Shown: positions 1-64,000 of the stretch, piece after piece | Numbering within the stretch: the stretch's first letter is position 1 | Layout of the letters: the number at the start of each line of letters is the position of its first letter | Assembly (NCBI RefSeq): GCF_900107705.1 | Contig: NZ_FNRE01000001.1 | Location: forward strand, 186,001 to 250,000 | DNA: 64,000 nucleotides | Reading direction: 5' to 3' | From: Prevotella sp. tc2-28 | Lineage (GTDB): Bacteria; Bacteroidota; Bacteroidia; Bacteroidales; Bacteroidaceae | Notes under the pieces: generated by a model | Told to the model about the DNA's origin: nothing | The model's database searches: none | What the model saw: only the letters and a program-made list of their open reading frames with translations | Made by a program: the position numbers and the translations under genes

Positions 1-729
1 ATCTATAACGACGACTCACACGAACGCGAGTTCCATCATCACATCTATGGCTACGACGTTGACATCAAGGCTGTCAACACAGCTCGTCTGAACGTGAAGG
101 CTGCCGGACTGACCAGCGACATCACCATTGAAGAGAAGGACTTCAAGAACTTCACACAGCCCAATCAGAAGAGTATCATGGTGACCAACCCACCCTATGG
201 AGAGCGCATTTCAACCCCTGACCTGCTGGGGACATATAAGATGATTGGAGAGCGCTTAAAGCACCAGTTCATGAACAATGACGCCTGGATTCTCAGCTAT
301 CGCGAAGAGTGTTTCGACCAGATTGGCTTGAAGCCCAGCATCAAGATACCCGTCTTCAACGGCAGTCTAGAATGCGAGTTCCGCAAATACCAGATTTTCG
401 ACGGTAAGATGAAGGACTTCCGCTCTGAAGGTGGCATTGTCAAGACCGAAGAGGAGAAACGTCAAATGGCAGAGAAACGCCGTTTCAAGCAAAACCGTGA
501 GTTCAAAAAGCGGCTCGACGAACAGGAGGAAAATGCCGAGGCCGACATTCGTTCGTTCAAGTTCCGCTCTCTAGAACGTAAAGACAGCAAAGGTCCCAAG
601 GAACCTCGTAAAGAGAACCGCAACTGGGGTGGTCACGAGCGTTTCGACCGTAGCGGAGGTAAGAAACCCTTCAAGAAAAACCGCGATTTCAACAAGAAAG
701 ACAGGAGATTCGACCATGAAGAGGATTAA
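1..729 (+). CDS. 23S rRNA guanine-N2 methyltransferase, RlmL/YcbY type, C-terminal part
   Basis: The reading frame is open from base 1, so the gene starts outside the window and only about 242 residues are visible. The fragment begins in a SAM-binding Rossmann segment (GYDVDIKAVNTARLNVKAAG). It then has the NPPYGER motif of amino-methyltransferases that act on exocyclic N2 of guanine, as in THUMP-domain RlmL. The last 80 residues are a very basic, low-complexity tail rich in K, R, F and D, probably for RNA contact and common in Bacteroidetes RNA-binding proteins. The stop lies 14 bases inside the DPP IV gene, so the two are probably co-transcribed. The rRNA position it modifies cannot be read from this piece. 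Confidence 0.8.
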   Translation: MYNDDSHEREFHHHIYGYDVDIKAVNTARLNVKAAGLTSDITIEEKDFKNFTQPNQKSIMVTNPPYGERISTPDLLGTYKMIGERLKHQFMNNDAWILSYREECFDQIGLKPSIKIPVFNGSLECEFRKYQIFDGKMKDFRSEGGIVKTEEEKRQMAEKRRFKQNREFKKRLDEQEENAEADIRSFKFRSLERKDSKGPKEPRKENRNWGGHERFDRSGGKKPFKKNRDFNKKDRRFDHEED

Positions 730-2860
730 GCTGTTGCTTTTTCTATTGTCCCTTATGTCAAGTATGAGTGCACAGGACAAACTATTCACCTTGGAAGAAC
801 TGAACTTCGGCGGTAAGGACTACCATCGCTTGCAGCATGAGAACAAATGGCTGACATGGTGGGGCGACGAACTGATACGGACTGACGTAGAGGAATGCTA
901 TCTTGTTGACAAGAAGACAGGCAAGGAGACAAAGCTCTTCACACTTGACGAGGTGAATAGATGGCTCAAAAGCGACGACATGTTCCATGTACGAGCGCTG
1001 TCCAGCGCATCATTTCCCTACCCTGACCAGCCTCTTGTCGCTTTGGGCAACAAGAAGTCTTTCCTATTGCTGAACTTCAAAACTCACGAGGTGGTTTGGC
1101 AAGACAGCATCTCCGGACAGATCGCCAATGACTGGAATGAGGTTTCTAAGGCTACAGCCTACGTCAAGGGCCATCAGCTATATGTGGCTGACGCCAAGGG
1201 AACGGAGCACCAGCTGACTACCGATGGCAGCCGTGAAATTGTCTATGGACAGAGTGTTCATCGCAATGAGTTCGGCATCCAGAAAGGGACTTTTTGGAGT
1301 CCTGACGGAATGCGTCTGGCTTTCTATCGCATGGACCAGTCGATGGTTGCTGACTATCCGCAGGTGGACATCTTCCCTCGTGAGGCAACCTACGAGCCAG
1401 ACAAATATCCCATGGCGGGCATGACCAGTCACGAGGTCACCATAGGCGTTTATGACTTGAATATAGACAAAACGGTCTATCTTAAAGCCGGCGACCCCAA
1501 GGACCGCTATTTCACAAACATTGCCTGGTCTACCGATGCCAAGACCATCTATCTGTTCGAGCTGAACCGCGACCAGAACGATTGCCGCCTGGTCAGTTAT
1601 GACGCCCAGACCGGCAATAAGTTGGCTGAGATTTACCGCGAAACCAGCGAGAAATACGTTGAACCCCTGCATCCCATCCAGTTCCTGCCCTGGGACGACA
1701 GCAAGTTCATTATGCAAAGCCAACGCGACGGATACAACCACATCTATCTGTACAACACAAATGGCCAACTGCTAAAGCAACTCACGAGTGGTCCCTGGGT
1801 AGTCCTTAATGTGTTAGGGTTTAACGCCAAACAAAAAAGCATCATCATCGAAGCCAACAAGTATCATCCGCTACACCGACAGCTATATCGTGTCAATATC
1901 AGAAGTGGAAAAATGACGCAACTGACATCGGACGATGGCGTACATCATGGTGAATTGTCAGTATCAGGTAGTTTCGTGATTGACCGCCACTCGGCTCCCA
2001 CGCAGCCCTTCAACCTCAACGTGCTGCCCGTGGACGGAAGAAAGGGCACCCGCTTACTGACCGCCGAAGACCCTTGGAAAGACTATGTGCAACCCATCTT
2101 TGAGTGTGGTTCTATCAAGGCTGCCGACGGCACAACCGACCTATTCTATCGCATGGTAAAGCCGCACGACTTCGACATCACCAAGAAATATCCTACGGTT
2201 GTTTATGTCTATGGTGGTCCACACGCCCATAACGTGGAAGCTGCCTGGCATTGGTACAGTCGCTCGTGGGAGACCTACATGGCTCAGAAAGGCTATATCG
2301 TCTTTATCTTGGACAACAGAGGTTCCGAGAATCGCGGACGCGATTTTGAACAAGCCACATTCCGCCAACTAGGGCAGATTGAGATGCGAGACCAGATGAA
2401 AGGAGTGGAATACTTGAAGACATTACCCTTTATCGACATGCAGCGCCTAGGCGTTCATGGATGGTCGTTTGGCGGTTTCATGACTATCTCGCTCATGCTG
2501 AACTATCCCGACGTTTTCAAGGTGGGTGTGGCAGGCGGTCCCGTCATCGATTGGAAATGGTATGAGGTGATGTATGGCGAACGTTACATGGACACGCCAG
2601 AGACCAACCCAGAGGGCTATGCCAAGATCTCGTTGCTCGACAAAGCAAAGAACCTGAAAGGCAAATTACAGATTATCACGGGATACAATGACAACACGGT
2701 GGTTCCCCAGCATTGTCTGTCGTTCCTCGACGCCTGTGTCAAAGCAGGTACCCAGCCAGACTTCTTTGCCTACCCAGGCGAGGAGCATAACATGCGAGGC
2801 CACGCTAGCGTTCACTTGCATGAGCGTATCACGCAGTATTTCGAGGACTTTTTAAAATAA
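716..2860 (+). CDS. Dipeptidyl peptidase IV (S9B serine peptidase), exported
   Basis: A 714-residue prolyl dipeptidyl peptidase that removes X-Pro dipeptides from peptide N-termini, probably in the periplasm or at the outer surface. The ATG at 716 is chosen because a signal peptide follows at once (MKRIKLLLFLLSLMSSMSAQ) and AGGAGA lies just upstream. An in-frame start at 629 would put basic residues before the signal. The N-terminal two thirds are a beta-propeller; the C-terminal part is an alpha/beta hydrolase with nucleophile Ser584 in GWSFGG, a likely Asp in GYNDNTVVP and a His in EEHNMRGH. Length matches the Bacteroidales DPP IV family. It overlaps the upstream methyltransferase by 14 bases. 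Confidence 0.93.
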   Translation: MKRIKLLLFLLSLMSSMSAQDKLFTLEELNFGGKDYHRLQHENKWLTWWGDELIRTDVEECYLVDKKTGKETKLFTLDEVNRWLKSDDMFHVRALSSASFPYPDQPLVALGNKKSFLLLNFKTHEVVWQDSISGQIANDWNEVSKATAYVKGHQLYVADAKGTEHQLTTDGSREIVYGQSVHRNEFGIQKGTFWSPDGMRLAFYRMDQSMVADYPQVDIFPREATYEPDKYPMAGMTSHEVTIGVYDLNIDKTVYLKAGDPKDRYFTNIAWSTDAKTIYLFELNRDQNDCRLVSYDAQTGNKLAEIYRETSEKYVEPLHPIQFLPWDDSKFIMQSQRDGYNHIYLYNTNGQLLKQLTSGPWVVLNVLGFNAKQKSIIIEANKYHPLHRQLYRVNIRSGKMTQLTSDDGVHHGELSVSGSFVIDRHSAPTQPFNLNVLPVDGRKGTRLLTAEDPWKDYVQPIFECGSIKAADGTTDLFYRMVKPHDFDITKKYPTVVYVYGGPHAHNVEAAWHWYSRSWETYMAQKGYIVFILDNRGSENRGRDFEQATFRQLGQIEMRDQMKGVEYLKTLPFIDMQRLGVHGWSFGGFMTISLMLNYPDVFKVGVAGGPVIDWKWYEVMYGERYMDTPETNPEGYAKISLLDKAKNLKGKLQIITGYNDNTVVPQHCLSFLDACVKAGTQPDFFAYPGEEHNMRGHASVHLHERITQYFEDFLK

Positions 2861-2894
2861 ACTAGTAAGGCTGTAGGACTAGATAACTACCAAT

Positions 2895-4124
2895 ATGAAA
2901 AAAGAACAAATACTCGTCCGCATCACAGGACAGGACCGCCCTGGACTGACAGCTTCAGTCATGGGTATCTTGGCCAACTACGATGCTCAAATACTGGACA
3001 TCGGACAAGCTGATATCCACTCCACCCTATCACTGGGCATCCTCATCCGCATGGATGAAATGAAATCAGGACTGGCCATGAAGGAACTGCTCTTCAAGGC
3101 AACGGAACTAGGTGTGAACATCGGCTTTTCACCCATCAGCGACGAAGAGTATGAAGATTGGGTAAACCACCAAGGTAAGAACCGCTATATCCTGATGGTA
3201 CTAGGACGACAGTTGGAGGCGCGACAGATAGAGGCTGCCACCCGCATCCTAGCTGACCAGGGACTGAATATTGACTCCATTCTCCGACTGACAGGTCGTA
3301 AGAGCATCGTCAACTCCACTAAACACGTGAGAGCCTGTATTCAGTTCTCACTCCGTGGAGAGCCCATCAACAGACAGGAGATGCAGTCGAAGTTGATGAA
3401 GCTATCGCAAGAAATGGAGATAGACTTCTCTTTCCAACGCGACGACATGTTCCGTAGAATGCGCCGTTTGATTTGCTTCGATATGGACTCCACACTTATC
3501 CAGACAGAGTGTATTGACGAGTTGGCTGAGCGCAACGGCGTTGGCGCCGAGGTCAAAGCCATCACCGAGAGTGCCATGCGAGGCGAAATAGATTTCAAGG
3601 AGAGCTTTACGCGTCGAGTCGCTCTCTTGAAAGGACTGGACGTCAGCGTAATGCAAGACATTGCCGAACACCTGCCCATTACCGAGGGTGTCGACCGACT
3701 GATGAACATTTTGAAGACGTGCGGCTACAAGATTGCCATACTAAGCGGCGGATTCACTTACTTTGGCGAATACCTACAACGTCGATATGGCATCGACTAT
3801 GTCTATGCCAATGAGTTGGAGATTGACGAAAATGGCAAGTTGACGGGACGCTACGTAGGCGAAATTGTCGACGGACACCGCAAGGCAGAACTGCTCAAGC
3901 TGATTGCCCAAGTTGAGAAAGTCAATCTGGCACAGACCATTGCTGTAGGCGACGGAGCCAACGACCTACCCATGATATCAGAGGCAGGCTTGGGTATTGC
4001 CTTCCATGCGAAACCCCGCGTGGTGGCCAACGCCGAGCAAAGCATCAACACCATCGGACTAGATGGTGTGCTTTATTTCTTAGGATTCAAGGACTCATAT
4101 TTAGGTGAACAAGGGAAACTATAA
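2895..4124 (+). CDS. serB: Phosphoserine phosphatase with N-terminal ACT domains
   Basis: Hydrolyses O-phosphoserine to serine, the last step of serine synthesis. The N-terminal 190 residues form two ACT-like regulatory domains, beginning ILVRITGQDRPGLTASVMG, which may bind an amino acid. The HAD catalytic domain follows with motif I DMDSTLIQTE, motif II SGGFTYFGE and the acidic motif VGDGANDLPM. The 409-residue length is typical of the two-ACT SerB found in Bacteroidales and longer than the E. coli enzyme. It is 34 bases after DPP IV and 15 before purD on the same strand, so an operon is likely. Confidence 0.94.
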   Translation: MKKEQILVRITGQDRPGLTASVMGILANYDAQILDIGQADIHSTLSLGILIRMDEMKSGLAMKELLFKATELGVNIGFSPISDEEYEDWVNHQGKNRYILMVLGRQLEARQIEAATRILADQGLNIDSILRLTGRKSIVNSTKHVRACIQFSLRGEPINRQEMQSKLMKLSQEMEIDFSFQRDDMFRRMRRLICFDMDSTLIQTECIDELAERNGVGAEVKAITESAMRGEIDFKESFTRRVALLKGLDVSVMQDIAEHLPITEGVDRLMNILKTCGYKIAILSGGFTYFGEYLQRRYGIDYVYANELEIDENGKLTGRYVGEIVDGHRKAELLKLIAQVEKVNLAQTIAVGDGANDLPMISEAGLGIAFHAKPRVVANAEQSINTIGLDGVLYFLGFKDSYLGEQGKL

Positions 4125-4139
4125 TTAATTGACAAAGTC

Positions 4140-5408
4140 ATGAAGATATTATTATTAGGCAGCGGCGGACGTGAACACGCCCTGGCATGGAAGATTGCAC
4201 AGAGTGAGAAATGTGAGAAACTCTTTATCGCACCAGGCAATGCAGGTACGGCAAATGCCGGAGAGAACATCGCCATCAAGGCAGACGATTTCGAAGCCAT
4301 CAAGCAGTTCTGCGTAAAAGAGCATATCGATATGGTGGTGGTAGGTCCTGAGGACCCGTTGGTCAAGGGCATATACGACGACTTGAAGGCTGACGAACGC
4401 ACCAAAGCTATTCCCGTTATCGGTCCCTCCAAGCAGGGAGCCGTACTGGAAGGGTCGAAAGACTTTGCCAAGGCATTCATGCTGCGTCACAACATTCCGA
4501 CAGCCCGCTATGCCACCTTCGACGGTGAGCATGTAGAAGACGGCATTGCATTCCTAGAGACGCTGGAAGCACCCTATGTCTTGAAGGCCGACGGTCTTTG
4601 CGCAGGCAAGGGAGTACTCATCCTGCCGACTTTGGATGAAGCCAAGAAAGAACTCAGAGAGATGCTAGGCGGCATGTTCGGCAACGCATCGAGCCGCGTG
4701 GTTATCGAGGAGTTTCTCAGCGGTATCGAGTGTTCCGTCTTCGTCCTCACAGATGGCAACCACTACAAGATTTTGCCTGAGGCAAAGGATTACAAACGTA
4801 TTGGTGAACACGACACAGGTTTGAACACAGGCGGTATGGGGTCTGTCACACCAGTTCCCTTTGCCACCAAGGAGTGGATGCAGAAAGTGGAAGATCGCAT
4901 TATCCGTCCTACTGTCGACGGCTTAAAGTCCGAACAGATTGACTACAAGGGATTTATCTTCTTTGGACTAATCAACGTCAAGGGAGAACCGATGGTCATC
5001 GAGTATAATTGCAGAATGGGCGACCCCGAAACCGAGAGCGTCATGCTACGTCTGAAGTCTGACATCGTAGACCTTTTTGAAGGTGTTGCAAAAGGAGACC
5101 TCAACCAACGGGAGATTGTCTTCGACGAGCGCGCAGCCGTTTGTGTCATGCTGGTTTCTGGAGGTTACCCACAAGCTTATCAGAAGGGCTATCCCATCAG
5201 CGGCATCGACCAGGTGGAAGGAAGTATCGTATTCCATAGCGGAACGGTCCTGAAAGACGGTCAGGTAGTTACAGCCGGAGGACGCGTTATTGCCGTATCT
5301 TCCTATGGTAAGGACAAGGCTGAAGCACTCCAGAAATCGTTTATTGAAGCACAGAAAATCCAGTTTACTGACAAGTATTTCCGTCGCGACATCGGTGCAG
5401 ACCTTTAA
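4140..5408 (+). CDS. purD: Phosphoribosylamine--glycine ligase (GAR synthetase)
   Basis: Joins glycine to phosphoribosylamine with ATP in de novo purine synthesis. The N-terminus [19 protein letters not shown] is the signature of PurD. An ATP-grasp fold follows with [13 protein letters not shown] and the conserved [10 protein letters not shown] near residue 290. The 422 residues match the usual family length. The stop codon is followed directly by the ATG of the next gene, which indicates translational coupling. Confidence 0.97.
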
Positions 5409-6338
5409 ATGAGAAAATCGCTAAAAAACAGAATTGCTACAAGCAGACTAGCGTTGCCGGTGGCTGCGCTATACGCTATCATCATAGGTCTCCTGGGTGG
5501 ATTCATACAGCATCAACAATACTGGCTCCAGTTTGCCGGCTTTGTGCTGACTACCATTCTCTTGATGCAACTCAACAATATCTGTGTACTCATCCGCATT
5601 TACTCACGAATGGTCAGTTGTATCTTTATTCTGCTGACCTGCTGCGCCAGTTTTCTATTATTCTCGCTGACAGGATGGGCGGTTACCTTTTTATATGTAT
5701 TGTGCTACCTCTTCCTTTTCACCAGTTATCAAGAAGAGAATGCGGTCGGGAAGATCTTCTACGGCTTTGCAGCACTTGGTATTGCCAGTTTCGGATATGT
5801 CCACCTGCTCTATTACATTCCCCTGTTCTGGATTCTGATGAAGACGAATCTGATGTCATGGTCGGTGCGAACTTGGGGGGCTTCCCTGCTGGGATTCCTG
5901 ACCCCCTATTGGTTTGCATCCTGCTGGCTACTCTATCAAGACAAAGTGGAGGTCTTCGCTCAACACTTCCTGCCGTTGGCTGATTTCTCCAAATCCTTCG
6001 ACCTCTCGTTGCTTTCCATTGGTCAACTGTCCTACCTCATCCTGTTATTAATCATTTGGCTGATCAGCTCTTTTCATTTTATATGTCAGATTTTCAACGA
6101 CAGTATTCGCACCCGAATGTATTATGCGCTATTCATCTGGGTTGCAGTGCTGACGGGACTGTTCATTTTCATCCAGCCTCAGCACTATAACATGCTGATT
6201 CGCATCATGACGGTCAATATTGCACCCCTTGCAGCCCATTATGTTACGTTGAGCACCCACAAGCACGACGACATTTTTTGCTATGTGATGACCGTCCTGA
6301 TATTACTTCTCACAGGCTATAATTTATGGACTATATAA
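5409..6338 (+). CDS. Polytopic membrane protein of unknown function
   Basis: A 309-residue, strongly hydrophobic protein with about eight to ten predicted transmembrane helices and short polar loops. It has no signal peptide and no catalytic motif that I recognise. The ATG begins right after the purD stop codon and the gene overlaps the next membrane protein by 13 bases, so it belongs to the serB-purD transcription unit. It may be one of the Bacteroidetes-specific DUF membrane families, but I cannot name which. Confidence 0.75.
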   Translation: MRKSLKNRIATSRLALPVAALYAIIIGLLGGFIQHQQYWLQFAGFVLTTILLMQLNNICVLIRIYSRMVSCIFILLTCCASFLLFSLTGWAVTFLYVLCYLFLFTSYQEENAVGKIFYGFAALGIASFGYVHLLYYIPLFWILMKTNLMSWSVRTWGASLLGFLTPYWFASCWLLYQDKVEVFAQHFLPLADFSKSFDLSLLSIGQLSYLILLLIIWLISSFHFICQIFNDSIRTRMYYALFIWVAVLTGLFIFIQPQHYNMLIRIMTVNIAPLAAHYVTLSTHKHDDIFCYVMTVLILLLTGYNLWTI

Positions 6339-6778
6339 TATCGCTCTTGATCAGCTATGGCTATTGGGGTATGTTCGTCACAGCCTTCGTAGCAGGCTCG
6401 TTCTTCCCCTTTTCTAGCGAAGCGGTGATGACCGGGCTGCTGGCTGCAGGACTCGACCCATGGGGACTGATTATCTACGGCACCATAGGCAACGTAGCAG
6501 GCGGAATGTTCAACTACTTCGTAGGGCGTATGGGGAAAAAGGAGTGGATAGAACGCTATCTTCACGTGAAGCAGAAAGACCTCGACCGTGCCAGCCGTTT
6601 CATGGCGGGAAGGGGCGCGTGGATGGGTTTTTTTGCCTTTGTCCCCATCTTAGGAAGCGCGATAACCATCGTCCTAGGCCTCATGCGCGCCAACATTCCC
6701 ATCTCGCTAAGCAGCATTGCCATAGGCAAGTTTCTACGTTATATCATCTTGATTTACGGGGCACAATTACTAATATAA
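6326..6778 (+). CDS. YqaA/DedA-family small membrane protein
   Basis: A 150-residue inner-membrane protein with a SNARE-associated/DedA-type core: GYWGMFVTAFVAGSFFPFSS, then TIGNVAGGMFNYFVGRMGKK and GRGAWMGFFAFVPILGSAIT. These Gly/Pro-rich re-entrant segments are typical of the YqaA branch. DedA-superfamily proteins are linked to membrane lipid transport and envelope stability; the exact role of this branch is not established. It overlaps the preceding gene by 13 bases, so it is probably last in the serB-purD operon. Confidence 0.85.
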   Translation: MDYIISLLISYGYWGMFVTAFVAGSFFPFSSEAVMTGLLAAGLDPWGLIIYGTIGNVAGGMFNYFVGRMGKKEWIERYLHVKQKDLDRASRFMAGRGAWMGFFAFVPILGSAITIVLGLMRANIPISLSSIAIGKFLRYIILIYGAQLLI

Positions 6779-6832
6779 TTTAAATTCCACGCCACTACTC
6801 CCTCACTCTTCGTATTATTTATTACCTTTGCA

Positions 6833-6840
6833 ACTCAGAA
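6833..6840 (+). promoter_or_regulatory. Bacteroidetes -7 element before the DUF2723 gene
   Basis: TACCTTTG matches TAnnTTTG and lies 24 bases before the ATG at 6865. The upstream -33 region is weak (CTTC instead of TTTG). It suggests that the large membrane protein has its own promoter. Confidence 0.55.
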
Positions 6841-6864
6841 TAGCATTAATTATACCAAATAAAA

Positions 6865-9800
6865 ATGAAACAATACAGACTTGTGGACAACATCTTAGGC
6901 TGGCTGACGTTTGCCATTGCTGCCTTCGTGTACTGCTCCACCATTGAGCCGACAGCATCTTTCTGGGATTGTCCAGAATTTATCTCTACGGGCTATAAAT
7001 TGGAAATAGGACACCCGCCAGGTGCACCTTTCTTCATGCTCACAGCCAATCTTTTCTCACAGTTTGCATCAGACCCCTCACAGGTTGCCCGCATGGTCAA
7101 CATGATGAGCGCGTTGCTCTCGGCAGCCACCATTCTGTTCCTGTTCTGGACCATCTCGCATCTTGTCAGACGACTGTTGATAAAGGATTGGAGCGAGTTG
7201 ACAACCGCCAAGCTGATAGCCATCGAGGGTTCTGCAATGGTTGGCGCCCTCATCTACACGTTCAGCGACACCTTCTGGTTCTCGGCTGTCGAGGGTGAGG
7301 TGTATGCCTATTCCTCTGCGTTCACGGCTGTCGTCTTCTGGCTGATCCTGAAATGGGAAGATCAGGCTGACCAGCCCCATGCCGACAGATGGCTGGTACT
7401 GATTATGTACATGACCGGACTCAGCATTGGTGTCCACCTACTGAACTTGTTGTGTCTTCCGGCTATCGTGTTGGTCTACTATTATCGCAAGTTCCCTACC
7501 GACGACCCGAAACGCGACCTGAAGGGCTCGTTGTTTGCCCTTTTTCTGTCGGTAGTCATCTTGGCTGCCGTGCTGTATGGCGTAGTGCCAGGCATCGTGC
7601 AGGTGGGAGGCTGGTTCGAGCTCTTGTTCGTCAACATCCTAGGCTGTCCTTTCAACACGGGAGAGATCATCTATATCTTCCTCCTAATCGGCATTATCAT
7701 CTGGGCCATTTACGAAACTCATCGTGACGTCAACGAGAAGCGCCAGAACATCGCCTTCATCCTGTCTGTCGCCATGTTGGGCATTCCCTTCTATGGCCAT
7801 GGATGGAGAGCCGTGATGATAGGTATTGTCGTCATGGCTGTGCTCTGGTATGTACTGGGCTACAAGAAGAAGGTGAAAGGCCAACAGCCTATCGCCCTCG
7901 TCTCAGCCCGCATCAAGAACACCTCGCTGCTCTGCATGCTCATGCTGATGATTGGCTATTCGTCTTATGCACTGATTGTCATCCGATCGTCAGCCAACCC
8001 ACCAATGGACCAGAACTCACCTGAGGACATCTTCACACTGGGCGAGTATCTGGGACGCGAACAGTATGGACAGCGCCCACTGTTCTATGGTCCTGCCTAT
8101 ACCTCACAGGTAGCGCTGGAGAAGGAAGGAGAGTATTGCAAGCCCGTTATGACTACCGGCGACCCGATATGGCAGCGCAAGGAGAAGGCTTCTGCCGACG
8201 AGAAAGACGAATATTTCGTTGTCCGCACCAAGGACGAATACAAATATGCCCAGAACATGCTCTTCCCGCGCATGTACAGTTCAAGTCATCGGGGTGCCTA
8301 TGAGAGTTGGATGGGCGACATCAGCGGACACGAGGAGACCTTCGACCGCTGCGGAGAGATGGTTACTGTCAAGATGCCGTCGCAGTTGGAGAACCTCCGT
8401 TTCTTCATCTCCTACCAATGCAACTTCATGTACTGGCGCTACTTTATGTGGAACTTTGCCGGACGCCAGAACGACCTGCAAGGCAACGGCGAACTGGAAC
8501 ACGGCAACTGGATAAGTGGCTGGGACTGGCTCGACGACTGGCGCCTAGGCAACCAGGAGAACCTGCCTGACGAGCTGAAGAACAACAAGGGACACAACGT
8601 CTTCTACATGTTGCCACTCATCTTGGGACTCATCGGTCTCTTCTGGCAATCGTTGGCCAAGCACCACGGAAACGCCAAGGACCAGACGGGCATCCGCCAG
8701 TTCTGGATAGTCTTCTTCCTGTTCTTCATGACCGGTCTGGCCATCGTCATCTATCTGAACCAGACACCCATGCAACCTCGTGAGCGCGACTATGCCTATG
8801 CGGCATCGTTTTACGCTTTTGCCATCTGGTGTGGCATCGGTGTGGCAGCCATCATCGAGATTCTAATGGAAAAACTTAAAGTGAAGAGCGAAAAAATGGC
8901 TGTCGCCATGACCGCCATAGTCAGCATAGCCTGTCTCCTAGTACCCGTTCAAATGGCTTCCCAGACTTGGGACGACCACGATCGTTCGGGTCGCTACACC
9001 TGTCGTGACTTCGGCCAAAACTACCTCATGTCACTGCAACAGGAGAATAACCCCATCATCTATACCAACGGCGATAACGACACCTTCCCGCTCTGGTACA
9101 ATCAGGATGTAGAAGGCGTGCGCACAGATGCCCGTGTCTGCAATCTCAGTTATCTGCAAACCGACTGGTATATCGACCAGATGCGCCGTCCTGCCTACGA
9201 CTCGCCCAGCGTTCCCATCTCATGGGAACGAATAGAATACTGCTCGGGCACCAACGAATATGTCCGTGTGGAGCCTGACATGAAGCAAGCTGTCATCGAA
9301 CACTACCGCGAGAATCCCGAAGAGGCACGCCAACAGTTTGGCGACGACCCGTTTGAGTTGAAGAACGTGTTGAAATACTGGGTTCGCTCGAAGAATCCCG
9401 ACCTGCACATGATTCCTACCGACACGCTCTACATGACCATTGACAAGGAAGCTGTGCGCAAGAGCGGCATGATGATGGCCAGCGACTCCATTCCCGACCG
9501 CATGACCATCTCGCTGAAAGGAAAGAGCGCCCTCTACAAGGGTGATCTGATGATTCTCGAAATGCTGGCTGGATGCAACTGGACACGTCCTATCTATGTG
9601 GCCATCTCCGTTGGTGACGACAACTACATCAACCTCGGCGACAACACCATTACAGAAGGACTGGCCTACCGCATCACCCCATTCACGACAAGCGTCAACG
9701 GCAAGGCTGTTCCCGGCGTCAAGAACTTCGACACCGAGCGCACTTACGACAACGTGATGCACCGCTTCAAGTTTGGCGGACTGGACAAGCCCGGCCTGTA

Positions 9801-10257
9801 TCTCGACGAGACCGTCATGCGCATGTGCTACACCCACCGTCGCACCATGGCCAAGCTGGCACTCGAACTGCTGAACGAAGGTAAAGACAAGAAAGCCACC
9901 GAGGTGCTGAAATACACGGAGAAGATGATACCCACCTGCAACGTGCCCCACAACTACAGCTCCGGCTCGCTCGATATGGCACGCGCATGGACCACGCTGG
10001 GACAGAAGAAGCAGGCGCAGACTATCATCAACGACCTTTGGAAGAACTCCGTACAGTACATGAAATGGTACTGCTCGCTGACCGATTTCCGCTTCGAGTC
10101 ATCCAAGCAAGACTGCCTTATGCATTTCTACATCCTCCAACAGGTGAATGCCCTCACGCAGATCATTGACCCCAAGTTGGCCGATAAGCAAATGAAGGAA
10201 CTGACCATCCTCGGCACTATCTATCAGGAAAAAGGCGGTGACCTCGGCTACGAGTAA
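6865..10257 (+). CDS. DUF2723 (GT117/TMEM260-like) integral membrane protein
   Basis: A 1130-residue protein with an N-terminal GT-C-like membrane domain. It opens with LTFAIAAFVYCSTIEPTASF and WDCPEFISTGYKLEIGHPPG, the acidic WDCxEF signature of DUF2723. About a dozen hydrophobic helices reach to residue 700, and a soluble C-terminal region of 430 residues with helical repeats follows. Human TMEM260, a protein O-mannosyltransferase, shares this fold, so transfer of a sugar from a lipid carrier to exported proteins is a reasonable inference; Bacteroidetes do glycosylate exported proteins. A loop near residue 670 (MEKLKVKSEKM) is coded by a 7-bp-period repeat. The gene stands alone between two shorter operons. 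Confidence 0.88.
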   Translation: MKQYRLVDNILGWLTFAIAAFVYCSTIEPTASFWDCPEFISTGYKLEIGHPPGAPFFMLTANLFSQFASDPSQVARMVNMMSALLSAATILFLFWTISHLVRRLLIKDWSELTTAKLIAIEGSAMVGALIYTFSDTFWFSAVEGEVYAYSSAFTAVVFWLILKWEDQADQPHADRWLVLIMYMTGLSIGVHLLNLLCLPAIVLVYYYRKFPTDDPKRDLKGSLFALFLSVVILAAVLYGVVPGIVQVGGWFELLFVNILGCPFNTGEIIYIFLLIGIIIWAIYETHRDVNEKRQNIAFILSVAMLGIPFYGHGWRAVMIGIVVMAVLWYVLGYKKKVKGQQPIALVSARIKNTSLLCMLMLMIGYSSYALIVIRSSANPPMDQNSPEDIFTLGEYLGREQYGQRPLFYGPAYTSQVALEKEGEYCKPVMTTGDPIWQRKEKASADEKDEYFVVRTKDEYKYAQNMLFPRMYSSSHRGAYESWMGDISGHEETFDRCGEMVTVKMPSQLENLRFFISYQCNFMYWRYFMWNFAGRQNDLQGNGELEHGNWISGWDWLDDWRLGNQENLPDELKNNKGHNVFYMLPLILGLIGLFWQSLAKHHGNAKDQTGIRQFWIVFFLFFMTGLAIVIYLNQTPMQPRERDYAYAASFYAFAIWCGIGVAAIIEILMEKLKVKSEKMAVAMTAIVSIACLLVPVQMASQTWDDHDRSGRYTCRDFGQNYLMSLQQENNPIIYTNGDNDTFPLWYNQDVEGVRTDARVCNLSYLQTDWYIDQMRRPAYDSPSVPISWERIEYCSGTNEYVRVEPDMKQAVIEHYRENPEEARQQFGDDPFELKNVLKYWVRSKNPDLHMIPTDTLYMTIDKEAVRKSGMMMASDSIPDRMTISLKGKSALYKGDLMILEMLAGCNWTRPIYVAISVGDDNYINLGDNTITEGLAYRITPFTTSVNGKAVPGVKNFDTERTYDNVMHRFKFGGLDKPGLYLDETVMRMCYTHRRTMAKLALELLNEGKDKKATEVLKYTEKMIPTCNVPHNYSSGSLDMARAWTTLGQKKQAQTIINDLWKNSVQYMKWYCSLTDFRFESSKQDCLMHFYILQQVNALTQIIDPKLADKQMKELTILGTIYQEKGGDLGYE
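8873..8900 (+). repeat. Heptad repeat inside the DUF2723 gene
   Basis: Four imperfect 7-bp units (AACTTAA, AGTGAAG, AGCGAAA, AAATGGC) code for a short lysine-rich stretch between two membrane helices. It resembles the other 7-bp-period repeats in this window. This is the weakest of the series. Confidence 0.4.
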
Positions 10258-10292
10258 ACACAACGACTGAACGTTATCGGCAAGGATAAAAC

Positions 10293-10916
10293 ATGTTTAT
10301 CGAACAACCATCCATCTGGCTGCGCTGGCTATATCCAAAGGCTCTTTGGCGCATGGATCGTCGAGAAAAGGCTGTCTATCTGACCTTCGACGACGGTCCT
10401 ATACCAGAGGCTACGCCTTTCGTGCTCAACGTATTGAAGAAATACGGTGTCAAGGCTACGTTCTTCATGGTGGGTGATAACGTCAGGAAATATCCCGAAC
10501 TCTATGAGCGTGTGGTGGCTGAGGGGCACCGCATTGGCAACCACACGCACAACCATATCAGTGGTTTCCGCCACTCCATCCACGATTACAGCTACAACAT
10601 CGAGAAGGCCAATGCCTATCTGCACACCAACTTGGTGCGACCGCCCCACGGATGGATGCGTATCAGCCAGTATGCGTGGCTGTCGCGGAAATACAAGATT
10701 GTCATGTGGGACCTCGTCACCCGCGACTATTCCAAGTGGATGACAGCATCCGACGTGCTTTACAACGTCAAGCACTACGCTCGCAATGGCTCCATCATCA
10801 CATTCCATGACTCCGTGAAAAGTATCGAGAAACTACGCATGGCTCTCCCCCTTGCCATCGAATGGCTGCAAGAGCAAGGCTACCAGTTCAAAGTCTTTGA
10901 CAGTTATGACAGATGA
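10293..10916 (+). CDS. Polysaccharide deacetylase (NodB homology domain)
   Basis: A 207-residue carbohydrate esterase family 4 type protein that removes N- or O-acetyl groups from a glycan. The motifs are YLTFDDGP (catalytic Asp and metal Asp), FMVGDNVRKYPEL, then GNHTHNHISG with the metal-binding His pair, RPPHGWM, and a final GSIITFHDS with the catalytic His. No clear signal peptide is present, so it may act in the cytoplasm or use a membrane-proximal N-terminus. It follows the DUF2723 gene by 35 bases and may be co-transcribed with it. The next gene, queH, is convergent. Confidence 0.9.
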   Translation: MFIEQPSIWLRWLYPKALWRMDRREKAVYLTFDDGPIPEATPFVLNVLKKYGVKATFFMVGDNVRKYPELYERVVAEGHRIGNHTHNHISGFRHSIHDYSYNIEKANAYLHTNLVRPPHGWMRISQYAWLSRKYKIVMWDLVTRDYSKWMTASDVLYNVKHYARNGSIITFHDSVKSIEKLRMALPLAIEWLQEQGYQFKVFDSYDR

Positions 10917-10995
10917 CTGTTATTTTATTAACCCGACAGTATTGGTTGATAAGGACGGGTTAATGCTGAATAATGCAAGGTTATTTCTACCAGAA

Positions 10996-11571
10996 TTATC
11001 GTTGGCTAAATTCGCAGCCGCAGTATTGCTGGTTATAGAAATTATACTCACGGAGCAATTGGTTGCGACGCTCCTGTAGGCCACCCTTGCGCCAGTTTTG
11101 TGCCCAAAACACGGTTCCTTCGACGGTTGTCTGGGCGCGCAGACCCGCCTCAGTGATTTGCTCCAGACTCTTCCAACGGGAAGAGGCTAGTGTGGTTGTG
11201 AAATAAACCAAACCTAATTCTTTGGCTTGTAGAGCTGTTGCTTTTAAACGATAGGAGAAGCACTGGAGGCAACGACTGCCCCGCTCGGGCTCTCCCTCCA
11301 ATCCTCGCACTGCCTCAAGCCAGCATTGATGGTCATAGTCGCCGTCAATCCACTGAAGTCCTAAGCTTTCTGCATGCCGTTTACTTTCCTCCTTACGAAT
11401 GTCATATTCCTCGCGGGGATAGATATTGGGGTTAAAATAAAAGATGGTGGGACGAACGCCATGGGCCAGCATCCATTCAACGATAGCAGACGAACAAGGA
11501 GCACAACAGGCATGCAGCAACACTTGCTGCACACCTGCCGGCACCATAATTTCGTTGGGTTTCTTACTCAT
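10996..11571 (-). CDS. queH: Epoxyqueuosine reductase QueH
   Basis: A 191-residue DUF208 protein that reduces epoxyqueuosine to queuosine in tRNA, replacing the unrelated QueG. The N-terminus has the paired cysteines LLHACCAPCSSA, and a second pair appears in GSRCLQCFSYR and in CGCEF at the C-terminus, as expected for iron-sulfur and disulfide chemistry. The ATG directly abuts the rhaD stop codon, so it is the last gene of the deoxysugar operon. That is an unusual place for a tRNA-modification gene and is probably only positional. Confidence 0.92.
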   Translation of the reverse strand: MSKKPNEIMVPAGVQQVLLHACCAPCSSAIVEWMLAHGVRPTIFYFNPNIYPREEYDIRKEESKRHAESLGLQWIDGDYDHQCWLEAVRGLEGEPERGSRCLQCFSYRLKATALQAKELGLVYFTTTLASSRWKSLEQITEAGLRAQTTVEGTVFWAQNWRKGGLQERRNQLLREYNFYNQQYCGCEFSQR

Positions 11572-12393
11572 TTAGCAAGGACGTTTCTTGGGCAGTTTGA
11601 ACACATCCTGCACCTCCTTCATCTGGGCTTCCGTCATACCGTCTGGCTCAGACCCCATCGCACGAGCACACATATAGATGTTGGCAGCCTTGCAGAGCAC
11701 GTCGGTCTGGTCGAAGGCATCCATGATGTCCTGACCTACGGCAACGGTGCCGTGTTTCTCCCACATCACCACATCATGCGTCTTGATCTTTTCCAAGGTA
11801 GCCTCTGCCAGATCAACTGACGACGGCAGGGCGTAGGGAACGATGCCGATGCCCAGCGGAGCAAAGGCCAGCGTCTCAGGAATCATCGACCACAGCACGC
11901 GCGTCATCTCGTCACCTTTCAGAAAACGCTGGATATGACTCATGGCCACCAGTTCGATGGGGTGAGTATGGAGCGTTGCCTTGTAGCACGAACCCGTTTC
12001 CAGTAGATAGTTCTGCAAAGCTAGGTGCGTGGGCAGCTCGCTGGTGGGCACAACAGGCTCGTCAGCAATCACTACATAGCTGGCACAATCGTCACAGATA
12101 CGGATAATGCTACCGTTCTGCATGGGTTCCTTAGCCAAGTCGCGCATGCGCTTACCCGTTCCCTTGCAATAGAAATACTTGCCCTTCAACTGGGGAAGTA
12201 CCATGCCTATCTGCTTAACCTCCGAGATAGCCTTCATGGCCTTGCACTCATCGTCCATAAACTCGGTAACATTGACGGTGATGTTACCACCGTTTCGTTC
12301 TGCCCATCCTTTCTGCCAAAGATATCCAGTGACCTCGGCAATCTGATAAACTACCGCTTTCAATCCCTCGCGGCCTTCTAAAATACTTTTCAT
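11572..12393 (-). CDS. rhaD: L-rhamnulose-1-phosphate aldolase
   Basis: Splits L-rhamnulose 1-phosphate into dihydroxyacetone phosphate and L-lactaldehyde. It is a class II, zinc-dependent aldolase of the AraD/FucA family, with the metal-binding ATLHTHPIELVAMSH and a third His near the C-terminus (WEKHGTVAVG). A long N-terminal part with NGGNITVN is typical of RhaD rather than FucA. The 273 residues match RhaD. It lies 55 bases after the MFS gene and directly before queH. Confidence 0.93.
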   Translation of the reverse strand: MKSILEGREGLKAVVYQIAEVTGYLWQKGWAERNGGNITVNVTEFMDDECKAMKAISEVKQIGMVLPQLKGKYFYCKGTGKRMRDLAKEPMQNGSIIRICDDCASYVVIADEPVVPTSELPTHLALQNYLLETGSCYKATLHTHPIELVAMSHIQRFLKGDEMTRVLWSMIPETLAFAPLGIGIVPYALPSSVDLAEATLEKIKTHDVVMWEKHGTVAVGQDIMDAFDQTDVLCKAANIYMCARAMGSEPDGMTEAQMKEVQDVFKLPKKRPC

Positions 12394-12448
12394 TATTGTT
12401 TGTTGTTATTTTGTTTTTCTTTTTTCAACATATTGACATATCGATTTA

Positions 12449-13777
12449 TCAATAATCCTCGCCATAACGTTCCTTGGTGATATCATCAAGAGCCCGTCCA
12501 CGCGTGTTGGGGGCACCGATAAAGCCGACAACAAGCGAGATGCTGAGCAACGCAATCATGCAAAAAGCAGCAATAGTAAAGCCCTCGCCGTTCTCACCAT
12601 AGATATAGGTAAAGACAAGACCCCATACTGCCGACAGGCCGCGAACGATGAAGAACATCAGGCCCTGGGCACCAGCGCGGAACTTGGCAGGGAATAGTTC
12701 TGAACCCCACAAAGCATAAAATATCTGAGGCGACGAACCTCCCTGCACACCCCACAGGATGGCAAACAGCCAAAGTCCGACCATGCCATTGACACCAATG
12801 GTGACAATGACCAGCCAAGCAGCAATGGCCACCAGGAGTCCGAAGGTGTAAATCACCTTGTGCGCCGTCTTGTCAATCATTTTTGAAACGATAAATGTCA
12901 CACCCACTATGATAGCCCACTGGATACAGTTCATCCAGTTTGCCTGCTCGTTGCTGACGCCGCCAGCTGTCTCGTATATATGCGGTTGAAAGAAACCCAT
13001 AACTGAAGCCACCAGGTTCCAAGTCAGATAGATAGTAGCTAGGAAGATGACCGTACGAACGGCAATCTTGTTGGAGAACAGCACCTTGATATTGTCGGTC
13101 AGTCCAGCCTTCTTGCCTTCAGACTTCGTAAACTCCGCACTCTCTTGCAACTGACGCTGCAGGTTCCAGGCGATGAATGCCACAATGAACAAGGTGAGGA
13201 ATACGATACGCGACGAGAAGACATTGACAGCCTCTTGAGACAGGTCAGAACCTCCGAAGATATGTGCTATGGACTCAACCCAACCAAAGAGGTAGCCACC
13301 AGGGGCGAAGAGCATACCAAACAAGAGGATGCACATTGGGCCGAAGCCCCACGACATTTGTGAGATACAGATATTACGTCCACGGTTGTTGACTTCTGAC
13401 GACTCAGAGATGTACGTCCACGAGGCAGGTACGCCAACACCTACGGAGATTCCCGTTACGAGGAATCCCGCCAGCAGCATGGGGAAATTCATACTGAACA
13501 TCACCAGCAGCACACCAATCATATAGACCAGCAGGTTATAAGTGAAGATAAACTTACGACCGTACTTGTCTGCCAGAAAACCGCCAATGATGGCACCGAT
13601 GGCAGCACCAAGGCAATTGGCTGAGATGAAGTTCAGCCAGCCTAGATGCACCTCAGAAAGTCCGAGGTAGTTCTGCCACAGCGTCAAGCCACTGGCACCA
13701 GCCACGATAGCTCCTGCATCCAGATAATTAGTGAGAGAAACCGCAATGGTACTCTTCAAACTTCCAGTATTACTCAT
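12449..13777 (-). CDS. MFS sugar transporter, probably for L-rhamnose or a related sugar
   Basis: A 442-residue major facilitator with 12 predicted helices. The loop between helices 2 and 3 is GGFLADKYGRKFIF, the MFS signature, and VPASWTYISESSEVNNRGR resembles the sugar-porter signature after helix 4. The insertion near residues 165-190 and the central loop are longer than in a minimal MFS. It is placed between the isomerase (16 bases upstream) and rhaD, so it probably brings in the substrate of this operon. The usual Bacteroides RhaT symporter is absent here, so substrate assignment rests on context. Confidence 0.85.
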   Translation of the reverse strand: MSNTGSLKSTIAVSLTNYLDAGAIVAGASGLTLWQNYLGLSEVHLGWLNFISANCLGAAIGAIIGGFLADKYGRKFIFTYNLLVYMIGVLLVMFSMNFPMLLAGFLVTGISVGVGVPASWTYISESSEVNNRGRNICISQMSWGFGPMCILLFGMLFAPGGYLFGWVESIAHIFGGSDLSQEAVNVFSSRIVFLTLFIVAFIAWNLQRQLQESAEFTKSEGKKAGLTDNIKVLFSNKIAVRTVIFLATIYLTWNLVASVMGFFQPHIYETAGGVSNEQANWMNCIQWAIIVGVTFIVSKMIDKTAHKVIYTFGLLVAIAAWLVIVTIGVNGMVGLWLFAILWGVQGGSSPQIFYALWGSELFPAKFRAGAQGLMFFIVRGLSAVWGLVFTYIYGENGEGFTIAAFCMIALLSISLVVGFIGAPNTRGRALDDITKERYGEDY

Positions 13778-13801
13778 AATTATGAATTATGCATTATCTA
13801 C
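13774..13801 (-). repeat. Heptad repeat between the isomerase and MFS genes
   Basis: Four 7-bp units on the plus strand (TCATAAT, TATGAAT, TATGCAT, TATCTAC) cover the 16-bp gap, the MFS start codon and the last isomerase codons. The unit is AT-rich and unlike the repeats in neighbouring gaps, but the period is the same. Confidence 0.5.
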
Positions 13802-15224
13802 AAACTACGTCACATTCGATATTGAAAATCTTGGCGACCTTCAAGATGGTGTCAATGTGATGTCCAACGGCAGCAGCCATGTGGTGGGTAGGACCAGCTT
13901 CGCTCCACTTGTTGACGAACTCGCGGCAGGGCAGCGAGAACTTGGTGCGCATATTGGTATCGCCAAAGGTGAAGATTTCACCTTCCTCGTTGACACCCTC
14001 AGCCACGACAAACTTGAACACACCGTTCTTGTCCTGCGTAATAGCCAGATAGGTTACTGGACCTGTTGGGGGATAGAACTGAGTCAGATAGCCACCACCT
14101 GTCTTTCCGTGGAATACGGGAACGATTTTCATGGTCGGTTTCTTGGCTTGCGAGATGTCGAAGTCGCCAGAGCCTGAGTGACCGATGATACAGATATCCT
14201 TGGGGAAGTCAATGCTGTACATCTCTGCCAGTGTGCCGGTACCTGAGATTGTCTTCAAGATGGACATGGCCATTGCCACCTTCATATCACCCTCGACGGC
14301 ACAGGCGGTGTGCTGCTTGATAAGCATCGAGAAGGCAGGAATCAGCATGGAGTCAAGTTTGCCTGCCACACCTTGTGCAAAGCCTGCATAGTGTGAGGCT
14401 ATCATGCCCAACTGCTCATCCTTCACCCACTGCTCGAAGGCTACGACATACTTCGCCATATCCCATACCTTTTCTACGGTACCGCCACCCTCAATATCGA
14501 AAGTTGCGAGAATATCCTCTGCCTTGGCACGGATGGCAGCCTCGTCAGTGACATTGTCGGCAATAGCCCACATCTGCTCCCAGTCGAACTGCTTGGTATA
14601 GACAAACATACGGTGGTAGAGATTGGTCTCGTCGATATAGAGGTCCATCATGCCAGGATACGGACGGCCTATCTGTGCGATATTGGTATCGCGGAAACGG
14701 CGACGCACCTGGGCTGCACGACACCAGTCCTCTATCTCAGCCTTTACCTCAGGGTCGCCACCCTCTACAACACCGGTAATGACGGCAGAGCGCTTGCCGG
14801 CACGATTCAAGTCGGCCACCATCTCGCCGATAGCGCCACAGGCATAGAGTTCGCCCAACCAGGTGGGGATGTCGGTCTTGGCATAGTCGGGAGCCAGTTT
14901 CTTCTGCACGTTGACGATGACAACGGGAACATCGAGGTCGCGAACGGCAGGCAGCATATTATAAGAGGTGCAATAAGTCAGCATCTGCAGGATGACCAAG
15001 TCTACATCAGCGGCACGGAACTTGTCACCTGCAGCCATTGACTGCTCCTTGGTGGTTACCATTCCACCGTCAATAATCTCGATGGTGTCAGGCAATGTCT
15101 TCTTGAATGCTTCATACTGAGCCTCGAACTCAGGAACGAGCTGAGGGAACTGTGGCAGGTATGCCTGCAGTGCAATGCTGAACACACCTATCTTTGCTTT
15201 GGTTTCAACTAATGGTTTTGCCAT
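13794..15224 (-). CDS. L-fucose/L-arabinose isomerase family protein
   Basis: A 476-residue aldose-ketose isomerase of the AraA/FucI fold. It starts with an N-terminal Rossmann-like domain (AKIGVFSIALQAYLPQFPQL), has a central region with EGDMKVAMAMSILKTISG (metal-binding Glu region), and ends with HHMAAAVGHHIDTILKVA, which carries the conserved C-terminal His. It sits where rhaA would be expected, between rhaB and the transporter, with gaps of 25 and 16 bases. My inference is that it isomerises the sugar that RhaB phosphorylates. No RhaA homologue is in the window, so it may replace RhaA. Assay would be needed to separate L-rhamnose from other substrates. Confidence 0.85.
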   Translation of the reverse strand: MAKPLVETKAKIGVFSIALQAYLPQFPQLVPEFEAQYEAFKKTLPDTIEIIDGGMVTTKEQSMAAGDKFRAADVDLVILQMLTYCTSYNMLPAVRDLDVPVVIVNVQKKLAPDYAKTDIPTWLGELYACGAIGEMVADLNRAGKRSAVITGVVEGGDPEVKAEIEDWCRAAQVRRRFRDTNIAQIGRPYPGMMDLYIDETNLYHRMFVYTKQFDWEQMWAIADNVTDEAAIRAKAEDILATFDIEGGGTVEKVWDMAKYVVAFEQWVKDEQLGMIASHYAGFAQGVAGKLDSMLIPAFSMLIKQHTACAVEGDMKVAMAMSILKTISGTGTLAEMYSIDFPKDICIIGHSGSGDFDISQAKKPTMKIVPVFHGKTGGGYLTQFYPPTGPVTYLAITQDKNGVFKFVVAEGVNEEGEIFTFGDTNMRTKFSLPCREFVNKWSEAGPTHHMAAAVGHHIDTILKVAKIFNIECDVVCR

Positions 15225-15249
15225 AATGATTTGTTTTAATATTTAATAT

Positions 15250-16740
15250 CTAATTATTGTTCTTTAATATATTTATGTATTTCTCGTAAGCCTGATCCCA
15301 TGCAGCCTTGTCGCCAGTAGGATGGTAAGGCACCATTTCTACCGAGTTGGCAATGATGGCACGCATAGCCCAGATGTCAGATACGTCGCCACTGGCTTTC
15401 GCCTGCAGCATGATGTTGCCAATAGCCGTACACTCCTGTGGACCTGCCAGCACCTCAACGCCCAACGCATCGGCTGTAAACTGATTCAGGAATTTATTCA
15501 GCGAACCACCTCCGATGATGTGCAGCACGTTCAGGTCGAAAGTGGCAAATTCCTTGAGCCACAGGAACACCTGACGATAGCGAAGTGCTAGCGAGTCGAA
15601 GATGCAACGGCATATCTCGGCAGGAGTCTCTGGGACGGTCTGTCCGGTCTCACGGCAATACTGTTGGATGGCCTCAATCATGGAAGGCGGATTAGCAAAG
15701 GCCTTGTCGTCAGGATTAATGATAGAGCGGAATGCCTCCACCTTCATGGCAGAACCTTGTAACTCCGGATGGCTCAGCTTTCGGACCTCCTCAGGCCACT
15801 CCTTGCGGCAACGCTCATAGAGCCACATGCCACAGATATTCTTCAGGAAGCGGGTAGTTCCCTCTATACCACCCTCGTTGGTGAAGTTCAGCTCATAGCT
15901 ACGCTCGTTGATGACCGCCTCTTTCGTTTCGATACCCATCAAGCTCCACGTGCCACTGCTGAGGTAAGCAAACTGCTCGTCCCTGGCAGGCACGGCAGCA
16001 ACGGCAGAACCCGTATCGTGACCAGCGACAGCTATCACAGGAACGGCCCCAAGACCTGTCATCTTCTGCACCTCTTCCGTCAGCACGCCAATCTGTGTTC
16101 CTGGCTGCACCATTCGTCCGAACTGGCTCCGTTTCATACCCACACTCTCAATGAGTTTCTCAGACAAGTCACCTGTTCTGGGGTCGAGCATCTGGGAGGT
16201 CGAAGCTATGGTGTATTCGCAGACTGCCTCACCTGTGAGCATCCAACTTAAGGCATCAGGAACAAAGAGAACCTTCTTGCAATGCTGCAAGGCGACATTG
16301 TTCGCCTGACGCATAGCATGCAACTGAAACAGCGAGTTGAAGTTCATGAACTGAATACCCGTAATATCATAAACGGTCTTACGGTCCAAGACGTTCTCCA
16401 GATAATCGTCAATGGCAGCAAAGGTATGGGGGTCACGATAGGCCATCGGATTACGCAGGATAGCGTCATCTTCACCAATGAAGACAAAGTCCACACCCCA
16501 CGTATCAATGCCGATAGAGGTGATGTCCAGTCCACGTTTTCCTACCACCTGTAGGCCTTTGATCATCTCCAGATAAAGCGCATAGATGTCCCAATAGAAA
16601 TGCCCGCCAGTCTCTATCAGGTTATTAGGGAAGCGGGTCAGTTCCTCCTGCTCCAACTTGCCGTCAGCCAATGTGCCCAAGATGGTGCGTCCACTGGTAG
16701 CGCCAAGGTCAACGGCAAAGTAGTATTTCTTGTTTTCCAT
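15250..16740 (-). CDS. rhaB: L-rhamnulokinase
   Basis: Phosphorylates L-rhamnulose at O-1. It is a FGGY-family kinase of 496 residues: phosphate-1 motif FAVDLGATSGRTILG at the N-terminus, GIDTWGVDFVFI, then VAGHDTGSAVAAVPA and the adenosine region HIIGGGSLNKFLNQFTADAL. These match RhaB better than xylulokinase or fuculokinase. It is 83 bases downstream of uxuA, across a terminator-like hairpin, and 25 bases before the isomerase. Confidence 0.93.
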   Translation of the reverse strand: MENKKYYFAVDLGATSGRTILGTLADGKLEQEELTRFPNNLIETGGHFYWDIYALYLEMIKGLQVVGKRGLDITSIGIDTWGVDFVFIGEDDAILRNPMAYRDPHTFAAIDDYLENVLDRKTVYDITGIQFMNFNSLFQLHAMRQANNVALQHCKKVLFVPDALSWMLTGEAVCEYTIASTSQMLDPRTGDLSEKLIESVGMKRSQFGRMVQPGTQIGVLTEEVQKMTGLGAVPVIAVAGHDTGSAVAAVPARDEQFAYLSSGTWSLMGIETKEAVINERSYELNFTNEGGIEGTTRFLKNICGMWLYERCRKEWPEEVRKLSHPELQGSAMKVEAFRSIINPDDKAFANPPSMIEAIQQYCRETGQTVPETPAEICRCIFDSLALRYRQVFLWLKEFATFDLNVLHIIGGGSLNKFLNQFTADALGVEVLAGPQECTAIGNIMLQAKASGDVSDIWAMRAIIANSVEMVPYHPTGDKAAWDQAYEKYINILKNNN

Positions 16741-16768
16741 ATATAATAATGTGTAGTTTGTTTTATAT

Positions 16769-16796
16769 AAAAAGACGAAGACGCTGCGGATTCGTC
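16769..16796 (-). terminator. Hairpin with U-run between uxuA and rhaB
   Basis: On the minus strand GACGAA pairs with TTCGTC across an 11-base loop and is followed by TTTTT. It may terminate part of the transcripts after uxuA or stabilise the uxuA 3' end, which would give unequal expression inside the operon. The stem is short, so its strength is uncertain. Confidence 0.5.
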
Positions 16797-16823
16797 CTCG
16801 CCTTTTTAGAAATTTATATTCTG

Positions 16824-18083
16824 TTAATCGAAGAAACCGGGTTGTTTATAATCGATACCCAACTCGCGGTCTACGGTTGCCAAGATGCCTTGCACCTGTC
16901 CGAGGGCAAACATACGGCCCAAGAGCGTATAGCCAGCATTATGACCATGACTTGACTCGTCGAACACACCACCAGGCTCATCGGTAAACGTCATACCATG
17001 ATCTACACGCATGGGCAATTGCGGATTCTCCTTTTCAAAAATGCGACACAGTTCGATCAAATCGGCACGACCACCCAGGTGTGAGGCTTCCGTGAAGTCG
17101 CCGTTGGGGAAGATATGGCACGAACGCAAATGAACGAAATGGGTGCGTGAAGCAAACTTCTTAGCCAGGTCAACCACATTATTATAGGTACCTGCCGACA
17201 GCGATCCTGCACAGAACGTCAAGCCATTGTGCTTGTTGGGAACAGCATCCAAGAACCACTGGATATCCTCCTCAGTACGCACGATGCGAGGAAGTCCGAG
17301 AATCTCAATGGGAGGATCGTCAGGATGCACACACATATTCATGTTACACTCTTCGCAAACAGGCATGATGGCTGAGAGGAAATACTTCATGTTCTCACGC
17401 AACTGAGCCTTGTCAATACCCTTGTACAGGTCGAGGAACTCACGGAACTTCTGAACGGGAGCCTCATCATTCTCACTGAAATTACCACTCACGAAGCCTT
17501 GCGTCTTGATGACAATGGTTTCCACCAACTTGTGGTCCTTCTCAGGAGTCATCGTCTTGGCAAGTTCTTCACACTCTGCCAACACATTTCTATTTATCTT
17601 TTCTCCTTTCTCATTTCTCATTTCGAAGTTAGCCCATTCCTCACGAGCGCCTGGACGCTTCAGAATGTAGATATCGAAATAGGCAAACTCGGCATAGTTG
17701 AAGTAGAGGTTGGTAGCACCGTTGGGATTGTCGTGGAACAAATCGGTACGCGCCCAGTCCAGCACGGGCATGAAGTTGTAGCAGATGCAGTGGATGCCCT
17801 CAGCAGCCAAGTTGCGAAGGCTCTCTTTATACACCTCTATCTGATGATCGCGGTCTGGGCCTCCGTACTTGATGGTTTCCACCACAGGAAGACTCTCCAC
17901 CACACTCCAGCGCATTCCAAAGCTCTCGATATACATGCGCAGGTCGTGAATCTTCTCACGAGTCCATACTTCACCAAGGGGTACATCGTGCAAAGCGGTC
18001 ACAATACCTTCCACACCAATTTGTCTCAACTGGGCAAGTGTAATCTTATCCTTCTTGCCAAACCAACGCCATGTTCTTTCCAT
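16824..18083 (-). CDS. uxuA: Mannonate dehydratase with a repeat-coded insertion
   Basis: Dehydrates D-mannonate to 2-keto-3-deoxygluconate in hexuronate catabolism. The N-terminus MERTWRWFGKKDKITLAQLR, the metal-site region MCVHPDDPPIEILGLPRIVR and VDHGMTFTDEP are typical of UxuA. At 419 residues it is some 25 longer than the common 390-400. Part of the excess is the segment EMRNEKGEKINRN (about residues 153-166), coded by a 42-bp heptad repeat. It is the first gene of the rhamnose-type operon and is preceded by a consensus promoter. Confidence 0.9.
   Translation of the reverse strand: MERTWRWFGKKDKITLAQLRQIGVEGIVTALHDVPLGEVWTREKIHDLRMYIESFGMRWSVVESLPVVETIKYGGPDRDHQIEVYKESLRNLAAEGIHCICYNFMPVLDWARTDLFHDNPNGATNLYFNYAEFAYFDIYILKRPGAREEWANFEMRNEKGEKINRNVLAECEELAKTMTPEKDHKLVETIVIKTQGFVSGNFSENDEAPVQKFREFLDLYKGIDKAQLRENMKYFLSAIMPVCEECNMNMCVHPDDPPIEILGLPRIVRTEEDIQWFLDAVPNKHNGLTFCAGSLSAGTYNNVVDLAKKFASRTHFVHLRSCHIFPNGDFTEASHLGGRADLIELCRIFEKENPQLPMRVDHGMTFTDEPGGVFDESSHGHNAGYTLLGRMFALGQVQGILATVDRELGIDYKQPGFFD
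17586..17627 (-). repeat. Heptad repeat inside uxuA
   Basis: Six consecutive 7-bp units on the plus strand: ATTTCTA, TTTATCT, TTTCTCC, TTTCTCA, TTTCTCA, TTTCGAA. Their total of 42 bp equals 14 codons, so the reading frame is kept. The coded peptide is charged and lies between two conserved UxuA segments. Confidence 0.7.
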
Positions 18084-18115
18084 AATTTTATTGCATTTTA
18101 GTTATTTCAATTTTG

Positions 18116-18146
18116 CAAAGATACAACTTTTCTGCCAAACAACAAA
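18116..18146 (-). promoter_or_regulatory. Promoter of the uxuA-rhaB operon
   Basis: On the minus strand TTTG (18143-18146) and TATCTTTG (18116-18123) are separated by 19 bases, a full match to the Bacteroidetes vegetative consensus. It lies 32 bases before the uxuA ATG. Confidence 0.8.
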
Positions 18147-18234
18147 GGAAAAGCGCGATAAAACACAAAAAAGAAATAGGACAGACCATTTAGACCTTGC
18201 GAAAGTCGAGAAACAAAATAAAATGCTCAAAAGA

Positions 18235-18266
18235 TTTGGCAGTGACACAAATAATGCCTACCTTTG
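18235..18266 (+). promoter_or_regulatory. Promoter of nhaD
   Basis: TTTG (18235-18238), 20 bases, TACCTTTG (18259-18266). Transcription would begin near 18272, which rules out the in-frame ATG at 18197 and supports translation from 18293. Confidence 0.82.
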
Positions 18267-18292
18267 CATCATTGAATCTATCTACTAAAAAC

Positions 18293-19624
18293 ATGTCTAC
18301 ATTAACAATTTGTATTTGTGTAGCTTTCATAACAGGTTATCTGTGTATAGCCCTTGAAAGCCTTACTAGAGTCAACAAGGCCGCAATAGCCCTGCTGATG
18401 TGTGTTGTATGCTGGACCCTCCTGATGGTCGACCCCGCAAGTTTCTACCCTGCAGTAACTGGCGATAGTGTGATACATCACATTGCCGAAGTCATTGAAC
18501 ATCATCTCGGTGATGCTGCGGGTACTCTTTTCTTCCTGATGGGAGCAATGACCATTGTTGAGATTGTCGACTCTAATGGGGGATTTAACTTCGTCCGTGA
18601 TACCATGAAGACCCGTTCCAAGCGGAAACTACTCTGGCGCGTGGCTTTCATGACCTTTTTCCTGTCTGCCATCCTGGACAACCTAACGACTTCCATCGTT
18701 ATGATTATGGTACTGAGAAAACTAGTTCAGAGTCGTGGTGACCGACTCATCTATGCCGCATTGGTCATCATTTCTGCCAACTCCGGTGGCGCTTTCTCAC
18801 CCATCGGCGATGTTACGACTATCATGTTGTGGATCAAGGGCGTTATTACCACTCAGGGTGTGATTAGCGAGATTTTCATCCCTTCTCTCGTGTCGATGAT
18901 TATTCCTGCAGCTATTCTCAGTATGCATCTTAACGGCAAGTTTGACAAGGAAAATAACCTGCCAAAGGCTGAAGTCAGCCAGTTCACCAAGGTTCAACGC
19001 GATATTATCTTCTGGCTGGGTGTAGGAGGTCTTATCTTCGTACCTATATTTAAGACTATCACCCACCTGCCTCCGTTCATGGGTATACTCCTTGTCCTTG
19101 GTATATTATGGACTACCACTGAGATATTCCATTACAACACGGCAGAAGACGACACGATGGCTAAGCGTGTAAGTGACATCATGTCAAAAATTGACCTTTC
19201 TACGATCATGTTCTTCTTGGGCATTCTGATGGCTGTTGCCGTATTGCAGGAAGTGGGTGTACTGACGTTGCTTGGACAAGGTCTCGATGCCACTTTCGAG
19301 GGTAACCACTATCTCGTAACGGGTATCATTGGTGTACTTTCAAGCATTGTCGATAATGTGCCTCTTGTTGCAGGATGCATGGGCATGTATCCCGTACAGG
19401 CTGCGGGTGACTTGGCCGTAGACGGAATCTTCTGGCAACTACTGGCCTATTGTGCCGGCGTCGGTGGTTCCATGCTGATTATAGGCTCGGCTGCCGGTGT
19501 CGTTGTCATGGGACTTGAAAAAATCACTTTCGGATGGTATATGAAGAAGATAACATGGATTGTCTTTGTGGGATACCTCGCCGGCATCTTCACTTATTGG
19601 TTGGAAAAAACATTCATATTCTAG
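18293..19624 (+). CDS. nhaD: Na+/H+ antiporter, NhaD type
   Basis: A 443-residue ion-transporter-superfamily protein with about 12 helices that exports sodium in exchange for protons. Recognisable segments are AGTLFFLMGAMTIVEIVDSNGG, split here as the typical early helix, then FLSAILDNLTTSIVMIMVLR, ISANSGGAFSPIGDVTT and a second SSIVDNVPLVAGCMGM, the paired DN motifs of NhaD. The ATG at 18293 is used because the promoter lies at 18235-18266. It stands between the deoxysugar operon and the alarmone synthetase and is read alone or with the latter, 29 bases on. Confidence 0.9.
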   Translation: MSTLTICICVAFITGYLCIALESLTRVNKAAIALLMCVVCWTLLMVDPASFYPAVTGDSVIHHIAEVIEHHLGDAAGTLFFLMGAMTIVEIVDSNGGFNFVRDTMKTRSKRKLLWRVAFMTFFLSAILDNLTTSIVMIMVLRKLVQSRGDRLIYAALVIISANSGGAFSPIGDVTTIMLWIKGVITTQGVISEIFIPSLVSMIIPAAILSMHLNGKFDKENNLPKAEVSQFTKVQRDIIFWLGVGGLIFVPIFKTITHLPPFMGILLVLGILWTTTEIFHYNTAEDDTMAKRVSDIMSKIDLSTIMFFLGILMAVAVLQEVGVLTLLGQGLDATFEGNHYLVTGIIGVLSSIVDNVPLVAGCMGMYPVQAAGDLAVDGIFWQLLAYCAGVGGSMLIIGSAAGVVVMGLEKITFGWYMKKITWIVFVGYLAGIFTYWLEKTFIF

Positions 19625-19653
19625 ACTTTCAGAAAGGGTACTAAACAAAGAAG

Positions 19654-20721
19654 ATGAGTGGTGTAAAACTAGACCAACACGGTAAGGAACTGCTTCAGCA
19701 GTATCGTGAGCTTCGCCCGACACTAGATAAGTTGTCGGGCGAAGCATACGATTTATTACGTCACGAACTGCGAAAACAGGGAATCTACGTCACAGCCATC
19801 GAGCACCGTGTAAAGACGGAGAAGTCTCTGGCTGGAAAGTTGGAAATAAAAGGTTCAAAATACAAAACCATCGACGACATCACCGACCTGGTAGGTCTGC
19901 GCATCATCACCTTCTATACTGATGAAGTTGACAAGGTTGCGGTCATCGCCCAAGGGATATTCGACATTGACTGGCAGGAGAGTGTCGACAAGCGCATGTT
20001 GCACGACCTGGATGCTTTCGGATATAACTCGCTACACTATATCTGTCGGCTTAAAACAGGCGGACCGCGCTTTGAACTGCAAATGCGAACAGCCCTACAA
20101 CATGTATGGTCTACTATCGAGCACGATACAGGCTACAAGGGTGACGTAAAGATTCCACGCGAATACATGCGACAGTTCAATCGTCTGGCAGGTATGATGG
20201 AACTGATGGACGATGAGTTCAGTCGTCTACGTCTTGTACTTACCGACTACCGCCGTCATACCTTGGCTTTAGTGAAAAGCGGACATTTGGACGACGTACC
20301 TCTGTCGCTCGGTTCATTCCGCAAATATCTTGAACTGAAGCCCTTCGATCGGCTGAACAGACGCATCGCATCCGTCAACCAAGCCGAGATATATCCTGTC
20401 AGTGTCATGTCCTATCTGCCTGTGCTTGAATCGTTCGGACTAGAGACACTTGGCGATGTGCAACGCTTCATTGACGAGAATAGTGAAGATGCCTATCAAC
20501 TGGCACTCTCGCAACTGGCCATCACCGACCTTGACATCCTTGCTTCCAACACAGCCCTGCAGCACCTCTGTCTGGTCCATGTACTGAAACACAATGGCGG
20601 ACGCGAAGGTTTAAAGTCGGTCTACGACATCATCAACGGCCAGAACGAGACTAACGAGATGCTAGCAGACCTCATGATAGAACAAGCAAAAACGCTGTCG
20701 TTCATGCAGGAAAAGAAATAA
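19654..20721 (+). CDS. RelA/SpoT-domain protein, probable (p)ppGpp synthetase
   Basis: A 355-residue protein with one RelA/SpoT synthetase domain in residues 20-180. Motifs are IEHRVKTEKSLAGKL, KTIDDITDLVGLRIITFY with the conserved D and R, DAFGYNSLHYICRL and FELQMRTALQHVWSTIEHDT. The hydrolase HD domain and the TGS and ACT domains of long RSH proteins are absent, so it is a small-alarmone-synthetase-like protein with a 170-residue helical C-terminal extension of unknown role. It could make (p)ppGpp under envelope or nutrient stress. The neighbouring kinases are convergent. Confidence 0.85.
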   Translation: MSGVKLDQHGKELLQQYRELRPTLDKLSGEAYDLLRHELRKQGIYVTAIEHRVKTEKSLAGKLEIKGSKYKTIDDITDLVGLRIITFYTDEVDKVAVIAQGIFDIDWQESVDKRMLHDLDAFGYNSLHYICRLKTGGPRFELQMRTALQHVWSTIEHDTGYKGDVKIPREYMRQFNRLAGMMELMDDEFSRLRLVLTDYRRHTLALVKSGHLDDVPLSLGSFRKYLELKPFDRLNRRIASVNQAEIYPVSVMSYLPVLESFGLETLGDVQRFIDENSEDAYQLALSQLAITDLDILASNTALQHLCLVHVLKHNGGREGLKSVYDIINGQNETNEMLADLMIEQAKTLSFMQEKK

Positions 20722-20722
20722 C

Positions 20723-22744
20723 TCACACTGGTATCCAAAACCAGAAGGTAGAGCCTTCACCGAACTTACTCTCTACGCCAATGTCACCATTGCATCGGTC
20801 AACAATTGCTTTGCAGATAGAAAGGCCAAGACCTGTTCCCTGAATATAGTCGTTGAGTTTGACGAAACGTTCGAAGACACGTCCCAGTTGATCGTCAGGG
20901 ATACCAGCACCAGTGTCTTCGCAATAAACATATAATCCTTGTTTTCCTTCACGCTCCTCTAATCGATAACCCACGCGGATGTGTCCTTGATGAGTATATT
21001 TAACAGCATTTGTGACAAAATTGGTAATAACCTGCTGGATACGAGACTTATCGATGCTGACAAGCAACGTATCACAAGGATTATCACTCTGGAACTCAAC
21101 AGAAGGTTCCTGAACACGTTCAGAAAGGGACTTGCAAATATCATTAAACTCAATAGCGAAATCAACCATTTCAGGTCGAATTTGCATAGCATTGGCATCT
21201 ACATTTGAGAGCACCAGAATGTCATTGATCAGACGCAACAACATATCACAGTTATTATGGATGATACGAATCATCTCGTGTTTCTCTTCAGGCGACTCTA
21301 CGGCTTGTAACAAATCAGAAAAACCCACAATAGCATTCAACGGAGTACGTATCTCGTGTGTCATATTAGCAAGGAACACACTCTTCTGATGACCGGAGTC
21401 CTTGGCGCGCTCCGTCTCGCGTTTCAGCAGTTCCTGCTTGTGCATAATGTCATTGATGTTACGCCAGATACCAAAACTACCCTTCAAATGCCCCTTATCG
21501 TCATATTCGGGAATACTGTTAATCTGCACCCAAAGCGGTCCGTTGATAGACTCAGAGTGTCTCGGACAAATCTGTCCGACATAGACTAATGGATGGTCAA
21601 GAGCCTTATAAAGATCTGACAGAGAACGCACGAACTCATCATCTTTATTGACAAAGATTTCCCTCATCTCATTCATTGTAATACTACGCACGATGGTACT
21701 TAGTCCACTATAAAACTCAATACGATCTTCCTCAATGATGGCGCGCCATGCCTCCATCTTACAACCCTCCATCATATAGCGGAGCTCGGTCTCGTAAAGC
21801 TGGATGGCTTCCTTGGCCTTCTGTATCTGCTCATCATTGAGCTTTTGCTGCAGGTAGAGTTTTCGTTCCTCAGAAATATCGCGGGCAGCCACGGCCAAAT
21901 AGACCACATGCCCCAGACTATCGAGAATAGGGTGTACACGTATTTCAAGATACACATACATATTACGCTCAGGAACGACACTCAACGAACACGCCCAATA
22001 ATCTTCTAGGTTATTACGGTCAAGGACTTCGTTAAAGGGAGCCACGTCAAACAAATTCGTATTGGAGAAGTAGGAATCCCCTTCGTCACTATCGAAATTA
22101 CAGATAACACGCATCTGCCGGTTAGCATCTATAAGCCATCCGTCTGCCGAATAGAATGACAAACCGATGATGGAGTTCTCAAAAATCTGTTTATATCGCT
22201 TAGACAAGGCGGTTTCCTGCTCCTGCTGCTCATACAAATTTGTCTGGTCTACAAGTGCACTGATGATGGTTACCGGCTGGGGGACTCCGTCAACATACTC
22301 CGCCACACTGGTATTATGGAGGTATCCCCACTGAGGAGCACCTTCATCAAAGTTAAAATTCCACCTATAGTCGAACTCCACACTTGTCCCTTCGCCTCGT
22401 ATCAAAGAGCGGATATTCTCAAGCACCGTGTCTAGGTCATCGGGATGCACATGCTGCTTATATGTCTCCACATTGATGTCTCCTTTACTGAGCATATAAC
22501 CACTCAACTGACTGACAATCCCCTTGTGAACATCATAGATAATGACATTCGAGGCACTGATCTTGAGGGTCTTCTCCATCATGTCATGAATATCAAGTGT
22601 ACTATTGACGCTACGGAGTACTCGTCGTTTCACAAGTCGGTTCATGATAATCATGACAACAGCTGCTATGATTACCAAAATAACCATCACCATGGGTATG
22701 AACTGAGCCAATAGAAGGCTATATATTATAGACAGTATCATCAT
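20723..22744 (-). CDS. PAS sensor histidine kinase with intact catalytic core
   Basis: A 673-residue membrane-anchored kinase. One N-terminal helix (residues 5-35) is followed by three PAS-like domains and a HisKA/HATPase pair. The H-box THEIRTPLN carries the phosphorylated His463. The N-box VITNFVTNAVKYT, G1 box EDTGAGIPDDQ and G2 GTGLGLSICKA are complete. There is no receiver domain and no response regulator next to it, so its partner is unknown. It is 10 bases behind a paralogous gene whose core is degenerate, and the two share layout and order of domains. Confidence 0.9.
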   Translation of the reverse strand: MMILSIIYSLLLAQFIPMVMVILVIIAAVVMIIMNRLVKRRVLRSVNSTLDIHDMMEKTLKISASNVIIYDVHKGIVSQLSGYMLSKGDINVETYKQHVHPDDLDTVLENIRSLIRGEGTSVEFDYRWNFNFDEGAPQWGYLHNTSVAEYVDGVPQPVTIISALVDQTNLYEQQEQETALSKRYKQIFENSIIGLSFYSADGWLIDANRQMRVICNFDSDEGDSYFSNTNLFDVAPFNEVLDRNNLEDYWACSLSVVPERNMYVYLEIRVHPILDSLGHVVYLAVAARDISEERKLYLQQKLNDEQIQKAKEAIQLYETELRYMMEGCKMEAWRAIIEEDRIEFYSGLSTIVRSITMNEMREIFVNKDDEFVRSLSDLYKALDHPLVYVGQICPRHSESINGPLWVQINSIPEYDDKGHLKGSFGIWRNINDIMHKQELLKRETERAKDSGHQKSVFLANMTHEIRTPLNAIVGFSDLLQAVESPEEKHEMIRIIHNNCDMLLRLINDILVLSNVDANAMQIRPEMVDFAIEFNDICKSLSERVQEPSVEFQSDNPCDTLLVSIDKSRIQQVITNFVTNAVKYTHQGHIRVGYRLEEREGKQGLYVYCEDTGAGIPDDQLGRVFERFVKLNDYIQGTGLGLSICKAIVDRCNGDIGVESKFGEGSTFWFWIPV

Positions 22745-22754
22745 ATCTCACCAA

Positions 22755-24839
22755 TTATACTACACGTCGCTCAATGACTTTAGCCTCACAGGGAATAGAC
22801 ACCCATACGGTTGTGCCCTTGCCCAGTTCTGACTCCATCTCGATGGTTCCACCCATCTGTTGGACCAGCAACTGAACGATAGGCAGGTCAAGACCCGTAC
22901 CACAAAGTTCTTCTTTTTGATTACGCACGAAACGGTCGAAGACATGAGGTAATGTCTGCGCATCAATACCGACCCCAGAGTCCTCTATAGCCACCGTCAG
23001 CTCACCGCGGCGATACTCATAGCGGGCACTGACCGTACCTTCCTCGGTGAAATAGGTGCTCAGCATACACAATTTCTCTATTACCTTACCGAGGTTGCCC
23101 TCGTCAATGTTGACAACCAGTCGCTCGTATGGATTGTCAATAATGGGCTTCACCTTCGGATTCATTCCACTCCAGCCTATCTGACAATGACTCTCAAAGA
23201 CCTGGGCGAAATCAATATCTGCCTTGGTATATTCAATCATATTGGCATCTAGTCGAGAAAGGAACAAGATGTCGTTGATTAGCCTTAACAACGTGTTCGC
23301 GCTCTGTTTAATCTGCTCTACGAAGAAAGGCTCGTCTGCTTCATCATGTTCCGACTCAAACAATTCGGCAAAGCCAACCACATTGTTTAATGGCGTGCGA
23401 ATCTCATAACTCATATTGGTCAGGAACGACTGTTTCAACAACTCCGTTTCTTGGGCTTTTTGGGTTTCTACAGCTAATCGGCGTTCCGTTTCAACAATAT
23501 CCGTCATGTTTCGGCACATGCCGAAATAACGTTCTACATGCCCTTCCTTGTCGAGCATGGGCACCAAGTTAAACATTAACCATATCTGACGACCTTTTTC
23601 ATCGCGAATTTCCGTCTCAATGGTCTCCTGGATATTATATTTCGACAAATGGTCCATACGATTCAGCACGCTGGAGATAGTACGACGAAAACGGGGAGAG
23701 CCCAGACGAATGCAGCGCAACTGCGACAAGCGTAACTTCGTCTCGTTGACCGTATCTGACATCTCGAAGGTAAAACGATTGGGATAGTAGTTCATAAAAC
23801 GCACACCACTGACCCGAAGGGCATAGTTGATGTTATGTACATACTCTTCAATGTTCTTGATAGCTTTGCGTAGCCGCTCGGCACCTTCCTGCTGGCGGTG
23901 GAAAGACTCTACCATCTCCGTGATGTCACATCCGCTCATATACACGCCCTCTAATTCACCCTGTGCATTTCGGATAGGGTTGATGGTGGAGTCATAGTAC
24001 ATTTTGCCAGACATCCCCAACCGTTCAAAGTCATAATGGGGTCCTTGGAACTGAGAAAAATCAATAATCGTCGATGTACGTGTATTTTCCATTTGCTGCA
24101 AATCGATACCGCTGAACATCGGGTTGTTCTGCAACTTGAACTTTTCTCCCATAATCATTTCCTTGTCAGTAACGCCAAAAGTTTGACAGGCCTTTTCGTT
24201 AAGGTCCAGCAAAACGCCATCTTTGTCGTAATAAGCCATATCCAGCAAGGAAGAGTTGAACACCGTATGATAACGCATCAACAACTGGTTCACTTTCTCT
24301 TTTTTACGCACATCGTCCGTAATGTCATGTTGTATGCCTAACACTTTGGAAACAAAGCCAAACTTATCATATCGAGCCACAGAAATATTCATTTCGTAGC
24401 ATCGGTGTTCTCCATTATAATCAGACCTGCCATGTATCGTTACCTTAGATGTTGAGTTCTTCATATCACAGACATCAAAAACAGCCTGACGCAACTGTTC
24501 AATTTGGTCACGGTCAAACTGCTGTGCAAACTCAATGGGATTTAAATCCTTACCATAGGTCCCCTCATCGGTTAGATAGGAGTAATGACGCTTGGCAACC
24601 TCATAAACCCAAATACGTAGTTTGCCTGCCTTCAGCACCAAAGCCAGACGAGCATTCTGACTCTTACGTTCTTTGTTGGCTTCTTGTCGTTTGTAGACAT
24701 ACAGACGATTATAGAAGAACAATACGAATACACCTATCAGAATAATAGCCACAACATAAGAAACGACATGGTCAAAATCCAAAGGTCTTCCAATGTGCGT
24801 CACTTGTGCTATTAATGCTGTCAACAGGGATAACGACAT
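22755..24839 (-). CDS. PAS sensor kinase paralogue with degenerate catalytic core
   Basis: A 694-residue paralogue of the next gene with one transmembrane helix (residues 30-50) and PAS domains. The H-box reads SYEIRTPLN: the phospho-acceptor position is Tyr478 (codon TAT) instead of His. The N-box VIEKLCMLSTYFTEEG lacks the key Asn, and the G2 loop is GTGLDLPI rather than GTGLGLSI. G1 (EDSGVGIDAQ) is kept. By these changes it should not autophosphorylate in the usual way. It may act as a sensing pseudokinase that pairs with the intact kinase encoded 10 bases downstream. Its promoter is divergent from frr. Confidence 0.88.
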   Translation of the reverse strand: MSLSLLTALIAQVTHIGRPLDFDHVVSYVVAIILIGVFVLFFYNRLYVYKRQEANKERKSQNARLALVLKAGKLRIWVYEVAKRHYSYLTDEGTYGKDLNPIEFAQQFDRDQIEQLRQAVFDVCDMKNSTSKVTIHGRSDYNGEHRCYEMNISVARYDKFGFVSKVLGIQHDITDDVRKKEKVNQLLMRYHTVFNSSLLDMAYYDKDGVLLDLNEKACQTFGVTDKEMIMGEKFKLQNNPMFSGIDLQQMENTRTSTIIDFSQFQGPHYDFERLGMSGKMYYDSTINPIRNAQGELEGVYMSGCDITEMVESFHRQQEGAERLRKAIKNIEEYVHNINYALRVSGVRFMNYYPNRFTFEMSDTVNETKLRLSQLRCIRLGSPRFRRTISSVLNRMDHLSKYNIQETIETEIRDEKGRQIWLMFNLVPMLDKEGHVERYFGMCRNMTDIVETERRLAVETQKAQETELLKQSFLTNMSYEIRTPLNNVVGFAELFESEHDEADEPFFVEQIKQSANTLLRLINDILFLSRLDANMIEYTKADIDFAQVFESHCQIGWSGMNPKVKPIIDNPYERLVVNIDEGNLGKVIEKLCMLSTYFTEEGTVSARYEYRRGELTVAIEDSGVGIDAQTLPHVFDRFVRNQKEELCGTGLDLPIVQLLVQQMGGTIEMESELGKGTTVWVSIPCEAKVIERRVV

Positions 24840-24873
24840 ATGTTATAGGCAATTAGTAGTTACTATTAAGGGG

Positions 24874-24905
24874 CAAAGATATAAAACTTAAATCATACCA
24901 CCAAA
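24874..24905 (-). promoter_or_regulatory. Promoter of the tandem kinase operon
   Basis: Minus-strand TTTG (24902-24905), 20 bases, TATCTTTG (24874-24881), 35 bases before the first kinase ATG. The -33 box is only four bases from the -33 box of the divergent frr promoter. Confidence 0.8.
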
Positions 24906-24908
24906 TTT

Positions 24909-24941
24909 TTTGGTCGTTTTCAGAAATTTTTCGTATCTTTG
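24909..24941 (+). promoter_or_regulatory. Promoter of frr-rsgA
   Basis: TTTG (24909-24912), 21 bases, TATCTTTG (24934-24941). An upstream in-frame ATG at 24939 lies inside the -7 element and so cannot be the start. Confidence 0.82.
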
Positions 24942-24968
24942 CACGCAAATACTTTTAATTATCCGAAT

Positions 24969-25529
24969 ATGATTGACGTAAAACAGACATTAGCTCAAGC
25001 AGAAGAGCGCATGGAGATGGCTGCCATGTTCCTGGAAGAGGAACTGAGCCGTGTTCGTGCAGGACGCGCCAACGTAGCCATTCTTGATGGTGTACGCGTT
25101 GAGTCTTACGGTTCAAAGGTCCCCTTGAACCAAGTTGCCAACATCTCGACTCCCGATGCCCGTACCATTGCTATCAAGCCATGGGACAAGAAGCAGATTC
25201 GCGACATTGAGAAAGCCATCATGGACTCTGACGTGGGCATCACGCCTGAGAACAATGGTGAGATTATCCGTTTAGGCATTCCCCAGCCCACTGAGGAACG
25301 TCGTCGTGACCTGGTGAAGCAGTGCAATAAGATTGCCGAGAAGGCCAAGGTGGAGGTGCGCAACGTACGTGCAGATATCAAGGACAAACTGAAGAAAGCC
25401 ATCAAGGACGGTCTTTCTGAGGACAACGAGAAGGATGCAGAGAACGAGTTGCAAAAAATTCACGACAAGTACATCAAGAAACTCGACGAGCTGATGGATG
25501 CCAAGAACAAGGAGATTATGACAGTCTAA
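24969..25529 (+). CDS. frr: Ribosome recycling factor
   Basis: Releases ribosomes from mRNA after termination, together with EF-G. The 186-residue protein starts MIDVKQTLAQAEERMEMA and has the conserved LSRVRAGRANVAILDGVRVE, AIMDSDVGITPENNG and a long helical hairpin to the C-terminus. The start at 24969 gives the standard length and lies beyond the promoter. The rsgA ATG begins directly after the stop, coupling two ribosome-cycle genes. Confidence 0.96.
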   Translation: MIDVKQTLAQAEERMEMAAMFLEEELSRVRAGRANVAILDGVRVESYGSKVPLNQVANISTPDARTIAIKPWDKKQIRDIEKAIMDSDVGITPENNGEIIRLGIPQPTEERRRDLVKQCNKIAEKAKVEVRNVRADIKDKLKKAIKDGLSEDNEKDAENELQKIHDKYIKKLDELMDAKNKEIMTV

Positions 25530-26453
25530 ATGAAGGGACTCGTCATTAAGAATACAGGAAGCTGGTACACCGTTCTTACGGACGATGACCAGCTCCTAGA
25601 TTGTAAGATAAAGGGTAATTTCCGTATTAAGGGAATACGGTCTACTAATCCTTTGGCTGTAGGTGACCGTGTCACCGTTGGTGAGGGCAATTGGATTACA
25701 GAAATAGAAGATCGTCGCAACTACATCATCCGCAAATCCATCAACCTCTCCAAGCAGAGCCATATTCTGGCAGCTAATGTCGACCAAGCCTTCTTGGTGA
25801 TTACCGTCAGCAAACCGGAGACATCCACGACATTCATTGACCGCTTCCTGGCCTCAGCAGAAGCCTATCGCGTTCCTGTTATCCTCATATTTAATAAGGT
25901 AGACCTGCTAAGCGACGACGAGTTGCACTACCAGCAGATGATGATCAACCTGTACGAGACAATAGGTTATGAGTGCAGGGCTATCTCTGCAACAACGGGA
26001 GTAGGTGTAGAAGAACTGCGTCCGCTACTTGAAGGTAAGATTACGCTACTCAGTGGAAACTCTGGCGTAGGCAAGTCGACACTCATCAACAGACTGGTTC
26101 CTCATGCCAACCAACGTGTAGCAGACATCAGTGAGGCACATCAGACAGGTATGCACACCACGACATTCTCAGAGATGATTCCTCTCACCTCTAGCAATAG
26201 TTGGCTCATTGACACCCCAGGAATCAAGGGCTTTGGCACCTTCGACATGGAGCGTGAGGAACTGACCAGCTATTTCAAAGAGATATTTGAGTTCTCCAAA
26301 CAATGCCGCTTTAGTGACTGTACCCATACCCATGAGCCGGGTTGTGCCGTACTGAAAGCAGTTGAGGACCACTACATCGCTCAAAGCCGATATCAGTCGT
26401 ATCTCTCCATGCTCGAAGACAAGGATGAAAACAAATATCGCGAAGCCTACTAA
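25530..26453 (+). CDS. rsgA: Small-ribosomal-subunit biogenesis GTPase RsgA
   Basis: A circularly permuted GTPase that helps mature the 30S subunit. It has an N-terminal OB fold, then G4 (IFNKVDLL), G1 ([17 protein letters not shown]) and G3 (DTPGIKGFG) in the permuted order, and a C-terminal zinc site with [14 protein letters not shown]. The 307 residues match the family. The ATG abuts the frr stop. The stop codon itself sits in the loop of a terminator hairpin. Confidence 0.96.
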
Positions 26454-26470
26454 GACTTCGCGATTTCTTG
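26437..26470 (+). terminator. Terminator overlapping the end of rsgA
   Basis: ATCGCGAAG (26437-26445) pairs perfectly with CTTCGCGAT (26456-26464), followed by TTTCTTG. The rsgA stop codon is in the loop. The hairpin also faces the convergent epimerase gene. Confidence 0.75.
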
Positions 26471-26475
26471 TTATA

Positions 26476-27330
26476 TTAACCTATCGTTATCGTATATTTT
26501 GACATGAATGAGGCACCTGGCAACAAGTGGTTCATCAGGGGCTTATCTTTGAACTCGCCATTGAAACCACGGGGATCGCCAATACCGTACCACGGTTCGA
26601 TGCACACGAAAGGAGCCTGCTTGTCATAAGGACTCCAGAAGGCACAGACAGGCGTTTTATAGTCCACCGTAATTGCTGGCTCGCCATTGATATCCATCAG
26701 CATGGCACGATGGGTCTGGCTCTTATGAATCTTCACGGAGTCGTTACGGAAGAAATTGTTGTTAATCTCCATAATTCCCATATCTGCCTCCAAAGGCACG
26801 TCCACCATATCGTGTGAGCCGTCAGCATAGCTCTTCAGCACATCCATAGGCTCTTCGTTGTCCAGTTTTATCATACCATCTAACTTTCCACCAGGCACAT
26901 TGAAGGCAGGATGTCCGCCTATCTGGAAGTGAATCTCCTGGTTGTCCGTGTTCTCTACATGCCAGATGACATGAATCTTGTTATCCTCCAAACGATAGGT
27001 GATGGCGAGGTTGAAATGATAGGGATATACCTCGAGTGTTTCTTCCGAATCATGTAGGGCAAAGGTCACCTTGTCCTCTGTCTGCGAAATCAGCGTAAAG
27101 TCCTTATCGCGTGCGAATCCATGACGAGGCAGATGATACTCCTTGCCATCCACACGATAGGTCTGGTCATTCACGCTACACACGATTGGAAACAGGATAG
27201 GCGAATGGCGAGGCCACTCTGGACCGGCTTGCCACATATACTCCCTACCCTCATTGTCTTTCACACTCTGGAGTTCTGCTCCTTTCTCAGCGACACGAAT
27301 GGTCAACTGTTCGTTCTTTAGTTCTACCAT
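26476..27330 (-). CDS. Aldose 1-epimerase family protein (LacX-like)
   Basis: A 284-residue beta-sandwich sugar epimerase or mutarotase homologue. The N-terminal part has WQAGPEWPRHSPILFPIVCS and LPRHGFARDKDF with a catalytic-type His, the middle has QIGGHPAFNVPGG with a second His, and CIEPWYGIGDPRG gives the probable Glu base. The Arg/His/Glu layout fits the galactose mutarotase superfamily, LacX branch. The natural sugar is unknown. It is last in a three-gene unit after the SPFH and RHH genes, 22 bases behind the RHH gene. Confidence 0.88.
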   Translation of the reverse strand: MVELKNEQLTIRVAEKGAELQSVKDNEGREYMWQAGPEWPRHSPILFPIVCSVNDQTYRVDGKEYHLPRHGFARDKDFTLISQTEDKVTFALHDSEETLEVYPYHFNLAITYRLEDNKIHVIWHVENTDNQEIHFQIGGHPAFNVPGGKLDGMIKLDNEEPMDVLKSYADGSHDMVDVPLEADMGIMEINNNFFRNDSVKIHKSQTHRAMLMDINGEPAITVDYKTPVCAFWSPYDKQAPFVCIEPWYGIGDPRGFNGEFKDKPLMNHLLPGASFMSKYTITIG

Positions 27331-27352
27331 AGTATTATATTTGTTTAGCTAT

Positions 27353-27517
27353 TTATCCCTTTTTAGGCAGACGCTTGGCCTTACGCAGAGCTTCTGTGAT
27401 GATCCACTGCAACTGGCCGTTGGTGCTGCGGAACTCATCCGCAGCCCAAGCCTCTATCGCATTCATGGTGTCAGCATCAACGCGCAGGATAAAACTCTTA
27501 GTCGTCTTTTCTGCCAT
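27353..27517 (-). CDS. Small Arc/MetJ-type ribbon-helix-helix protein
   Basis: A 54-residue protein starting MAEKTTKSFILRVDADTMNA and ending RKAKRLPKKG. A short beta strand (SFILRV) and two helices (DADTMNAIEAWAADEF, then TNGQLQWIITEALRKAK) give the Arc-like ribbon-helix-helix pattern, so it probably binds DNA as a dimer. It lies 3 bases after the SPFH gene and before the epimerase, so it may control its own operon or serve as an SPFH partner. Which of these holds cannot be read from sequence. Confidence 0.85.
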   Translation of the reverse strand: MAEKTTKSFILRVDADTMNAIEAWAADEFRSTNGQLQWIITEALRKAKRLPKKG

Positions 27518-27520
27518 TTA

Positions 27521-28477
27521 TTAATGATTCAGTGTTCCTGTGTTTACCACTGGCTGAGCATTATCATCACCACAGAGCACGACAAGCAGATTGCTGACCA
27601 TAGCGGCCTTCTTATCGTCGTCAAGTTCTACAATTTCCTCGTCGGAAAGTTTGTTGAGCGCCATCTTCACCATGGATACAGCGCCCTCGACAATCTTCTC
27701 GCGAGCCTGAATGATAGCATCAGCCTGCTGACGACGCAACATAACGGCTGCAATCTCAGGGGCGTATGCCAAATAGTTGATACGAGCCTCTACGACCTCA
27801 ATGCCAGCCAGAGCCAGACGTTCGTCGAGTTTCTGTTCCAACTGCTCGTTAATCTCATCAGCATTCGAACGCAAGGTGGGTTCATCAGTATCGTTGTCAT
27901 AGGCATACTGACCAGCCACTTGACGGAGGGCAGCATCACCCTGCACACGGACAAACTTTTCCAATGCATTCATCAGTCCCTTGGCATCTGTCCCTACCGT
28001 ACTGGGATTTGAAGCCATCGTCTGGGTGTCAACCTCAAACAATGCCTTATAGGTATCCTTCAACTTCCACACCAGCACCAGTCCTATCATGATGGGGTTA
28101 CCCGACTTATCATTCACCTTGATAGGTTCTGCATCAAGATTGCGGGCACGAAGACTCACCTTCTTGGTGCCATAGAAAGGATTTATCCAATAAAAGCCTG
28201 TTTCTCCGAAAGTTCCCGAATACTTGCCGAACCAAGTGATGACTCTGGCCTCGTTAGGCTCCAACTGGAGGAAACTGCACATGCAGATGATATCCGGCAC
28301 CAACAACAGGATGCTACCAACCAGAAGCCAGACGCCATTTGTTCCATTGCTATCATCCAGTTGGATAATTCCGAAGACAATGCCTACAACAGCAGCAAAT
28401 AACAGTGCCAAGACCAAGAACAGCATTACAAAGCCGTTCAGAACTGTACCTTTAAATTTGAATTCTTTTGTTTCCAT
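27521..28477 (-). CDS. SPFH/Band 7 (stomatin-like) membrane protein
   Basis: A 318-residue membrane scaffold protein. Two N-terminal hydrophobic segments (residues 10-35 and 48-68) precede the SPFH domain, seen in EPNEARVITWFGKYSGTFGE, then LRARNLDAEPIKVNDKSGNP and VIQAREKIVEGAV-like helical segments near the C-terminus with IEVVEARINYLAYAPEIA. SPFH proteins form ring or cage assemblies in membrane microdomains. It is the first gene of the SPFH-RHH-epimerase unit, and TATCTTTG lies at 28523-28530 on the minus strand. Confidence 0.9.
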   Translation of the reverse strand: METKEFKFKGTVLNGFVMLFLVLALLFAAVVGIVFGIIQLDDSNGTNGVWLLVGSILLLVPDIICMCSFLQLEPNEARVITWFGKYSGTFGETGFYWINPFYGTKKVSLRARNLDAEPIKVNDKSGNPIMIGLVLVWKLKDTYKALFEVDTQTMASNPSTVGTDAKGLMNALEKFVRVQGDAALRQVAGQYAYDNDTDEPTLRSNADEINEQLEQKLDERLALAGIEVVEARINYLAYAPEIAAVMLRRQQADAIIQAREKIVEGAVSMVKMALNKLSDEEIVELDDDKKAAMVSNLLVVLCGDDNAQPVVNTGTLNH

Positions 28478-28522
28478 ACCACTTTAATATTTAATCTATT
28501 CTATGATATCATTTTGATATCG

Positions 28523-28553
28523 CAAAGATATGGTGACTTTTTGAAATAGCAAT
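28523..28553 (-). promoter_or_regulatory. Probable promoter of the SPFH operon
   Basis: Minus-strand TATCTTTG (28523-28530) with ATTG (28550-28553) 19 bases upstream in place of TTTG. It lies 46 bases before the SPFH ATG. Confidence 0.6.
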
Positions 28554-28596
28554 GGAAATGCTTGGATATTTAATATTATTTAAGTACTTTTGCAGC

Positions 28597-29706
28597 ATGA
28601 ATCTACAAGATAAGCGCATTGCAGTATTACTTTCAGGAGGTGTTGACTCCAGTGTAGTCCTTTACGAACTGGTACGTCAAGGACTTCAGCCCGACTGCTT
28701 CTACATCAAGATTGGTCCAGAGGAAGAAGAAGAATGGGATTGTTCCAGTGAGGAAGATCTGGAAATGGCTACAGCTGTCAGTCATAAGTATGGCTGCAAG
28801 TTGGAGGTCATTGACTGTCATAAGGAGTACTGGGACCAAGTGACCAAATACACGATGGATAAGGTACGCGCAGGATTCACCCCCAACCCTGATGTGATGT
28901 GCAATCGCCTTATCAAGTTTGGCGCCTTCCACGAGAAGCGAGGACACGACTACGACCTCATTGCCACAGGGCACTACGCCACGACGGAGGAAGAAGAAAT
29001 CTCAGAAACAGTAAATGGTCAATTGTCAAATCGTAAATTGAAATGGCTCTGCACCAGTCCCGACCCCGTGAAGGACCAGACTGACTTTTTGGCACAAATC
29101 TACGACTGGCAACTGGAGAAGGCCCTGTTCCCCATAGGTCACATGATGAAAGAAGAGGTACGCGAGATTGCTGAGCGCGAACACCTGGTGAATGCCAAGC
29201 GTAAGGACTCGCAGGGCATCTGTTTCCTGGGAAAGATCAACTATAACGACTATCTGCGCCGCTATCTGGGTGAGTTGCCTGGAGATGTTATTGAATTAGA
29301 AACCGGAAAGAAGATAGGCAAACACAAAGGCCATTGGTTCCACACCATCGGACAACGCAAGGGTATGGGACTAGGTGGTGGTCCGTGGTTTGTCATCAAG
29401 AAAGACATTGAGCAGAACATCATCTACGTGTCTCACGGCTATGACCCTGCAGATGCCTACACCCAAGACTTCCCCATCCACGACTTCCACAGCATCAATG
29501 GTGTGTTGCCCCCTACGGATATCACCTTGAAGATTCGCCACACCCCCGAGTATTTGCCTGCCAAACTGGAACCAATGGGCGAAGGCCGATATATGGTACA
29601 TGCCGAAGCTCCCATACATGGTGTTGCACCAGGTCAATTCTGCGTCGTATATGACAATCGCCACCACCGTTGCTACGGCAGTGGCGAGATTACAACAAAT
29701 CTATAG
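28597..29706 (+). CDS. mnmA: tRNA 2-thiouridylase MnmA with a repeat-coded insertion
   Basis: Inserts sulfur at C2 of U34 in tRNAs for Lys, Glu and Gln. The PP-loop is AVLLSGGVDSSVV, followed by CNRLIKFGAF with the catalytic Cys, ATGHYATT, and SQGICFLGKINYNDYL with the second catalytic Cys. The ATG at 28597 is chosen because TACTTTTG, a -7 element, ends five bases upstream; an earlier ATG at 28552 would lie before it. The transcript may therefore be nearly leaderless. Residues 139-150 (TVNGQLSNRKLK) are coded by a heptad repeat and lie between two conserved blocks. Confidence 0.93.
   Translation: MNLQDKRIAVLLSGGVDSSVVLYELVRQGLQPDCFYIKIGPEEEEEWDCSSEEDLEMATAVSHKYGCKLEVIDCHKEYWDQVTKYTMDKVRAGFTPNPDVMCNRLIKFGAFHEKRGHDYDLIATGHYATTEEEEISETVNGQLSNRKLKWLCTSPDPVKDQTDFLAQIYDWQLEKALFPIGHMMKEEVREIAEREHLVNAKRKDSQGICFLGKINYNDYLRRYLGELPGDVIELETGKKIGKHKGHWFHTIGQRKGMGLGGGPWFVIKKDIEQNIIYVSHGYDPADAYTQDFPIHDFHSINGVLPPTDITLKIRHTPEYLPAKLEPMGEGRYMVHAEAPIHGVAPGQFCVVYDNRHHRCYGSGEITTNL
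29011..29045 (+). repeat. Heptad repeat inside mnmA
   Basis: Five 7-bp units (GTAAATG, GTCAATT, GTCAAAT, CGTAAAT, TGAAATG), read in frame as part of MnmA. The same type of unit appears in the gap before the gene at 34556. Confidence 0.7.
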
Positions 29707-29716
29707 ACACTGTTTT

Positions 29717-32395
29717 CTATTTAGCAATAACTTTCGTTGTCCGGACTGAACCGTCAGCCAATGTCTCGCGAACGATGTTCAACCCATGCTGCAAATGCTG
29801 AACTTGGCGTCCATCGATAGTAAAATACTGACGGCCAACAACTTCCGAAGATCTTGCATTCACCGTTCGGATGGCTGTTGGTGTCATTGAAATATACTCA
29901 CCCATCAGACTATTCAGATAAATTTCCAAAGCCGTATAGCCCTCAGCCGAAGCCACCAGCTTGCCATCCTCAGGGTCTGCAGGATTCAGTCCATGAGCAG
30001 TTTCCCATTCATCAGCCATTCCGTCATGGTCATTGTCCACCACAGGCGTTGCTGCTGCATAAGTGGACCAGCCTTCCGCATCGTCTGGCGAATCGATGAA
30101 ACCTGCTTTATTGAGTGTTGTGCCCTTATACAGAGCCTGTTTATTGCGCACTTCATTCACGATACGGACTTCCGTCTGGTCACGATTGATGGTACCTGCC
30201 TTATCCAACACATGTTCGTAAGCCTCCTCTGCACTCTCCGTGGGAGTACGGTAGGAGTCATAATCCTCAAACTTACATTTGTCCAGACGCGTAACCTCCG
30301 CAGAGGGATACACCAGCGTTTCCGACTTCATGCCAGCCACCGTATAGGAGGTATTGTTATGGATGGCACTCCAGTTATCATTAGTGGCACTGCTACTCCC
30401 CTCCATAACATTGTCTGCAAAATACCAGCGTGAGGGGTTAGGGTTAAGCGTCTTTCCACTACGAGCAGCTGAGAGTTCCATGAAATAGCTTCCACTAGGT
30501 GTTGAAGGACCTGGCTTATAATAGTTGCCTACAAAATTGCACTCATGCGAGCTATATGTTCCTGCTTCGTTCTCGCCACCATAGCAGGAGTTTTTCTTGC
30601 CCCAGTTATAGTTTACATTATTGAAATACTCCATGAACACATTACGGTCTTCCGTCGTACTCGAGGCACCATTCAGACGCGAACTGCGATTGTAGTTGTG
30701 AGCCAGCAGGTTGTGGTGATAGGTAGCAGGCGAGCCACCCCACTGGTTGGCATAGCTGCGAGCGCCCTTCTGGTGACCAGCGTCGTAAAGGCCCTCGTGG
30801 ACGATACACCACTGGACGGTAGTGAAGTGGTTGTCATACATGGTCATATTCTCCTCGCCACTCCAACCAAAACAGCAGTGGTCGATAATGACATTCTTGG
30901 CATTCTCCAAGCCAAAGCCTGCTCCTTTGATGAAGCGGCTGTCAGTAGGTTTAGCCAGGTCGGCCTCATCGATATCACCAATACGGAAACGCAGGTTACG
31001 GATAATCAGATTGTCAGAACCTCCAAAGTTCATCTTGCCTCCACGAATCAGGATGCCCTCGCCTGGAGCCGTCTGACCAGCAATGGTCACATTCTTCAGG
31101 TTGGCACGCAGGTCGCGCACTTTCTGAGCATTGGGTTGTATCTTGATGACACCACTCACGCGGAAGACGATGGTGGCATTCTCCTTTCCAGCTACAGTCA
31201 ACGCCCAACGTAGAGAGCCCTCGCTAGGATTCTTAGGATCATCCTCCAGATTGGTTACCTCCACGACCTTGCCTCCTCGTCCGCCCGTGACGTATTTACC
31301 AAAGCCGCGAGCCGTGGGGAAAGCCAGCAATTTGTTCTCAAGTGGGGCATAGTCGTCTGTAGTCTTGTGAGCTGCAATCACGCTTTCCGGATCGAAGGCA
31401 GAGGCACTGGTATTGATGGCACGATAGGCGGCATCCACCTTTGCCCAGGTGTTCACCTTGTCGTAGTCGGCATCCGTCAACTGATGGCTCCAACTGATAC
31501 GACTCGATACATCTGCCAATGCAGAGCCATTCTTGCTCTTATATTCAGCATAGTACGACTTGGTACCGTCGTTTCCTCCCATCGTCTCCCATCCTGCAGT
31601 CTTGATGACGTTATTCAGCTGGCAGTTCAGAAACATGCTTCCACACTTCTCTTCAGCCCAGCAACGTCCCAGTGACACGCTATTGTCGCTGACTCCACTG
31701 GCTTTGGTCACCATACACTCGTTGAAGATGAATCCCAACCAAATCTTTGTTCCATCCTCAGCAGTGGTATAAACCGTGATGTCTTCAGGAGCAGTAATAT
31801 AGCCACCAGCCACGCAGTTCAGCGTACAATGATCAAACCAACAGGTGCCACCAGCATAAATATAGTCCGTTGCGCCCTCTATGACGCACTCTTTGTAGTA
31901 GCTGCGCACACCTTTCTTCGTACGATGGGTGTCCTGATAGCCTGCTATCTTGCAATGGTAGAACGTAGAACAGTCACCATCCATATGCAGAGCCAACGCC
32001 TGACCAGCTGCCTTTCCGCCTGTATTCTGAATACAGATGTCCTGAGCATAAAAGTCCGGTGCGAAGACACCCAGTGTAGCATAGTCGCGCACATCCTTTC
32101 CGCTTCCGATGTTATTTTTACCATTAGCTGCAGTGATGATGGTTTTATCCATACCCTCGCCTATCAGCGAAATACACTTGGTAGAAGGCTTCGAGCGCTT
32201 ACCTATCTTCACCATTTCATCATAGGTGCCGGCTTTCACCATAATCGTTGCCGTCTCGCCTTCTGCCACTGCGTCTATAGCGGCCTGAACGGTAGTATAG
32301 TCACCACTTCCGTCTTTGCTGACTGTTAAGGTTTTCTGTGCCCAAGCACCTAAAGCCATAACAATGGCTGTCAGCATCATCAATTGTCTTTTCAT
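29717..32395 (-). CDS. Pectin methylesterase (CE8) fused to pectate lyase (PL1), secreted
   Basis: An 892-residue bifunctional pectin-degrading enzyme. A signal peptide (MKRQLMMLTAIVMALGAWAQ) is followed by a CE8 domain (residues 20-330) with KDGSGDYTTVQAAIDAV, GYQDTHRTKKG, GATDYIYAGG and LGRCW, giving the two catalytic Asp and the Arg. A PL1 domain (about 360-720) has NVTIAGQTAPGEGILIRGG, IIDHCCFGWSGEEN and YNRSSRLNG. A calcium-binding type segment (DNDHDGMADEWE) and a C-terminal IDGRQVQHL-type tail resemble type IX secretion cargo. It would demethylate and then cleave homogalacturonan. No SusCD genes are nearby. Expression signals upstream do not match the vegetative consensus. Confidence 0.92.
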   Translation of the reverse strand: MKRQLMMLTAIVMALGAWAQKTLTVSKDGSGDYTTVQAAIDAVAEGETATIMVKAGTYDEMVKIGKRSKPSTKCISLIGEGMDKTIITAANGKNNIGSGKDVRDYATLGVFAPDFYAQDICIQNTGGKAAGQALALHMDGDCSTFYHCKIAGYQDTHRTKKGVRSYYKECVIEGATDYIYAGGTCWFDHCTLNCVAGGYITAPEDITVYTTAEDGTKIWLGFIFNECMVTKASGVSDNSVSLGRCWAEEKCGSMFLNCQLNNVIKTAGWETMGGNDGTKSYYAEYKSKNGSALADVSSRISWSHQLTDADYDKVNTWAKVDAAYRAINTSASAFDPESVIAAHKTTDDYAPLENKLLAFPTARGFGKYVTGGRGGKVVEVTNLEDDPKNPSEGSLRWALTVAGKENATIVFRVSGVIKIQPNAQKVRDLRANLKNVTIAGQTAPGEGILIRGGKMNFGGSDNLIIRNLRFRIGDIDEADLAKPTDSRFIKGAGFGLENAKNVIIDHCCFGWSGEENMTMYDNHFTTVQWCIVHEGLYDAGHQKGARSYANQWGGSPATYHHNLLAHNYNRSSRLNGASSTTEDRNVFMEYFNNVNYNWGKKNSCYGGENEAGTYSSHECNFVGNYYKPGPSTPSGSYFMELSAARSGKTLNPNPSRWYFADNVMEGSSSATNDNWSAIHNNTSYTVAGMKSETLVYPSAEVTRLDKCKFEDYDSYRTPTESAEEAYEHVLDKAGTINRDQTEVRIVNEVRNKQALYKGTTLNKAGFIDSPDDAEGWSTYAAATPVVDNDHDGMADEWETAHGLNPADPEDGKLVASAEGYTALEIYLNSLMGEYISMTPTAIRTVNARSSEVVGRQYFTIDGRQVQHLQHGLNIVRETLADGSVRTTKVIAK

Positions 32396-32583
32396 ATCAA
32401 GTTTGTTTTGTTTTAATTCGTTCGGTTTATAATTTATAGACGAATCGGCGTCGGGTTTGTCACATTATTATATAAGAAAAATCACCACGCGAGGTTCCCA
32501 CTCGCATAAAGTATGGATTCGCTATGTCTCTGATGACAAAATGTCCGAATAAGCGTCTATTCTATAACTAATCGGCAAAAATA

Positions 32584-32615
32584 TTTGGCGTTTTCAAGGA
32601 AAAGCCCTATATTTG
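32584..32615 (+). promoter_or_regulatory. Promoter of the 381-residue secreted protein gene
   Basis: TTTG (32584-32587), 20 bases, TATATTTG (32608-32615), giving a leader of about 55 bases that is rich in A. The rest of the 282-base gap (32396-32583) holds no gene and no clear promoter for the pectinase on the other strand. Confidence 0.8.
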
Positions 32616-32677
32616 CACCGACTTATGTGTCAAGAAACAAAACAAATAACATATTTATAAACTAAAACAAAAAGCGT

Positions 32678-33823
32678 ATGAAGAAAATTTTTACTCTTAT
32701 TTCTGTAGCACTTTGTGTTATGAGTGTGAATGCACAAGAGACTTCTAATCAGGAGGTGATAGATGTTTCTTCCACTAAAATTAAGGAAAAGATTGAGGCA
32801 TCAATTGCCAACCCTCAAACATTGAGCAATCCATTGTTCGTCCTTGTGACAAAAGAAGAAAAGATATTTCCTGTTGGCACATGGCAGAACGGCAATTATG
32901 AAGCTGTAACAGGCGGTTCCCCAATTGCTCTTAAGAACTTTCCATGGGAAGCTTCTACAGAGAATTTGGTTTTAAAAGCAAATTCGACCTTAAATGCTGA
33001 TGCAACAGATAATGGAGAGGCTTGGCAGTATAAAATCGGTGCCAAGGAAGACTATAAAGGGACTCCAGCTCTGAGTGTAGATGGTTGCGATCCCCAGTAC
33101 TTTGATTATATCATGCCAAAGACGGGTAATCCCAGTCCTGCTTATAAGGATTTCTACGAGTATCCTGCCAAGAAAGATAGTGAAAATAAGGATATGGTTG
33201 ATGAGCAAGGCAATTTGATTCCGGATTATGATGGTGACCCCATCCATCGTATTTTGGATCCTGAATGGAAACCAGGCGGCCATGATCTTCCTGCAAAGGG
33301 ATGTTTCTATGAGTTTACTGCTAAAAAGGATGGAGTTTTGAAGATTGCTATCTGCCTGAACAAGAATCTTAATGCCAATAAACTATATATTATTGATGAG
33401 TCAACAAAGGATGAAGGTTATAAGTTGTTGGGTAATGACCAGTTGACTATTAGTGGTTTCCGTAATGGAAATACCTTTGAGACAGAAAGTGATCGTGGTA
33501 CAACCAATTTGGTTGCTTGGACATTGACTGATAATTATTTGATAACAACTGCTAATATTGATAATGGTGGCACTAATCGTCCTTTCTTTGGTTATGTATC
33601 ATTTAATGTAAAAGCTAATGTGACTTATATGGCAATGAGTCCTAAGAGTCAACTTGGTCTGTTTGGTGTTGCATTCACCCCCAATAGCGCTTCTGGCATC
33701 AACACCATCAAGGCTGCTGAGCAGAATGCCAACGCTCCTATCTACAACCTCGCTGGTCAGCAGGTTGACAAGAGCTACAAGGGCGTAGTAATCCAGAACG
33801 GTAAGAAGATGGTTCAGAAGTAA
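32678..33823 (+). CDS. Secreted protein of unknown function with C-terminal sorting-like tail
   Basis: A 381-residue protein. The signal peptide is MKKIFTLISVALCVMSVNAQ. The body is probably all-beta, rich in N, D, K and T, with no catalytic motif that I know. The last 35 residues (IYNLAGQQVDKSYKGVVIQN and a final KMVQK) match the pattern of Prevotella C-terminal domains that are often linked with type IX secretion. Codons are more AT-ending than in neighbouring genes over most of its length, returning to the local pattern in the tail. It has its own promoter and terminator. Confidence 0.85.
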   Translation: MKKIFTLISVALCVMSVNAQETSNQEVIDVSSTKIKEKIEASIANPQTLSNPLFVLVTKEEKIFPVGTWQNGNYEAVTGGSPIALKNFPWEASTENLVLKANSTLNADATDNGEAWQYKIGAKEDYKGTPALSVDGCDPQYFDYIMPKTGNPSPAYKDFYEYPAKKDSENKDMVDEQGNLIPDYDGDPIHRILDPEWKPGGHDLPAKGCFYEFTAKKDGVLKIAICLNKNLNANKLYIIDESTKDEGYKLLGNDQLTISGFRNGNTFETESDRGTTNLVAWTLTDNYLITTANIDNGGTNRPFFGYVSFNVKANVTYMAMSPKSQLGLFGVAFTPNSASGINTIKAAEQNANAPIYNLAGQQVDKSYKGVVIQNGKKMVQK

Positions 33824-33847
33824 TACGACTCTCTAACAAATAACTGT

Positions 33848-33882
33848 CGAGGCTGCCCATAACGGACAGCCTCGCTTTTTTC
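33848..33882 (+). terminator. Terminator after the secreted protein gene
   Basis: CGAGGCTGCCC pairs with GGACAGCCTCG with one mismatch across a five-base loop and is followed by CTTTTTT. Confidence 0.85.
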
Positions 33883-33891
33883 TCTGAAAAG

Positions 33892-33923
33892 TTTGGAGGA
33901 TTGAAGGGAATTGCGTAACTTTG
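33892..33923 (+). promoter_or_regulatory. Promoter of the gene at 33930
   Basis: TTTG (33892-33895), 20 bases, TAACTTTG (33916-33923). The ATG follows six bases after the -7 element, so the mRNA is probably leaderless or nearly so. Confidence 0.8.
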
Positions 33924-33929
33924 CAAAGT

Positions 33930-34538
33930 ATGAAAGAAAGCAAATGGAACGAGCATGTTATCCTTGTTGACGCCGACTATGTAGACAAGGTGGCATTCGG
34001 CCTGACGGTGAATTTCGAGCGCATGATAGGACGACGGATTCCACAGGCAGATATGGCCAAATGGTTGGAATGCGTAGCACTGGACGGAGGACTCAGACCT
34101 ATAGACAGAGGTGAGAGGCCAGAGGTGAGAGGTGAGAGAAATGTTCAGGTGGTGCTTTTACACAAGCATCAGCAGATGAAGAACTTTATTCCTGGCGCGT
34201 TCGACGAACTGGACGGAAAAGCATTCATAGGTCCACTGGGCGAATTCCAAATCAGCTGTGTACCCGTCGAGGACCTGACGACAATGGAAGACCTCTTCGT
34301 CGACTCAATGCAGATTATCGCCAATGCCGCAGAAGTCAAGCGCCTCATCGTGGTGCCCGATGCAGAACATATATATAATAATGTACGCGAGGGCCTTCGC
34401 CATGCTGACGAAGAGAAACACATCACAGTACTGACCATGCAACCTATGCAGGGAGGAAATTTCCGACAGGAAATACTGGGCTATTCGCTGATGGCAGCAT
34501 TGGGCATCCGTGCAGACGAAATAAATAGTAAATCGTGA
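33930..34538 (+). CDS. Conserved protein of unknown function with a heptad-repeat segment
   Basis: A 202-residue soluble protein starting MKESKWNEHVILVDADYVDK. I do not recognise the family with certainty; it looks like a Bacteroidales DUF with alternating strands and helices and no catalytic motif. The start at 33930 is preferred over TTG at 33921, which lies within the promoter. Residues 60-71 (RGERPEVRGERN) are coded by a 35-bp heptad repeat of AGAGGTG. It precedes the carboxynorspermidine synthase gene by 17 bases, so the two are probably co-transcribed. Confidence 0.75.
   Translation: MKESKWNEHVILVDADYVDKVAFGLTVNFERMIGRRIPQADMAKWLECVALDGGLRPIDRGERPEVRGERNVQVVLLHKHQQMKNFIPGAFDELDGKAFIGPLGEFQISCVPVEDLTTMEDLFVDSMQIIANAAEVKRLIVVPDAEHIYNNVREGLRHADEEKHITVLTMQPMQGGNFRQEILGYSLMAALGIRADEINSKS
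34107..34141 (+). repeat. Heptad repeat (AGAGGTG) in the coding region
   Basis: Five units: AGAGGTG, AGAGGCC, AGAGGTG, AGAGGTG, AGAGAAA. Read in frame it gives RGERPEVRGERN. The same unit, in another phase, recurs at 63334-63375. Confidence 0.75.
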
Positions 34539-34555
34539 AATAGAAAAATAGTCAA

Positions 34556-35794
34556 ATGAGTAGAGTACTAATGATTGGCGCCGGTGGCGTCGCAACAGTA
34601 GCAGCATTCAAGATAGCACAGAATGCTGACGTGTTTACTGAGTTCATGATTGCATCTCGTCGTAAAGCGAAATGCGACAAGATAGTAGAGGACATCAAGA
34701 AGGCTGGCTACAAGCTGAACATCCAGACGGCACAGGTGGATGCTGACGATGTGGAGCAGCTAAAGGCGTTGTTCAACGACTACAAACCCGAGCTGGTTAT
34801 CAACCTCGCACTGCCCTACCAGGACCTGACCATCATGGAGGCCTGTCTGGCCTGTGGATGCTCTTATCTGGACACTGCCAACTACGAACCCAAGGACGAG
34901 GCTCACTTCGAGTACTCTTGGCAATGGGCTTATCGTGAGAAGTTCGAGAAGGCCGGACTGACTGCCATCCTCGGATGCGGCTTCGACCCAGGAGTAACCA
35001 GCATCTATACGGCTTATGCTGCTAAGCACCACTTCAAGGAAATCCAGTATCTCGATATCGTCGACTGCAACGCAGGCGACCACCACAAGGCTTTCGCCAC
35101 CAACTTCAACCCAGAGATTAACATCCGTGAGATTACCCAGAAAGGACTCTATTGGGAAAATGGGAAATGGGTAGAAACGGAACCTCTGGAGATTCACAAA
35201 GACCTCACCTACCCCAACATCGGTCCGCGCGACAGCTACCTGCTGCACCACGAGGAAATCGAGTCACTCGTCATCAACTATCCCACCATCAAGCGTGCAC
35301 GCTTCTGGATGACCTTCGGTCAGCAGTATCTGAAGCACCTTGAGGTGATACAGAACATCGGCATGAGCCGTATTGATGAGGTGGAATACGAAGCGCCACT
35401 AGCCGATGGCACAGGTACTGCCAAAGTGAAGATTGTTCCCCTGCAGTTCCTGAAGGCCGTTCTGCCTAATCCTCAGGATCTGGGCGAGAACTATGAGGGC
35501 GAGACCTCTATCGGTTGTCGCATCCGTGGTATCGGAAACGATGGCAAGGAACATACCTATTATGTATATAACAACTGCTCACACCGTGCAGCCTACGAGG
35601 AGACTGGTATGCAGGGCGTCAGCTACACAACAGGTGTGCCTGCCATGATTGGTGCCATGATGTTCTGCAAGGGACTTTGGAAGAAGCCTGGTGTCCACAA
35701 CGTTGAGGAATTCGATCCTGATCCCTTCATGGAACAACTCAACAAACAGGGGCTTCCTTGGCACGAAATCCACGATGGCGACTTGGAGTTATAA
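34556..35794 (+). CDS. Carboxynorspermidine synthase (saccharopine dehydrogenase family)
   Basis: A 412-residue NADPH-dependent enzyme that condenses aspartate semialdehyde with a diamine to form carboxynorspermidine or carboxyspermidine, the alternative route to (nor)spermidine in Bacteroidales. The N-terminus is a Rossmann fold with MIGAGGVATVAAFKIAQNAD. Later segments CSYLDTANYEPKDEAHFEYS and GCGFDPGVTSIYTAYAAK match this branch rather than lysine-pathway saccharopine dehydrogenase. The gap before it holds AT-rich 7-bp-period sequence. The decarboxylase partner is not in the window. Confidence 0.9.
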   Translation: MSRVLMIGAGGVATVAAFKIAQNADVFTEFMIASRRKAKCDKIVEDIKKAGYKLNIQTAQVDADDVEQLKALFNDYKPELVINLALPYQDLTIMEACLACGCSYLDTANYEPKDEAHFEYSWQWAYREKFEKAGLTAILGCGFDPGVTSIYTAYAAKHHFKEIQYLDIVDCNAGDHHKAFATNFNPEINIREITQKGLYWENGKWVETEPLEIHKDLTYPNIGPRDSYLLHHEEIESLVINYPTIKRARFWMTFGQQYLKHLEVIQNIGMSRIDEVEYEAPLADGTGTAKVKIVPLQFLKAVLPNPQDLGENYEGETSIGCRIRGIGNDGKEHTYYVYNNCSHRAAYEETGMQGVSYTTGVPAMIGAMMFCKGLWKKPGVHNVEEFDPDPFMEQLNKQGLPWHEIHDGDLEL

Positions 35795-35844
35795 AAAAAG
35801 AGGTGATCCTATCAACAGTAAATCGTTAAATTTTATATTAAGAT

Positions 35845-36870
35845 ATGGCTAAGAAAGAAAAAGAAGAGGAGCAGTTGTCTCCACAAGAACAAAGAATGAA
35901 AGCCCTGCAGGCTGCAATGGCGAAGATTGAAAAGGACTTCGGCAAGGGCGCTATCATGAAGATGGGCGACGAGAAGATAGAAAACGTAGAGGTTATACCC
36001 ACTGGCTCCATCGGTCTGAATGCCGCACTGGGTGTTGGTGGCTACCCCAAGGGACGAATTATCGAGATATATGGTCCTGAGTCTTCAGGTAAGACAACTC
36101 TGGCTATCCACGCTATTGCCGAGGTTCAGAAAGCCGGTGGTGTAGCAGCCTTCATCGACGCAGAGCACGCCTTCGACCGCTTCTATGCAGAGAAGTTAGG
36201 TGTCGACATCGCCAACCTTTACATCTCACAACCCGACAATGGTGAACAGGCATTGGAGATTGCCGACCAGCTGATACGCTCCAGCGCTGTTGACCTACTG
36301 ATTGTCGACTCTGTAGCCGCCTTGACTCCTAAGAAGGAGATTGAGGGCGACATGGGCGACTCAGCAGTAGGTCTGCATGCACGTCTGATGTCACAGGCTC
36401 TGCGTAAGCTGACAGGTACCATCTCCAAAACCAAGACAACCTGTATCTTCATCAACCAACTGCGTGAGAAGATTGGTGTCATGTTTGGAAATCCTGAGAC
36501 CACCACTGGTGGTAATGCCCTGAAGTTCTATGCCTCTGTACGTCTGGACATCCGCAAGGTGACATCTGTCAAGGATGGTGACAACATCATTGGCAACCAG
36601 GTACGCGTCAAGGTCGTCAAGAACAAGGTGGCTCCTCCCTTCCGCAAGGCTGAGTTTGAAATCATGTTTGGTGAGGGTATCAGCAAGATTGGCGAAATCG
36701 TCGACCTGGCTACTGAGTATAACATCATCAAGAAGAGTGGCTCATGGTTCTCGTATGGCGAGACAAAACTTGGACAGGGGCGCGATGCCGTGAAGGATAT
36801 GTTAAAAGACAATCCTGAGCTGTGCGATGAACTGGAAGCCAAGATTATGGAAGCTATCAAAGCACAATAA
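35845..36870 (+). CDS. recA: Recombinase RecA
   Basis: The central strand-exchange protein of homologous recombination and SOS induction. Its 341 residues have Walker [18 protein letters not shown], the Walker B strand [13 protein letters not shown], the L2 loop [23 protein letters not shown] and a short acidic C-terminus. The N-terminal [19 protein letters not shown] is typical of Bacteroidetes RecA. No LexA box of the known type was recognised upstream. A strong symmetric terminator follows. Confidence 0.98.
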
Positions 36871-36883
36871 CACTATAAGGCAT

Positions 36884-36920
36884 AAAAAAGGGGCTCTTCT
36901 CGAGAAGAGCCCCTTTTTTA
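36884..36920 (+). terminator. Bidirectional terminator after recA
   Basis: GGGGCTCTTCTC pairs perfectly with GAGAAGAGCCCC, flanked by A-run and T-run, so it can stop both recA and the convergent gene at 36932. Confidence 0.93.
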
Positions 36921-36931
36921 TGCGATATCAC

Positions 36932-38338
36932 TTATTCGTTTATCGGTGTTCCTGTTTTCATTTTTCCACCAGCAATACCACCGCCTCTTCTTGAATGCTT
37001 GCCTTTTGCATTCTTGGAACCCTGACGGGCTTTGGCAGAAGCAACGGATCCTTGCTCGTTGAACTTCACATCGAGGATAACACCATTAGAACGGGCATAC
37101 AGCCACATGTCATTACCCTCGCTGTCTGAAATCTTGGAGTTAGGCTCACCCACAGCCATCAGGACTTCGTCCTTTGTCATACCGGGAATGACACGACCTT
37201 CGCGGATAGCAGCACGCGTTTCCTTGCTAGTGGTACGAGCCATACCTTCACCCAAGCCAAACACACGTCCGAAGTAGTCGTCGTTCTTGTCGTTGAGACC
37301 ACCTTGCTCGTCAACTTGTGAGAAAGTGATATCCTTATAATAGACACGACGGGTTTCCGTGTCACGCATGGTCAGCGTATAGAAATTGCCCTTGATAGGA
37401 GTAATCTCGTCGATGATGAAACCAGTGAAGCGAGGTACAACAATATCGCGAACCTTACCAGAACCCTTACTGCTCATGCTGGTCTTAATCTTGGTGAATA
37501 CGGTCTGACCCAAATATTCCTTAATGTCCTGAGATACTGCCATATTGTCATCCGTGAAGTCGAAAGATCCCTTAAACAGGAATTTCTCGTTGTCAACAAT
37601 GAACTCGTCGTCACGCATACCACTGTTGGTCTTACTCATTGCTACGTTCTGGTAGAACTGATGACCATTCTCATCTTCAACGATAATCTTTACAGGGAAC
37701 GAACGGGTTCCGACGCCAATGGCCTTTACCTCAACCACCTTGTTCTTCTCCTCCGTCACCTCACGATAGCCATCGCCATCATAGTCGGTGTCAACACGGA
37801 AATGCTGAGTGCGGGTCAGCAACAGCTTACCCAGCAACAGTTCGCGGGCCTTGTCAACATCACCCAGGTAAGCCAGTGTGGGAACACCTAACTTACCGAA
37901 ACAATAGTCCTCAAACGTACCGTTAGGCAACTCATAATAATAGTTGCGGTTGTCATCTGCACAAGTGAAGTTGACATGGGTACGTCCATTTGACAAGAGT
38001 TCATGACCTTTATAAATCATGATACAATGGCGCAACTTTCCGCTGCTCACCTCTTTATTCGTTGTGGCATCACGGAATGTGTTTACCAACAAGTCGTATT
38101 TCTCGGGTATCACCATAAAACGCATACCTTCCTTCCAGTCACACATACTCTGGAAACGGAAGTTCTTACTCAAGAAGTCTTCATTCTCAGGCGCTGCATT
38201 CTGCTCCACAGGAGCTAACTGGTCTGGCTTGACAATAGATTTCTTCACACCCTTCGTCTTGACGATGTAAGGGTTGTCCTGGGCTATGGCTGACTGCATC
38301 GCGAAGGCGATTCCAATCATTAAAATGATTCTTTTCAT
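36932..38338 (-). CDS. Exported protein of unknown function with SmpA/OmlA-like C-terminus
   Basis: A 468-residue protein with a signal peptide (MKRIILMIGIAFAMQSAIAQ). Most of the body is unrecognised. Residues 385-440 hold GMTKDEVLMAVGEPNSKISD and WLYARSNGVILDVKFNEQG, the pattern of BamE/SmpA-like domains that often attach to envelope proteins. The tail is basic (KNAKGKHSRRGGG). It is convergent with recA and divergent from dnaK. A role in the envelope is an inference from the signal peptide and this domain. Confidence 0.8.
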   Translation of the reverse strand: MKRIILMIGIAFAMQSAIAQDNPYIVKTKGVKKSIVKPDQLAPVEQNAAPENEDFLSKNFRFQSMCDWKEGMRFMVIPEKYDLLVNTFRDATTNKEVSSGKLRHCIMIYKGHELLSNGRTHVNFTCADDNRNYYYELPNGTFEDYCFGKLGVPTLAYLGDVDKARELLLGKLLLTRTQHFRVDTDYDGDGYREVTEEKNKVVEVKAIGVGTRSFPVKIIVEDENGHQFYQNVAMSKTNSGMRDDEFIVDNEKFLFKGSFDFTDDNMAVSQDIKEYLGQTVFTKIKTSMSSKGSGKVRDIVVPRFTGFIIDEITPIKGNFYTLTMRDTETRRVYYKDITFSQVDEQGGLNDKNDDYFGRVFGLGEGMARTTSKETRAAIREGRVIPGMTKDEVLMAVGEPNSKISDSEGNDMWLYARSNGVILDVKFNEQGSVASAKARQGSKNAKGKHSRRGGGIAGGKMKTGTPINE

Positions 38339-38400
38339 GACATGAAATTTTACTGTTGATCAATATCTGGGTGCAAAGATAAGATTTTTTTTTCATACTT

Positions 38401-38445
38401 GTGCCAAAATGTCACCATAATATTCAAAAAAAATCACTTTGGCAC
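38401..38445. repeat. Inverted repeat GTGCCAAA/TTTGGCAC upstream of dnaK
   Basis: Perfect 8-bp arms at 38401-38408 and 38438-38445, separated by 29 bases. The right arm overlaps the -24 element of the sigma-54-like promoter, so it may be an operator for dnaK. Confidence 0.55.
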
Positions 38446-38455
38446 GTGCTTTGCT
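38440..38455 (+). promoter_or_regulatory. Sigma-54-like promoter upstream of dnaK
   Basis: TGGCACG, four bases, TTGCT. GG at 38441-38442 and GC at 38453-38454 have the required 12-base register, and the match to the -24/-12 consensus is complete. A start near 38466 would give a leader of about 40 bases. No TTTG/TAnnTTTG promoter is visible in the same place. Confidence 0.65.
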
Positions 38456-38506
38456 ATATATCGGATGACATATTTTGATTATTAACAATTAAAAAACAGA
38501 TAAATT

Positions 38507-40423
38507 ATGGGAAAGATTATTGGAATCGACTTAGGAACAACTAACAGTTGTGTTGCCGTTTTCGAAGGCAACGAACCAGTTGTTATCGCTAACAGCGAAG
38601 GTAAGCGTACTACACCTTCTGTAGTAGGCTTCGTAGAGAATGGTGAACGCAAGATTGGCGACCCTGCCAAGCGTCAGGCTATCACAAACCCCAAGAAGAC
38701 GGTTTACTCTATCAAGCGTTTCATGGGTGAGAACTGGCAGCAGACGGAGAAAGAAATTTCTCGCGTTCCTTATTCTGTAGTCAACGAGGGTGGCTATCCT
38801 CGCGTCGACATCGACGGACGCAAGTACACACCGCAGGAAATTTCTGCTATGGTACTGCAGAAGATGAAGAAGACTGCCGAGGATTACCTGGGACAGGAGG
38901 TGACAGACGCCGTCATCACCGTACCTGCCTACTTCTCTGACTCTCAGCGTCAGGCTACCAAGGAGGCCGGACAGATTGCCGGCCTGAACGTACGCCGTAT
39001 CGTCAACGAACCTACAGCTGCCGCTTTGGCATATGGTGTTGACAAAGCCAACAAGGATATGAAGATTGCTGTCTTCGACCTCGGTGGTGGTACGTTCGAT
39101 ATCTCTATCCTTGAGTTCGGTGGCGGTGTGTTCGAGGTGCTCTCTACCAATGGTGATACTCACCTGGGTGGTGATGACTTCGACCAGGTTATCATCGACT
39201 GGCTGGTACAGGAGTTCAAGAACGACGAGGGTGCCGACCTGACACAAGACCCAATGGCTATGCAGCGTCTGAAGGAGGCTGCTGAGAAGGCAAAGATTGA
39301 ACTGTCTTCTAGCACAAGCACAGAGATCAACCTGCCTTACATCATGCCTGTCGCTGGTGTGCCCAAGCACTTGGTAAAGAACCTCACCCGTGCTAAGTTC
39401 GAGCAGTTGGCTCACGGACTCATCCAGGCTTGTCTGGCTCCTTGTCAGAAGGCTATTGCTGATGCCAAGCTGAGCACTGCAGATATCGACGAGGTCATCC
39501 TCGTAGGTGGTTCTAGCCGTATCCCTGCCGTACAGGAGTTGGTAAAGAACTACTTCGGTAAGGAGCCTTCAAAGGGTGTTAACCCTGACGAGGTGGTAGC
39601 CGTTGGTGCTTCTATCCAGGGTGCCATCCTGAATAAGGAAGGTGGTGTAGGCGACATCGTACTGCTTGACGTTACTCCGCTGACGCTAGGTATCGAGACA
39701 ATGGGTGGTGTTATGACCAAGCTGATTGATGCTAATACGACTATTCCTTGCAAGAAGAGTGAGACTTTCTCTACCGCTGCTGACAATCAGACAGAGGTTA
39801 CCATTCACGTACTGCAGGGTGAGCGTCCTATGGCCTCACAGAACAAGTCTATCGGACAGTTCAATCTGACTGGTATCGCACCTGCCCGTCGTGGTATTCC
39901 TCAGATTGAGGTAACCTTCGACATCGATGCCAACGGTATTTTGAAGGTATCTGCCAAGGATAAGGCTACTGGCAAGGAGCAGGCCATCCGCATCGAGGCT
40001 TCATCTGGCTTGTCACAGGACGAGATCAACCGCATGAAGGCTGAGGCAGAGCAGAATGCTGAGAACGATAAGAAGGAGCGCGAGCGCGTTGACAAGATGA
40101 ACCAGGCTGACTCTATGATCTTCCAGACCGAGAATCAGCTTCAAGAACTCGGCGACAAGATTCCTGCTCAGCACAAGCCCGCCATCGAGCAGGCCCTGCA
40201 ACAGCTGAAGGATGCCCACAAGGCTGGCGACGTCAATGCCATCGACACCGCAATGGCAGCTCTTAACACCGCTTGGCAGACTGCCTCACAGCAGATGTAT
40301 CAGGGTGCCCAGGGTGCTCAGCCTGGTCAGGACAACCCATTCAATGGTCAGCAGGCCGGTGGTCAGCAGGAAGCCCCCAAGGATGACAACATCCAGGATG
40401 CTGATTTCGAGGAGGTGAAGTAA
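38507..40423 (+). CDS. dnaK: Chaperone DnaK (Hsp70)
   Basis: A 638-residue Hsp70 that folds proteins with DnaJ and GrpE. The N-terminus is [20 protein letters not shown], with [15 protein letters not shown] and [14 protein letters not shown] in the ATPase domain, the linker [12 protein letters not shown]-type segment and the substrate domain. The C-terminus is Gln/Gly-rich and ends DADFEEVK. dnaJ and grpE are not adjacent. The last 18 bases are repeated at 42970-42987, beyond a pair of defence genes. Confidence 0.98.
40406..40423 (+). repeat. 18-bp direct repeat, left copy (dnaK 3' end)
   Basis: TTCGAGGAGGTGAAGTAA, coding FEEVK and stop, is identical to 42970-42987. The two copies bound a 2.5-kb segment with rloB and rloA, so they look like attachment-site or insertion duplications. 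Confidence 0.75.
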
Positions 40424-40442
40424 GGATTTTAAAATCTTAATT

Positions 40443-40479
40443 AAAATCCGTGTAGTCTTTCGATTACACGGATTTTTTT
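40443..40479. terminator. Bidirectional terminator between dnaK and rloB
   Basis: AAAATCCGTGTA pairs with TACACGGATTTT across ten bases, followed by T-rich sequence on both strands. It lies inside the segment bounded by the 18-bp repeats. Confidence 0.85.
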
Positions 40480-40480
40480 A

Positions 40481-41029
40481 CTATCCTTTCAATTCCTCCA
40501 ATAGTTTAAATACCGTTGTAGAAGGATTTTGGAATGTTGCAAGTTTCTTTGCCCTTTCTACAGCCGACTCTCTATTTTTAGTAAACACAGCCTTCTCTTC
40601 TTCAGACAAGACACCCTTTTTGTATCCTTTCGATACCTTCTGATATTTCTGAACACACTTAACAGACGAAATCTCAGATTTTTGCTCCTGATAATGCAAC
40701 AAGAACCATAGTTCTATACACGGGTTAGAGACTATCAGTTCTGCATTAGGTATCTTTTGCAGTTGTTCCAACATCCCATCAACGTCCAAATCATACATCA
40801 AGAAGACTTTATCTTGCTCAGTTCTTACATATTCATTTTGGGAGCGTTCAATATAGTCTTCCGAAATATTCGACTTGCCTTTCTTTACTATGACCTGAAT
40901 GGGAGCCCGATACAATGAACGCAGGAATTTGACATATGCGATCTCCGTTTCACCCTCACAGAAAACAAAGAAGTTGGGCTTCATTTGTTTTCCCTTAGAT
41001 ATACGAACTTTTCTTCCCATCTTAGCCAA
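40481..41029 (-). CDS. RloB/AbiLii-like Toprim-type nuclease
   Basis: A 182-residue protein of the RloB family. FFVFCEGETEIAYVKFLRSL holds the acidic Glu of the Toprim-like fold and VFLMYDLDVDGM the metal-binding Asp pair. NPCIELWFLLHYQ is a conserved RloB segment. With an AAA15 ATPase it forms the AbiL/RloAB type of anti-phage pair, where the nuclease is probably released or switched on during infection. It overlaps rloA by 8 bases. Its base composition is AT-richer than the flanking housekeeping genes. Confidence 0.88.
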   Translation of the reverse strand: MAKMGRKVRISKGKQMKPNFFVFCEGETEIAYVKFLRSLYRAPIQVIVKKGKSNISEDYIERSQNEYVRTEQDKVFLMYDLDVDGMLEQLQKIPNAELIVSNPCIELWFLLHYQEQKSEISSVKCVQKYQKVSKGYKKGVLSEEEKAVFTKNRESAVERAKKLATFQNPSTTVFKLLEELKG

Positions 41030-42272
41030 GTCGTTTTAAGTTTGTCGACGATTCGTCAATATAGGGGATTGCATCAAAACGACCCTGAAGGTATGCCTTT
41101 TCAGCATCCATATTCTCACGGAAATCCTTAAAATCAAAGAGAGAATACAAATCTGAAGACCCGTCATCACGCTTGTTAACGAAATACACCTGGTCTTTCC
41201 TCAACTTTCTCATGTTGAGCAGATTAGTATTATGCGTAGAGAATATGAGCTGAGCCGATTCACTTTGATGGAACAGATTAAGAATATACTCCACCAGATT
41301 CACATGTAGTCCCATCGATATTTCATCAATCAGAAGAACTTTGTTGCCCTTGATGATATTCAGAATAGTCAACATCATGTGGAAGAACTCTTGAGTACCA
41401 CTCGACTCCTCTGAATAAAAATCAAATGGGACTTCCGGATTATTCCTATGGAAAGTCGTAATCTTCAACTGAGGCTTTTGTATATCATCCCTTGAAAGTA
41501 ACTGGTTACTCAGAGGGTCAAACACTGCAGTAGTCAGCGACCTCAATTCGTGCTGACTGCGAATATCTATAATATCACTATCTGCAGCCTTGAGCACCCT
41601 CAAAATCAAGTCCTTGTTCTCATTCAAAAGCGACTCTATGGAATAACTATTATAGCCAAAATAGTTCAAAATAAAACGCTCATTAAAATAGCGGAACACA
41701 TCCTTAGCTACATCACGATCCATCTGACTGGCACGAGATACGAAGAGCGTTTTTTTCGATGTATTACCAGCCACGTCCATAGGTCTGCGAATAGCAGAAC
41801 GGAACTCATAGATATCCTTCTTGTCTGGGCCTTTGCGTTCATCTCGTGAAAACACCAACTTTTTTCTACCGACAGGGTAATAATACAGTTCCTCTGTTAT
41901 AATCTCAGTTTTTGTCAAGGAGAAACTATACTCGTATTCAACACCCTCGATTAAGAATCGAATGTAAAATTTACTGGGCTTACCTATCCCACCGAATTTA
42001 AATGGAGTAAAAGCAAAGATTGTGTTCTCATTATAATTATGCGACTCGAAGATCATCTGCACACAAGCTCTTATCGCTTTGATAATGTTGCTCTTTCCTG
42101 ATGCATTAGCTCCATAGATAGCAACAGTCTTCAATAGCCTTTCGTCATTGCAAACGAAAGTATTACCCAACAGGTCCTTGGATTCTTTAGTCTGAAGACT
42201 CGCTGCCTGCATATCCAAAATCACTTCTTCGTTAATAGAGAAAAAGTTACTTAATCGAATTTGTAATACCAT
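41022..42272 (-). CDS. RloA/AbiLi-like AAA15-family ATPase
   Basis: A 416-residue ABC-type ATPase of the AAA15 branch. It has IYGANASGKSNIIKAI (Walker A), LLIDEISMGLHVNLVEYIL (Walker B and signature) and IFSTHNTNLL (H-loop). The start MVLQIRLSNFFSINEE at 42272 is used because a TTG farther up lies in the -7 element. It is the sensor or regulator partner of the RloB-like nuclease encoded after it. The pair sits in the segment bounded by 18-bp repeats behind dnaK. Confidence 0.88.
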   Translation of the reverse strand: MVLQIRLSNFFSINEEVILDMQAASLQTKESKDLLGNTFVCNDERLLKTVAIYGANASGKSNIIKAIRACVQMIFESHNYNENTIFAFTPFKFGGIGKPSKFYIRFLIEGVEYEYSFSLTKTEIITEELYYYPVGRKKLVFSRDERKGPDKKDIYEFRSAIRRPMDVAGNTSKKTLFVSRASQMDRDVAKDVFRYFNERFILNYFGYNSYSIESLLNENKDLILRVLKAADSDIIDIRSQHELRSLTTAVFDPLSNQLLSRDDIQKPQLKITTFHRNNPEVPFDFYSEESSGTQEFFHMMLTILNIIKGNKVLLIDEISMGLHVNLVEYILNLFHQSESAQLIFSTHNTNLLNMRKLRKDQVYFVNKRDDGSSDLYSLFDFKDFRENMDAEKAYLQGRFDAIPYIDESSTNLKRLG

Positions 42273-42299
42273 CTTGACTTCAATTTTGCAAAATTTCTG

Positions 42300-42331
42300 C
42301 AAATATAGTGATTAAAATAGAATAACACAAG
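42300..42331 (-). promoter_or_regulatory. Promoter of rloA-rloB
   Basis: Minus-strand CTTG (42328-42331), 20 bases, TATATTTG (42300-42307), 28 bases before the ATG. Confidence 0.68.
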
Positions 42332-42438
42332 TTTCAATCTTATCTTTTAATCATAATTAACATGAAAGATCAATCAAGGTAACTACTCAGTCCCATGGGC
42401 ATGAATAGTCTACTTACTGTTGTACGACAGCAAGTATA

Positions 42439-42585
42439 GCATTAAAGGAGAACCAAAGTACCGCTGCCGAGTTCAATGTCAATCTTGTTACAGCATTTAG
42501 TGTCATTGTACGTGAACCAAGGACAATGACAATGCTAATGTCGGAAAAGATGTCGGAAAAGACTTCGGAAAAGTTTACTCAATAA
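42439..42585 (+). pseudogene. Remnant of a gene with a GSEKxSEK-type C-terminus
   Basis: A 49-codon open stretch ends in MSEKMSEKTSEKFTQ and stop, preceded by ALKENQSTAAEF, which resembles the C-terminal part of AlbA_2-type ATP-binding proteins of Bacteroidetes. The other frame reads on as GKDVGKDFGK and then broken KDVL/DVLEEL pieces to about 42640. No start or conserved domain is left. I read it as a decayed gene inside the islet. Confidence 0.4.
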
Positions 42586-42679
42586 ATGTACAGAAAGATG
42601 TCCTATAAGATGTCCTGGAAGAATTGGATAGTAACAGATAAGAATAATTTCATCGGTCATGACCGACAAATTATAAAAC

Positions 42680-42791
42680 GACCCGCACATTTGAGCATCG
42701 TTCTTGGCTTAGGCAAGCGACCTAAGTCGAGCGGAGAGGCTTGGCGGGTTCTAGCGATGCAAAGATACGAATTCTTTCCGAATCACACAAG
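42680..42791 (-). ncRNA. Possible structured RNA with promoter, in the islet
   Basis: On the minus strand CTTG (42788-42791), 20 bases, TATCTTTG (42760-42767) form a promoter. The sequence behind it has ACCCGC (5' side, 42744-42749) able to pair with GCGGGT (42681-42686), an inner CTTAGG/CCTAAG hairpin (42721-42726 with 42708-42713), and then CGTTTTATAATTT. Crossing GCATCG/CGATGC arms at 42695-42700 and 42755-42760 could make a pseudoknot. No open frame explains the region. The remaining part of the 42303-43063 gap is otherwise empty apart from the pseudogene and the repeat. Confidence 0.35.
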
Positions 42792-42969
42792 CTTTCTGTT
42801 AAAAATTGGATCTTTTCCAAACTTTTATTGGTTTTCTTATGGCTGTTTCGATAGAAAATCGTACCTTTGCCACTGGTTATTAGATGTTTGCTACACGGAT
42901 GCTTATAAGCATTTTGCAACATTTTGACACCAAGCTCACGCAAGTAGTTGTAAATCAATGAATGTCTCA

Positions 42970-42987
42970 TTCGAGGAGGTGAAGTAA
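42970..42987 (+). repeat. 18-bp direct repeat, right copy (duplicate of dnaK 3' end)
   Basis: Identical to 40406-40423 although no dnaK sequence stands before it. Twelve bases later begins a strong terminator, which may be the original dnaK terminator. Confidence 0.75.
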
Positions 42988-42999
42988 CTTATTAACATA

Positions 43000-43044
43000 A
43001 AACAAAATGTGGTGCAGATTTATCGTCTGCACCACATTTTGTTT
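43000..43044. terminator. Very strong bidirectional terminator
   Basis: A perfect 19-bp stem, AAACAAAATGTGGTGCAGA with its complement at 43026-43044, around a 7-base loop. It serves the minus-strand gene at 43064 and perhaps, before the insertion, dnaK. Confidence 0.9.
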
Positions 43045-43063
43045 CAGATGATACGTACCATTG

Positions 43064-44653
43064 TTAGAATCTATACTGCAACTTGATGTTTGCGGCGTGT
43101 CTGTTGAGTTCCGCATCACCACAGAATGCATCAAACATATCATGCCAGTCAACACCCAGATTCCATCTCTTGCCAAATTGTTTATTCACGGACAAGCAAC
43201 CATAGACAGGGGTGCCAAACATCTCACGTGTTGGTGAATTCCTGGTATAATAAATCACTTGCATTCCAATTTGCCAGTCGTAAGGGAGATAGGCTTTCGG
43301 AACAAATCTAAATGAGGCAAAGGTAGCACTCTTGGCTATATAGAGATTAGACCCGCCAGTCAGTGTCAACCCTTTCGTTTTCCAATAGGCCGACACATCC
43401 AGTTCTGTAAAATTCTCGCCATCTTCAATATCATAATAGCTGGCTTCCGTCTGCACAGTCAACTTCTGCCGACTATAGGCATAAGCCAGCTTTACCTGGT
43501 GAATATCCCATTCATCCAGCACACCCTTAGCCCTCGCCCATTCCTCACTGAACGGTGTATTGGTTTCCATAAAGAGAACTAAGTAGGTAGGATTATAGTA
43601 TTTGCGAAAATAGCCCAGCTGTACCTGATTGCGGCTATCTGGTACAAAGACGACGCAGGCATTTGTATTGTAACGGGTGTCAGAATGCTTTTGAGTAATG
43701 CCAAAATCCCTTAACTTATAGCGATAGAACATCACACGGTTGCCCACTGTCAACTTCCACTTAGGCAAGGAGTAGGTGAACTGCAGATAGACATCATGAT
43801 TGAATACATCCCAGTTCCTGCCCGTCACCTTTTGTTCGGTCATCAGGAAATCGCCCTCAACACCCAGCATCATGGACAGTCGCTCAGAAAACAAGGGCGT
43901 ATTCAGCTCAGCGACATACAATGGCAACTTGTTGGATAAGAGCGGATTACTATTATACTGGTAACCACCCGTAATGAGCAGTTCGGTGCCCTGTTCATTG
44001 AAGGTATGGAAGAATCGCGCCCTGCCCATGACTCTTCGTGACATATTTAAAGGCTGGTCAAGATATTGCTGGGTGAAATAGGTCAGTAACTTGTTCTTGT
44101 CATCAAACCGATTCGTCATGTGAAGCGTCAGAAACTCCTCATTCCATTCCTGATGACGATAAGACACATTGGCATAGAGATCAGTACTTTTACTGCCGTA
44201 TAAGGCATTCACGGTGCCAAGACCTGCAATGTCCTTCCCGAAGTCTCCCTGCCCTTCCACGAAACCTTTCAGCGTGTCAGGCATCTTCATGTTGATATCC
44301 AACACCTTGGCTATTCCAATGGTTCCCTTCGCAACACCCGTATTGTCACAAACCTGAATCTTGGCAATGTCCTTGGCTTTCATCTGGCTTAGAATCAACC
44401 TGATGTCACCATTCATTGGGACGTTGTTAATGCGGAGGTTATAGCTGGCTATGACATCCTCGTATCCGCCAATCATCATCTCCGGCATCATCTGGAGGAT
44501 ATCCATCAATGTTTCTTCTCCTGTCAGTTCCATTCGCTGAGGATAAATGATTGTCCTGTCTGCTTTTATCTCAATGATGGGCAGACTATCTTCTGCAGAC
44601 ATGGGGACTGACCAGAGCAGAATGCTAATGAGTATGAGAAATTGTCGATGCAT
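43064..44653 (-). CDS. TonB-receptor-like outer-membrane beta-barrel protein
   Basis: A 529-residue outer-membrane protein. The start at 44653 gives a signal peptide (MHRQFLILISILLWSVPMSA). Residues 30-120 look like a small TonB plug (LMDILQMMPEMMIGGYEDVI and YNLRINNVPMNG), followed by a barrel with alternating aromatic residues that ends LQYRF, a usual outer-membrane C-terminus. It lacks the carboxypeptidase-like and CNA-like N-terminal repeats of SusC, and at this length the barrel is shorter than that of classic receptors. It is 41 bases behind gltS on the same strand. The substrate is unknown. Confidence 0.78.
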   Translation of the reverse strand: MHRQFLILISILLWSVPMSAEDSLPIIEIKADRTIIYPQRMELTGEETLMDILQMMPEMMIGGYEDVIASYNLRINNVPMNGDIRLILSQMKAKDIAKIQVCDNTGVAKGTIGIAKVLDINMKMPDTLKGFVEGQGDFGKDIAGLGTVNALYGSKSTDLYANVSYRHQEWNEEFLTLHMTNRFDDKNKLLTYFTQQYLDQPLNMSRRVMGRARFFHTFNEQGTELLITGGYQYNSNPLLSNKLPLYVAELNTPLFSERLSMMLGVEGDFLMTEQKVTGRNWDVFNHDVYLQFTYSLPKWKLTVGNRVMFYRYKLRDFGITQKHSDTRYNTNACVVFVPDSRNQVQLGYFRKYYNPTYLVLFMETNTPFSEEWARAKGVLDEWDIHQVKLAYAYSRQKLTVQTEASYYDIEDGENFTELDVSAYWKTKGLTLTGGSNLYIAKSATFASFRFVPKAYLPYDWQIGMQVIYYTRNSPTREMFGTPVYGCLSVNKQFGKRWNLGVDWHDMFDAFCGDAELNRHAANIKLQYRF

Positions 44654-44694
44654 ACGATTTTTGAACATACCTATTACATTACACGATGAGGACC

Positions 44695-45969
44695 TTACAA
44701 CAGATTCAGGAAGGTGGTGATGATGGCGGTATTGATCAGGTCAGCGAACATGGCGCCGATGATGGGGACAATGAGGAAGGGCTTGACGGTGTAACGGTAT
44801 TTATAGCATACGGCACTCATGTTAGCCATTGCGTTAGGGGTTGCACCTAAGCCGAAACCGCATATTCCTGCACACAAGACAGCGGCATCATAGTCGCGCC
44901 CCAAAAGCGGGAAGGCTACAAAGAATACAAAGAGCCCCATCATGACAATTTGGGACACGAGGATGACGATCAGGGGCAGGGCAAGACTCTGCAGTTCCCA
45001 CAGCTTCAGGGATATCATCGCCATACCGAGGAACAAAGACAGGCAGATATTGCCCACACTGACTATCCGATCCATATCAAGCGACTTCTCTGCCCTCACC
45101 CACTTGCCATCCTCCTTGTAACGGAGGAATCCCATGACGTTGCGCACGATAGCAGCTAATATCAAGGCCCCGAAATAGGTGGGGAACGTGATGCCTGTCT
45201 TGGTAAGTAACCAGCTCATCAACGTGCCGGCACCCATGACCAGCAAGATGCAATAAGTAGCCTTCGCATACTGCTGGAACTCCTGTTCGTTGGTGCTGAC
45301 ACGCTTCTCACGACCTGCTGGCGAAGCCTCGTCACTCTCGATACCAGCCATTGCGGGGTCTATCTCTTCATCCTGTGGCTGCATCTGCTCGTGAGTCAGT
45401 TTCGTGCGGATTATCTTCTCTGCCAGTGGACCGCCCAGCATGGAGCCGGCAATCAGTCCGAAGGTGGCAGCAGCCATTCCGATTGTACCTGCGCCATGCA
45501 GTCCCATTCCCTCGAGAACGCTAGCAAACCCACCTGCCGTACCGTGTCCGCCTGTCATTGAGATACTACCAGCAGCCATACCAATTAAAGGGTCAACGCC
45601 CATGAACCGGGTAATTCCCATTGGCATCAGGTTCTGCAAAGTGATGATGACCACCAGCAGGCCCAGCATCACCAACAGCGTCTTGCCACCCTGTTTGAGC
45701 ACCTTCAGGTCGCTCTGGAATCCCACGCTGGTAAAGAATGCCAGCATGAAGACATCCTTCAACGTGCCGTCGAACGACACCTCCACGTCGCACCACCCGT
45801 AAAGTGCCAGGGTGAGCAATGAGAAGATGATGCCACCACTCACGGGCGATGGTACGCAGTATCTCTGGAGCAATGCGACTTTTCGCGTCAAGACCATACC
45901 CGCCATGAGCGCTAAGGCACCAATGGCAGCTGTCTGTATCATATCCAGTTCAATCGTAGTCATACGCAT
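44695..45969 (-). CDS. gltS: Sodium/glutamate symporter
   Basis: A 424-residue inner-membrane carrier that takes up glutamate with sodium. It has two inverted repeats of five helices with GGHGTAGGFASVLEGMG in the first re-entrant loop and GFGLGATPNAMANMSAVCYK in the second, both conserved in GltS. The loop between the halves (residues 205-230) is long and acidic. It is 16 bases behind the virE-like gene and 41 before the outer-membrane protein, so the three may share a transcript although their functions seem unrelated. Confidence 0.93.
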   Translation of the reverse strand: MRMTTIELDMIQTAAIGALALMAGMVLTRKVALLQRYCVPSPVSGGIIFSLLTLALYGWCDVEVSFDGTLKDVFMLAFFTSVGFQSDLKVLKQGGKTLLVMLGLLVVIITLQNLMPMGITRFMGVDPLIGMAAGSISMTGGHGTAGGFASVLEGMGLHGAGTIGMAAATFGLIAGSMLGGPLAEKIIRTKLTHEQMQPQDEEIDPAMAGIESDEASPAGREKRVSTNEQEFQQYAKATYCILLVMGAGTLMSWLLTKTGITFPTYFGALILAAIVRNVMGFLRYKEDGKWVRAEKSLDMDRIVSVGNICLSLFLGMAMISLKLWELQSLALPLIVILVSQIVMMGLFVFFVAFPLLGRDYDAAVLCAGICGFGLGATPNAMANMSAVCYKYRYTVKPFLIVPIIGAMFADLINTAIITTFLNLL

Positions 45970-45985
45970 TCCTTTTTATTTTAAT

Positions 45986-48127
45986 TTATTTCTCTGTCAG
46001 CCAGTATGCCATGTGTTTCGCATTACGCTTGCTCTTGAAGTTGAACCGCACGTCGTTCAGGGCATTGCCAATCTTCTGGAAAGGTGTCTCAGGGTCGTAG
46101 TTGGGATATTTCACCGACAACTTGGCACTGATGTCACTCAGACTCCACCAGCTGGCTACTTCATCACTCGTGGGATTGGCAAACGTCTCGCCGATCATCT
46201 CCACCAGGTCGTTCAGTCGCTGGTAGGGCTCGTTCTCCTTGATGAGCATAGCTATCTCACTGTCGTTCAGCCAGTAACGCGCCCCACTGTTGAAGAGGTG
46301 CAGGGCCTGTGCGAAGATTTGTTCATGGTCCAGCGAGTCTTCGAAGTCAATGTTTCCCGTCACACCCACGCAGACGAACCGGCGGCTTCCCGTGGGATCC
46401 ACCAGGGGTTTCATCTGGTTGGTCGTCCCGATGAACGAGGTATATCGCCTGTACTGCCTGATGGTCTTGCCGTAGGGCGGACGGAACTTGACGTCAGCCG
46501 ATGAGAGCAGGTATTTCAGCACAATCTGTTGCGAGTTGGTGGTCTTGTCGAACTCGTCGATGTTGATGAGTGCAAACGAGGTCAGTGCGATGTTCAGGTC
46601 GAACTCGTTCTTGAAATTAATCTTGTCGTTGTAATAGTCGCGCAACTCGGGAGGCAGCAGGATTTTGCAGAATCGCGTCTTGCCACACCCCTGACGACCT
46701 ATCAGCAACGGTGTCAGCGCATTGCCTGTCAGCTGTCGGTCACTCTCGCGCCACTGTGCCACCATACCGACCAGCCAGTAGCGCAGATACATCGGCCAGT
46801 GTGGCTGGTCGGTAGGCACACGCTTAGCCAGTTCGCTGATGCGGTCTACCCCATCCCACCTCGGCAGTCCGTCCAGCCATTGGTTCACGGGGTCATACTG
46901 TTCGATGTGCATCGAGTCGATGAATCGGTTCATGTGTTTGTCAAATCCCCTCAGTCCCAGTTCGTTAGCCGTTAGCGACATACTGTTGCGCACCTCAGGC
47001 GTCAACGGGACGAACTCCTGGAAGTCCGAATATCGCTCGCGGTATTCGGGCACGCCCGTCAGCAGGTTCTTGCGCATCTCGTAGTTCGATTCGAGGAATA
47101 TCTCCGCCTTCATCTGGTTCAGGGTGTCGTCGGGCACGCTCTTCAGTGGACGAATCTTATGGCGCTTGCGATAGGCTTCCTGCTCCGTCACGCTATACAC
47201 CGTCTGGAAGGTTTTCTTCACCAACAGCTTGTCGCGGTTCAGTGCAGGATGCAGCAAGGTCAGCCCTTGGGCGTGAGCCAACGGAATGCCCTGGTCAAGG
47301 CACAGCGAGGCTATCTGCATCAGCAGCTCGGCCTCCTTGTTCTCATCGGGCAAATCGAAGTAATGCCCCAGCACATTTTCCACAATAAACTGCCAGTTCA
47401 GATGGTATGTTCGCGTGACGGTACGCCCAGGCATCAGCCTGTCTTCCTCGCGACTGATATTGACGGACTGCGGCTGGTCGTGCTTCAGCGTGTCGGCATA
47501 GAACGGGCGGGCATCCGGATTAAAGCCCATCTGCGGATCAGCACTCATATATACCGAACGGTCCAGGCGAGGCTCCAGGAACTCGATGTCCAGACCAAAC
47601 TGGTTCTGGTAAGCCCTTCGCGCCGTATCATATATATTATGGTGGAACTGACGGATGTCTTCTTCCTTCGTGGGCAACTTCTCGTTTCCTTTGGAGAGCG
47701 CGGGTGAGGTGCCGAACAACTCACCTCGGCACACAATCTTCACACTACGTCCCGAACCTCCCAGGAAACACATCAGCGTCTCAGGCAACTTCTTCGCCAT
47801 CTCCCTGATTTTCACGGCTTCCTCGTAGGTGGCACGGTCGTTCACCTCCAACACGACGAGTCCATTGTAGTTCATCATCACCCAATCGTCCTTCAACTTG
47901 CGATAGGAAGCCGAGAAACAAATCCGGGGCAACTTGATGCCACCTGCCCATTGTATGGATATCTGACCGTCTGGCAGTCTGTGCGGGTTCATCAGATGGT
48001 AAATCTCACGGTGGTACTTCACCTCCTTGTCCATCTTACCATTCCTGATGTCCTGAGCCAGATCCGCCAACTCGACACGATTGATGACTTCCGTCTTTCT
48101 TTTTCTTTTGAGGATAGATATTTTCAT
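45986..48127 (-). CDS. BT4734/VirE-type primase-helicase-like protein
   Basis: A 713-residue protein with an N-terminal BT4734-like domain (residues 1-260, GGSGRSVKIVCRGELFGTSP) and a C-terminal VirE/VapE P-loop domain (residues 400-640). The latter has LLIGRQGCGKTRFCKILLPP (Walker A), INIDEFDKTTNSQQ (Walker B) and FIGTTNQMKPLVDPTGSRRF (sensor and Arg). In mobile elements the VapE domain is a replicative helicase beside a primase, so a role in initiating DNA replication is an inference. The gene faces an HU-like gene across an iteron array and has a consensus promoter. No other replication gene of an element is present. Confidence 0.85.
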   Translation of the reverse strand: MKISILKRKRKTEVINRVELADLAQDIRNGKMDKEVKYHREIYHLMNPHRLPDGQISIQWAGGIKLPRICFSASYRKLKDDWVMMNYNGLVVLEVNDRATYEEAVKIREMAKKLPETLMCFLGGSGRSVKIVCRGELFGTSPALSKGNEKLPTKEEDIRQFHHNIYDTARRAYQNQFGLDIEFLEPRLDRSVYMSADPQMGFNPDARPFYADTLKHDQPQSVNISREEDRLMPGRTVTRTYHLNWQFIVENVLGHYFDLPDENKEAELLMQIASLCLDQGIPLAHAQGLTLLHPALNRDKLLVKKTFQTVYSVTEQEAYRKRHKIRPLKSVPDDTLNQMKAEIFLESNYEMRKNLLTGVPEYRERYSDFQEFVPLTPEVRNSMSLTANELGLRGFDKHMNRFIDSMHIEQYDPVNQWLDGLPRWDGVDRISELAKRVPTDQPHWPMYLRYWLVGMVAQWRESDRQLTGNALTPLLIGRQGCGKTRFCKILLPPELRDYYNDKINFKNEFDLNIALTSFALINIDEFDKTTNSQQIVLKYLLSSADVKFRPPYGKTIRQYRRYTSFIGTTNQMKPLVDPTGSRRFVCVGVTGNIDFEDSLDHEQIFAQALHLFNSGARYWLNDSEIAMLIKENEPYQRLNDLVEMIGETFANPTSDEVASWWSLSDISAKLSVKYPNYDPETPFQKIGNALNDVRFNFKSKRNAKHMAYWLTEK

Positions 48128-48163
48128 GTGTATTTTATAGTTTTAAGTATTTGAATTCTTCTG

Positions 48164-48195
48164 CAAATATACAAAATTTTTCGTCACAATGCAAA
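48164..48195 (-). promoter_or_regulatory. Promoter of the virE-like gene
   Basis: Minus-strand TTTG (48192-48195), 20 bases, TATATTTG (48164-48171). The first iteron begins 28 bases upstream of the -33 box, a good place for a regulator. Confidence 0.8.
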
Positions 48196-48222
48196 TATTT
48201 TTTTGAAAAAAATCAGCAATAA

Positions 48223-48344
48223 GCCTACATGCCTACACAATTTTCACTTAAACGACTGATTATCTGCACTTTTCAAAAAATCAAGCCTACACAAAGCCTA
48301 CACAAAGCCTACACTATGCCTTCACAAAAAACATACAGCCTACA
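48223..48344 (+). repeat. Left arm of GCCTACA iteron array
   Basis: GCCTACA occurs at 48223, 48231, 48285, 48296, 48307 and 48338, with a variant GCCTTCA at 48318. Steps are 8, 54, 11, 11, 11 and 20 bases. Most units are followed by CAA. The 11-bp steps put the units on one face of the helix. Confidence 0.85.
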
Positions 48345-48415
48345 CAAAACCTGCATAGGCTTCTAGCAAAAACGCGCTCGAAGAACCGCAAAATCTTCTA
48401 TTCAGACTATCTTCA

Positions 48416-48433
48416 AAATTCTCTAGAGAATTT
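48416..48433. repeat. 18-bp perfect palindrome, copy 1
   Basis: AAATTCTCTAGAGAATTT, fully self-complementary, between the two iteron arms. Confidence 0.85.
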
Positions 48434-48481
48434 AACCATTCCCTAGGCTACCAGCAATTACTGCCACGTATAGTAAGCCAT

Positions 48482-48499
48482 AAATTCTCTAGAGAATTT
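48482..48499. repeat. 18-bp perfect palindrome, copy 2
   Basis: Identical to copy 1. Centres are 66 bases apart, six steps of 11. The two copies lie near the middle of the array. Confidence 0.85.
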
Positions 48500-48608
48500 C
48501 AATACGATTCCTAATCAAAAAAGTTACAATCTCGCGCACTCTTTTTCGTTCCCTCGTATGGTAAATCTTTCTTTTCTGCGTGTTTTAGGTCAAAAAACAC
48601 ATAAATCG

Positions 48609-48712
48609 TGTAGGCACAGTGTAGGCTTTATGTAGGCTTTGTGTAGGCTCAAAAACCAAGATTTTATCGTATTTATCGGCATTTAAGCCACATTTTGTGT
48701 AGGCATGTAGGC
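48609..48712 (-). repeat. Right arm of the iteron array, inverted
   Basis: TGTAGGC, the complement of the left unit, occurs at 48609, 48620, 48631, 48642, 48698 and 48706. Read from the outside the steps are 8, 56, 11, 11, 11, the mirror image of the left arm. Flanking AT-rich tracts (near 48192 and 48720-48745) are also mirrored. Confidence 0.85.
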
Positions 48713-48795
48713 TAATATGAACTTTTTTGAAAAAATATTTTTGCAGCACAAACAACATCAAGAAACTCCAAAAACAAATATTTTCTAGAAATTTC

Positions 48796-48826
48796 TTTGT
48801 ATTCTCTCGAAAATATCGTATATTTG
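48796..48826 (+). promoter_or_regulatory. Promoter of the HU-like gene
   Basis: TTTG (48796-48799), 19 bases, TATATTTG (48819-48826), 25 bases before the ATG. Confidence 0.82.
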
Positions 48827-48851
48827 CATCAAATATAAAATAAAACGAGCT

Positions 48852-49235
48852 ATGAAGTACAAAATCAAGAAAGAAAGCAAACCCAACCTCGCCACCTTCG
48901 GCAAATACAAGGCCGTAGCCGTCCACGACAAAACCATCGAGAGCAAACAACTCGTCAAGGAAGTTGCCCGACGCATGTACATCCACGAAGGCACCATCAA
49001 CGGTGTCATCATGACACTCGCCGAAGTCGTCAACAGCCACCTGCGCGACGGCGACCGCGTCCGTCTGCCAGACTGGGGCATGATGAAACTCGAGATAGAA
49101 AGCGCGAAAGTAGACGATCCCAAAACCTTCCGCGCCAAGAAACACATCCGCGGTGTGCGCATCCACTTCCTCCCCAAAAGCGACGAAGGCACCCAGGAAC
49201 TCTACGAAGGCATCACCTTCGAGAAAGAAAAGTAG
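48852..49235 (+). CDS. HU/IHF-like DNA-binding protein
   Basis: A 127-residue member of the Bacteroidetes HU-like family. Residues 25-65 form the helical dimer core (IESKQLVKEVARRMYIHEGT and GVIMTLAEVVNSHLRDGD), VRLPDWGMMKLEIES starts the beta arms, and a 40-residue acidic C-terminal tail follows. It should bend or wrap DNA. It is divergent from the virE-like gene across the iterons, a pairing seen often in Bacteroidales genomes, so the two may act together on that region. Confidence 0.9.
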   Translation: MKYKIKKESKPNLATFGKYKAVAVHDKTIESKQLVKEVARRMYIHEGTINGVIMTLAEVVNSHLRDGDRVRLPDWGMMKLEIESAKVDDPKTFRAKKHIRGVRIHFLPKSDEGTQELYEGITFEKEK

Positions 49236-49288
49236 AAGACAAAGCCACATCCCAAAGTTCGCCTAAAACCAAATAATTCCCAACTTTT

Positions 49289-49425
49289 TTTCTTTATTTA
49301 CAATAAAAGTTGTATCTTTGCAATTGCATTCCGCCCTTGGTGGCAATGAAATTCTCTGAGGAGAATGGAGCTATTGGGCAGAGCACTACATATTAGAAGG
49401 CGTTACTGACGCTTTGTTTTTGGTC
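49289..49425 (+). ncRNA. Candidate small RNA after the HU-like gene
   Basis: TTTC (49289-49292), 20 bases, TATCTTTG (49313-49320) form a promoter with no reading frame behind it. The expected transcript has hairpins CATTCCGCC/GGTGGCAATG, ATTCTC/GAGAAT (loop TGAG) and AAGGCGT/ACGCTTT, the last followed by TTTGTTTTT, a terminator-like end. The RNA would be about 100 bases. I do not recognise its family; Bacteroidales-specific RNA families should be compared. Confidence 0.5.
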
Positions 49426-49615
49426 TTCGAAACTTCCACAATCGAATGCTGAACAAGAACATTGCAGATGTAGCTCCACGGGGTGTAACATATACTCTCC
49501 GTAGTGTGTCGTGAAGGTCGTGTACCTTCTGGCACACTTTACGGTGTATAATATACTCCTACGTGGGTGTTTACTCTGTCTGTTTTTCAGCATGGCTGTG
49601 GAAGGCCGCGAAGAC
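49423..49615 (+). other. Long imperfect inverted repeat, RNA-like fold
   Basis: Three nested perfect stems close the structure: GTCTTCG/CGAAGAC (49423, 49609), CTTCCACA/TGTGGAAG (49433, 49597) and ATGCTGAA/TTCAGCAT (49446, 49586). Inside lies CCACG/CGTGG and a long hairpin whose tip is GAAGGT/ACCTTC (49513-49529). The layout, a long closing stem, an open middle and a top hairpin in about 190 bases, resembles 6S RNA or a retron msd, but no reverse transcriptase is near and the family is not recognised. The strand is uncertain. Confidence 0.45.
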
Positions 49616-49779
49616 GAACGGGCAGATGTTAAGCACCACGTTTTTTATTTGTAGTAACCAAGAAAGTTAACCTGTCCGTTTTGGTGCACACGGACTATAA
49701 TATTAAAAGTAGAACTAAAACAATAGAATAAGGGAAAAATAAGCGTCATTGACATCCTTGGTTGACTGATTAACCAGAA

Positions 49780-49942
49780 TTACGACCTCAGGGAAACACA
49801 TCAGTCGGACAAGCAATTGGATGTTTACGCTCATAAAGGGCGTGGACAGTATGATTGTTGTCTGATGTGGGCCGTCGTAAGCCTTGGTTAAACACTTCAC
49901 AATTCCACGCCCCCTTTTCGAAAACGAAGAGAGGGCTTTTTC
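49780..49942 (+). promoter_or_regulatory. Structured leader with terminator touching the methyltransferase ATG
   Basis: Perfect stems TTACGAC/GTCGTAA (49780, 49874) and CACATCAG/CTGATGTG (49797, 49862) enclose GGGCGTGGA (49838-49846), which can pair with TCCACGCCC (49904-49912). A terminator hairpin, left arm 49909-49920, right arm 49925-49936, 11 of 12 pairs, loop AAAA, then TTTTTC, ends one base before the ATG at 49943. The two pairings share 49909-49912, so they exclude each other as antiterminator and terminator do. The rest of the 49236-49942 gap is described in the two preceding entries. Confidence 0.55.
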
Positions 49943-50941
49943 ATGTCAAAGAAGAAATTACAAAAATTACCACCCCATGAGATTATCAGAGTCTTTGAAG
50001 GTTTTGCAGGATATGGTGGAGCTTCATTTGGATTAAAACGCTCTGGCTTGAATTATAAGGTTATAGGAATGTCAGAGTTTAATCCATTTGCAAGCAAATT
50101 ACTCGAAGCAAATTTTCCTAATATTAAGAATTGGGGCGATATCACAAAGATAGATCCGAAAGAACTTCCTGATTTTGATATGTTTACAGGTGGTTTTCCG
50201 TGCCAGCCATTCTCTTCCGCAGGAATGCAAATGGGCGAGGATGACAGATATGGCAGAGGAACGTTATTCTATGAAATAATGAGGATTCTGAAAGAAAAAC
50301 GTCCTCGATACCTTTTGCTTGAAAATGTGAAAGGCTTCACAGCCAAGAAATTCGAGCCAACAAGAAACCGCATAAAGGAGATTCTGCGTGAATTAGGTTA
50401 TGGTGAACTTCAGTATGCAATACTCAACTCCTGCGATTATGGAATACCTCAAAATCGTGAGAGAATATGGATGTTTGCAATGTTAGGTGGTGTTCCAGAA
50501 GGTTTTAACATTGTTCCACCTAAAATGAAGTTGACAAAGAGGTTTGGAGATTTCTTGGATGTTAAAGCACCTGACTATCTTTATCTGTCACAGGCACAAA
50601 TAGAGCATCTAAAAGAGAAACATCGTATAGAATCTTTTGTGGTTGATGAGCCACTTTGCTTCGATGTTTACAACAAGAAGATAAAGACAAATGCATTGAG
50701 TATAACTATCACACAACCTGAGCACAATAGTTTAAGGGTAATTGAAGTCCCAAAAGAAGATGGTTTGGAAATCGTAAGAAAAATGTCCGTTGATGAACAA
50801 TTCCGTTTTATGGGATTTGAAGATGGTGAATTAAATTACGCAGGACAATCCTATTCTCAGTTGTCTACTAGAGCAGGCAACGGCTGGGATGTTAATTTGG
50901 TCGGTATATTGTTAAATCATATTTTTAGTCAGGTATTATGA
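49943..50941 (+). CDS. DNA cytosine-5 methyltransferase of a LlaJI-like system
   Basis: A 332-residue 5mC methyltransferase. Motif I is FEGFAGYGGASFGLKRSG, motif IV GGFPCQPFSSAG with the catalytic Cys, motif VI LLENVKGF, motif VIII NRERIWMFA and motif X near AGNGWDVNLVGILLNHIF. It should protect host DNA from the McrBC-like nuclease encoded next. It overlaps the next gene by four bases (ATGA). Codons are AT-rich compared with the housekeeping genes, which suggests transfer. The recognition sequence cannot be read from the protein. Confidence 0.93.
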   Translation: MSKKKLQKLPPHEIIRVFEGFAGYGGASFGLKRSGLNYKVIGMSEFNPFASKLLEANFPNIKNWGDITKIDPKELPDFDMFTGGFPCQPFSSAGMQMGEDDRYGRGTLFYEIMRILKEKRPRYLLLENVKGFTAKKFEPTRNRIKEILRELGYGELQYAILNSCDYGIPQNRERIWMFAMLGGVPEGFNIVPPKMKLTKRFGDFLDVKAPDYLYLSQAQIEHLKEKHRIESFVVDEPLCFDVYNKKIKTNALSITITQPEHNSLRVIEVPKEDGLEIVRKMSVDEQFRFMGFEDGELNYAGQSYSQLSTRAGNGWDVNLVGILLNHIFSQVL

Positions 50942-52740
50942 ACTTAGATTTAGGCTCTTTCGCATTTGGTACATACCTTAATGTCGGAACAGGCACTCCT
51001 TCATGGGGCACAGCGTTGGGACAATCAAAACCAGCATACAAATTTACATATCCAGGAGCAGAGGTGATACTCATTGGAATGGTTTATTGCTCCGTGCCAT
51101 TAGATAGGGTAAGCCTTCCTTTAGGGAAAGGTGGTCGGATTTATCAAGCTTCCGAACTTGATGAATGCCAAATTGCTTCTCTTTTTCGAAAAGTTTTTAT
51201 TAATGGGACAAGAATTGACTATCCTTTTATTATGGTCCTTGTTAAGGAGGATTCGGAAAGTCATTCAGGAAGAAAGAGTATTAAGTATTCTGATAAGAAT
51301 GCCTATCAGTATAATGGAGAACAATTTTCAAATTCCGAGTTTATTCGTCATGCTCGAAAAGTGTTAGGCTTAAACGAACAAGCTTGTTGGTTTGTATACA
51401 GCATAGAAGTATATAATCAAGATGAATTACATTTGTCAGCTGTAATTGTTGATGAGAATCATTCTATAAGATATGCAAATTCATCAGAACGACGAGATGC
51501 TTGGTTAGAATTGATACCTGATACATCCATTAAATCAGATTATAAAGGTGGACTAAATATAACAAATAGTGAAATACAGCAAACTGCTTCTTATTTCCGC
51601 CCCTACATCACAGCCATCAAATCCAAACCGTTTTTGTTACTTGCAGGTATCTCTGGTACAGGTAAGTCGCGTATAGTTCGTGAGCTGGCACGCGCATGTT
51701 GGGATGAAGGCACTGAGGAATATAAAGCACAGAAACCAAGGAACTTTGAGATGGTGCAGGTGAAACCGAATTGGCACGATTCATCGGAACTGATAGGCTA
51801 TGTAAGTCGTGTTAGTGGAGAGCCTGTTTTTGTAGCAGGAAATTTTCTGAAGTTCATCGCAAAAGCATGGGAAGAACAAGATGTTCCTTATTTCCTTTGT
51901 TTGGACGAAATGAATCTCGCTCCTGTAGAGCAATACTTTGCGGAATATCTTAGTGTGATAGAAAGTCGAAAGGCTGATGAAAAAGGGAATATTACGACTG
52001 ACCCTATATTAAAGAAAAGCCCAGAGGATTGGTATCGTATATTAACAAGCGAATTGACAGACGATGAAGACATACGCCATCAATTCCTTGAGGACGGCAT
52101 CTGTATTCCACAAAACCTAATCGTTGTTGGTACTGTCAATATGGATGAAACAACATTCTCATTCAGTCGCAAAGTACTTGATAGGGCAATGACCATTGAG
52201 ATGAATGAGGTCAATCTTTCAGGAGGCCTAGAAAACAAGTATGAGAGGATTGGCAAACTTGGCGCAGCTGAGCTAATCGGCAATGCTGTGGAGGGAGTTG
52301 ACATTTACTCCTCTTATAAGGAAGTTTGTGATACTGCTATTGATTACCTGCAGAAGATAAATGACAAATTAGAAGGTACGCCATTCAAGATAGCATATAG
52401 GACGAGAAATGAAGTGTTGCTTTATGTTGTAAATAACCTTCCTTATAAACAGATAGAGGGAGATGAAGATTCTGAGTATAAAGATGAGTTCGTAATAGCT
52501 CGTGCTTTGGATGAAATTACCAACATGAAGGTTCTTTCTCGAATAGAAGGAGATGAAACAAAGGTTAGCATGAAGTTTTTAGAAGGTCTTGGTGATACTA
52601 TCGAAGAGGCTCTAAAAGATGTTTTTGCAGAAATCTTTGATGAAGACGAAGATGAAGAACCATACAAATCAATCTCTCTTGCAAAGTTAGACGAGATGAA
52701 AAAACGTCTTTCATCAGGCTATACAAGTTTCTGGAGCTAA
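50938..52740 (+). CDS. McrB-like AAA+ GTPase restriction subunit
   Basis: A 600-residue protein with a 200-residue N-terminal domain of unknown fold, probably for DNA recognition, and an McrB-type AAA+ core. The core has LLLAGISGTGKSRIVRELAR (Walker A), FLCLDEMNLAPVEQYFAEYL (Walker B) and VVGTVNMDETTFSFSRKVLD with RAMTIEMNEV after it (the NxxD-like and Arg-finger region). It would translocate DNA and activate the nuclease of the next gene. The gene is coupled to the methyltransferase by ATGA and is 6 bases from the McrC-like gene. Confidence 0.9.
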   Translation: MNLDLGSFAFGTYLNVGTGTPSWGTALGQSKPAYKFTYPGAEVILIGMVYCSVPLDRVSLPLGKGGRIYQASELDECQIASLFRKVFINGTRIDYPFIMVLVKEDSESHSGRKSIKYSDKNAYQYNGEQFSNSEFIRHARKVLGLNEQACWFVYSIEVYNQDELHLSAVIVDENHSIRYANSSERRDAWLELIPDTSIKSDYKGGLNITNSEIQQTASYFRPYITAIKSKPFLLLAGISGTGKSRIVRELARACWDEGTEEYKAQKPRNFEMVQVKPNWHDSSELIGYVSRVSGEPVFVAGNFLKFIAKAWEEQDVPYFLCLDEMNLAPVEQYFAEYLSVIESRKADEKGNITTDPILKKSPEDWYRILTSELTDDEDIRHQFLEDGICIPQNLIVVGTVNMDETTFSFSRKVLDRAMTIEMNEVNLSGGLENKYERIGKLGAAELIGNAVEGVDIYSSYKEVCDTAIDYLQKINDKLEGTPFKIAYRTRNEVLLYVVNNLPYKQIEGDEDSEYKDEFVIARALDEITNMKVLSRIEGDETKVSMKFLEGLGDTIEEALKDVFAEIFDEDEDEEPYKSISLAKLDEMKKRLSSGYTSFWS

Positions 52741-52746
52741 ACATAT

Positions 52747-54936
52747 ATGGAACTTCTGACCATCAAGCACCAAGACTTCACCATGAGCATTGAATGTAGT
52801 AAGTTCGATGCCATTTGGGACAAGGCCGTGAGAAATGTAGGGGAAGAGAACCTGACCTCTAACTACTCATGGACGGATGGAGTGGTGTCTGTAGTCAGAC
52901 AGGATGAAGACGGCAACGAGCAAAACATCAATCAAGGAGAATCTGCTCCTGCTGTTTTCTTTGATAATGCAGAATATCCTATTTGGGTGGAGTTTGGCAG
53001 CCACGTAAAGGATGCCCGTTTTGGAAGCATGCTTCAAGGTGACAATGAGAACTTCAGTTTCCGAAGAGGCATTCTTGCAGGCTTTATCAATTACGGCAAC
53101 GATATTGGTAAGAGCGAAATTCTGATAGACTATAAAGTTGGTACAGAACTGCGCCACTTCCGTTTTGGCTTTGAGGTGCTCTCGACTAAACTGAATTATC
53201 ATGAGCATTGGCGCCAGATAATCGAAGACATAGAAAGCGAATATCGTATGCTTTCGCTTGACTATATGAAACGAACGTTTCATGGATTCTCACCAGAAAG
53301 CAGCGGAGAGACACCTGACCTTGTATGGTGGAGTATCTTTGCAGAGGAACAAAAAAAATTTATCAAAGCTGTAAAAGGTATCATTGAACGTCCTCGACAC
53401 CGACTTCATGGAATAGAAACCTATCTTCGTGCAGACAAACTGACGAGGATTCCCGTCAATCTTGAAAATGAATTGGCTGAGCATCGAAGGGAACAGGCTC
53501 ACCTCTATAGAGTTGAACAACAGATTCAGAGCAACGACACACAAGAAAACCGATTTCTAAAGCATGCCCTCGGACAGATAACCAATAAATACGAGTCGCT
53601 GAAGAAACGAATTGAGAGCATTAGAGGCATGTCCGATCCTTACAAGGAAGACATGAAGGAGATGCTCAACACTTTGAAACATCTAGAAAGGAATCCGTTC
53701 TTTCGTACTGTTGGACGTTTCAAAGGATTGAACCAAGAGAGTATGGTGCTACAAAAAGCAACTGGTTATAGTCAAGTTTATCGGACTTGGAACTTGCTGC
53801 GAAGAGCCTATTCTCTGAATGAAGGTATATATCGTCTCCAATCGAAAGATATTGCTACCCTTTATGAGATTTGGTGCTTCATTGAGGTGAGCCATATCGT
53901 GAAAGAGCTTTTGGGTATTGACGTGGATGTTGACCATCGCAACCGTATGGAAATGAACGGCATATTCACTTGGGAGCTAGGAAAAGGAGAACATTCGCGC
54001 ATCCTATTCAAGAAAGACAATGTAGAGTTGGCCGAATTGGTTTATAACCCTAAACATACTGAGAAAGAGAACGATAATATCAGCATGGAGAACCTGGTGG
54101 TGCCCACTGTAGCTCAAAAGCCTGACATTGTACTACAACTGACCAAGCAAGATTTGCAGAAGGACATGAAGATGACTTATCTCTTCGATGCAAAATACCG
54201 AATTGAGGGCAGAACACCAACAGGCGTTGACACACCCCCAGAAGATGCCATCAATCAAATGCATAGATATAGGGATGCCATCTATTACAAAGAGCACTCA
54301 TCCAATGAATTGAAGAAAGAAGTCATTGGTGGTTATATCCTTTTTCCTGGTGATGGACAAAAAGCCGATGTTGAAGTTTCTAAGTTCTATAAGACTATCA
54401 GTGAGGTGAATATAGGAGCCTTTCCTTTAAGGCCAAAAGACAAGGAAAATAGAAAACTATTGGAGCATTTCATCAAAGAACTGATAGAGACCAAGTCGTC
54501 TACAACTATTTCTAAGGTAATACCACAGAAGGGCGCCTTCATTGAAGTGGGTGATAGAGTGCTCATAGGAATGGTAAGGGAGAGTAGTCGAAAGAACTAC
54601 CTTAAAAAGTTCGAGGAAGGAACGGCTGACCTTTATTATACAGGTCCCTCGTTTCCTACGTCTATAGCATTGCATAATCTACACTATTTTATTCCTTATT
54701 TCAAGGGTAAGGGTATTCGTGATGTTTATGAGATAACAAGGGTGAGAACCATCAAAGGAAGTGAAGCTAAACAGATTGATATGGAAGAAGGAAAGGATGA
54801 TTTAAGGTTAGCTTTCCATCTTAAGCCGCATCATAAGTTGTCACAAGAATACCAAAACTTAAAGCCTCATGTTTTAATCGATTACACTTTCCTTGACACA
54901 ACTTTTGGCGAAATGGAAAATTATTTGGAAGTTTAG
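52747..54936 (+). CDS. McrC-like DUF2357 restriction endonuclease subunit
   Basis: A 729-residue protein with an N-terminal DUF2357-type region, a helical middle with coiled-coil character (residues 240-320) and a PD-(D/E)XK core seen as AQKPDIVLQLTKQD and YLFDAKYRIEG, with the catalytic Asp and DAK. A further 200 residues follow. With the preceding two genes it matches the layout of LlaJI: methyltransferase, McrB-like motor, McrC-like nuclease. LlaJI has two methyltransferases; only one is seen here. Confidence 0.88.
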   Translation: MELLTIKHQDFTMSIECSKFDAIWDKAVRNVGEENLTSNYSWTDGVVSVVRQDEDGNEQNINQGESAPAVFFDNAEYPIWVEFGSHVKDARFGSMLQGDNENFSFRRGILAGFINYGNDIGKSEILIDYKVGTELRHFRFGFEVLSTKLNYHEHWRQIIEDIESEYRMLSLDYMKRTFHGFSPESSGETPDLVWWSIFAEEQKKFIKAVKGIIERPRHRLHGIETYLRADKLTRIPVNLENELAEHRREQAHLYRVEQQIQSNDTQENRFLKHALGQITNKYESLKKRIESIRGMSDPYKEDMKEMLNTLKHLERNPFFRTVGRFKGLNQESMVLQKATGYSQVYRTWNLLRRAYSLNEGIYRLQSKDIATLYEIWCFIEVSHIVKELLGIDVDVDHRNRMEMNGIFTWELGKGEHSRILFKKDNVELAELVYNPKHTEKENDNISMENLVVPTVAQKPDIVLQLTKQDLQKDMKMTYLFDAKYRIEGRTPTGVDTPPEDAINQMHRYRDAIYYKEHSSNELKKEVIGGYILFPGDGQKADVEVSKFYKTISEVNIGAFPLRPKDKENRKLLEHFIKELIETKSSTTISKVIPQKGAFIEVGDRVLIGMVRESSRKNYLKKFEEGTADLYYTGPSFPTSIALHNLHYFIPYFKGKGIRDVYEITRVRTIKGSEAKQIDMEEGKDDLRLAFHLKPHHKLSQEYQNLKPHVLIDYTFLDTTFGEMENYLEV

Positions 54937-54961
54937 GAAATAATTTGTACCTTTGCCTTCA

Positions 54962-55056
54962 ATATGAAACGGAAGATATACGTAGCAAGTAGTTGGCGTA
55001 ACGCTAAAGGAATACAAGAAGAGCGTTATCTACGAAGCAGTAACAGGCAAAACAGA
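54962..55056 (+). repeat. 95-bp direct repeat, copy 1
   Basis: Identical over 95 bases to 55434-55528. It begins two bases before the ATG of the MKRKIYVASSWRN reading frame and ends where the two copies diverge. The step from copy to copy is 472 bp. Confidence 0.9.
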
Positions 55057-55059
55057 TAA
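54964..55059 (+). pseudogene. N-terminal fragment of a deoxyribosyltransferase-like gene, copy 1
   Basis: Codes 31 residues beginning MKRKIYVASSWRN, the start of nucleoside 2-deoxyribosyltransferase-like proteins, then loses homology. In another frame the sequence goes on as YEAVTGKTDKKEFNGKRYIK and stops near 55099, so the piece looks like a fusion of broken genes. TACCTTTG precedes it, so a short peptide may still be made. Confidence 0.5.
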
Positions 55060-55100
55060 AAAAGAGTTCAACGGCAAACGCTACATAAAAATACTATAAA

Positions 55101-55261
55101 AGCTGGTCACTCGTGACCAGCTCTATATTTAAGTGAAGGAAACCAAGCGGCAAGGTCGAATTGCTCATCATCACACAGATGCCACCGTTCCGCACATCGT
55201 GGCTCTACTTGGTTTCTCCTTTCACACTGCAAAGATAGACATTTTTCTCTAATCTTCCAAA
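55101..55261 (-). ncRNA. Promoter-driven structured RNA between the 95-bp repeats
   Basis: Minus-strand TTTG (55258-55261), 20 bases, TATCTTTG (55230-55237) are a full consensus promoter. The RNA, from about 55224, begins with GTGAAAGGAGAAACCAAG, which pairs with CTTGGTTTCCTTCAC about 75 bases later and closes the fold; GCCAC/GTGGC forms inside. A perfect hairpin, AGCTGGTCAC/GTGACCAGCT (55101-55122), then TTTTATAG, looks like the terminator. No ORF behind the promoter is convincing. The RNA family is not recognised. Confidence 0.6.
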
Positions 55262-55275
55262 TTTTAAGATAATTT

Positions 55276-55375
55276 TTTGCCGTATTCATATTTCTTTGTA
55301 TCTTTGAGATAAATCTCGAAGATACTTCCGTTCGAGATTTAGAGTCCCTTGATAAGGGACGGCTATAATGCAGGG
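55276..55375 (+). ncRNA. Second promoter-driven structured transcript, plus strand
   Basis: TTTG (55276-55279), 19 bases, TATCTTTG (55299-55306) precede two perfect hairpins, AAATCTCGAA/TTCGAGATTT (55311-55340) and GTCCCTT/AAGGGAC (55344-55360). No T-run follows, so it may be a leader rather than a finished RNA. It diverges from the minus-strand RNA, and both lie between the 95-bp repeats. Confidence 0.45.
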
Positions 55376-55433
55376 ATTAAAAAAGAGGAAATTCTTTTGG
55401 TTTTCTTCTCACTTATTCGTATCTTTGCCTCAG

Positions 55434-55528
55434 ATATGAAACGGAAGATATACGTAGCAAGTAGTTGGCGTAACGCTAAAGGAATACAAGAAGAGCGTTA
55501 TCTACGAAGCAGTAACAGGCAAAACAGA
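55434..55528 (+). repeat. 95-bp direct repeat, copy 2
   Basis: Identical to 54962-55056. TATCTTTG, a -7 element, lies 12 bases before it, as TACCTTTG does before copy 1. Confidence 0.9.
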
Positions 55529-55546
55529 AATAAAAGGATAAAGTAG
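55436..55546 (+). pseudogene. N-terminal fragment of a deoxyribosyltransferase-like gene, copy 2
   Basis: Codes 36 residues, the first 31 as in copy 1 and a different end (NKRIK). The stop is one base before the fic ATG. It may serve only as a leader that couples translation into fic. Confidence 0.45.
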
Positions 55547-55547
55547 T

Positions 55548-56570
55548 ATGTATATACCGCCATTTAACATAACAGAGAAGATTCTTCACCAGATTGCAGA
55601 GATTTCTGAACAAGTGGGAAGCCTAAACTCACGCATAGAAAACGACCTGCCTTCTCCTATGCTGCGAAAGAAAAACCAAATAAGGACTATCCATTCGTCG
55701 CTGGCTATTGAGAATAATACACTTTCTCTGAAGCAGGTGACGGACATCATCGACGGCAAACATGTGCTGGGTGCTCCTGATGAGATACAGGAGGTGAAGA
55801 ATGCCATTGAGGCTTACCGCCTGATGCCTCAGTTGGATGCTTTCAAAGAGAAAGATATGCTGAAGGCTCATGGTCTGATGATGAGCCAATTGGTGCGAAA
55901 CGCTGGACACTATCGGCAAGAGGGTGTCGGGGTGTTCGATGGCAATGGCAACTGCCTGCACATGGCTCCACCGCCTGACCGCGTACCAGAATTGATGGGC
56001 GACTTGTTCCATTGGGTGAAGACTTGCAAGACGCATCCGCTGGTTTATTCGTGCGTGTTCCACTATGAGTTTGAGTTTATTCATCCTTTCATAGATGGCA
56101 ACGGACGCATGGGCCGCTATTGGCAGACGATGCTGCTGAGCCGTTGGAAGGGCATCTTCTCGTGGATTCCTGTTGAAACCATCGTGAAAGAGCATCAGCA
56201 AGAGTATTATGGCGTTATAGCTAAATGTGATGCAGCTGGAGAAAGCACACTGTTTATAGAATTCATGCTCCAATGCTTGTTGGAGGCAATGGAGAACTAC
56301 AGCGAGCCAGAAGAGGAAGAGAATACAGAACTGCACGATAAGCTGCACGATAAGCTGCACGATAAATTCCCTGAACTGTCTGCTAAGGCTATAGAAGTGC
56401 TTGAAGTCTTAAACGCACATCGTGGTTTAAATGCTGCCGAGATAGGTCAACAATTAAACCTGTCAGAGCGTCAGGTAAAAACGTATATTAACAAGCTGAA
56501 ACAAGTAGGACTCCTTGTACGAGTGGGCAGCAACAAAACGGGATATTGGAAAGTAAACATTGAACTGTAA
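55548..56570 (+). CDS. Fic-domain AMPylator-type protein with winged helix
   Basis: A 340-residue Fic protein. An N-terminal Fic_N domain contains IHSSLAIENNTLSLKQV with the S/T-x-x-x-E-N-type inhibitory helix pattern, and the core has EFIHPFIDGNGRMGRYWQ, a complete HPFxxGNGRxxR motif. Hence AMP transfer to a hydroxyl side chain is likely. A C-terminal winged helix (ELSAKAIEVLEVLNAHRGLN and on) follows a three-times repeated LHDK linker. Such proteins often sit in defence islands or control their own operon. vsr starts 84 bases after. Confidence 0.92.
   Translation: MYIPPFNITEKILHQIAEISEQVGSLNSRIENDLPSPMLRKKNQIRTIHSSLAIENNTLSLKQVTDIIDGKHVLGAPDEIQEVKNAIEAYRLMPQLDAFKEKDMLKAHGLMMSQLVRNAGHYRQEGVGVFDGNGNCLHMAPPPDRVPELMGDLFHWVKTCKTHPLVYSCVFHYEFEFIHPFIDGNGRMGRYWQTMLLSRWKGIFSWIPVETIVKEHQQEYYGVIAKCDAAGESTLFIEFMLQCLLEAMENYSEPEEEENTELHDKLHDKLHDKFPELSAKAIEVLEVLNAHRGLNAAEIGQQLNLSERQVKTYINKLKQVGLLVRVGSNKTGYWKVNIEL
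56331..56366 (+). repeat. 12-bp tandem repeat in fic
   Basis: CTGCACGATAAG occurs three times in a row (the last differs at its end), coding LHDK three times in the linker before the winged helix. Slippage would change linker length without a frameshift. Confidence 0.85.
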
Positions 56571-56654
56571 GATTATGCCATAGGGACAGAGATGCCACAG
56601 GAACTGGGCTTGATACTATACGCAGGGAAGAGACGGGACTTGAAATATCATTAT

Positions 56655-57224
56655 ATGGATAAACTATCTGCACGACAAAGACACGCGAATATGGCGGCTA
56701 TCAAGTCGAAGGACACGAAGCCGGAGATGATTGTGCGTCGTGGGTTGTGGCGTAGAGGGTTTAGATATAGGTTGAACCATAAGCGGTTGCCTGGGCATCC
56801 GGACTTGGTGCTGAGGAAATATAGGACTTGTATTTTTGTGAACGGATGCTTCTGGCACGGACACAATGTGGCGTTGCCACAGATGTCTGATGGCAGATGT
56901 AAGATGGAAGATATAATTGAAAACTCCGATTGTTGCAAGATTCCAAAGACGAACCGTGAGTTCTGGGTGAACAAAATCCGCAGGAACAAGGAGCGCGACA
57001 AGGAGGAACAAAAGCGACTGGCAGAGATGGGGTGGCATTGCATCACAGTATGGGAGTGTGAGTTGAAGCCCTCAAAGCGTGAAGAGACTCTGGAGTCGAT
57101 TGCTTTCACGTTGAACCATATATTTCTGCAAGATAGAAGATGTAAGATGGCAGATGAAAATAGTAAGGAATACCACCAAGAAGAAAGTGAAAATTACTTG
57201 AAAGCCGCGGAGGAAGAGTTATGA
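56655..57224 (+). CDS. vsr: Very short patch repair endonuclease (Vsr) with repeat-coded insertions
   Basis: Nicks DNA at T:G mismatches made by deamination of 5-methylcytosine, which fits the methyltransferase 5 kb upstream. The start MDKLSARQRHANMAAIKSKD at 56655 matches the family; an upstream ATG at 56592 adds unrelated residues. VNGCFWHGH and TNREFWVNKIRRNKERD are core motifs. Between them lies an extra piece (QMSDGRCKMEDIIEN), and a similar piece (RRCKMADEN) ends the protein. Both are coded by AGATGTA-type heptad repeats. The stop overlaps the Nudix ATG by four bases. Confidence 0.9.
   Translation: MDKLSARQRHANMAAIKSKDTKPEMIVRRGLWRRGFRYRLNHKRLPGHPDLVLRKYRTCIFVNGCFWHGHNVALPQMSDGRCKMEDIIENSDCCKIPKTNREFWVNKIRRNKERDKEEQKRLAEMGWHCITVWECELKPSKREETLESIAFTLNHIFLQDRRCKMADENSKEYHQEESENYLKAAEEEL
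56881..56915 (+). repeat. Heptad repeat (AGATGTA) inside vsr
   Basis: Units AGATGTC, TGATGGC, AGATGTA, AGATGGA, AGATATA, read in frame between two conserved Vsr motifs. Confidence 0.7.
57131..57158 (+). repeat. Heptad repeat (AGATGTA) at the end of vsr
   Basis: Units AGATAGA, AGATGTA, AGATGGC, AGATGAA, closely like the copy at 56881. It codes RRCKMADEN beyond the conserved Vsr fold. Confidence 0.7.
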
Positions 57225-57721
57225 AACAAATAGAAGTCGTTGCAGCAATCATTCGCAAGGATGATAAAATATTCGCCACGCAAAGAGGATATGGTGATTT
57301 CAAAGACTGGTGGGAGTTTCCTGGTGGCAAAATGGAGGCTGGGGAAACGCCTGAGGAGGCTTTGAAGCGGGAGATTCGCGAGGAACTGTCAACGGACATC
57401 AGCGTGGATGACTTCCTTTGTACGGTGGAGTATGATTACCCGAAATTGACCTCCGGTCGAGCCTGCTCACGCTCGGAAGACTCAAAGCAAGCTTTGGTCT
57501 CCACTCGCTCAATCGCAGCCTTTCACCTGACGATGCATTGCTACCTCTGCTCTTTGCAGACAGAGGCGCTACATCTGAATGAGCATGAGGCAGCTAAGTG
57601 GCTCACGATGGATGAGCTGGACAGCGTGAAGTGGTTGCCTGCAGATGTTAAAGTGGTGGAAAGGATTATTGATGCAGCTTCCCACCCAAGAAGTCCAAGT
57701 TGCAGAATTTGTCGAGACTGA
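57221..57721 (+). CDS. MutT-type Nudix hydrolase with an in-frame palindromic insertion
   Basis: A 166-residue Nudix protein like 8-oxo-dGTP diphosphatase. The Nudix box is GGKMEAGETPEEALKREIRE followed by ELST, complete in its key residues. Family members of this type have about 130-140 residues. The excess is a stretch of about 25 residues (TSGRACSRSEDSKQALVSTR and IAA) between VEYDYP and FHLTMHCYLC, coded by a partly palindromic segment. The C-terminus overlaps the convergent S41 gene by 56 bases. It is coupled to vsr by ATGA. Confidence 0.9.
   Translation: MKQIEVVAAIIRKDDKIFATQRGYGDFKDWWEFPGGKMEAGETPEEALKREIREELSTDISVDDFLCTVEYDYPKLTSGRACSRSEDSKQALVSTRSIAAFHLTMHCYLCSLQTEALHLNEHEAAKWLTMDELDSVKWLPADVKVVERIIDAASHPRSPSCRICRD
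57445..57520 (+). repeat. Palindromic in-frame insertion in the Nudix gene
   Basis: The core GGAAGACTCAAAGC (57475-57488) and GCTTTGGTCTCC (57491-57502) form an imperfect hairpin. The whole piece is about 75 bp, a multiple of three, with G+C-rich flanks, and it interrupts the conserved order of the Nudix protein. It resembles in principle the palindromic elements found inside Rickettsia genes. Confidence 0.55.
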
Positions 57722-59504
57722 ATGTGCAACCCTCGGAAGGTTGTACGCCCGAATCATTGCTCACAAAGTGCTTGTCGGTGGAACGGTCGCGATAAGTCGA
57801 AATTTTGTAATTCTGTCCGTCTGCCGTCTGCATGACCTGTATGCAACATGCACCGCCACCAGAACGCTCACCCATCATGGTGAAGCCGTAGTCCTTCATG
57901 ATGGTTGGAAACTGGTTGCCGCACGAGAAGGACGCACTGCTGATGAGCACACCGATGCTCATGTCGCTACAGTCGAACTTGGGCTGGGTATCGTCTTTCT
58001 CGTCGAACACGCCGTCAAAATTCCTGTCCACATAGTATGTGGCTATCTTGTTCTTACCCTCCAGGGCGTCTTGCGACCAGAACTGCACCGTCCGGTTCTT
58101 GCGTAGCAGGGCTACAGAAGCACCTACAAGGTCACAGGAACCTCCAGAATTCTTCGTGATGTCGATAATCAGGTTTTTCACACCATCGGCCTTCGCCTGC
58201 TGCAGTCCATAGAGCAAGGTGATGAGGTTGTCACTACGATAGTTTTTCAACAGCTCCTGCCAGTCGGCATCGGTCTTCGCGCTGGCATAGTATTTTTTCC
58301 AGGCGGCCTCGTTCATATCGAAGAACGAGTTGATGAGGATGACTGCTGTGGTCTTGCTGTCGTTGACCTTATAAAGGTTATCGCCGTAAGCCTGCTTTTG
58401 CATTTTCTCCAGCGTCTCTGCTTTCTCAGAACTTTCGACCAAACATTTTTCCCACTTGTCATACAAGGCTGCAGCTTCGGGATATTTGCTGGCAGTAGCC
58501 TTCATACGGGACATATAGTCGGCTTCAATGCCTGCTGGTAGTCCTGACGATACAGCAGTTCCGGTATGACCACCATCATCAATGAGGTATTGCAGAGCCA
58601 TGCGTCCCCAGGCAAAATCCATATTATCGGTAGACTGTAGCAACTTCTTCACGGTCTTGCCATCCTGTATCGCGTCCAGCGTGGCATCGAAACCCTTCTC
58701 TTCCATTCCGTTCTGCTCCATGATAGTGCAGCCAGGGAAACCAAAGAGGTTGTCGAACACGAAGCACAGCTCCTGATAGCGGAACTTAGCCATGTCTGCT
58801 GTTACTTCATCCCGCAGATAGGGTTTGGCGGCATATTCCGGAGCGATTTTGTTGATGGAATAGGTGTCCAACTTGGTGCTTACAACCACCAAGTCGTCGT
58901 GATAGGAGATGTTGTGGAAGTTACAGTCGGAATAGATGTCGGCCAACGTGGCAAAAGGGAAGTAGACATTGCTTCCATCGTCGTGCAGGTCGATGTTGTA
59001 TTTGCCAAAGTCCAGGCGGACAGCGCTGACGGGCTTGAATGACGACACGTTTTCCAGACTGACGAACCGGATATACTTGCTGCCGTCGTACATGGCATTG
59101 GGGGCAAGCCCTGGGTCCACCATCCACAGAAGATCCACAAAGGCGGCATAGGTCGTGGAAGAGAGACAGTCAGCCTTGACATCCACGGTAGCAGTACCCT
59201 TACGTGTGACCAACTGGTAGAGGTCGCCTTGTCGCGTCACCTTCATCGTCTCGCCATCTGTCATTACCTTGTGGAAGTCTGCCACGGAAACATACGCCAC
59301 ACTGGGCATATCGCTATAGAAGCGCAGTGACACCCGTCCGCTGACTTTGCCGTCGCGATTTACATCCACCAGTTTGTCGGTATACGCCGGTCCTACGTCG
59401 ACAGGTGTCTGCTGAGGGTTGTCACCAGGATTATCGTTCTTGTCCGTACATGCTGTCAATACCATGAATGCCAGCATCAGAGTAGCTATTATTCTTTTGT
59501 CCAT
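57666..59504 (-). CDS. S41-family peptidase lipoprotein
   Basis: A 612-residue C-terminal-processing-peptidase-like protein. The N-terminus MDKRIIATLMLAFMVLTACT has a lipobox (LTAC), so it is lipidated and faces the periplasm or the surface. The C-terminal third has NLIIDITKNSGGSCDLVGAS, VLISSASFSCGNQFPTIM with the catalytic Ser and GERSGGGACCIQ, the S41 pattern. A PDZ domain is not evident. Substrate unknown. Its 3' end overlaps the Nudix gene on the other strand by 56 bases. Confidence 0.85.
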   Translation of the reverse strand: MDKRIIATLMLAFMVLTACTDKNDNPGDNPQQTPVDVGPAYTDKLVDVNRDGKVSGRVSLRFYSDMPSVAYVSVADFHKVMTDGETMKVTRQGDLYQLVTRKGTATVDVKADCLSSTTYAAFVDLLWMVDPGLAPNAMYDGSKYIRFVSLENVSSFKPVSAVRLDFGKYNIDLHDDGSNVYFPFATLADIYSDCNFHNISYHDDLVVVSTKLDTYSINKIAPEYAAKPYLRDEVTADMAKFRYQELCFVFDNLFGFPGCTIMEQNGMEEKGFDATLDAIQDGKTVKKLLQSTDNMDFAWGRMALQYLIDDGGHTGTAVSSGLPAGIEADYMSRMKATASKYPEAAALYDKWEKCLVESSEKAETLEKMQKQAYGDNLYKVNDSKTTAVILINSFFDMNEAAWKKYYASAKTDADWQELLKNYRSDNLITLLYGLQQAKADGVKNLIIDITKNSGGSCDLVGASVALLRKNRTVQFWSQDALEGKNKIATYYVDRNFDGVFDEKDDTQPKFDCSDMSIGVLISSASFSCGNQFPTIMKDYGFTMMGERSGGGACCIQVMQTADGQNYKISTYRDRSTDKHFVSNDSGVQPSEGCTFSLDKFCNLDFLGGKLHQ

Positions 59505-59648
59505 AAATTCTCAATAATGACAGGCAAAAATAATCATTTTTTCCGATATTATATTTTTTTGGCCATAAAATTAAGATTGTTTATGAGTTACGAAACAGAC
59601 AGCAGAGTAATACTATCTTTGCAAATTTTTGCCTTTTCGTGCTGCAAA

Positions 59649-59680
59649 TTTGATAATTTCACGAAATATCCTTATCTTTG
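59649..59680 (+). promoter_or_regulatory. Promoter of the esterase gene
   Basis: TTTG (59649-59652), 20 bases, TATCTTTG (59673-59680), 32 bases before the ATG at 59713. A second TATCTTTG at 59614-59621 has no fitting -33 box. Confidence 0.8.
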
Positions 59681-59712
59681 TAGCTTGAAAACCAGATTTA
59701 CTAACCAACTGT

Positions 59713-61128
59713 ATGATGAGAAGGATATTTGCAATAGCTATTGCGGTGGGACTGAGTGTCGCTACGACACAGGCCCAGACGCTGAGAACATTGAAAGTGA
59801 ACCTGACGGAAGACGGTCAGGCGAACATCGTTGGATACCTGCCAGAACAGCCGACAGGCAAGGCCGTGGTGGGATGCCCGGGAGGTGGCTATAGTAGACT
59901 GTCGATGCAGAACGAAGGTCACGATTGGGCAACATATTTCAACCAGCAAGGCATTGCCTACTTCGTGCTGACCTACCGTATGCCGAAGGGTGACCGAACG
60001 ATTCCCATCGGGGATGCAGAGAAGGCCATCAGCACGGTAAGGGATTCTGCCAACGTATGGCACATCAACCCTGACGACGTGGGCATCATGGGATTCTCGG
60101 CAGGCGGACACCTCGCCTCGACAGTGTCCACCCATAGCGAATATGCCGTACGCCCCAATTTCTCCATACTGTTCTATCCTGTCATCTCGATGAACGAGAA
60201 GGAGACACACAAGGGCTCATGCGTGAACTTCCTAGGTGAGGAGGGACAGAAGGACGCCAAGTTGGTAAAGGAGTTCTCTAACCAGCATGCCGTACGCAGA
60301 CACCTTACCCCGCCAGCCATCATCCTGACGGCAAACGACGACCGGACAGTGCCTCCCGTGACTAACGGCGTGGCTTACTACTCGGCTATGCGCTGGCAAG
60401 GCAACGACTGCGCGCTATACATCTACCCCACCGGTGGACACGGTTTCGGATTCCGCAGTTCGTTCACCTATCACGACCAGATGCTGAACGACCTGACAAC
60501 ATGGCTGAAGAACCACCAGGGTCCGAAGCCAGGAGCCCTGCGAGTGGCTTGCATCGGCAACAGCATCACCGACGGATTCGGCATCGAGATGGCTACTCAG
60601 ATTGGCTATCCGGCACAGTTGCAGAAGCTGTTGGGCAACGGCTATTATGTGAAAAACTTCGGAGTGACTGGACGAACCTTGCTGAACAAGGGCGACCTAC
60701 CCTATCAGAAGGAGAAAGCGTGGCGCGACGCACTGGCTTTCAATGCCGATATCATCATCATTAAGTTGGGAACGAACGACTCGAAACCCGAAAACTGGCA
60801 ATTCAACAAGGGCTTTAAGGAAGACTTGCAGCAGATGACAGACCAGCTGAGAGCCTGCGGACGTCAACACGGCAAGACGAATCAGCGCATCTACCTCTGT
60901 ACGCCCATACCTGCCTTTAAGCCGACGTGGAACATCAACGACTCCGTTATCGTGAATGGCATCATACCCATCATCAAACAGGTCGCCAAGCAGAACAAGT
61001 TCAACGTCATAGACCTGCATACGAGCTATGCTGGCGATGGTGACAAGATGCTGAACGACGGCATTCACCCTGACCATAAGGGGGCACGACGAATGGCAGA
61101 AATCATTGCGGAAGCGATTAAAGATTAA
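59713..61128 (+). CDS. Two-domain carbohydrate esterase: alpha/beta hydrolase plus SGNH hydrolase
   Basis: A 471-residue exported protein (signal peptide MMRRIFAIAIAVGLSVATTQ). Residues 25-270 are an alpha/beta hydrolase of the acetyl-xylan-esterase type with CPGGGYSRLS (oxyanion), GFSAGGHLAS (nucleophile Ser) and GGHGFGFRS (His). Residues 275-471 are an SGNH/GDSL esterase with CIGNSITDGFG, KLGTNDSKPENW and DGIHPDHKG. Two deacetylases in one chain suggest removal of acetyl groups from plant glycans, which fits the alpha-galactosidase after it. The stop codon lies in a heptad repeat. Confidence 0.88.
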   Translation: MMRRIFAIAIAVGLSVATTQAQTLRTLKVNLTEDGQANIVGYLPEQPTGKAVVGCPGGGYSRLSMQNEGHDWATYFNQQGIAYFVLTYRMPKGDRTIPIGDAEKAISTVRDSANVWHINPDDVGIMGFSAGGHLASTVSTHSEYAVRPNFSILFYPVISMNEKETHKGSCVNFLGEEGQKDAKLVKEFSNQHAVRRHLTPPAIILTANDDRTVPPVTNGVAYYSAMRWQGNDCALYIYPTGGHGFGFRSSFTYHDQMLNDLTTWLKNHQGPKPGALRVACIGNSITDGFGIEMATQIGYPAQLQKLLGNGYYVKNFGVTGRTLLNKGDLPYQKEKAWRDALAFNADIIIIKLGTNDSKPENWQFNKGFKEDLQQMTDQLRACGRQHGKTNQRIYLCTPIPAFKPTWNINDSVIVNGIIPIIKQVAKQNKFNVIDLHTSYAGDGDKMLNDGIHPDHKGARRMAEIIAEAIKD

Positions 61129-61150
61129 ACATTAAAGATTAATGATATAT
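61116..61150 (+). repeat. Heptad repeat between esterase and alpha-galactosidase
   Basis: Units GATTAAA, GATTAAA, CATTAAA, GATTAAT, GATATAT. It supplies the esterase stop codon and runs up to the next ATG, so it fills the whole gap. Confidence 0.7.
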
Positions 61151-63335
61151 GAAGAAGGTATTTTTCTTGGCATTGTTCTGTGTGACTGCATCCCTGGCAA
61201 AAGCAGAGCAGGTAGTGGTGCAGACACGCCACAACACCCTAGTATTAAACGTAGAGAAAGGGGCACAGCCCAAGTATGTGTACTATGGTGCAAAACTGAG
61301 TGCACTGGATTTGCAGCACCTGCAGACTCCCCGAGCAGACGGGCGAATGGAGATATATCCTGCACACGGACTGAACACCCCTGCAGAGGCTGCTTTGGCT
61401 ATGCGCCATGCTGACGGGAACCTGTCGACGGCCCTGATAGCAGAGAGCGTGGAACAGAACGGCGACCTCACGACAATCAACCTGAAAGACCCTGTATATC
61501 CCATCACCGTCAAGCTGAAATACAAGGCATACGAGGAGGTGGACATGATAGAAGCCTGGACGGAGATTACCAATGGCGAGAAGCAACCTGTCACGCTGAC
61601 CACCTTTGCCTCGGCCATGATGCCCATTCGCAGAGGTGACGTATGGCTGAGCCACTTCTATGGTTCGTGGGCTAACGAAGCCCGACTGGTGGAAGAGCCT
61701 CTGACTCCTGGTCAGAAGGTCATTGTGAACAAGGACGGTACGCGTAACTCGCACACTGATCACGGAGAGGTGATGTTCTCGCTGAACGGCAAGGGACAGG
61801 AAAATACGGGCGACGTCATCGGAGCTGCCATCTGCTACTCAGGCAACTACCGACTGAAAGTGGTCACGGACGATACTGACTACCACTACTTCTTTGCCGG
61901 TATCAACGAGGACAACTCGGAATACCACCTGAAGAAGGGTGAGACATTCAAGACACCCGCACTGGCGCTGACCTTCTCGCAGGAAGGACTGAGCGGTGTG
62001 AGCCGTAACTTCCACAAATGGGGACGCACCTACAAGCTGATGCACGGCAATAAGGAGCGCAAAATCCTACTGAACTCGTGGGAGGGTGTCTACTTCGACA
62101 TCAACCAGAAAGGCATGGACCAGATGATGGCTGACATTGCCTCAATGGGTGGCGAACTGTTCGTGATGGACGACGGATGGTTTGGCGACAAATATCCCCG
62201 TAAGGTGGACAACTCGAGTCTGGGCGACTGGGTGGTTGACAAGAACAAACTGCCTGAGGGTATCGAAGGACTGCTGAGAGACGCCAAGAAGAACGGTGTC
62301 AAGTTTGGCATCTGGATAGAGCCCGAGATGGCTAACACGACGAGTGAACTGTATGAGAAGCATCCCGACTGGATTGTCAAGGCGCCCAACCGTGAGCCGG
62401 TGTTAGGTCGTGGTGGTACGCAAGTAGTGCTCGACCTGAGCAATCCCAAAGTGCAGGACTTCGTGTTCAGCATCGTGGACAACCTGATGAGCAAGTATCC
62501 AGAGATTGACTATATCAAATGGGATGCCAACATGGCTATCATGAACCACGGTTCACAATATCTGACCATGGGCAACCAGAGTCACCTGTACATCGAATAT
62601 CATCGTGGATTTGAAAAGGTATGCCAACGTATTCGCGACAAATATCCTGACGTCACGATACAGGCTTGTGCATCAGGTGGCGGACGTGCCAACTGGGGTG
62701 TGCTCCCCTGGTTCGATGAGTTCTGGGTGTCAGACAATACCGATGCCCTGCAACGCATCTACATGCAATGGGGAACGAGTTATTTCTTCCCTGCCATCGC
62801 TATGGCTTCGCACATCTCGGCAACACCTAACCACACCGTGTTCCGCACCACTTCGATGAAATACCGCATTGATGTGGCTATGAGCGGACGTCTGGGTATG
62901 GAGATTCAGCCCAAGAACATGACGGACGAGGAGAAAGCCCTGTGCCGTCAGGCTATCAAGGAATATAAGCAGATACGGCCTATCGTGCAGTTTGGCAACA
63001 TCTACCGACTGGTATCACCTTACGACAGGAAGGGACTGGCCTCGATGATGTATGTGACAGACCAGAAAGACAAAGCCGTATGGTACTGGTGGAAAACGGA
63101 ATCGTTCCAGAACGAGCACCTGCCTCGTGTGAAGATGGCAGGACTGGATGCCAACCGTATGTATAAGGTGCACGAACTGAACCGCATCGACCTCAAGCCA
63201 TTGGACTGTGAAGGAAAATCGTACAGCGGAGCTTACCTGATGAACCACGGTCTGGACGTGCCTTATCGCAACGAGGTAGACTGGGGCAAGAAGACAGACT
63301 GGGCTAGTCGTGTATTGCTGTTGGAAGCGGAATGA
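61149..63335 (+). CDS. Alpha-galactosidase, GH36, exported
   Basis: A 728-residue retaining alpha-galactosidase. The signal peptide is MKKVFFLALFCVTASLAKAE. The N-terminal beta-sandwich is followed by a TIM barrel with FVMDDGWFGDKYPRKVDN, GIWIEPEMAN, YIKWDANMAIMN (nucleophile Asp) and FWVSDNTDALQRIYMQWG (acid/base Asp). Length and motifs match GH36. It would release galactose from raffinose-type sugars or galactomannan in the periplasm. It is 20 bases behind the two-domain esterase, so they are probably co-expressed. Confidence 0.95.
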   Translation: MKKVFFLALFCVTASLAKAEQVVVQTRHNTLVLNVEKGAQPKYVYYGAKLSALDLQHLQTPRADGRMEIYPAHGLNTPAEAALAMRHADGNLSTALIAESVEQNGDLTTINLKDPVYPITVKLKYKAYEEVDMIEAWTEITNGEKQPVTLTTFASAMMPIRRGDVWLSHFYGSWANEARLVEEPLTPGQKVIVNKDGTRNSHTDHGEVMFSLNGKGQENTGDVIGAAICYSGNYRLKVVTDDTDYHYFFAGINEDNSEYHLKKGETFKTPALALTFSQEGLSGVSRNFHKWGRTYKLMHGNKERKILLNSWEGVYFDINQKGMDQMMADIASMGGELFVMDDGWFGDKYPRKVDNSSLGDWVVDKNKLPEGIEGLLRDAKKNGVKFGIWIEPEMANTTSELYEKHPDWIVKAPNREPVLGRGGTQVVLDLSNPKVQDFVFSIVDNLMSKYPEIDYIKWDANMAIMNHGSQYLTMGNQSHLYIEYHRGFEKVCQRIRDKYPDVTIQACASGGGRANWGVLPWFDEFWVSDNTDALQRIYMQWGTSYFFPAIAMASHISATPNHTVFRTTSMKYRIDVAMSGRLGMEIQPKNMTDEEKALCRQAIKEYKQIRPIVQFGNIYRLVSPYDRKGLASMMYVTDQKDKAVWYWWKTESFQNEHLPRVKMAGLDANRMYKVHELNRIDLKPLDCEGKSYSGAYLMNHGLDVPYRNEVDWGKKTDWASRVLLLEAE

Positions 63336-63375
63336 TAAGAGGTGAGTGGTAAGAGGTGAGAGGCGAGAAGAAAGA
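63334..63375 (+). repeat. Heptad repeat before the MATE gene
   Basis: Units GATAAGA, GGTGAGT, GGTAAGA, GGTGAGA, GGCGAGA, AGAAAGA. It resembles 34107-34141 and contains the only upstream start codon of the MATE gene. Confidence 0.7.
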
Positions 63376-64000
63376 TCTGCTGGCCTACATCCGCGAAGGT
63401 CGCGAGATGACACAAGGCGAGAAACTCAGGCTGATTGTCAGCCTGAGTATTCCGTCCATCCTTGCCCAGCTCTCTGCCACCGTCATGTTCTTCATCGACG
63501 CGTCGATGGTAGGACATCTGGGAGCCAAAGCCTCAGCAGCCATAGGTATTGTAGAGACTACCGGATGGCTGATGGGTGGACTGGCCTCAGCTGCCAACAT
63601 GGGATTCAGTGTTCAGGTGGCTCACGCCATTGGTGCCAACGACTTTGAGCGAGCACGCAGGGTATTGCGACAGTCGCTCGTATGCTGCATGATATGGGCA
63701 TTGACCATCTCACTGACTGCCATTGCCATCAGCGGTCCCCTGCCCTACTGGCTAGGCGGTGAGGAGGAGATTGCACACGACGCGTCTCTTTATTTCGCCA
63801 TCATCGGATTCTGTGGCATTTTCTTCCAGATGGAGGGACTGGCAGGCTCGATGCTGAAATGTTCGGGCAACATGAAGATACCATCCATGCTGAATATCCT
63901 GATGTGTGCGATGGATGTTGCTTTCAACTACCTTTTTATATATGTACTCGACCTGGGTGTCATGGGTGCTGCTATGGGAACAGGAGTTGCCGAACTGATA
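63356..64000 (+). CDS. MATE-family efflux transporter, N-terminal part
   Basis: The frame is open to the end of the window, with 215 residues visible. LIVSLSIPSILAQLSATVMF and FIDASMVGHLGAKASAAIG are the typical first helices of MATE exporters of Bacteroidetes. The segment REGREMTQGEKLR just before is also conserved in the family, so the start must lie above the ATG at 63407. The nearest option is GTG at 63356, inside a heptad repeat, with an in-frame stop at 63350. It would export cationic drugs or metabolites using an ion gradient. It follows the alpha-galactosidase by 20 bases. Confidence 0.82.
   Translation, partial: MRGEKKDLLAYIREGREMTQGEKLRLIVSLSIPSILAQLSATVMFFIDASMVGHLGAKASAAIGIVETTGWLMGGLASAANMGFSVQVAHAIGANDFERARRVLRQSLVCCMIWALTISLTAIAISGPLPYWLGGEEEIAHDASLYFAIIGFCGIFFQMEGLAGSMLKCSGNMKIPSMLNILMCAMDVAFNYLFIYVLDLGVMGAAMGTGVAELI

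Follow-up and report, generated by a model that had tools for sequence, protein, structure and literature searches.

What is the function of a mirror-symmetric array of short repeats that stands between two divergent genes of a Prevotella chromosome? The question is raised by a locus of Prevotella sp. tc2-28 (contig NZ_FNRE01000001.1), located in a stretch of 64,000 nucleotides that was analysed as a whole and is referred to here as the window. A preliminary description of this DNA had proposed either the origin of a domesticated replicon or a control region where a single protein governs both divergent promoters.

Anatomy of the array and its flanking genes

The left arm, oriented on the minus strand, contains six exact GCCTACA units as read in the sequence. 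Two of them form an outer pair with a step of 8 (48223-48229 and 48231-48237, hence 48223-48237). The inner units (48285-48355) are exact at 48285, 48296, 48307 and 48338 and variant at 48318 (GCCTTCA) and 48349 (ACCTGCA). The right arm, on the plus strand, contains six exact TGTAGGC units: inner units at 48609, 48620, 48631 and 48642 (48609-48648, step 11) and an outer pair with a step of 8 (48698-48704 and 48706-48712, hence 48698-48712). Counted from the outside inward, the steps are 8, 54, 11, 11, 11 on the left and 8, 56, 11, 11, 11 on the right. Units, steps and inversion are exactly those of the preliminary description, from which only the variant ACCTGCA was missing. The two identical central palindromes that it reported were also recovered: the 18-bp sequence AAATTCTCTAGAGAATTT lies at 48416-48433 and at 48482-48499, 66 bp apart (65 or 66 bp in relatives). 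The outer arms make a 51-nt inverted repeat (complementarity 78%) and the element is bordered by AT-rich tracts at 48190-48219 and 48717-48745. Two promoter-like sites, judged by the Bacteroides-type consensus, sit immediately outside the arms: TTTG, 20 bp and TATATTTG for virE (48164-48195, minus strand) and TTTG, 19 bp and TATATTTG for HU (48796-48826, plus strand). Twelve of the 20 exact units of the 64-kb window fall within 490 bp of the array; in 100 shuffles of the whole window the exact-unit count had a mean of 5.6 and a maximum of 12. When up to two mismatches are allowed, AAATTCTCTAGAGAATTT occurs at six places in the whole 3.37-Mb genome, forming three pairs that each lie within such an element.

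The flanking genes had been described as coding for a primase/helicase-like and a DNA-bending protein, an assignment that was upheld. The gene virE (45986-48127, minus strand) codes for a BT4734/BF3469-type protein of 713 residues with a PrimPol-like N domain (65-200) and a VapE-like helicase domain (419-635), and the gene on the other side (48852-49235, plus strand) for an HU-HIG family DNA-bending protein of 127 residues. Motif I of PrimPols (archaeo-eukaryotic primases) is an acidic DxD/E. It is absent from the window VirE and from 11 aligned relatives, motif I reading LEVN in the former and LEIN, LTIG, LEVG or LRVS in relatives, and the primase activity of VirE is therefore doubtful. The N domain is PrimPol-like according to PADLOC; the available part of a published account (PMC8211822) regards VirE_N domains as catalytic domains of the AEP type that are usually joined to a helicase. 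In the helicase domain, Walker A (GRQGCGKT) and Walker B (NIDEFD) are both kept. Compared with solved structures, the VirE profile matched 7pds, which is labelled 'similar to D. nodosus vapE', through its helicase half (E 3.5e-14). A fold search with the VirE model, itself weak (mean pLDDT 71.8, pTM 0.39), returned as first match 7pds, PriRep1 with dsDNA (E 1.3e-5), at a TM-score of only 0.23/0.33. PriRep1 is a SaPI protein. By profile and model, the helicase half of VirE appears nearest to this SaPI-type replication helicase. The C-terminus is predicted to fold as H-E-H-H-E-E, a winged-helix-like arrangement. A close VirE was not found in viral contigs, and among the best phage and plasmid matches listed the identity is at most about 36%.

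Other genes recur or cluster in the vicinity. The gene gltS, often together with the p43064-type gene, recurs near the virE-HU module at seven loci including the window (43064-45969 there; L005, L006, L014, L047, L059, L149), in varying order and at varying distance. Beside HU, an AT-rich region (49943-54936) carries genes for a C5 methyltransferase, an AAA protein (McrB-like) and a DUF2357/PDDEXK_7 protein (McrC-like). On the virE side, an AAA_21 protein coded at 41022-42302 gave a strong AbiLi match in PADLOC.

A dispersed family of elements

The window array belongs to a dispersed family of elements including orphans, i.e. complete copies that lack virE and HU and lie in ordinary intergenic places. 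The genome of the window (G000) has two further complete elements, on contigs C26 and C25, with no adjoining virE or HU; in relatives the element is absent from these orphan places. Searched by pattern, the palindrome pair is present in 38 of 299 genomes of the genus, the reversed-pattern control giving zero among the matches listed. The isolate Prevotella sp. ne3005 contains eight elements. In other genomes, the 900 bp around 40 of 65 examined sites contained nothing that matched virE (E up to 1e-10) in the DNA examined; for two of these 40, L199 and L200, the neighbour may be missing since a contig ends less than 450 bp away.

The architecture was surveyed at 73 sites with 139 arms of readable units. 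An outer pair with a step of 8 (54 arms) or 7 (40 arms) was found in 94 of these arms, and its gap to the inner array measures 53-56 bp (64 arms), 65-66 bp (27 arms) or another length (3 arms). Inner steps equal 11 in 305 of 366 cases and 64 of 92 arms have six or seven units. Averaged over the 94 arms, AT content is highest immediately beyond the outer pair (0.80) and is about 0.6 towards the centre. The two palindromes together span 79 bp at 63 of the 73 sites and 80 bp at the other 10, in a search that allowed 72-88 bp. In an independent test of 71 virE-linked regions, which admitted any near-palindrome and spacings of 60-70, a pair was present in 44 (spacing 65 in 41, 66 in 3) and absent from 27. 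Some pairs have altered letters in both copies, e.g. ATTCTCATGAGAAT. Two elements have a particular layout: L147 (G242:C134:57283-57426) contains three palindromes at successive distances of 65 bp, and L247 of ne3005, located before a more distant virE (45% VirE identity), has GGTGACGGC-letter arms with 11-bp steps and quite different palindromes.

The spacing is thus kept while the spacer bases drift, as the preliminary description had proposed to check. Gap spacers of arms sharing the same unit letters are 45% identical between genomes (216 pairs), those of elements within one genome 58% identical (48 pairs), and shuffled spacers 30%. The outer units of same-letter arms are 92% identical between genomes and 98% within a genome, figures that are partly due to choice because the pairs were picked for equal letters. 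Between the window array and the orphan L097 of the same genome, identity extends to 79 of 84 bases in the units, all 36 in the palindromes and 212 of 354 in the spacers; the corresponding values for L098, which is reversed, are 89 of 109, 36 of 36 and 200 of 351. L172, a close relative of L097 that comes from a viral collection but has chromosomal genes, differs in its right arm by whole 11-bp units (five vs three). About 2.9 kb of other genes (L172 1309-4232) start exactly where the homology to the orphan element ends on the right.

The surroundings of the orphans are diverse. Among 29 orphans, 17 lie between tandem, 5 between divergent and 7 between convergent genes, and no Pfam family is shared by more than 2 of the 58 proteins coded nearest to them. 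The flanks of 32 virE loci comprise 124 ORFs, of which 91 were scanned, HU and some large ORFs being left out; no Pfam family is shared by more than 3 of these 91 proteins, and the 25 families listed, out of 111, include no integrase.

Unit letters and VirE lineages

In the arrays upstream of 74 virE genes, the letters of the units differ by lineage. The left and right arms of one element resemble each other, with a median similarity of 7.75 over 68 elements, compared with 3.0 when the arms come from other genomes. When single arms are taken from different elements of the same genome, the median is only 3.5 against this 3.0, since letter types are mixed in several of the genomes. For whole elements, the mean similarity is 5.49 within genomes (70 pairs) vs 3.24 between genomes (1641 pairs; 0 of 2000 shuffles). 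The letters of orphans were then compared with those of virE-linked arrays in the 13 genomes where both could be read, a set of 31 orphans. This set excludes L149, L162 and L213, whose letters are unreadable, genomes with no virE-linked array in the DNA examined and the orphans of G031 and G090, for which the virE arrays could not be read. At a similarity of 6.5 or more, 23 of the 31 orphans match a virE-linked array of their own genome, and 16 do so better than with each of 18 other genomes. The mean similarity is 6.68, a value reached by none of 5000 label shuffles (mean 3.50, largest 5.91). In G088 the orphans are of three letter types, each matching one of its virE arrays (5 of 5). The eight unmatched orphans are L138 and L140 in G099, L164 and L165 in G073, L167 and L211 in G025 and L228 and L231 in ne3005. 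L140 stands beside a virE relative of 27-29% identity. The third virE array of ne3005 had been predicted to share the letters of L228 and L231; this prediction failed, the array reading GTAGGG/GTAGGA.

The letter class follows the VirE clades, with 6 changes on a tree of 66. Residue 706 of VirE varies with letter type: it is M in 26 of 28 cases with TGTAG letters, H in 17 of 17 with TGTC and S in 7 of 7 with AGTAG. Its candidacy as a specificity code was rejected and it is kept as a lead only, there being a single independent change between TGTC and TGTAG. After correction for overall identity, residues 1-80 and the C-terminus show the best correlation with the letters (partial 0.34 and 0.26; 57/74 regions). 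One element of ne3005, L224 (centre 5080), is a hybrid with ATGTCGAA letters in its left arm and ATGTAGGC letters in its right arm. The letter type changes at or beside the right palindrome and both VirE types are present in this strain; elements have therefore recombined through their middle at least once.

The presence of elements and of VirE is also associated. A VirE of 62-80% identity is found in 30 of the 38 genomes with a palindrome pair, although in G031 and G242 only as a piece at a contig end. Among the first 150 genomes, a close VirE occurs in 13 of 18 with the pair vs 9 of 132 without. No close VirE was found in G098, G103, G105, G138, G149, G162, G243 and G255. G098 (99% complete) and G105 have no VirE at 1e-20; the elements of G098 nevertheless have well-formed units.

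Possible functions of the element

The interpretation initially proposed holds in part. An origin is consistent with the anatomy and with a SaPI-type helicase in VirE, while GC skew opposes a constitutive one. Skew changes at the array when the window is considered alone, a local excursion that coincides with the AT-rich group of genes next to HU; over whole contigs, there is no lasting turn at any of the three elements of G000 (C31, C26 and C25), which makes a constitutive origin unlikely. Cumulative skew falls steadily along C31 (388 kb), with values of -3187, -2851 and -4302 at 230, 250 and 310 kb and of -5933 at the end, and rises steadily along C26 and C25. The third-position curve of C26 has its maximum 0.9 kb from the orphan, to which no weight was given because the maximum is small and the curve wanders. 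Control of the divergent promoters may hold at the window locus, where both promoter-like sites adjoin the arms. As the sole function, with one protein repressing or activating virE and HU, it seems very improbable: it cannot explain orphans away from these genes, the convergent position of 7 of 29 makes a simple operator unlikely for them, and two arms with a palindrome pair at constant distance are more than an operator requires. A regulon of such operators was rejected, since the orphans are not at promoters of genes with a shared function.

Three further explanations were considered. The element of about 550 bp could be mobile in the manner of a MITE, the virE-HU module being its autonomous form and the orphans recent copies that need no function. 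An orphan between a DUF gene and a pdxB-type gene is indeed missing in five relatives (L180-L184) and another, before a histidine kinase gene, is also missing in relatives; the homology of two copies mostly ends about 235-365 bp from the centre, and the ends are AT-rich, inverted and alike between copies. This explanation is still rather unlikely, as no transposase or integrase recurs beside the elements among the families listed, the two orphan places of G000 show no definable target-site duplication, and free-riding copies would not long keep units and palindromes while their spacers diverge. A mobile island was rejected, there being no recurring integrase among the families listed, no close VirE in viral contigs and at most about 36% identity among the best phage and plasmid matches listed. 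The same constraint on units against drifting spacers speaks against orphans being mere remains of decayed virE-HU modules. A few do retain pieces, L149 the C-terminal part of virE (619-713), L213 and L211 parts of HU and L146 an HU without virE, and the sequences on either side of the G138 copies still look like divergent promoter regions; most orphans, however, have no such remains in the DNA examined, and the letters of 23 of 31 fit a present VirE, so that decay is improbable as a general account. Finally, a genome can have several sites, whatever the orientation of the neighbouring genes, their units are phased at 11 bp on one side of the helix and their palindromes are about six turns apart, all of which would suit a centromere-like site for chromosome organisation or segregation, with HU and VirE as architectural proteins. 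Given the intact helicase motifs of VirE, the absence by pattern from 261 of 299 genomes and the lack of a partition gene beside the sites among the families listed, we consider this role little probable as well.

To the explanation that we favour we give about an even chance: the element would be an origin-type site where VirE assembles as initiator-helicase, accompanied by matching orphan sites around the chromosome. One VirE oligomer would form on each arm, on one helix face owing to the 11-bp steps, the two facing each other in mirror image. Melting would take place in the AT-rich tracts next to the outer pairs. A second factor, either HU-HIG or some other protein, would hold the two central palindromes, which are separated by about six turns of the helix. 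We infer that VirE, and not HU, binds the units and that its binding may lead to unwinding; its action would occur only on induction, as the skew reveals no constitutive origin. If VirE recognises the letters, the same VirE could also act at orphans elsewhere in its chromosome. The anatomy, the fixed spacing, the drifting spacers, the letter match of most orphans with a virE array of their genome and the kinship of VirE's helicase half with PriRep1 are observed. The eight mismatched orphans, the 8 of 38 genomes without a close VirE and the failed prediction argue against strict VirE dependence.

Known systems share parts of this design. The alpha protein of phage P4, with ori and crr, is a primase-helicase-origin binder acting on more than one iteron cluster; unlike the elements described here, these clusters lie on one small replicon. 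The parC centromere of plasmid R1 likewise has two groups of 11-bp phased repeats, whereas the window element has no partition proteins. The BT4734/BF3469 proteins of Bacteroidales (VirE_N PrimPol-VapE) have the same domains; relatives on Bacteroides plasmids align with VirE over 94% at 31-35% identity, one of them with a divergent HU gene, and a virE on a Bacteroides finegoldii plasmid record is preceded by CTGACAATA repeats, some inverted (L177 5550-5680). In the four stretches read, such relatives nevertheless have no palindrome pair or long mirrored arms. In Porphyromonas gingivalis, also a member of Bacteroidales, the HU protein PG0121 is associated with a 77-bp inverted repeat at a capsule operon, with neither iterons nor virE in the available part of the report (PMC3969353). 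SaPI/PICI replicons come closest through the resemblance of the VirE helicase half to PriRep1 (VapE/PriRep type, weak in TM-score) and through two sets of short iterons near rep (PMC6092414, as far as available). In the accessible parts of the sources, PICI Rep proteins and iterons differ between elements (PMC6092414, PMC7581432) and SaPI Rep binds iterons via its C-terminal domain (PMC7581432). They differ in their AT-rich stretch, which as described there lies between the iteron sets, AT content being highest outside the outer pairs here. Also unlike them, the element has no integrase or phage genes recurring beside it among the families listed, and it has a conserved central palindrome pair and complete orphan copies elsewhere in the chromosome. 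The sequence data fit best an initiator-helicase assembly site of SaPI/PICI kind, devoid of island genes and accompanied by orphan sites that may be served in trans.

The orphan copies are the main new point beyond the preliminary description. No description of such an arrangement was found in the literature searched, most subscription journals and preprints lying outside its coverage. The orphans turn a curious repeat into a genome-wide system open to test in a cultured strain, ne3005, which combines its eight elements with two or more intact VirE genes whose home arrays match. The natural letter variants and the one hybrid element could reveal how such a helicase recognises its origin. More tentatively, Prevotella chromosomes may carry a network of non-autonomous, letter-addressed initiation sites where a resident VirE opens or re-replicates DNA on signal, each VirE lineage keeping and spreading its own set. 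If VirE does act in trans at orphans, a replication module of phage-satellite type would have become part of the chromosome, or would parasitise it.
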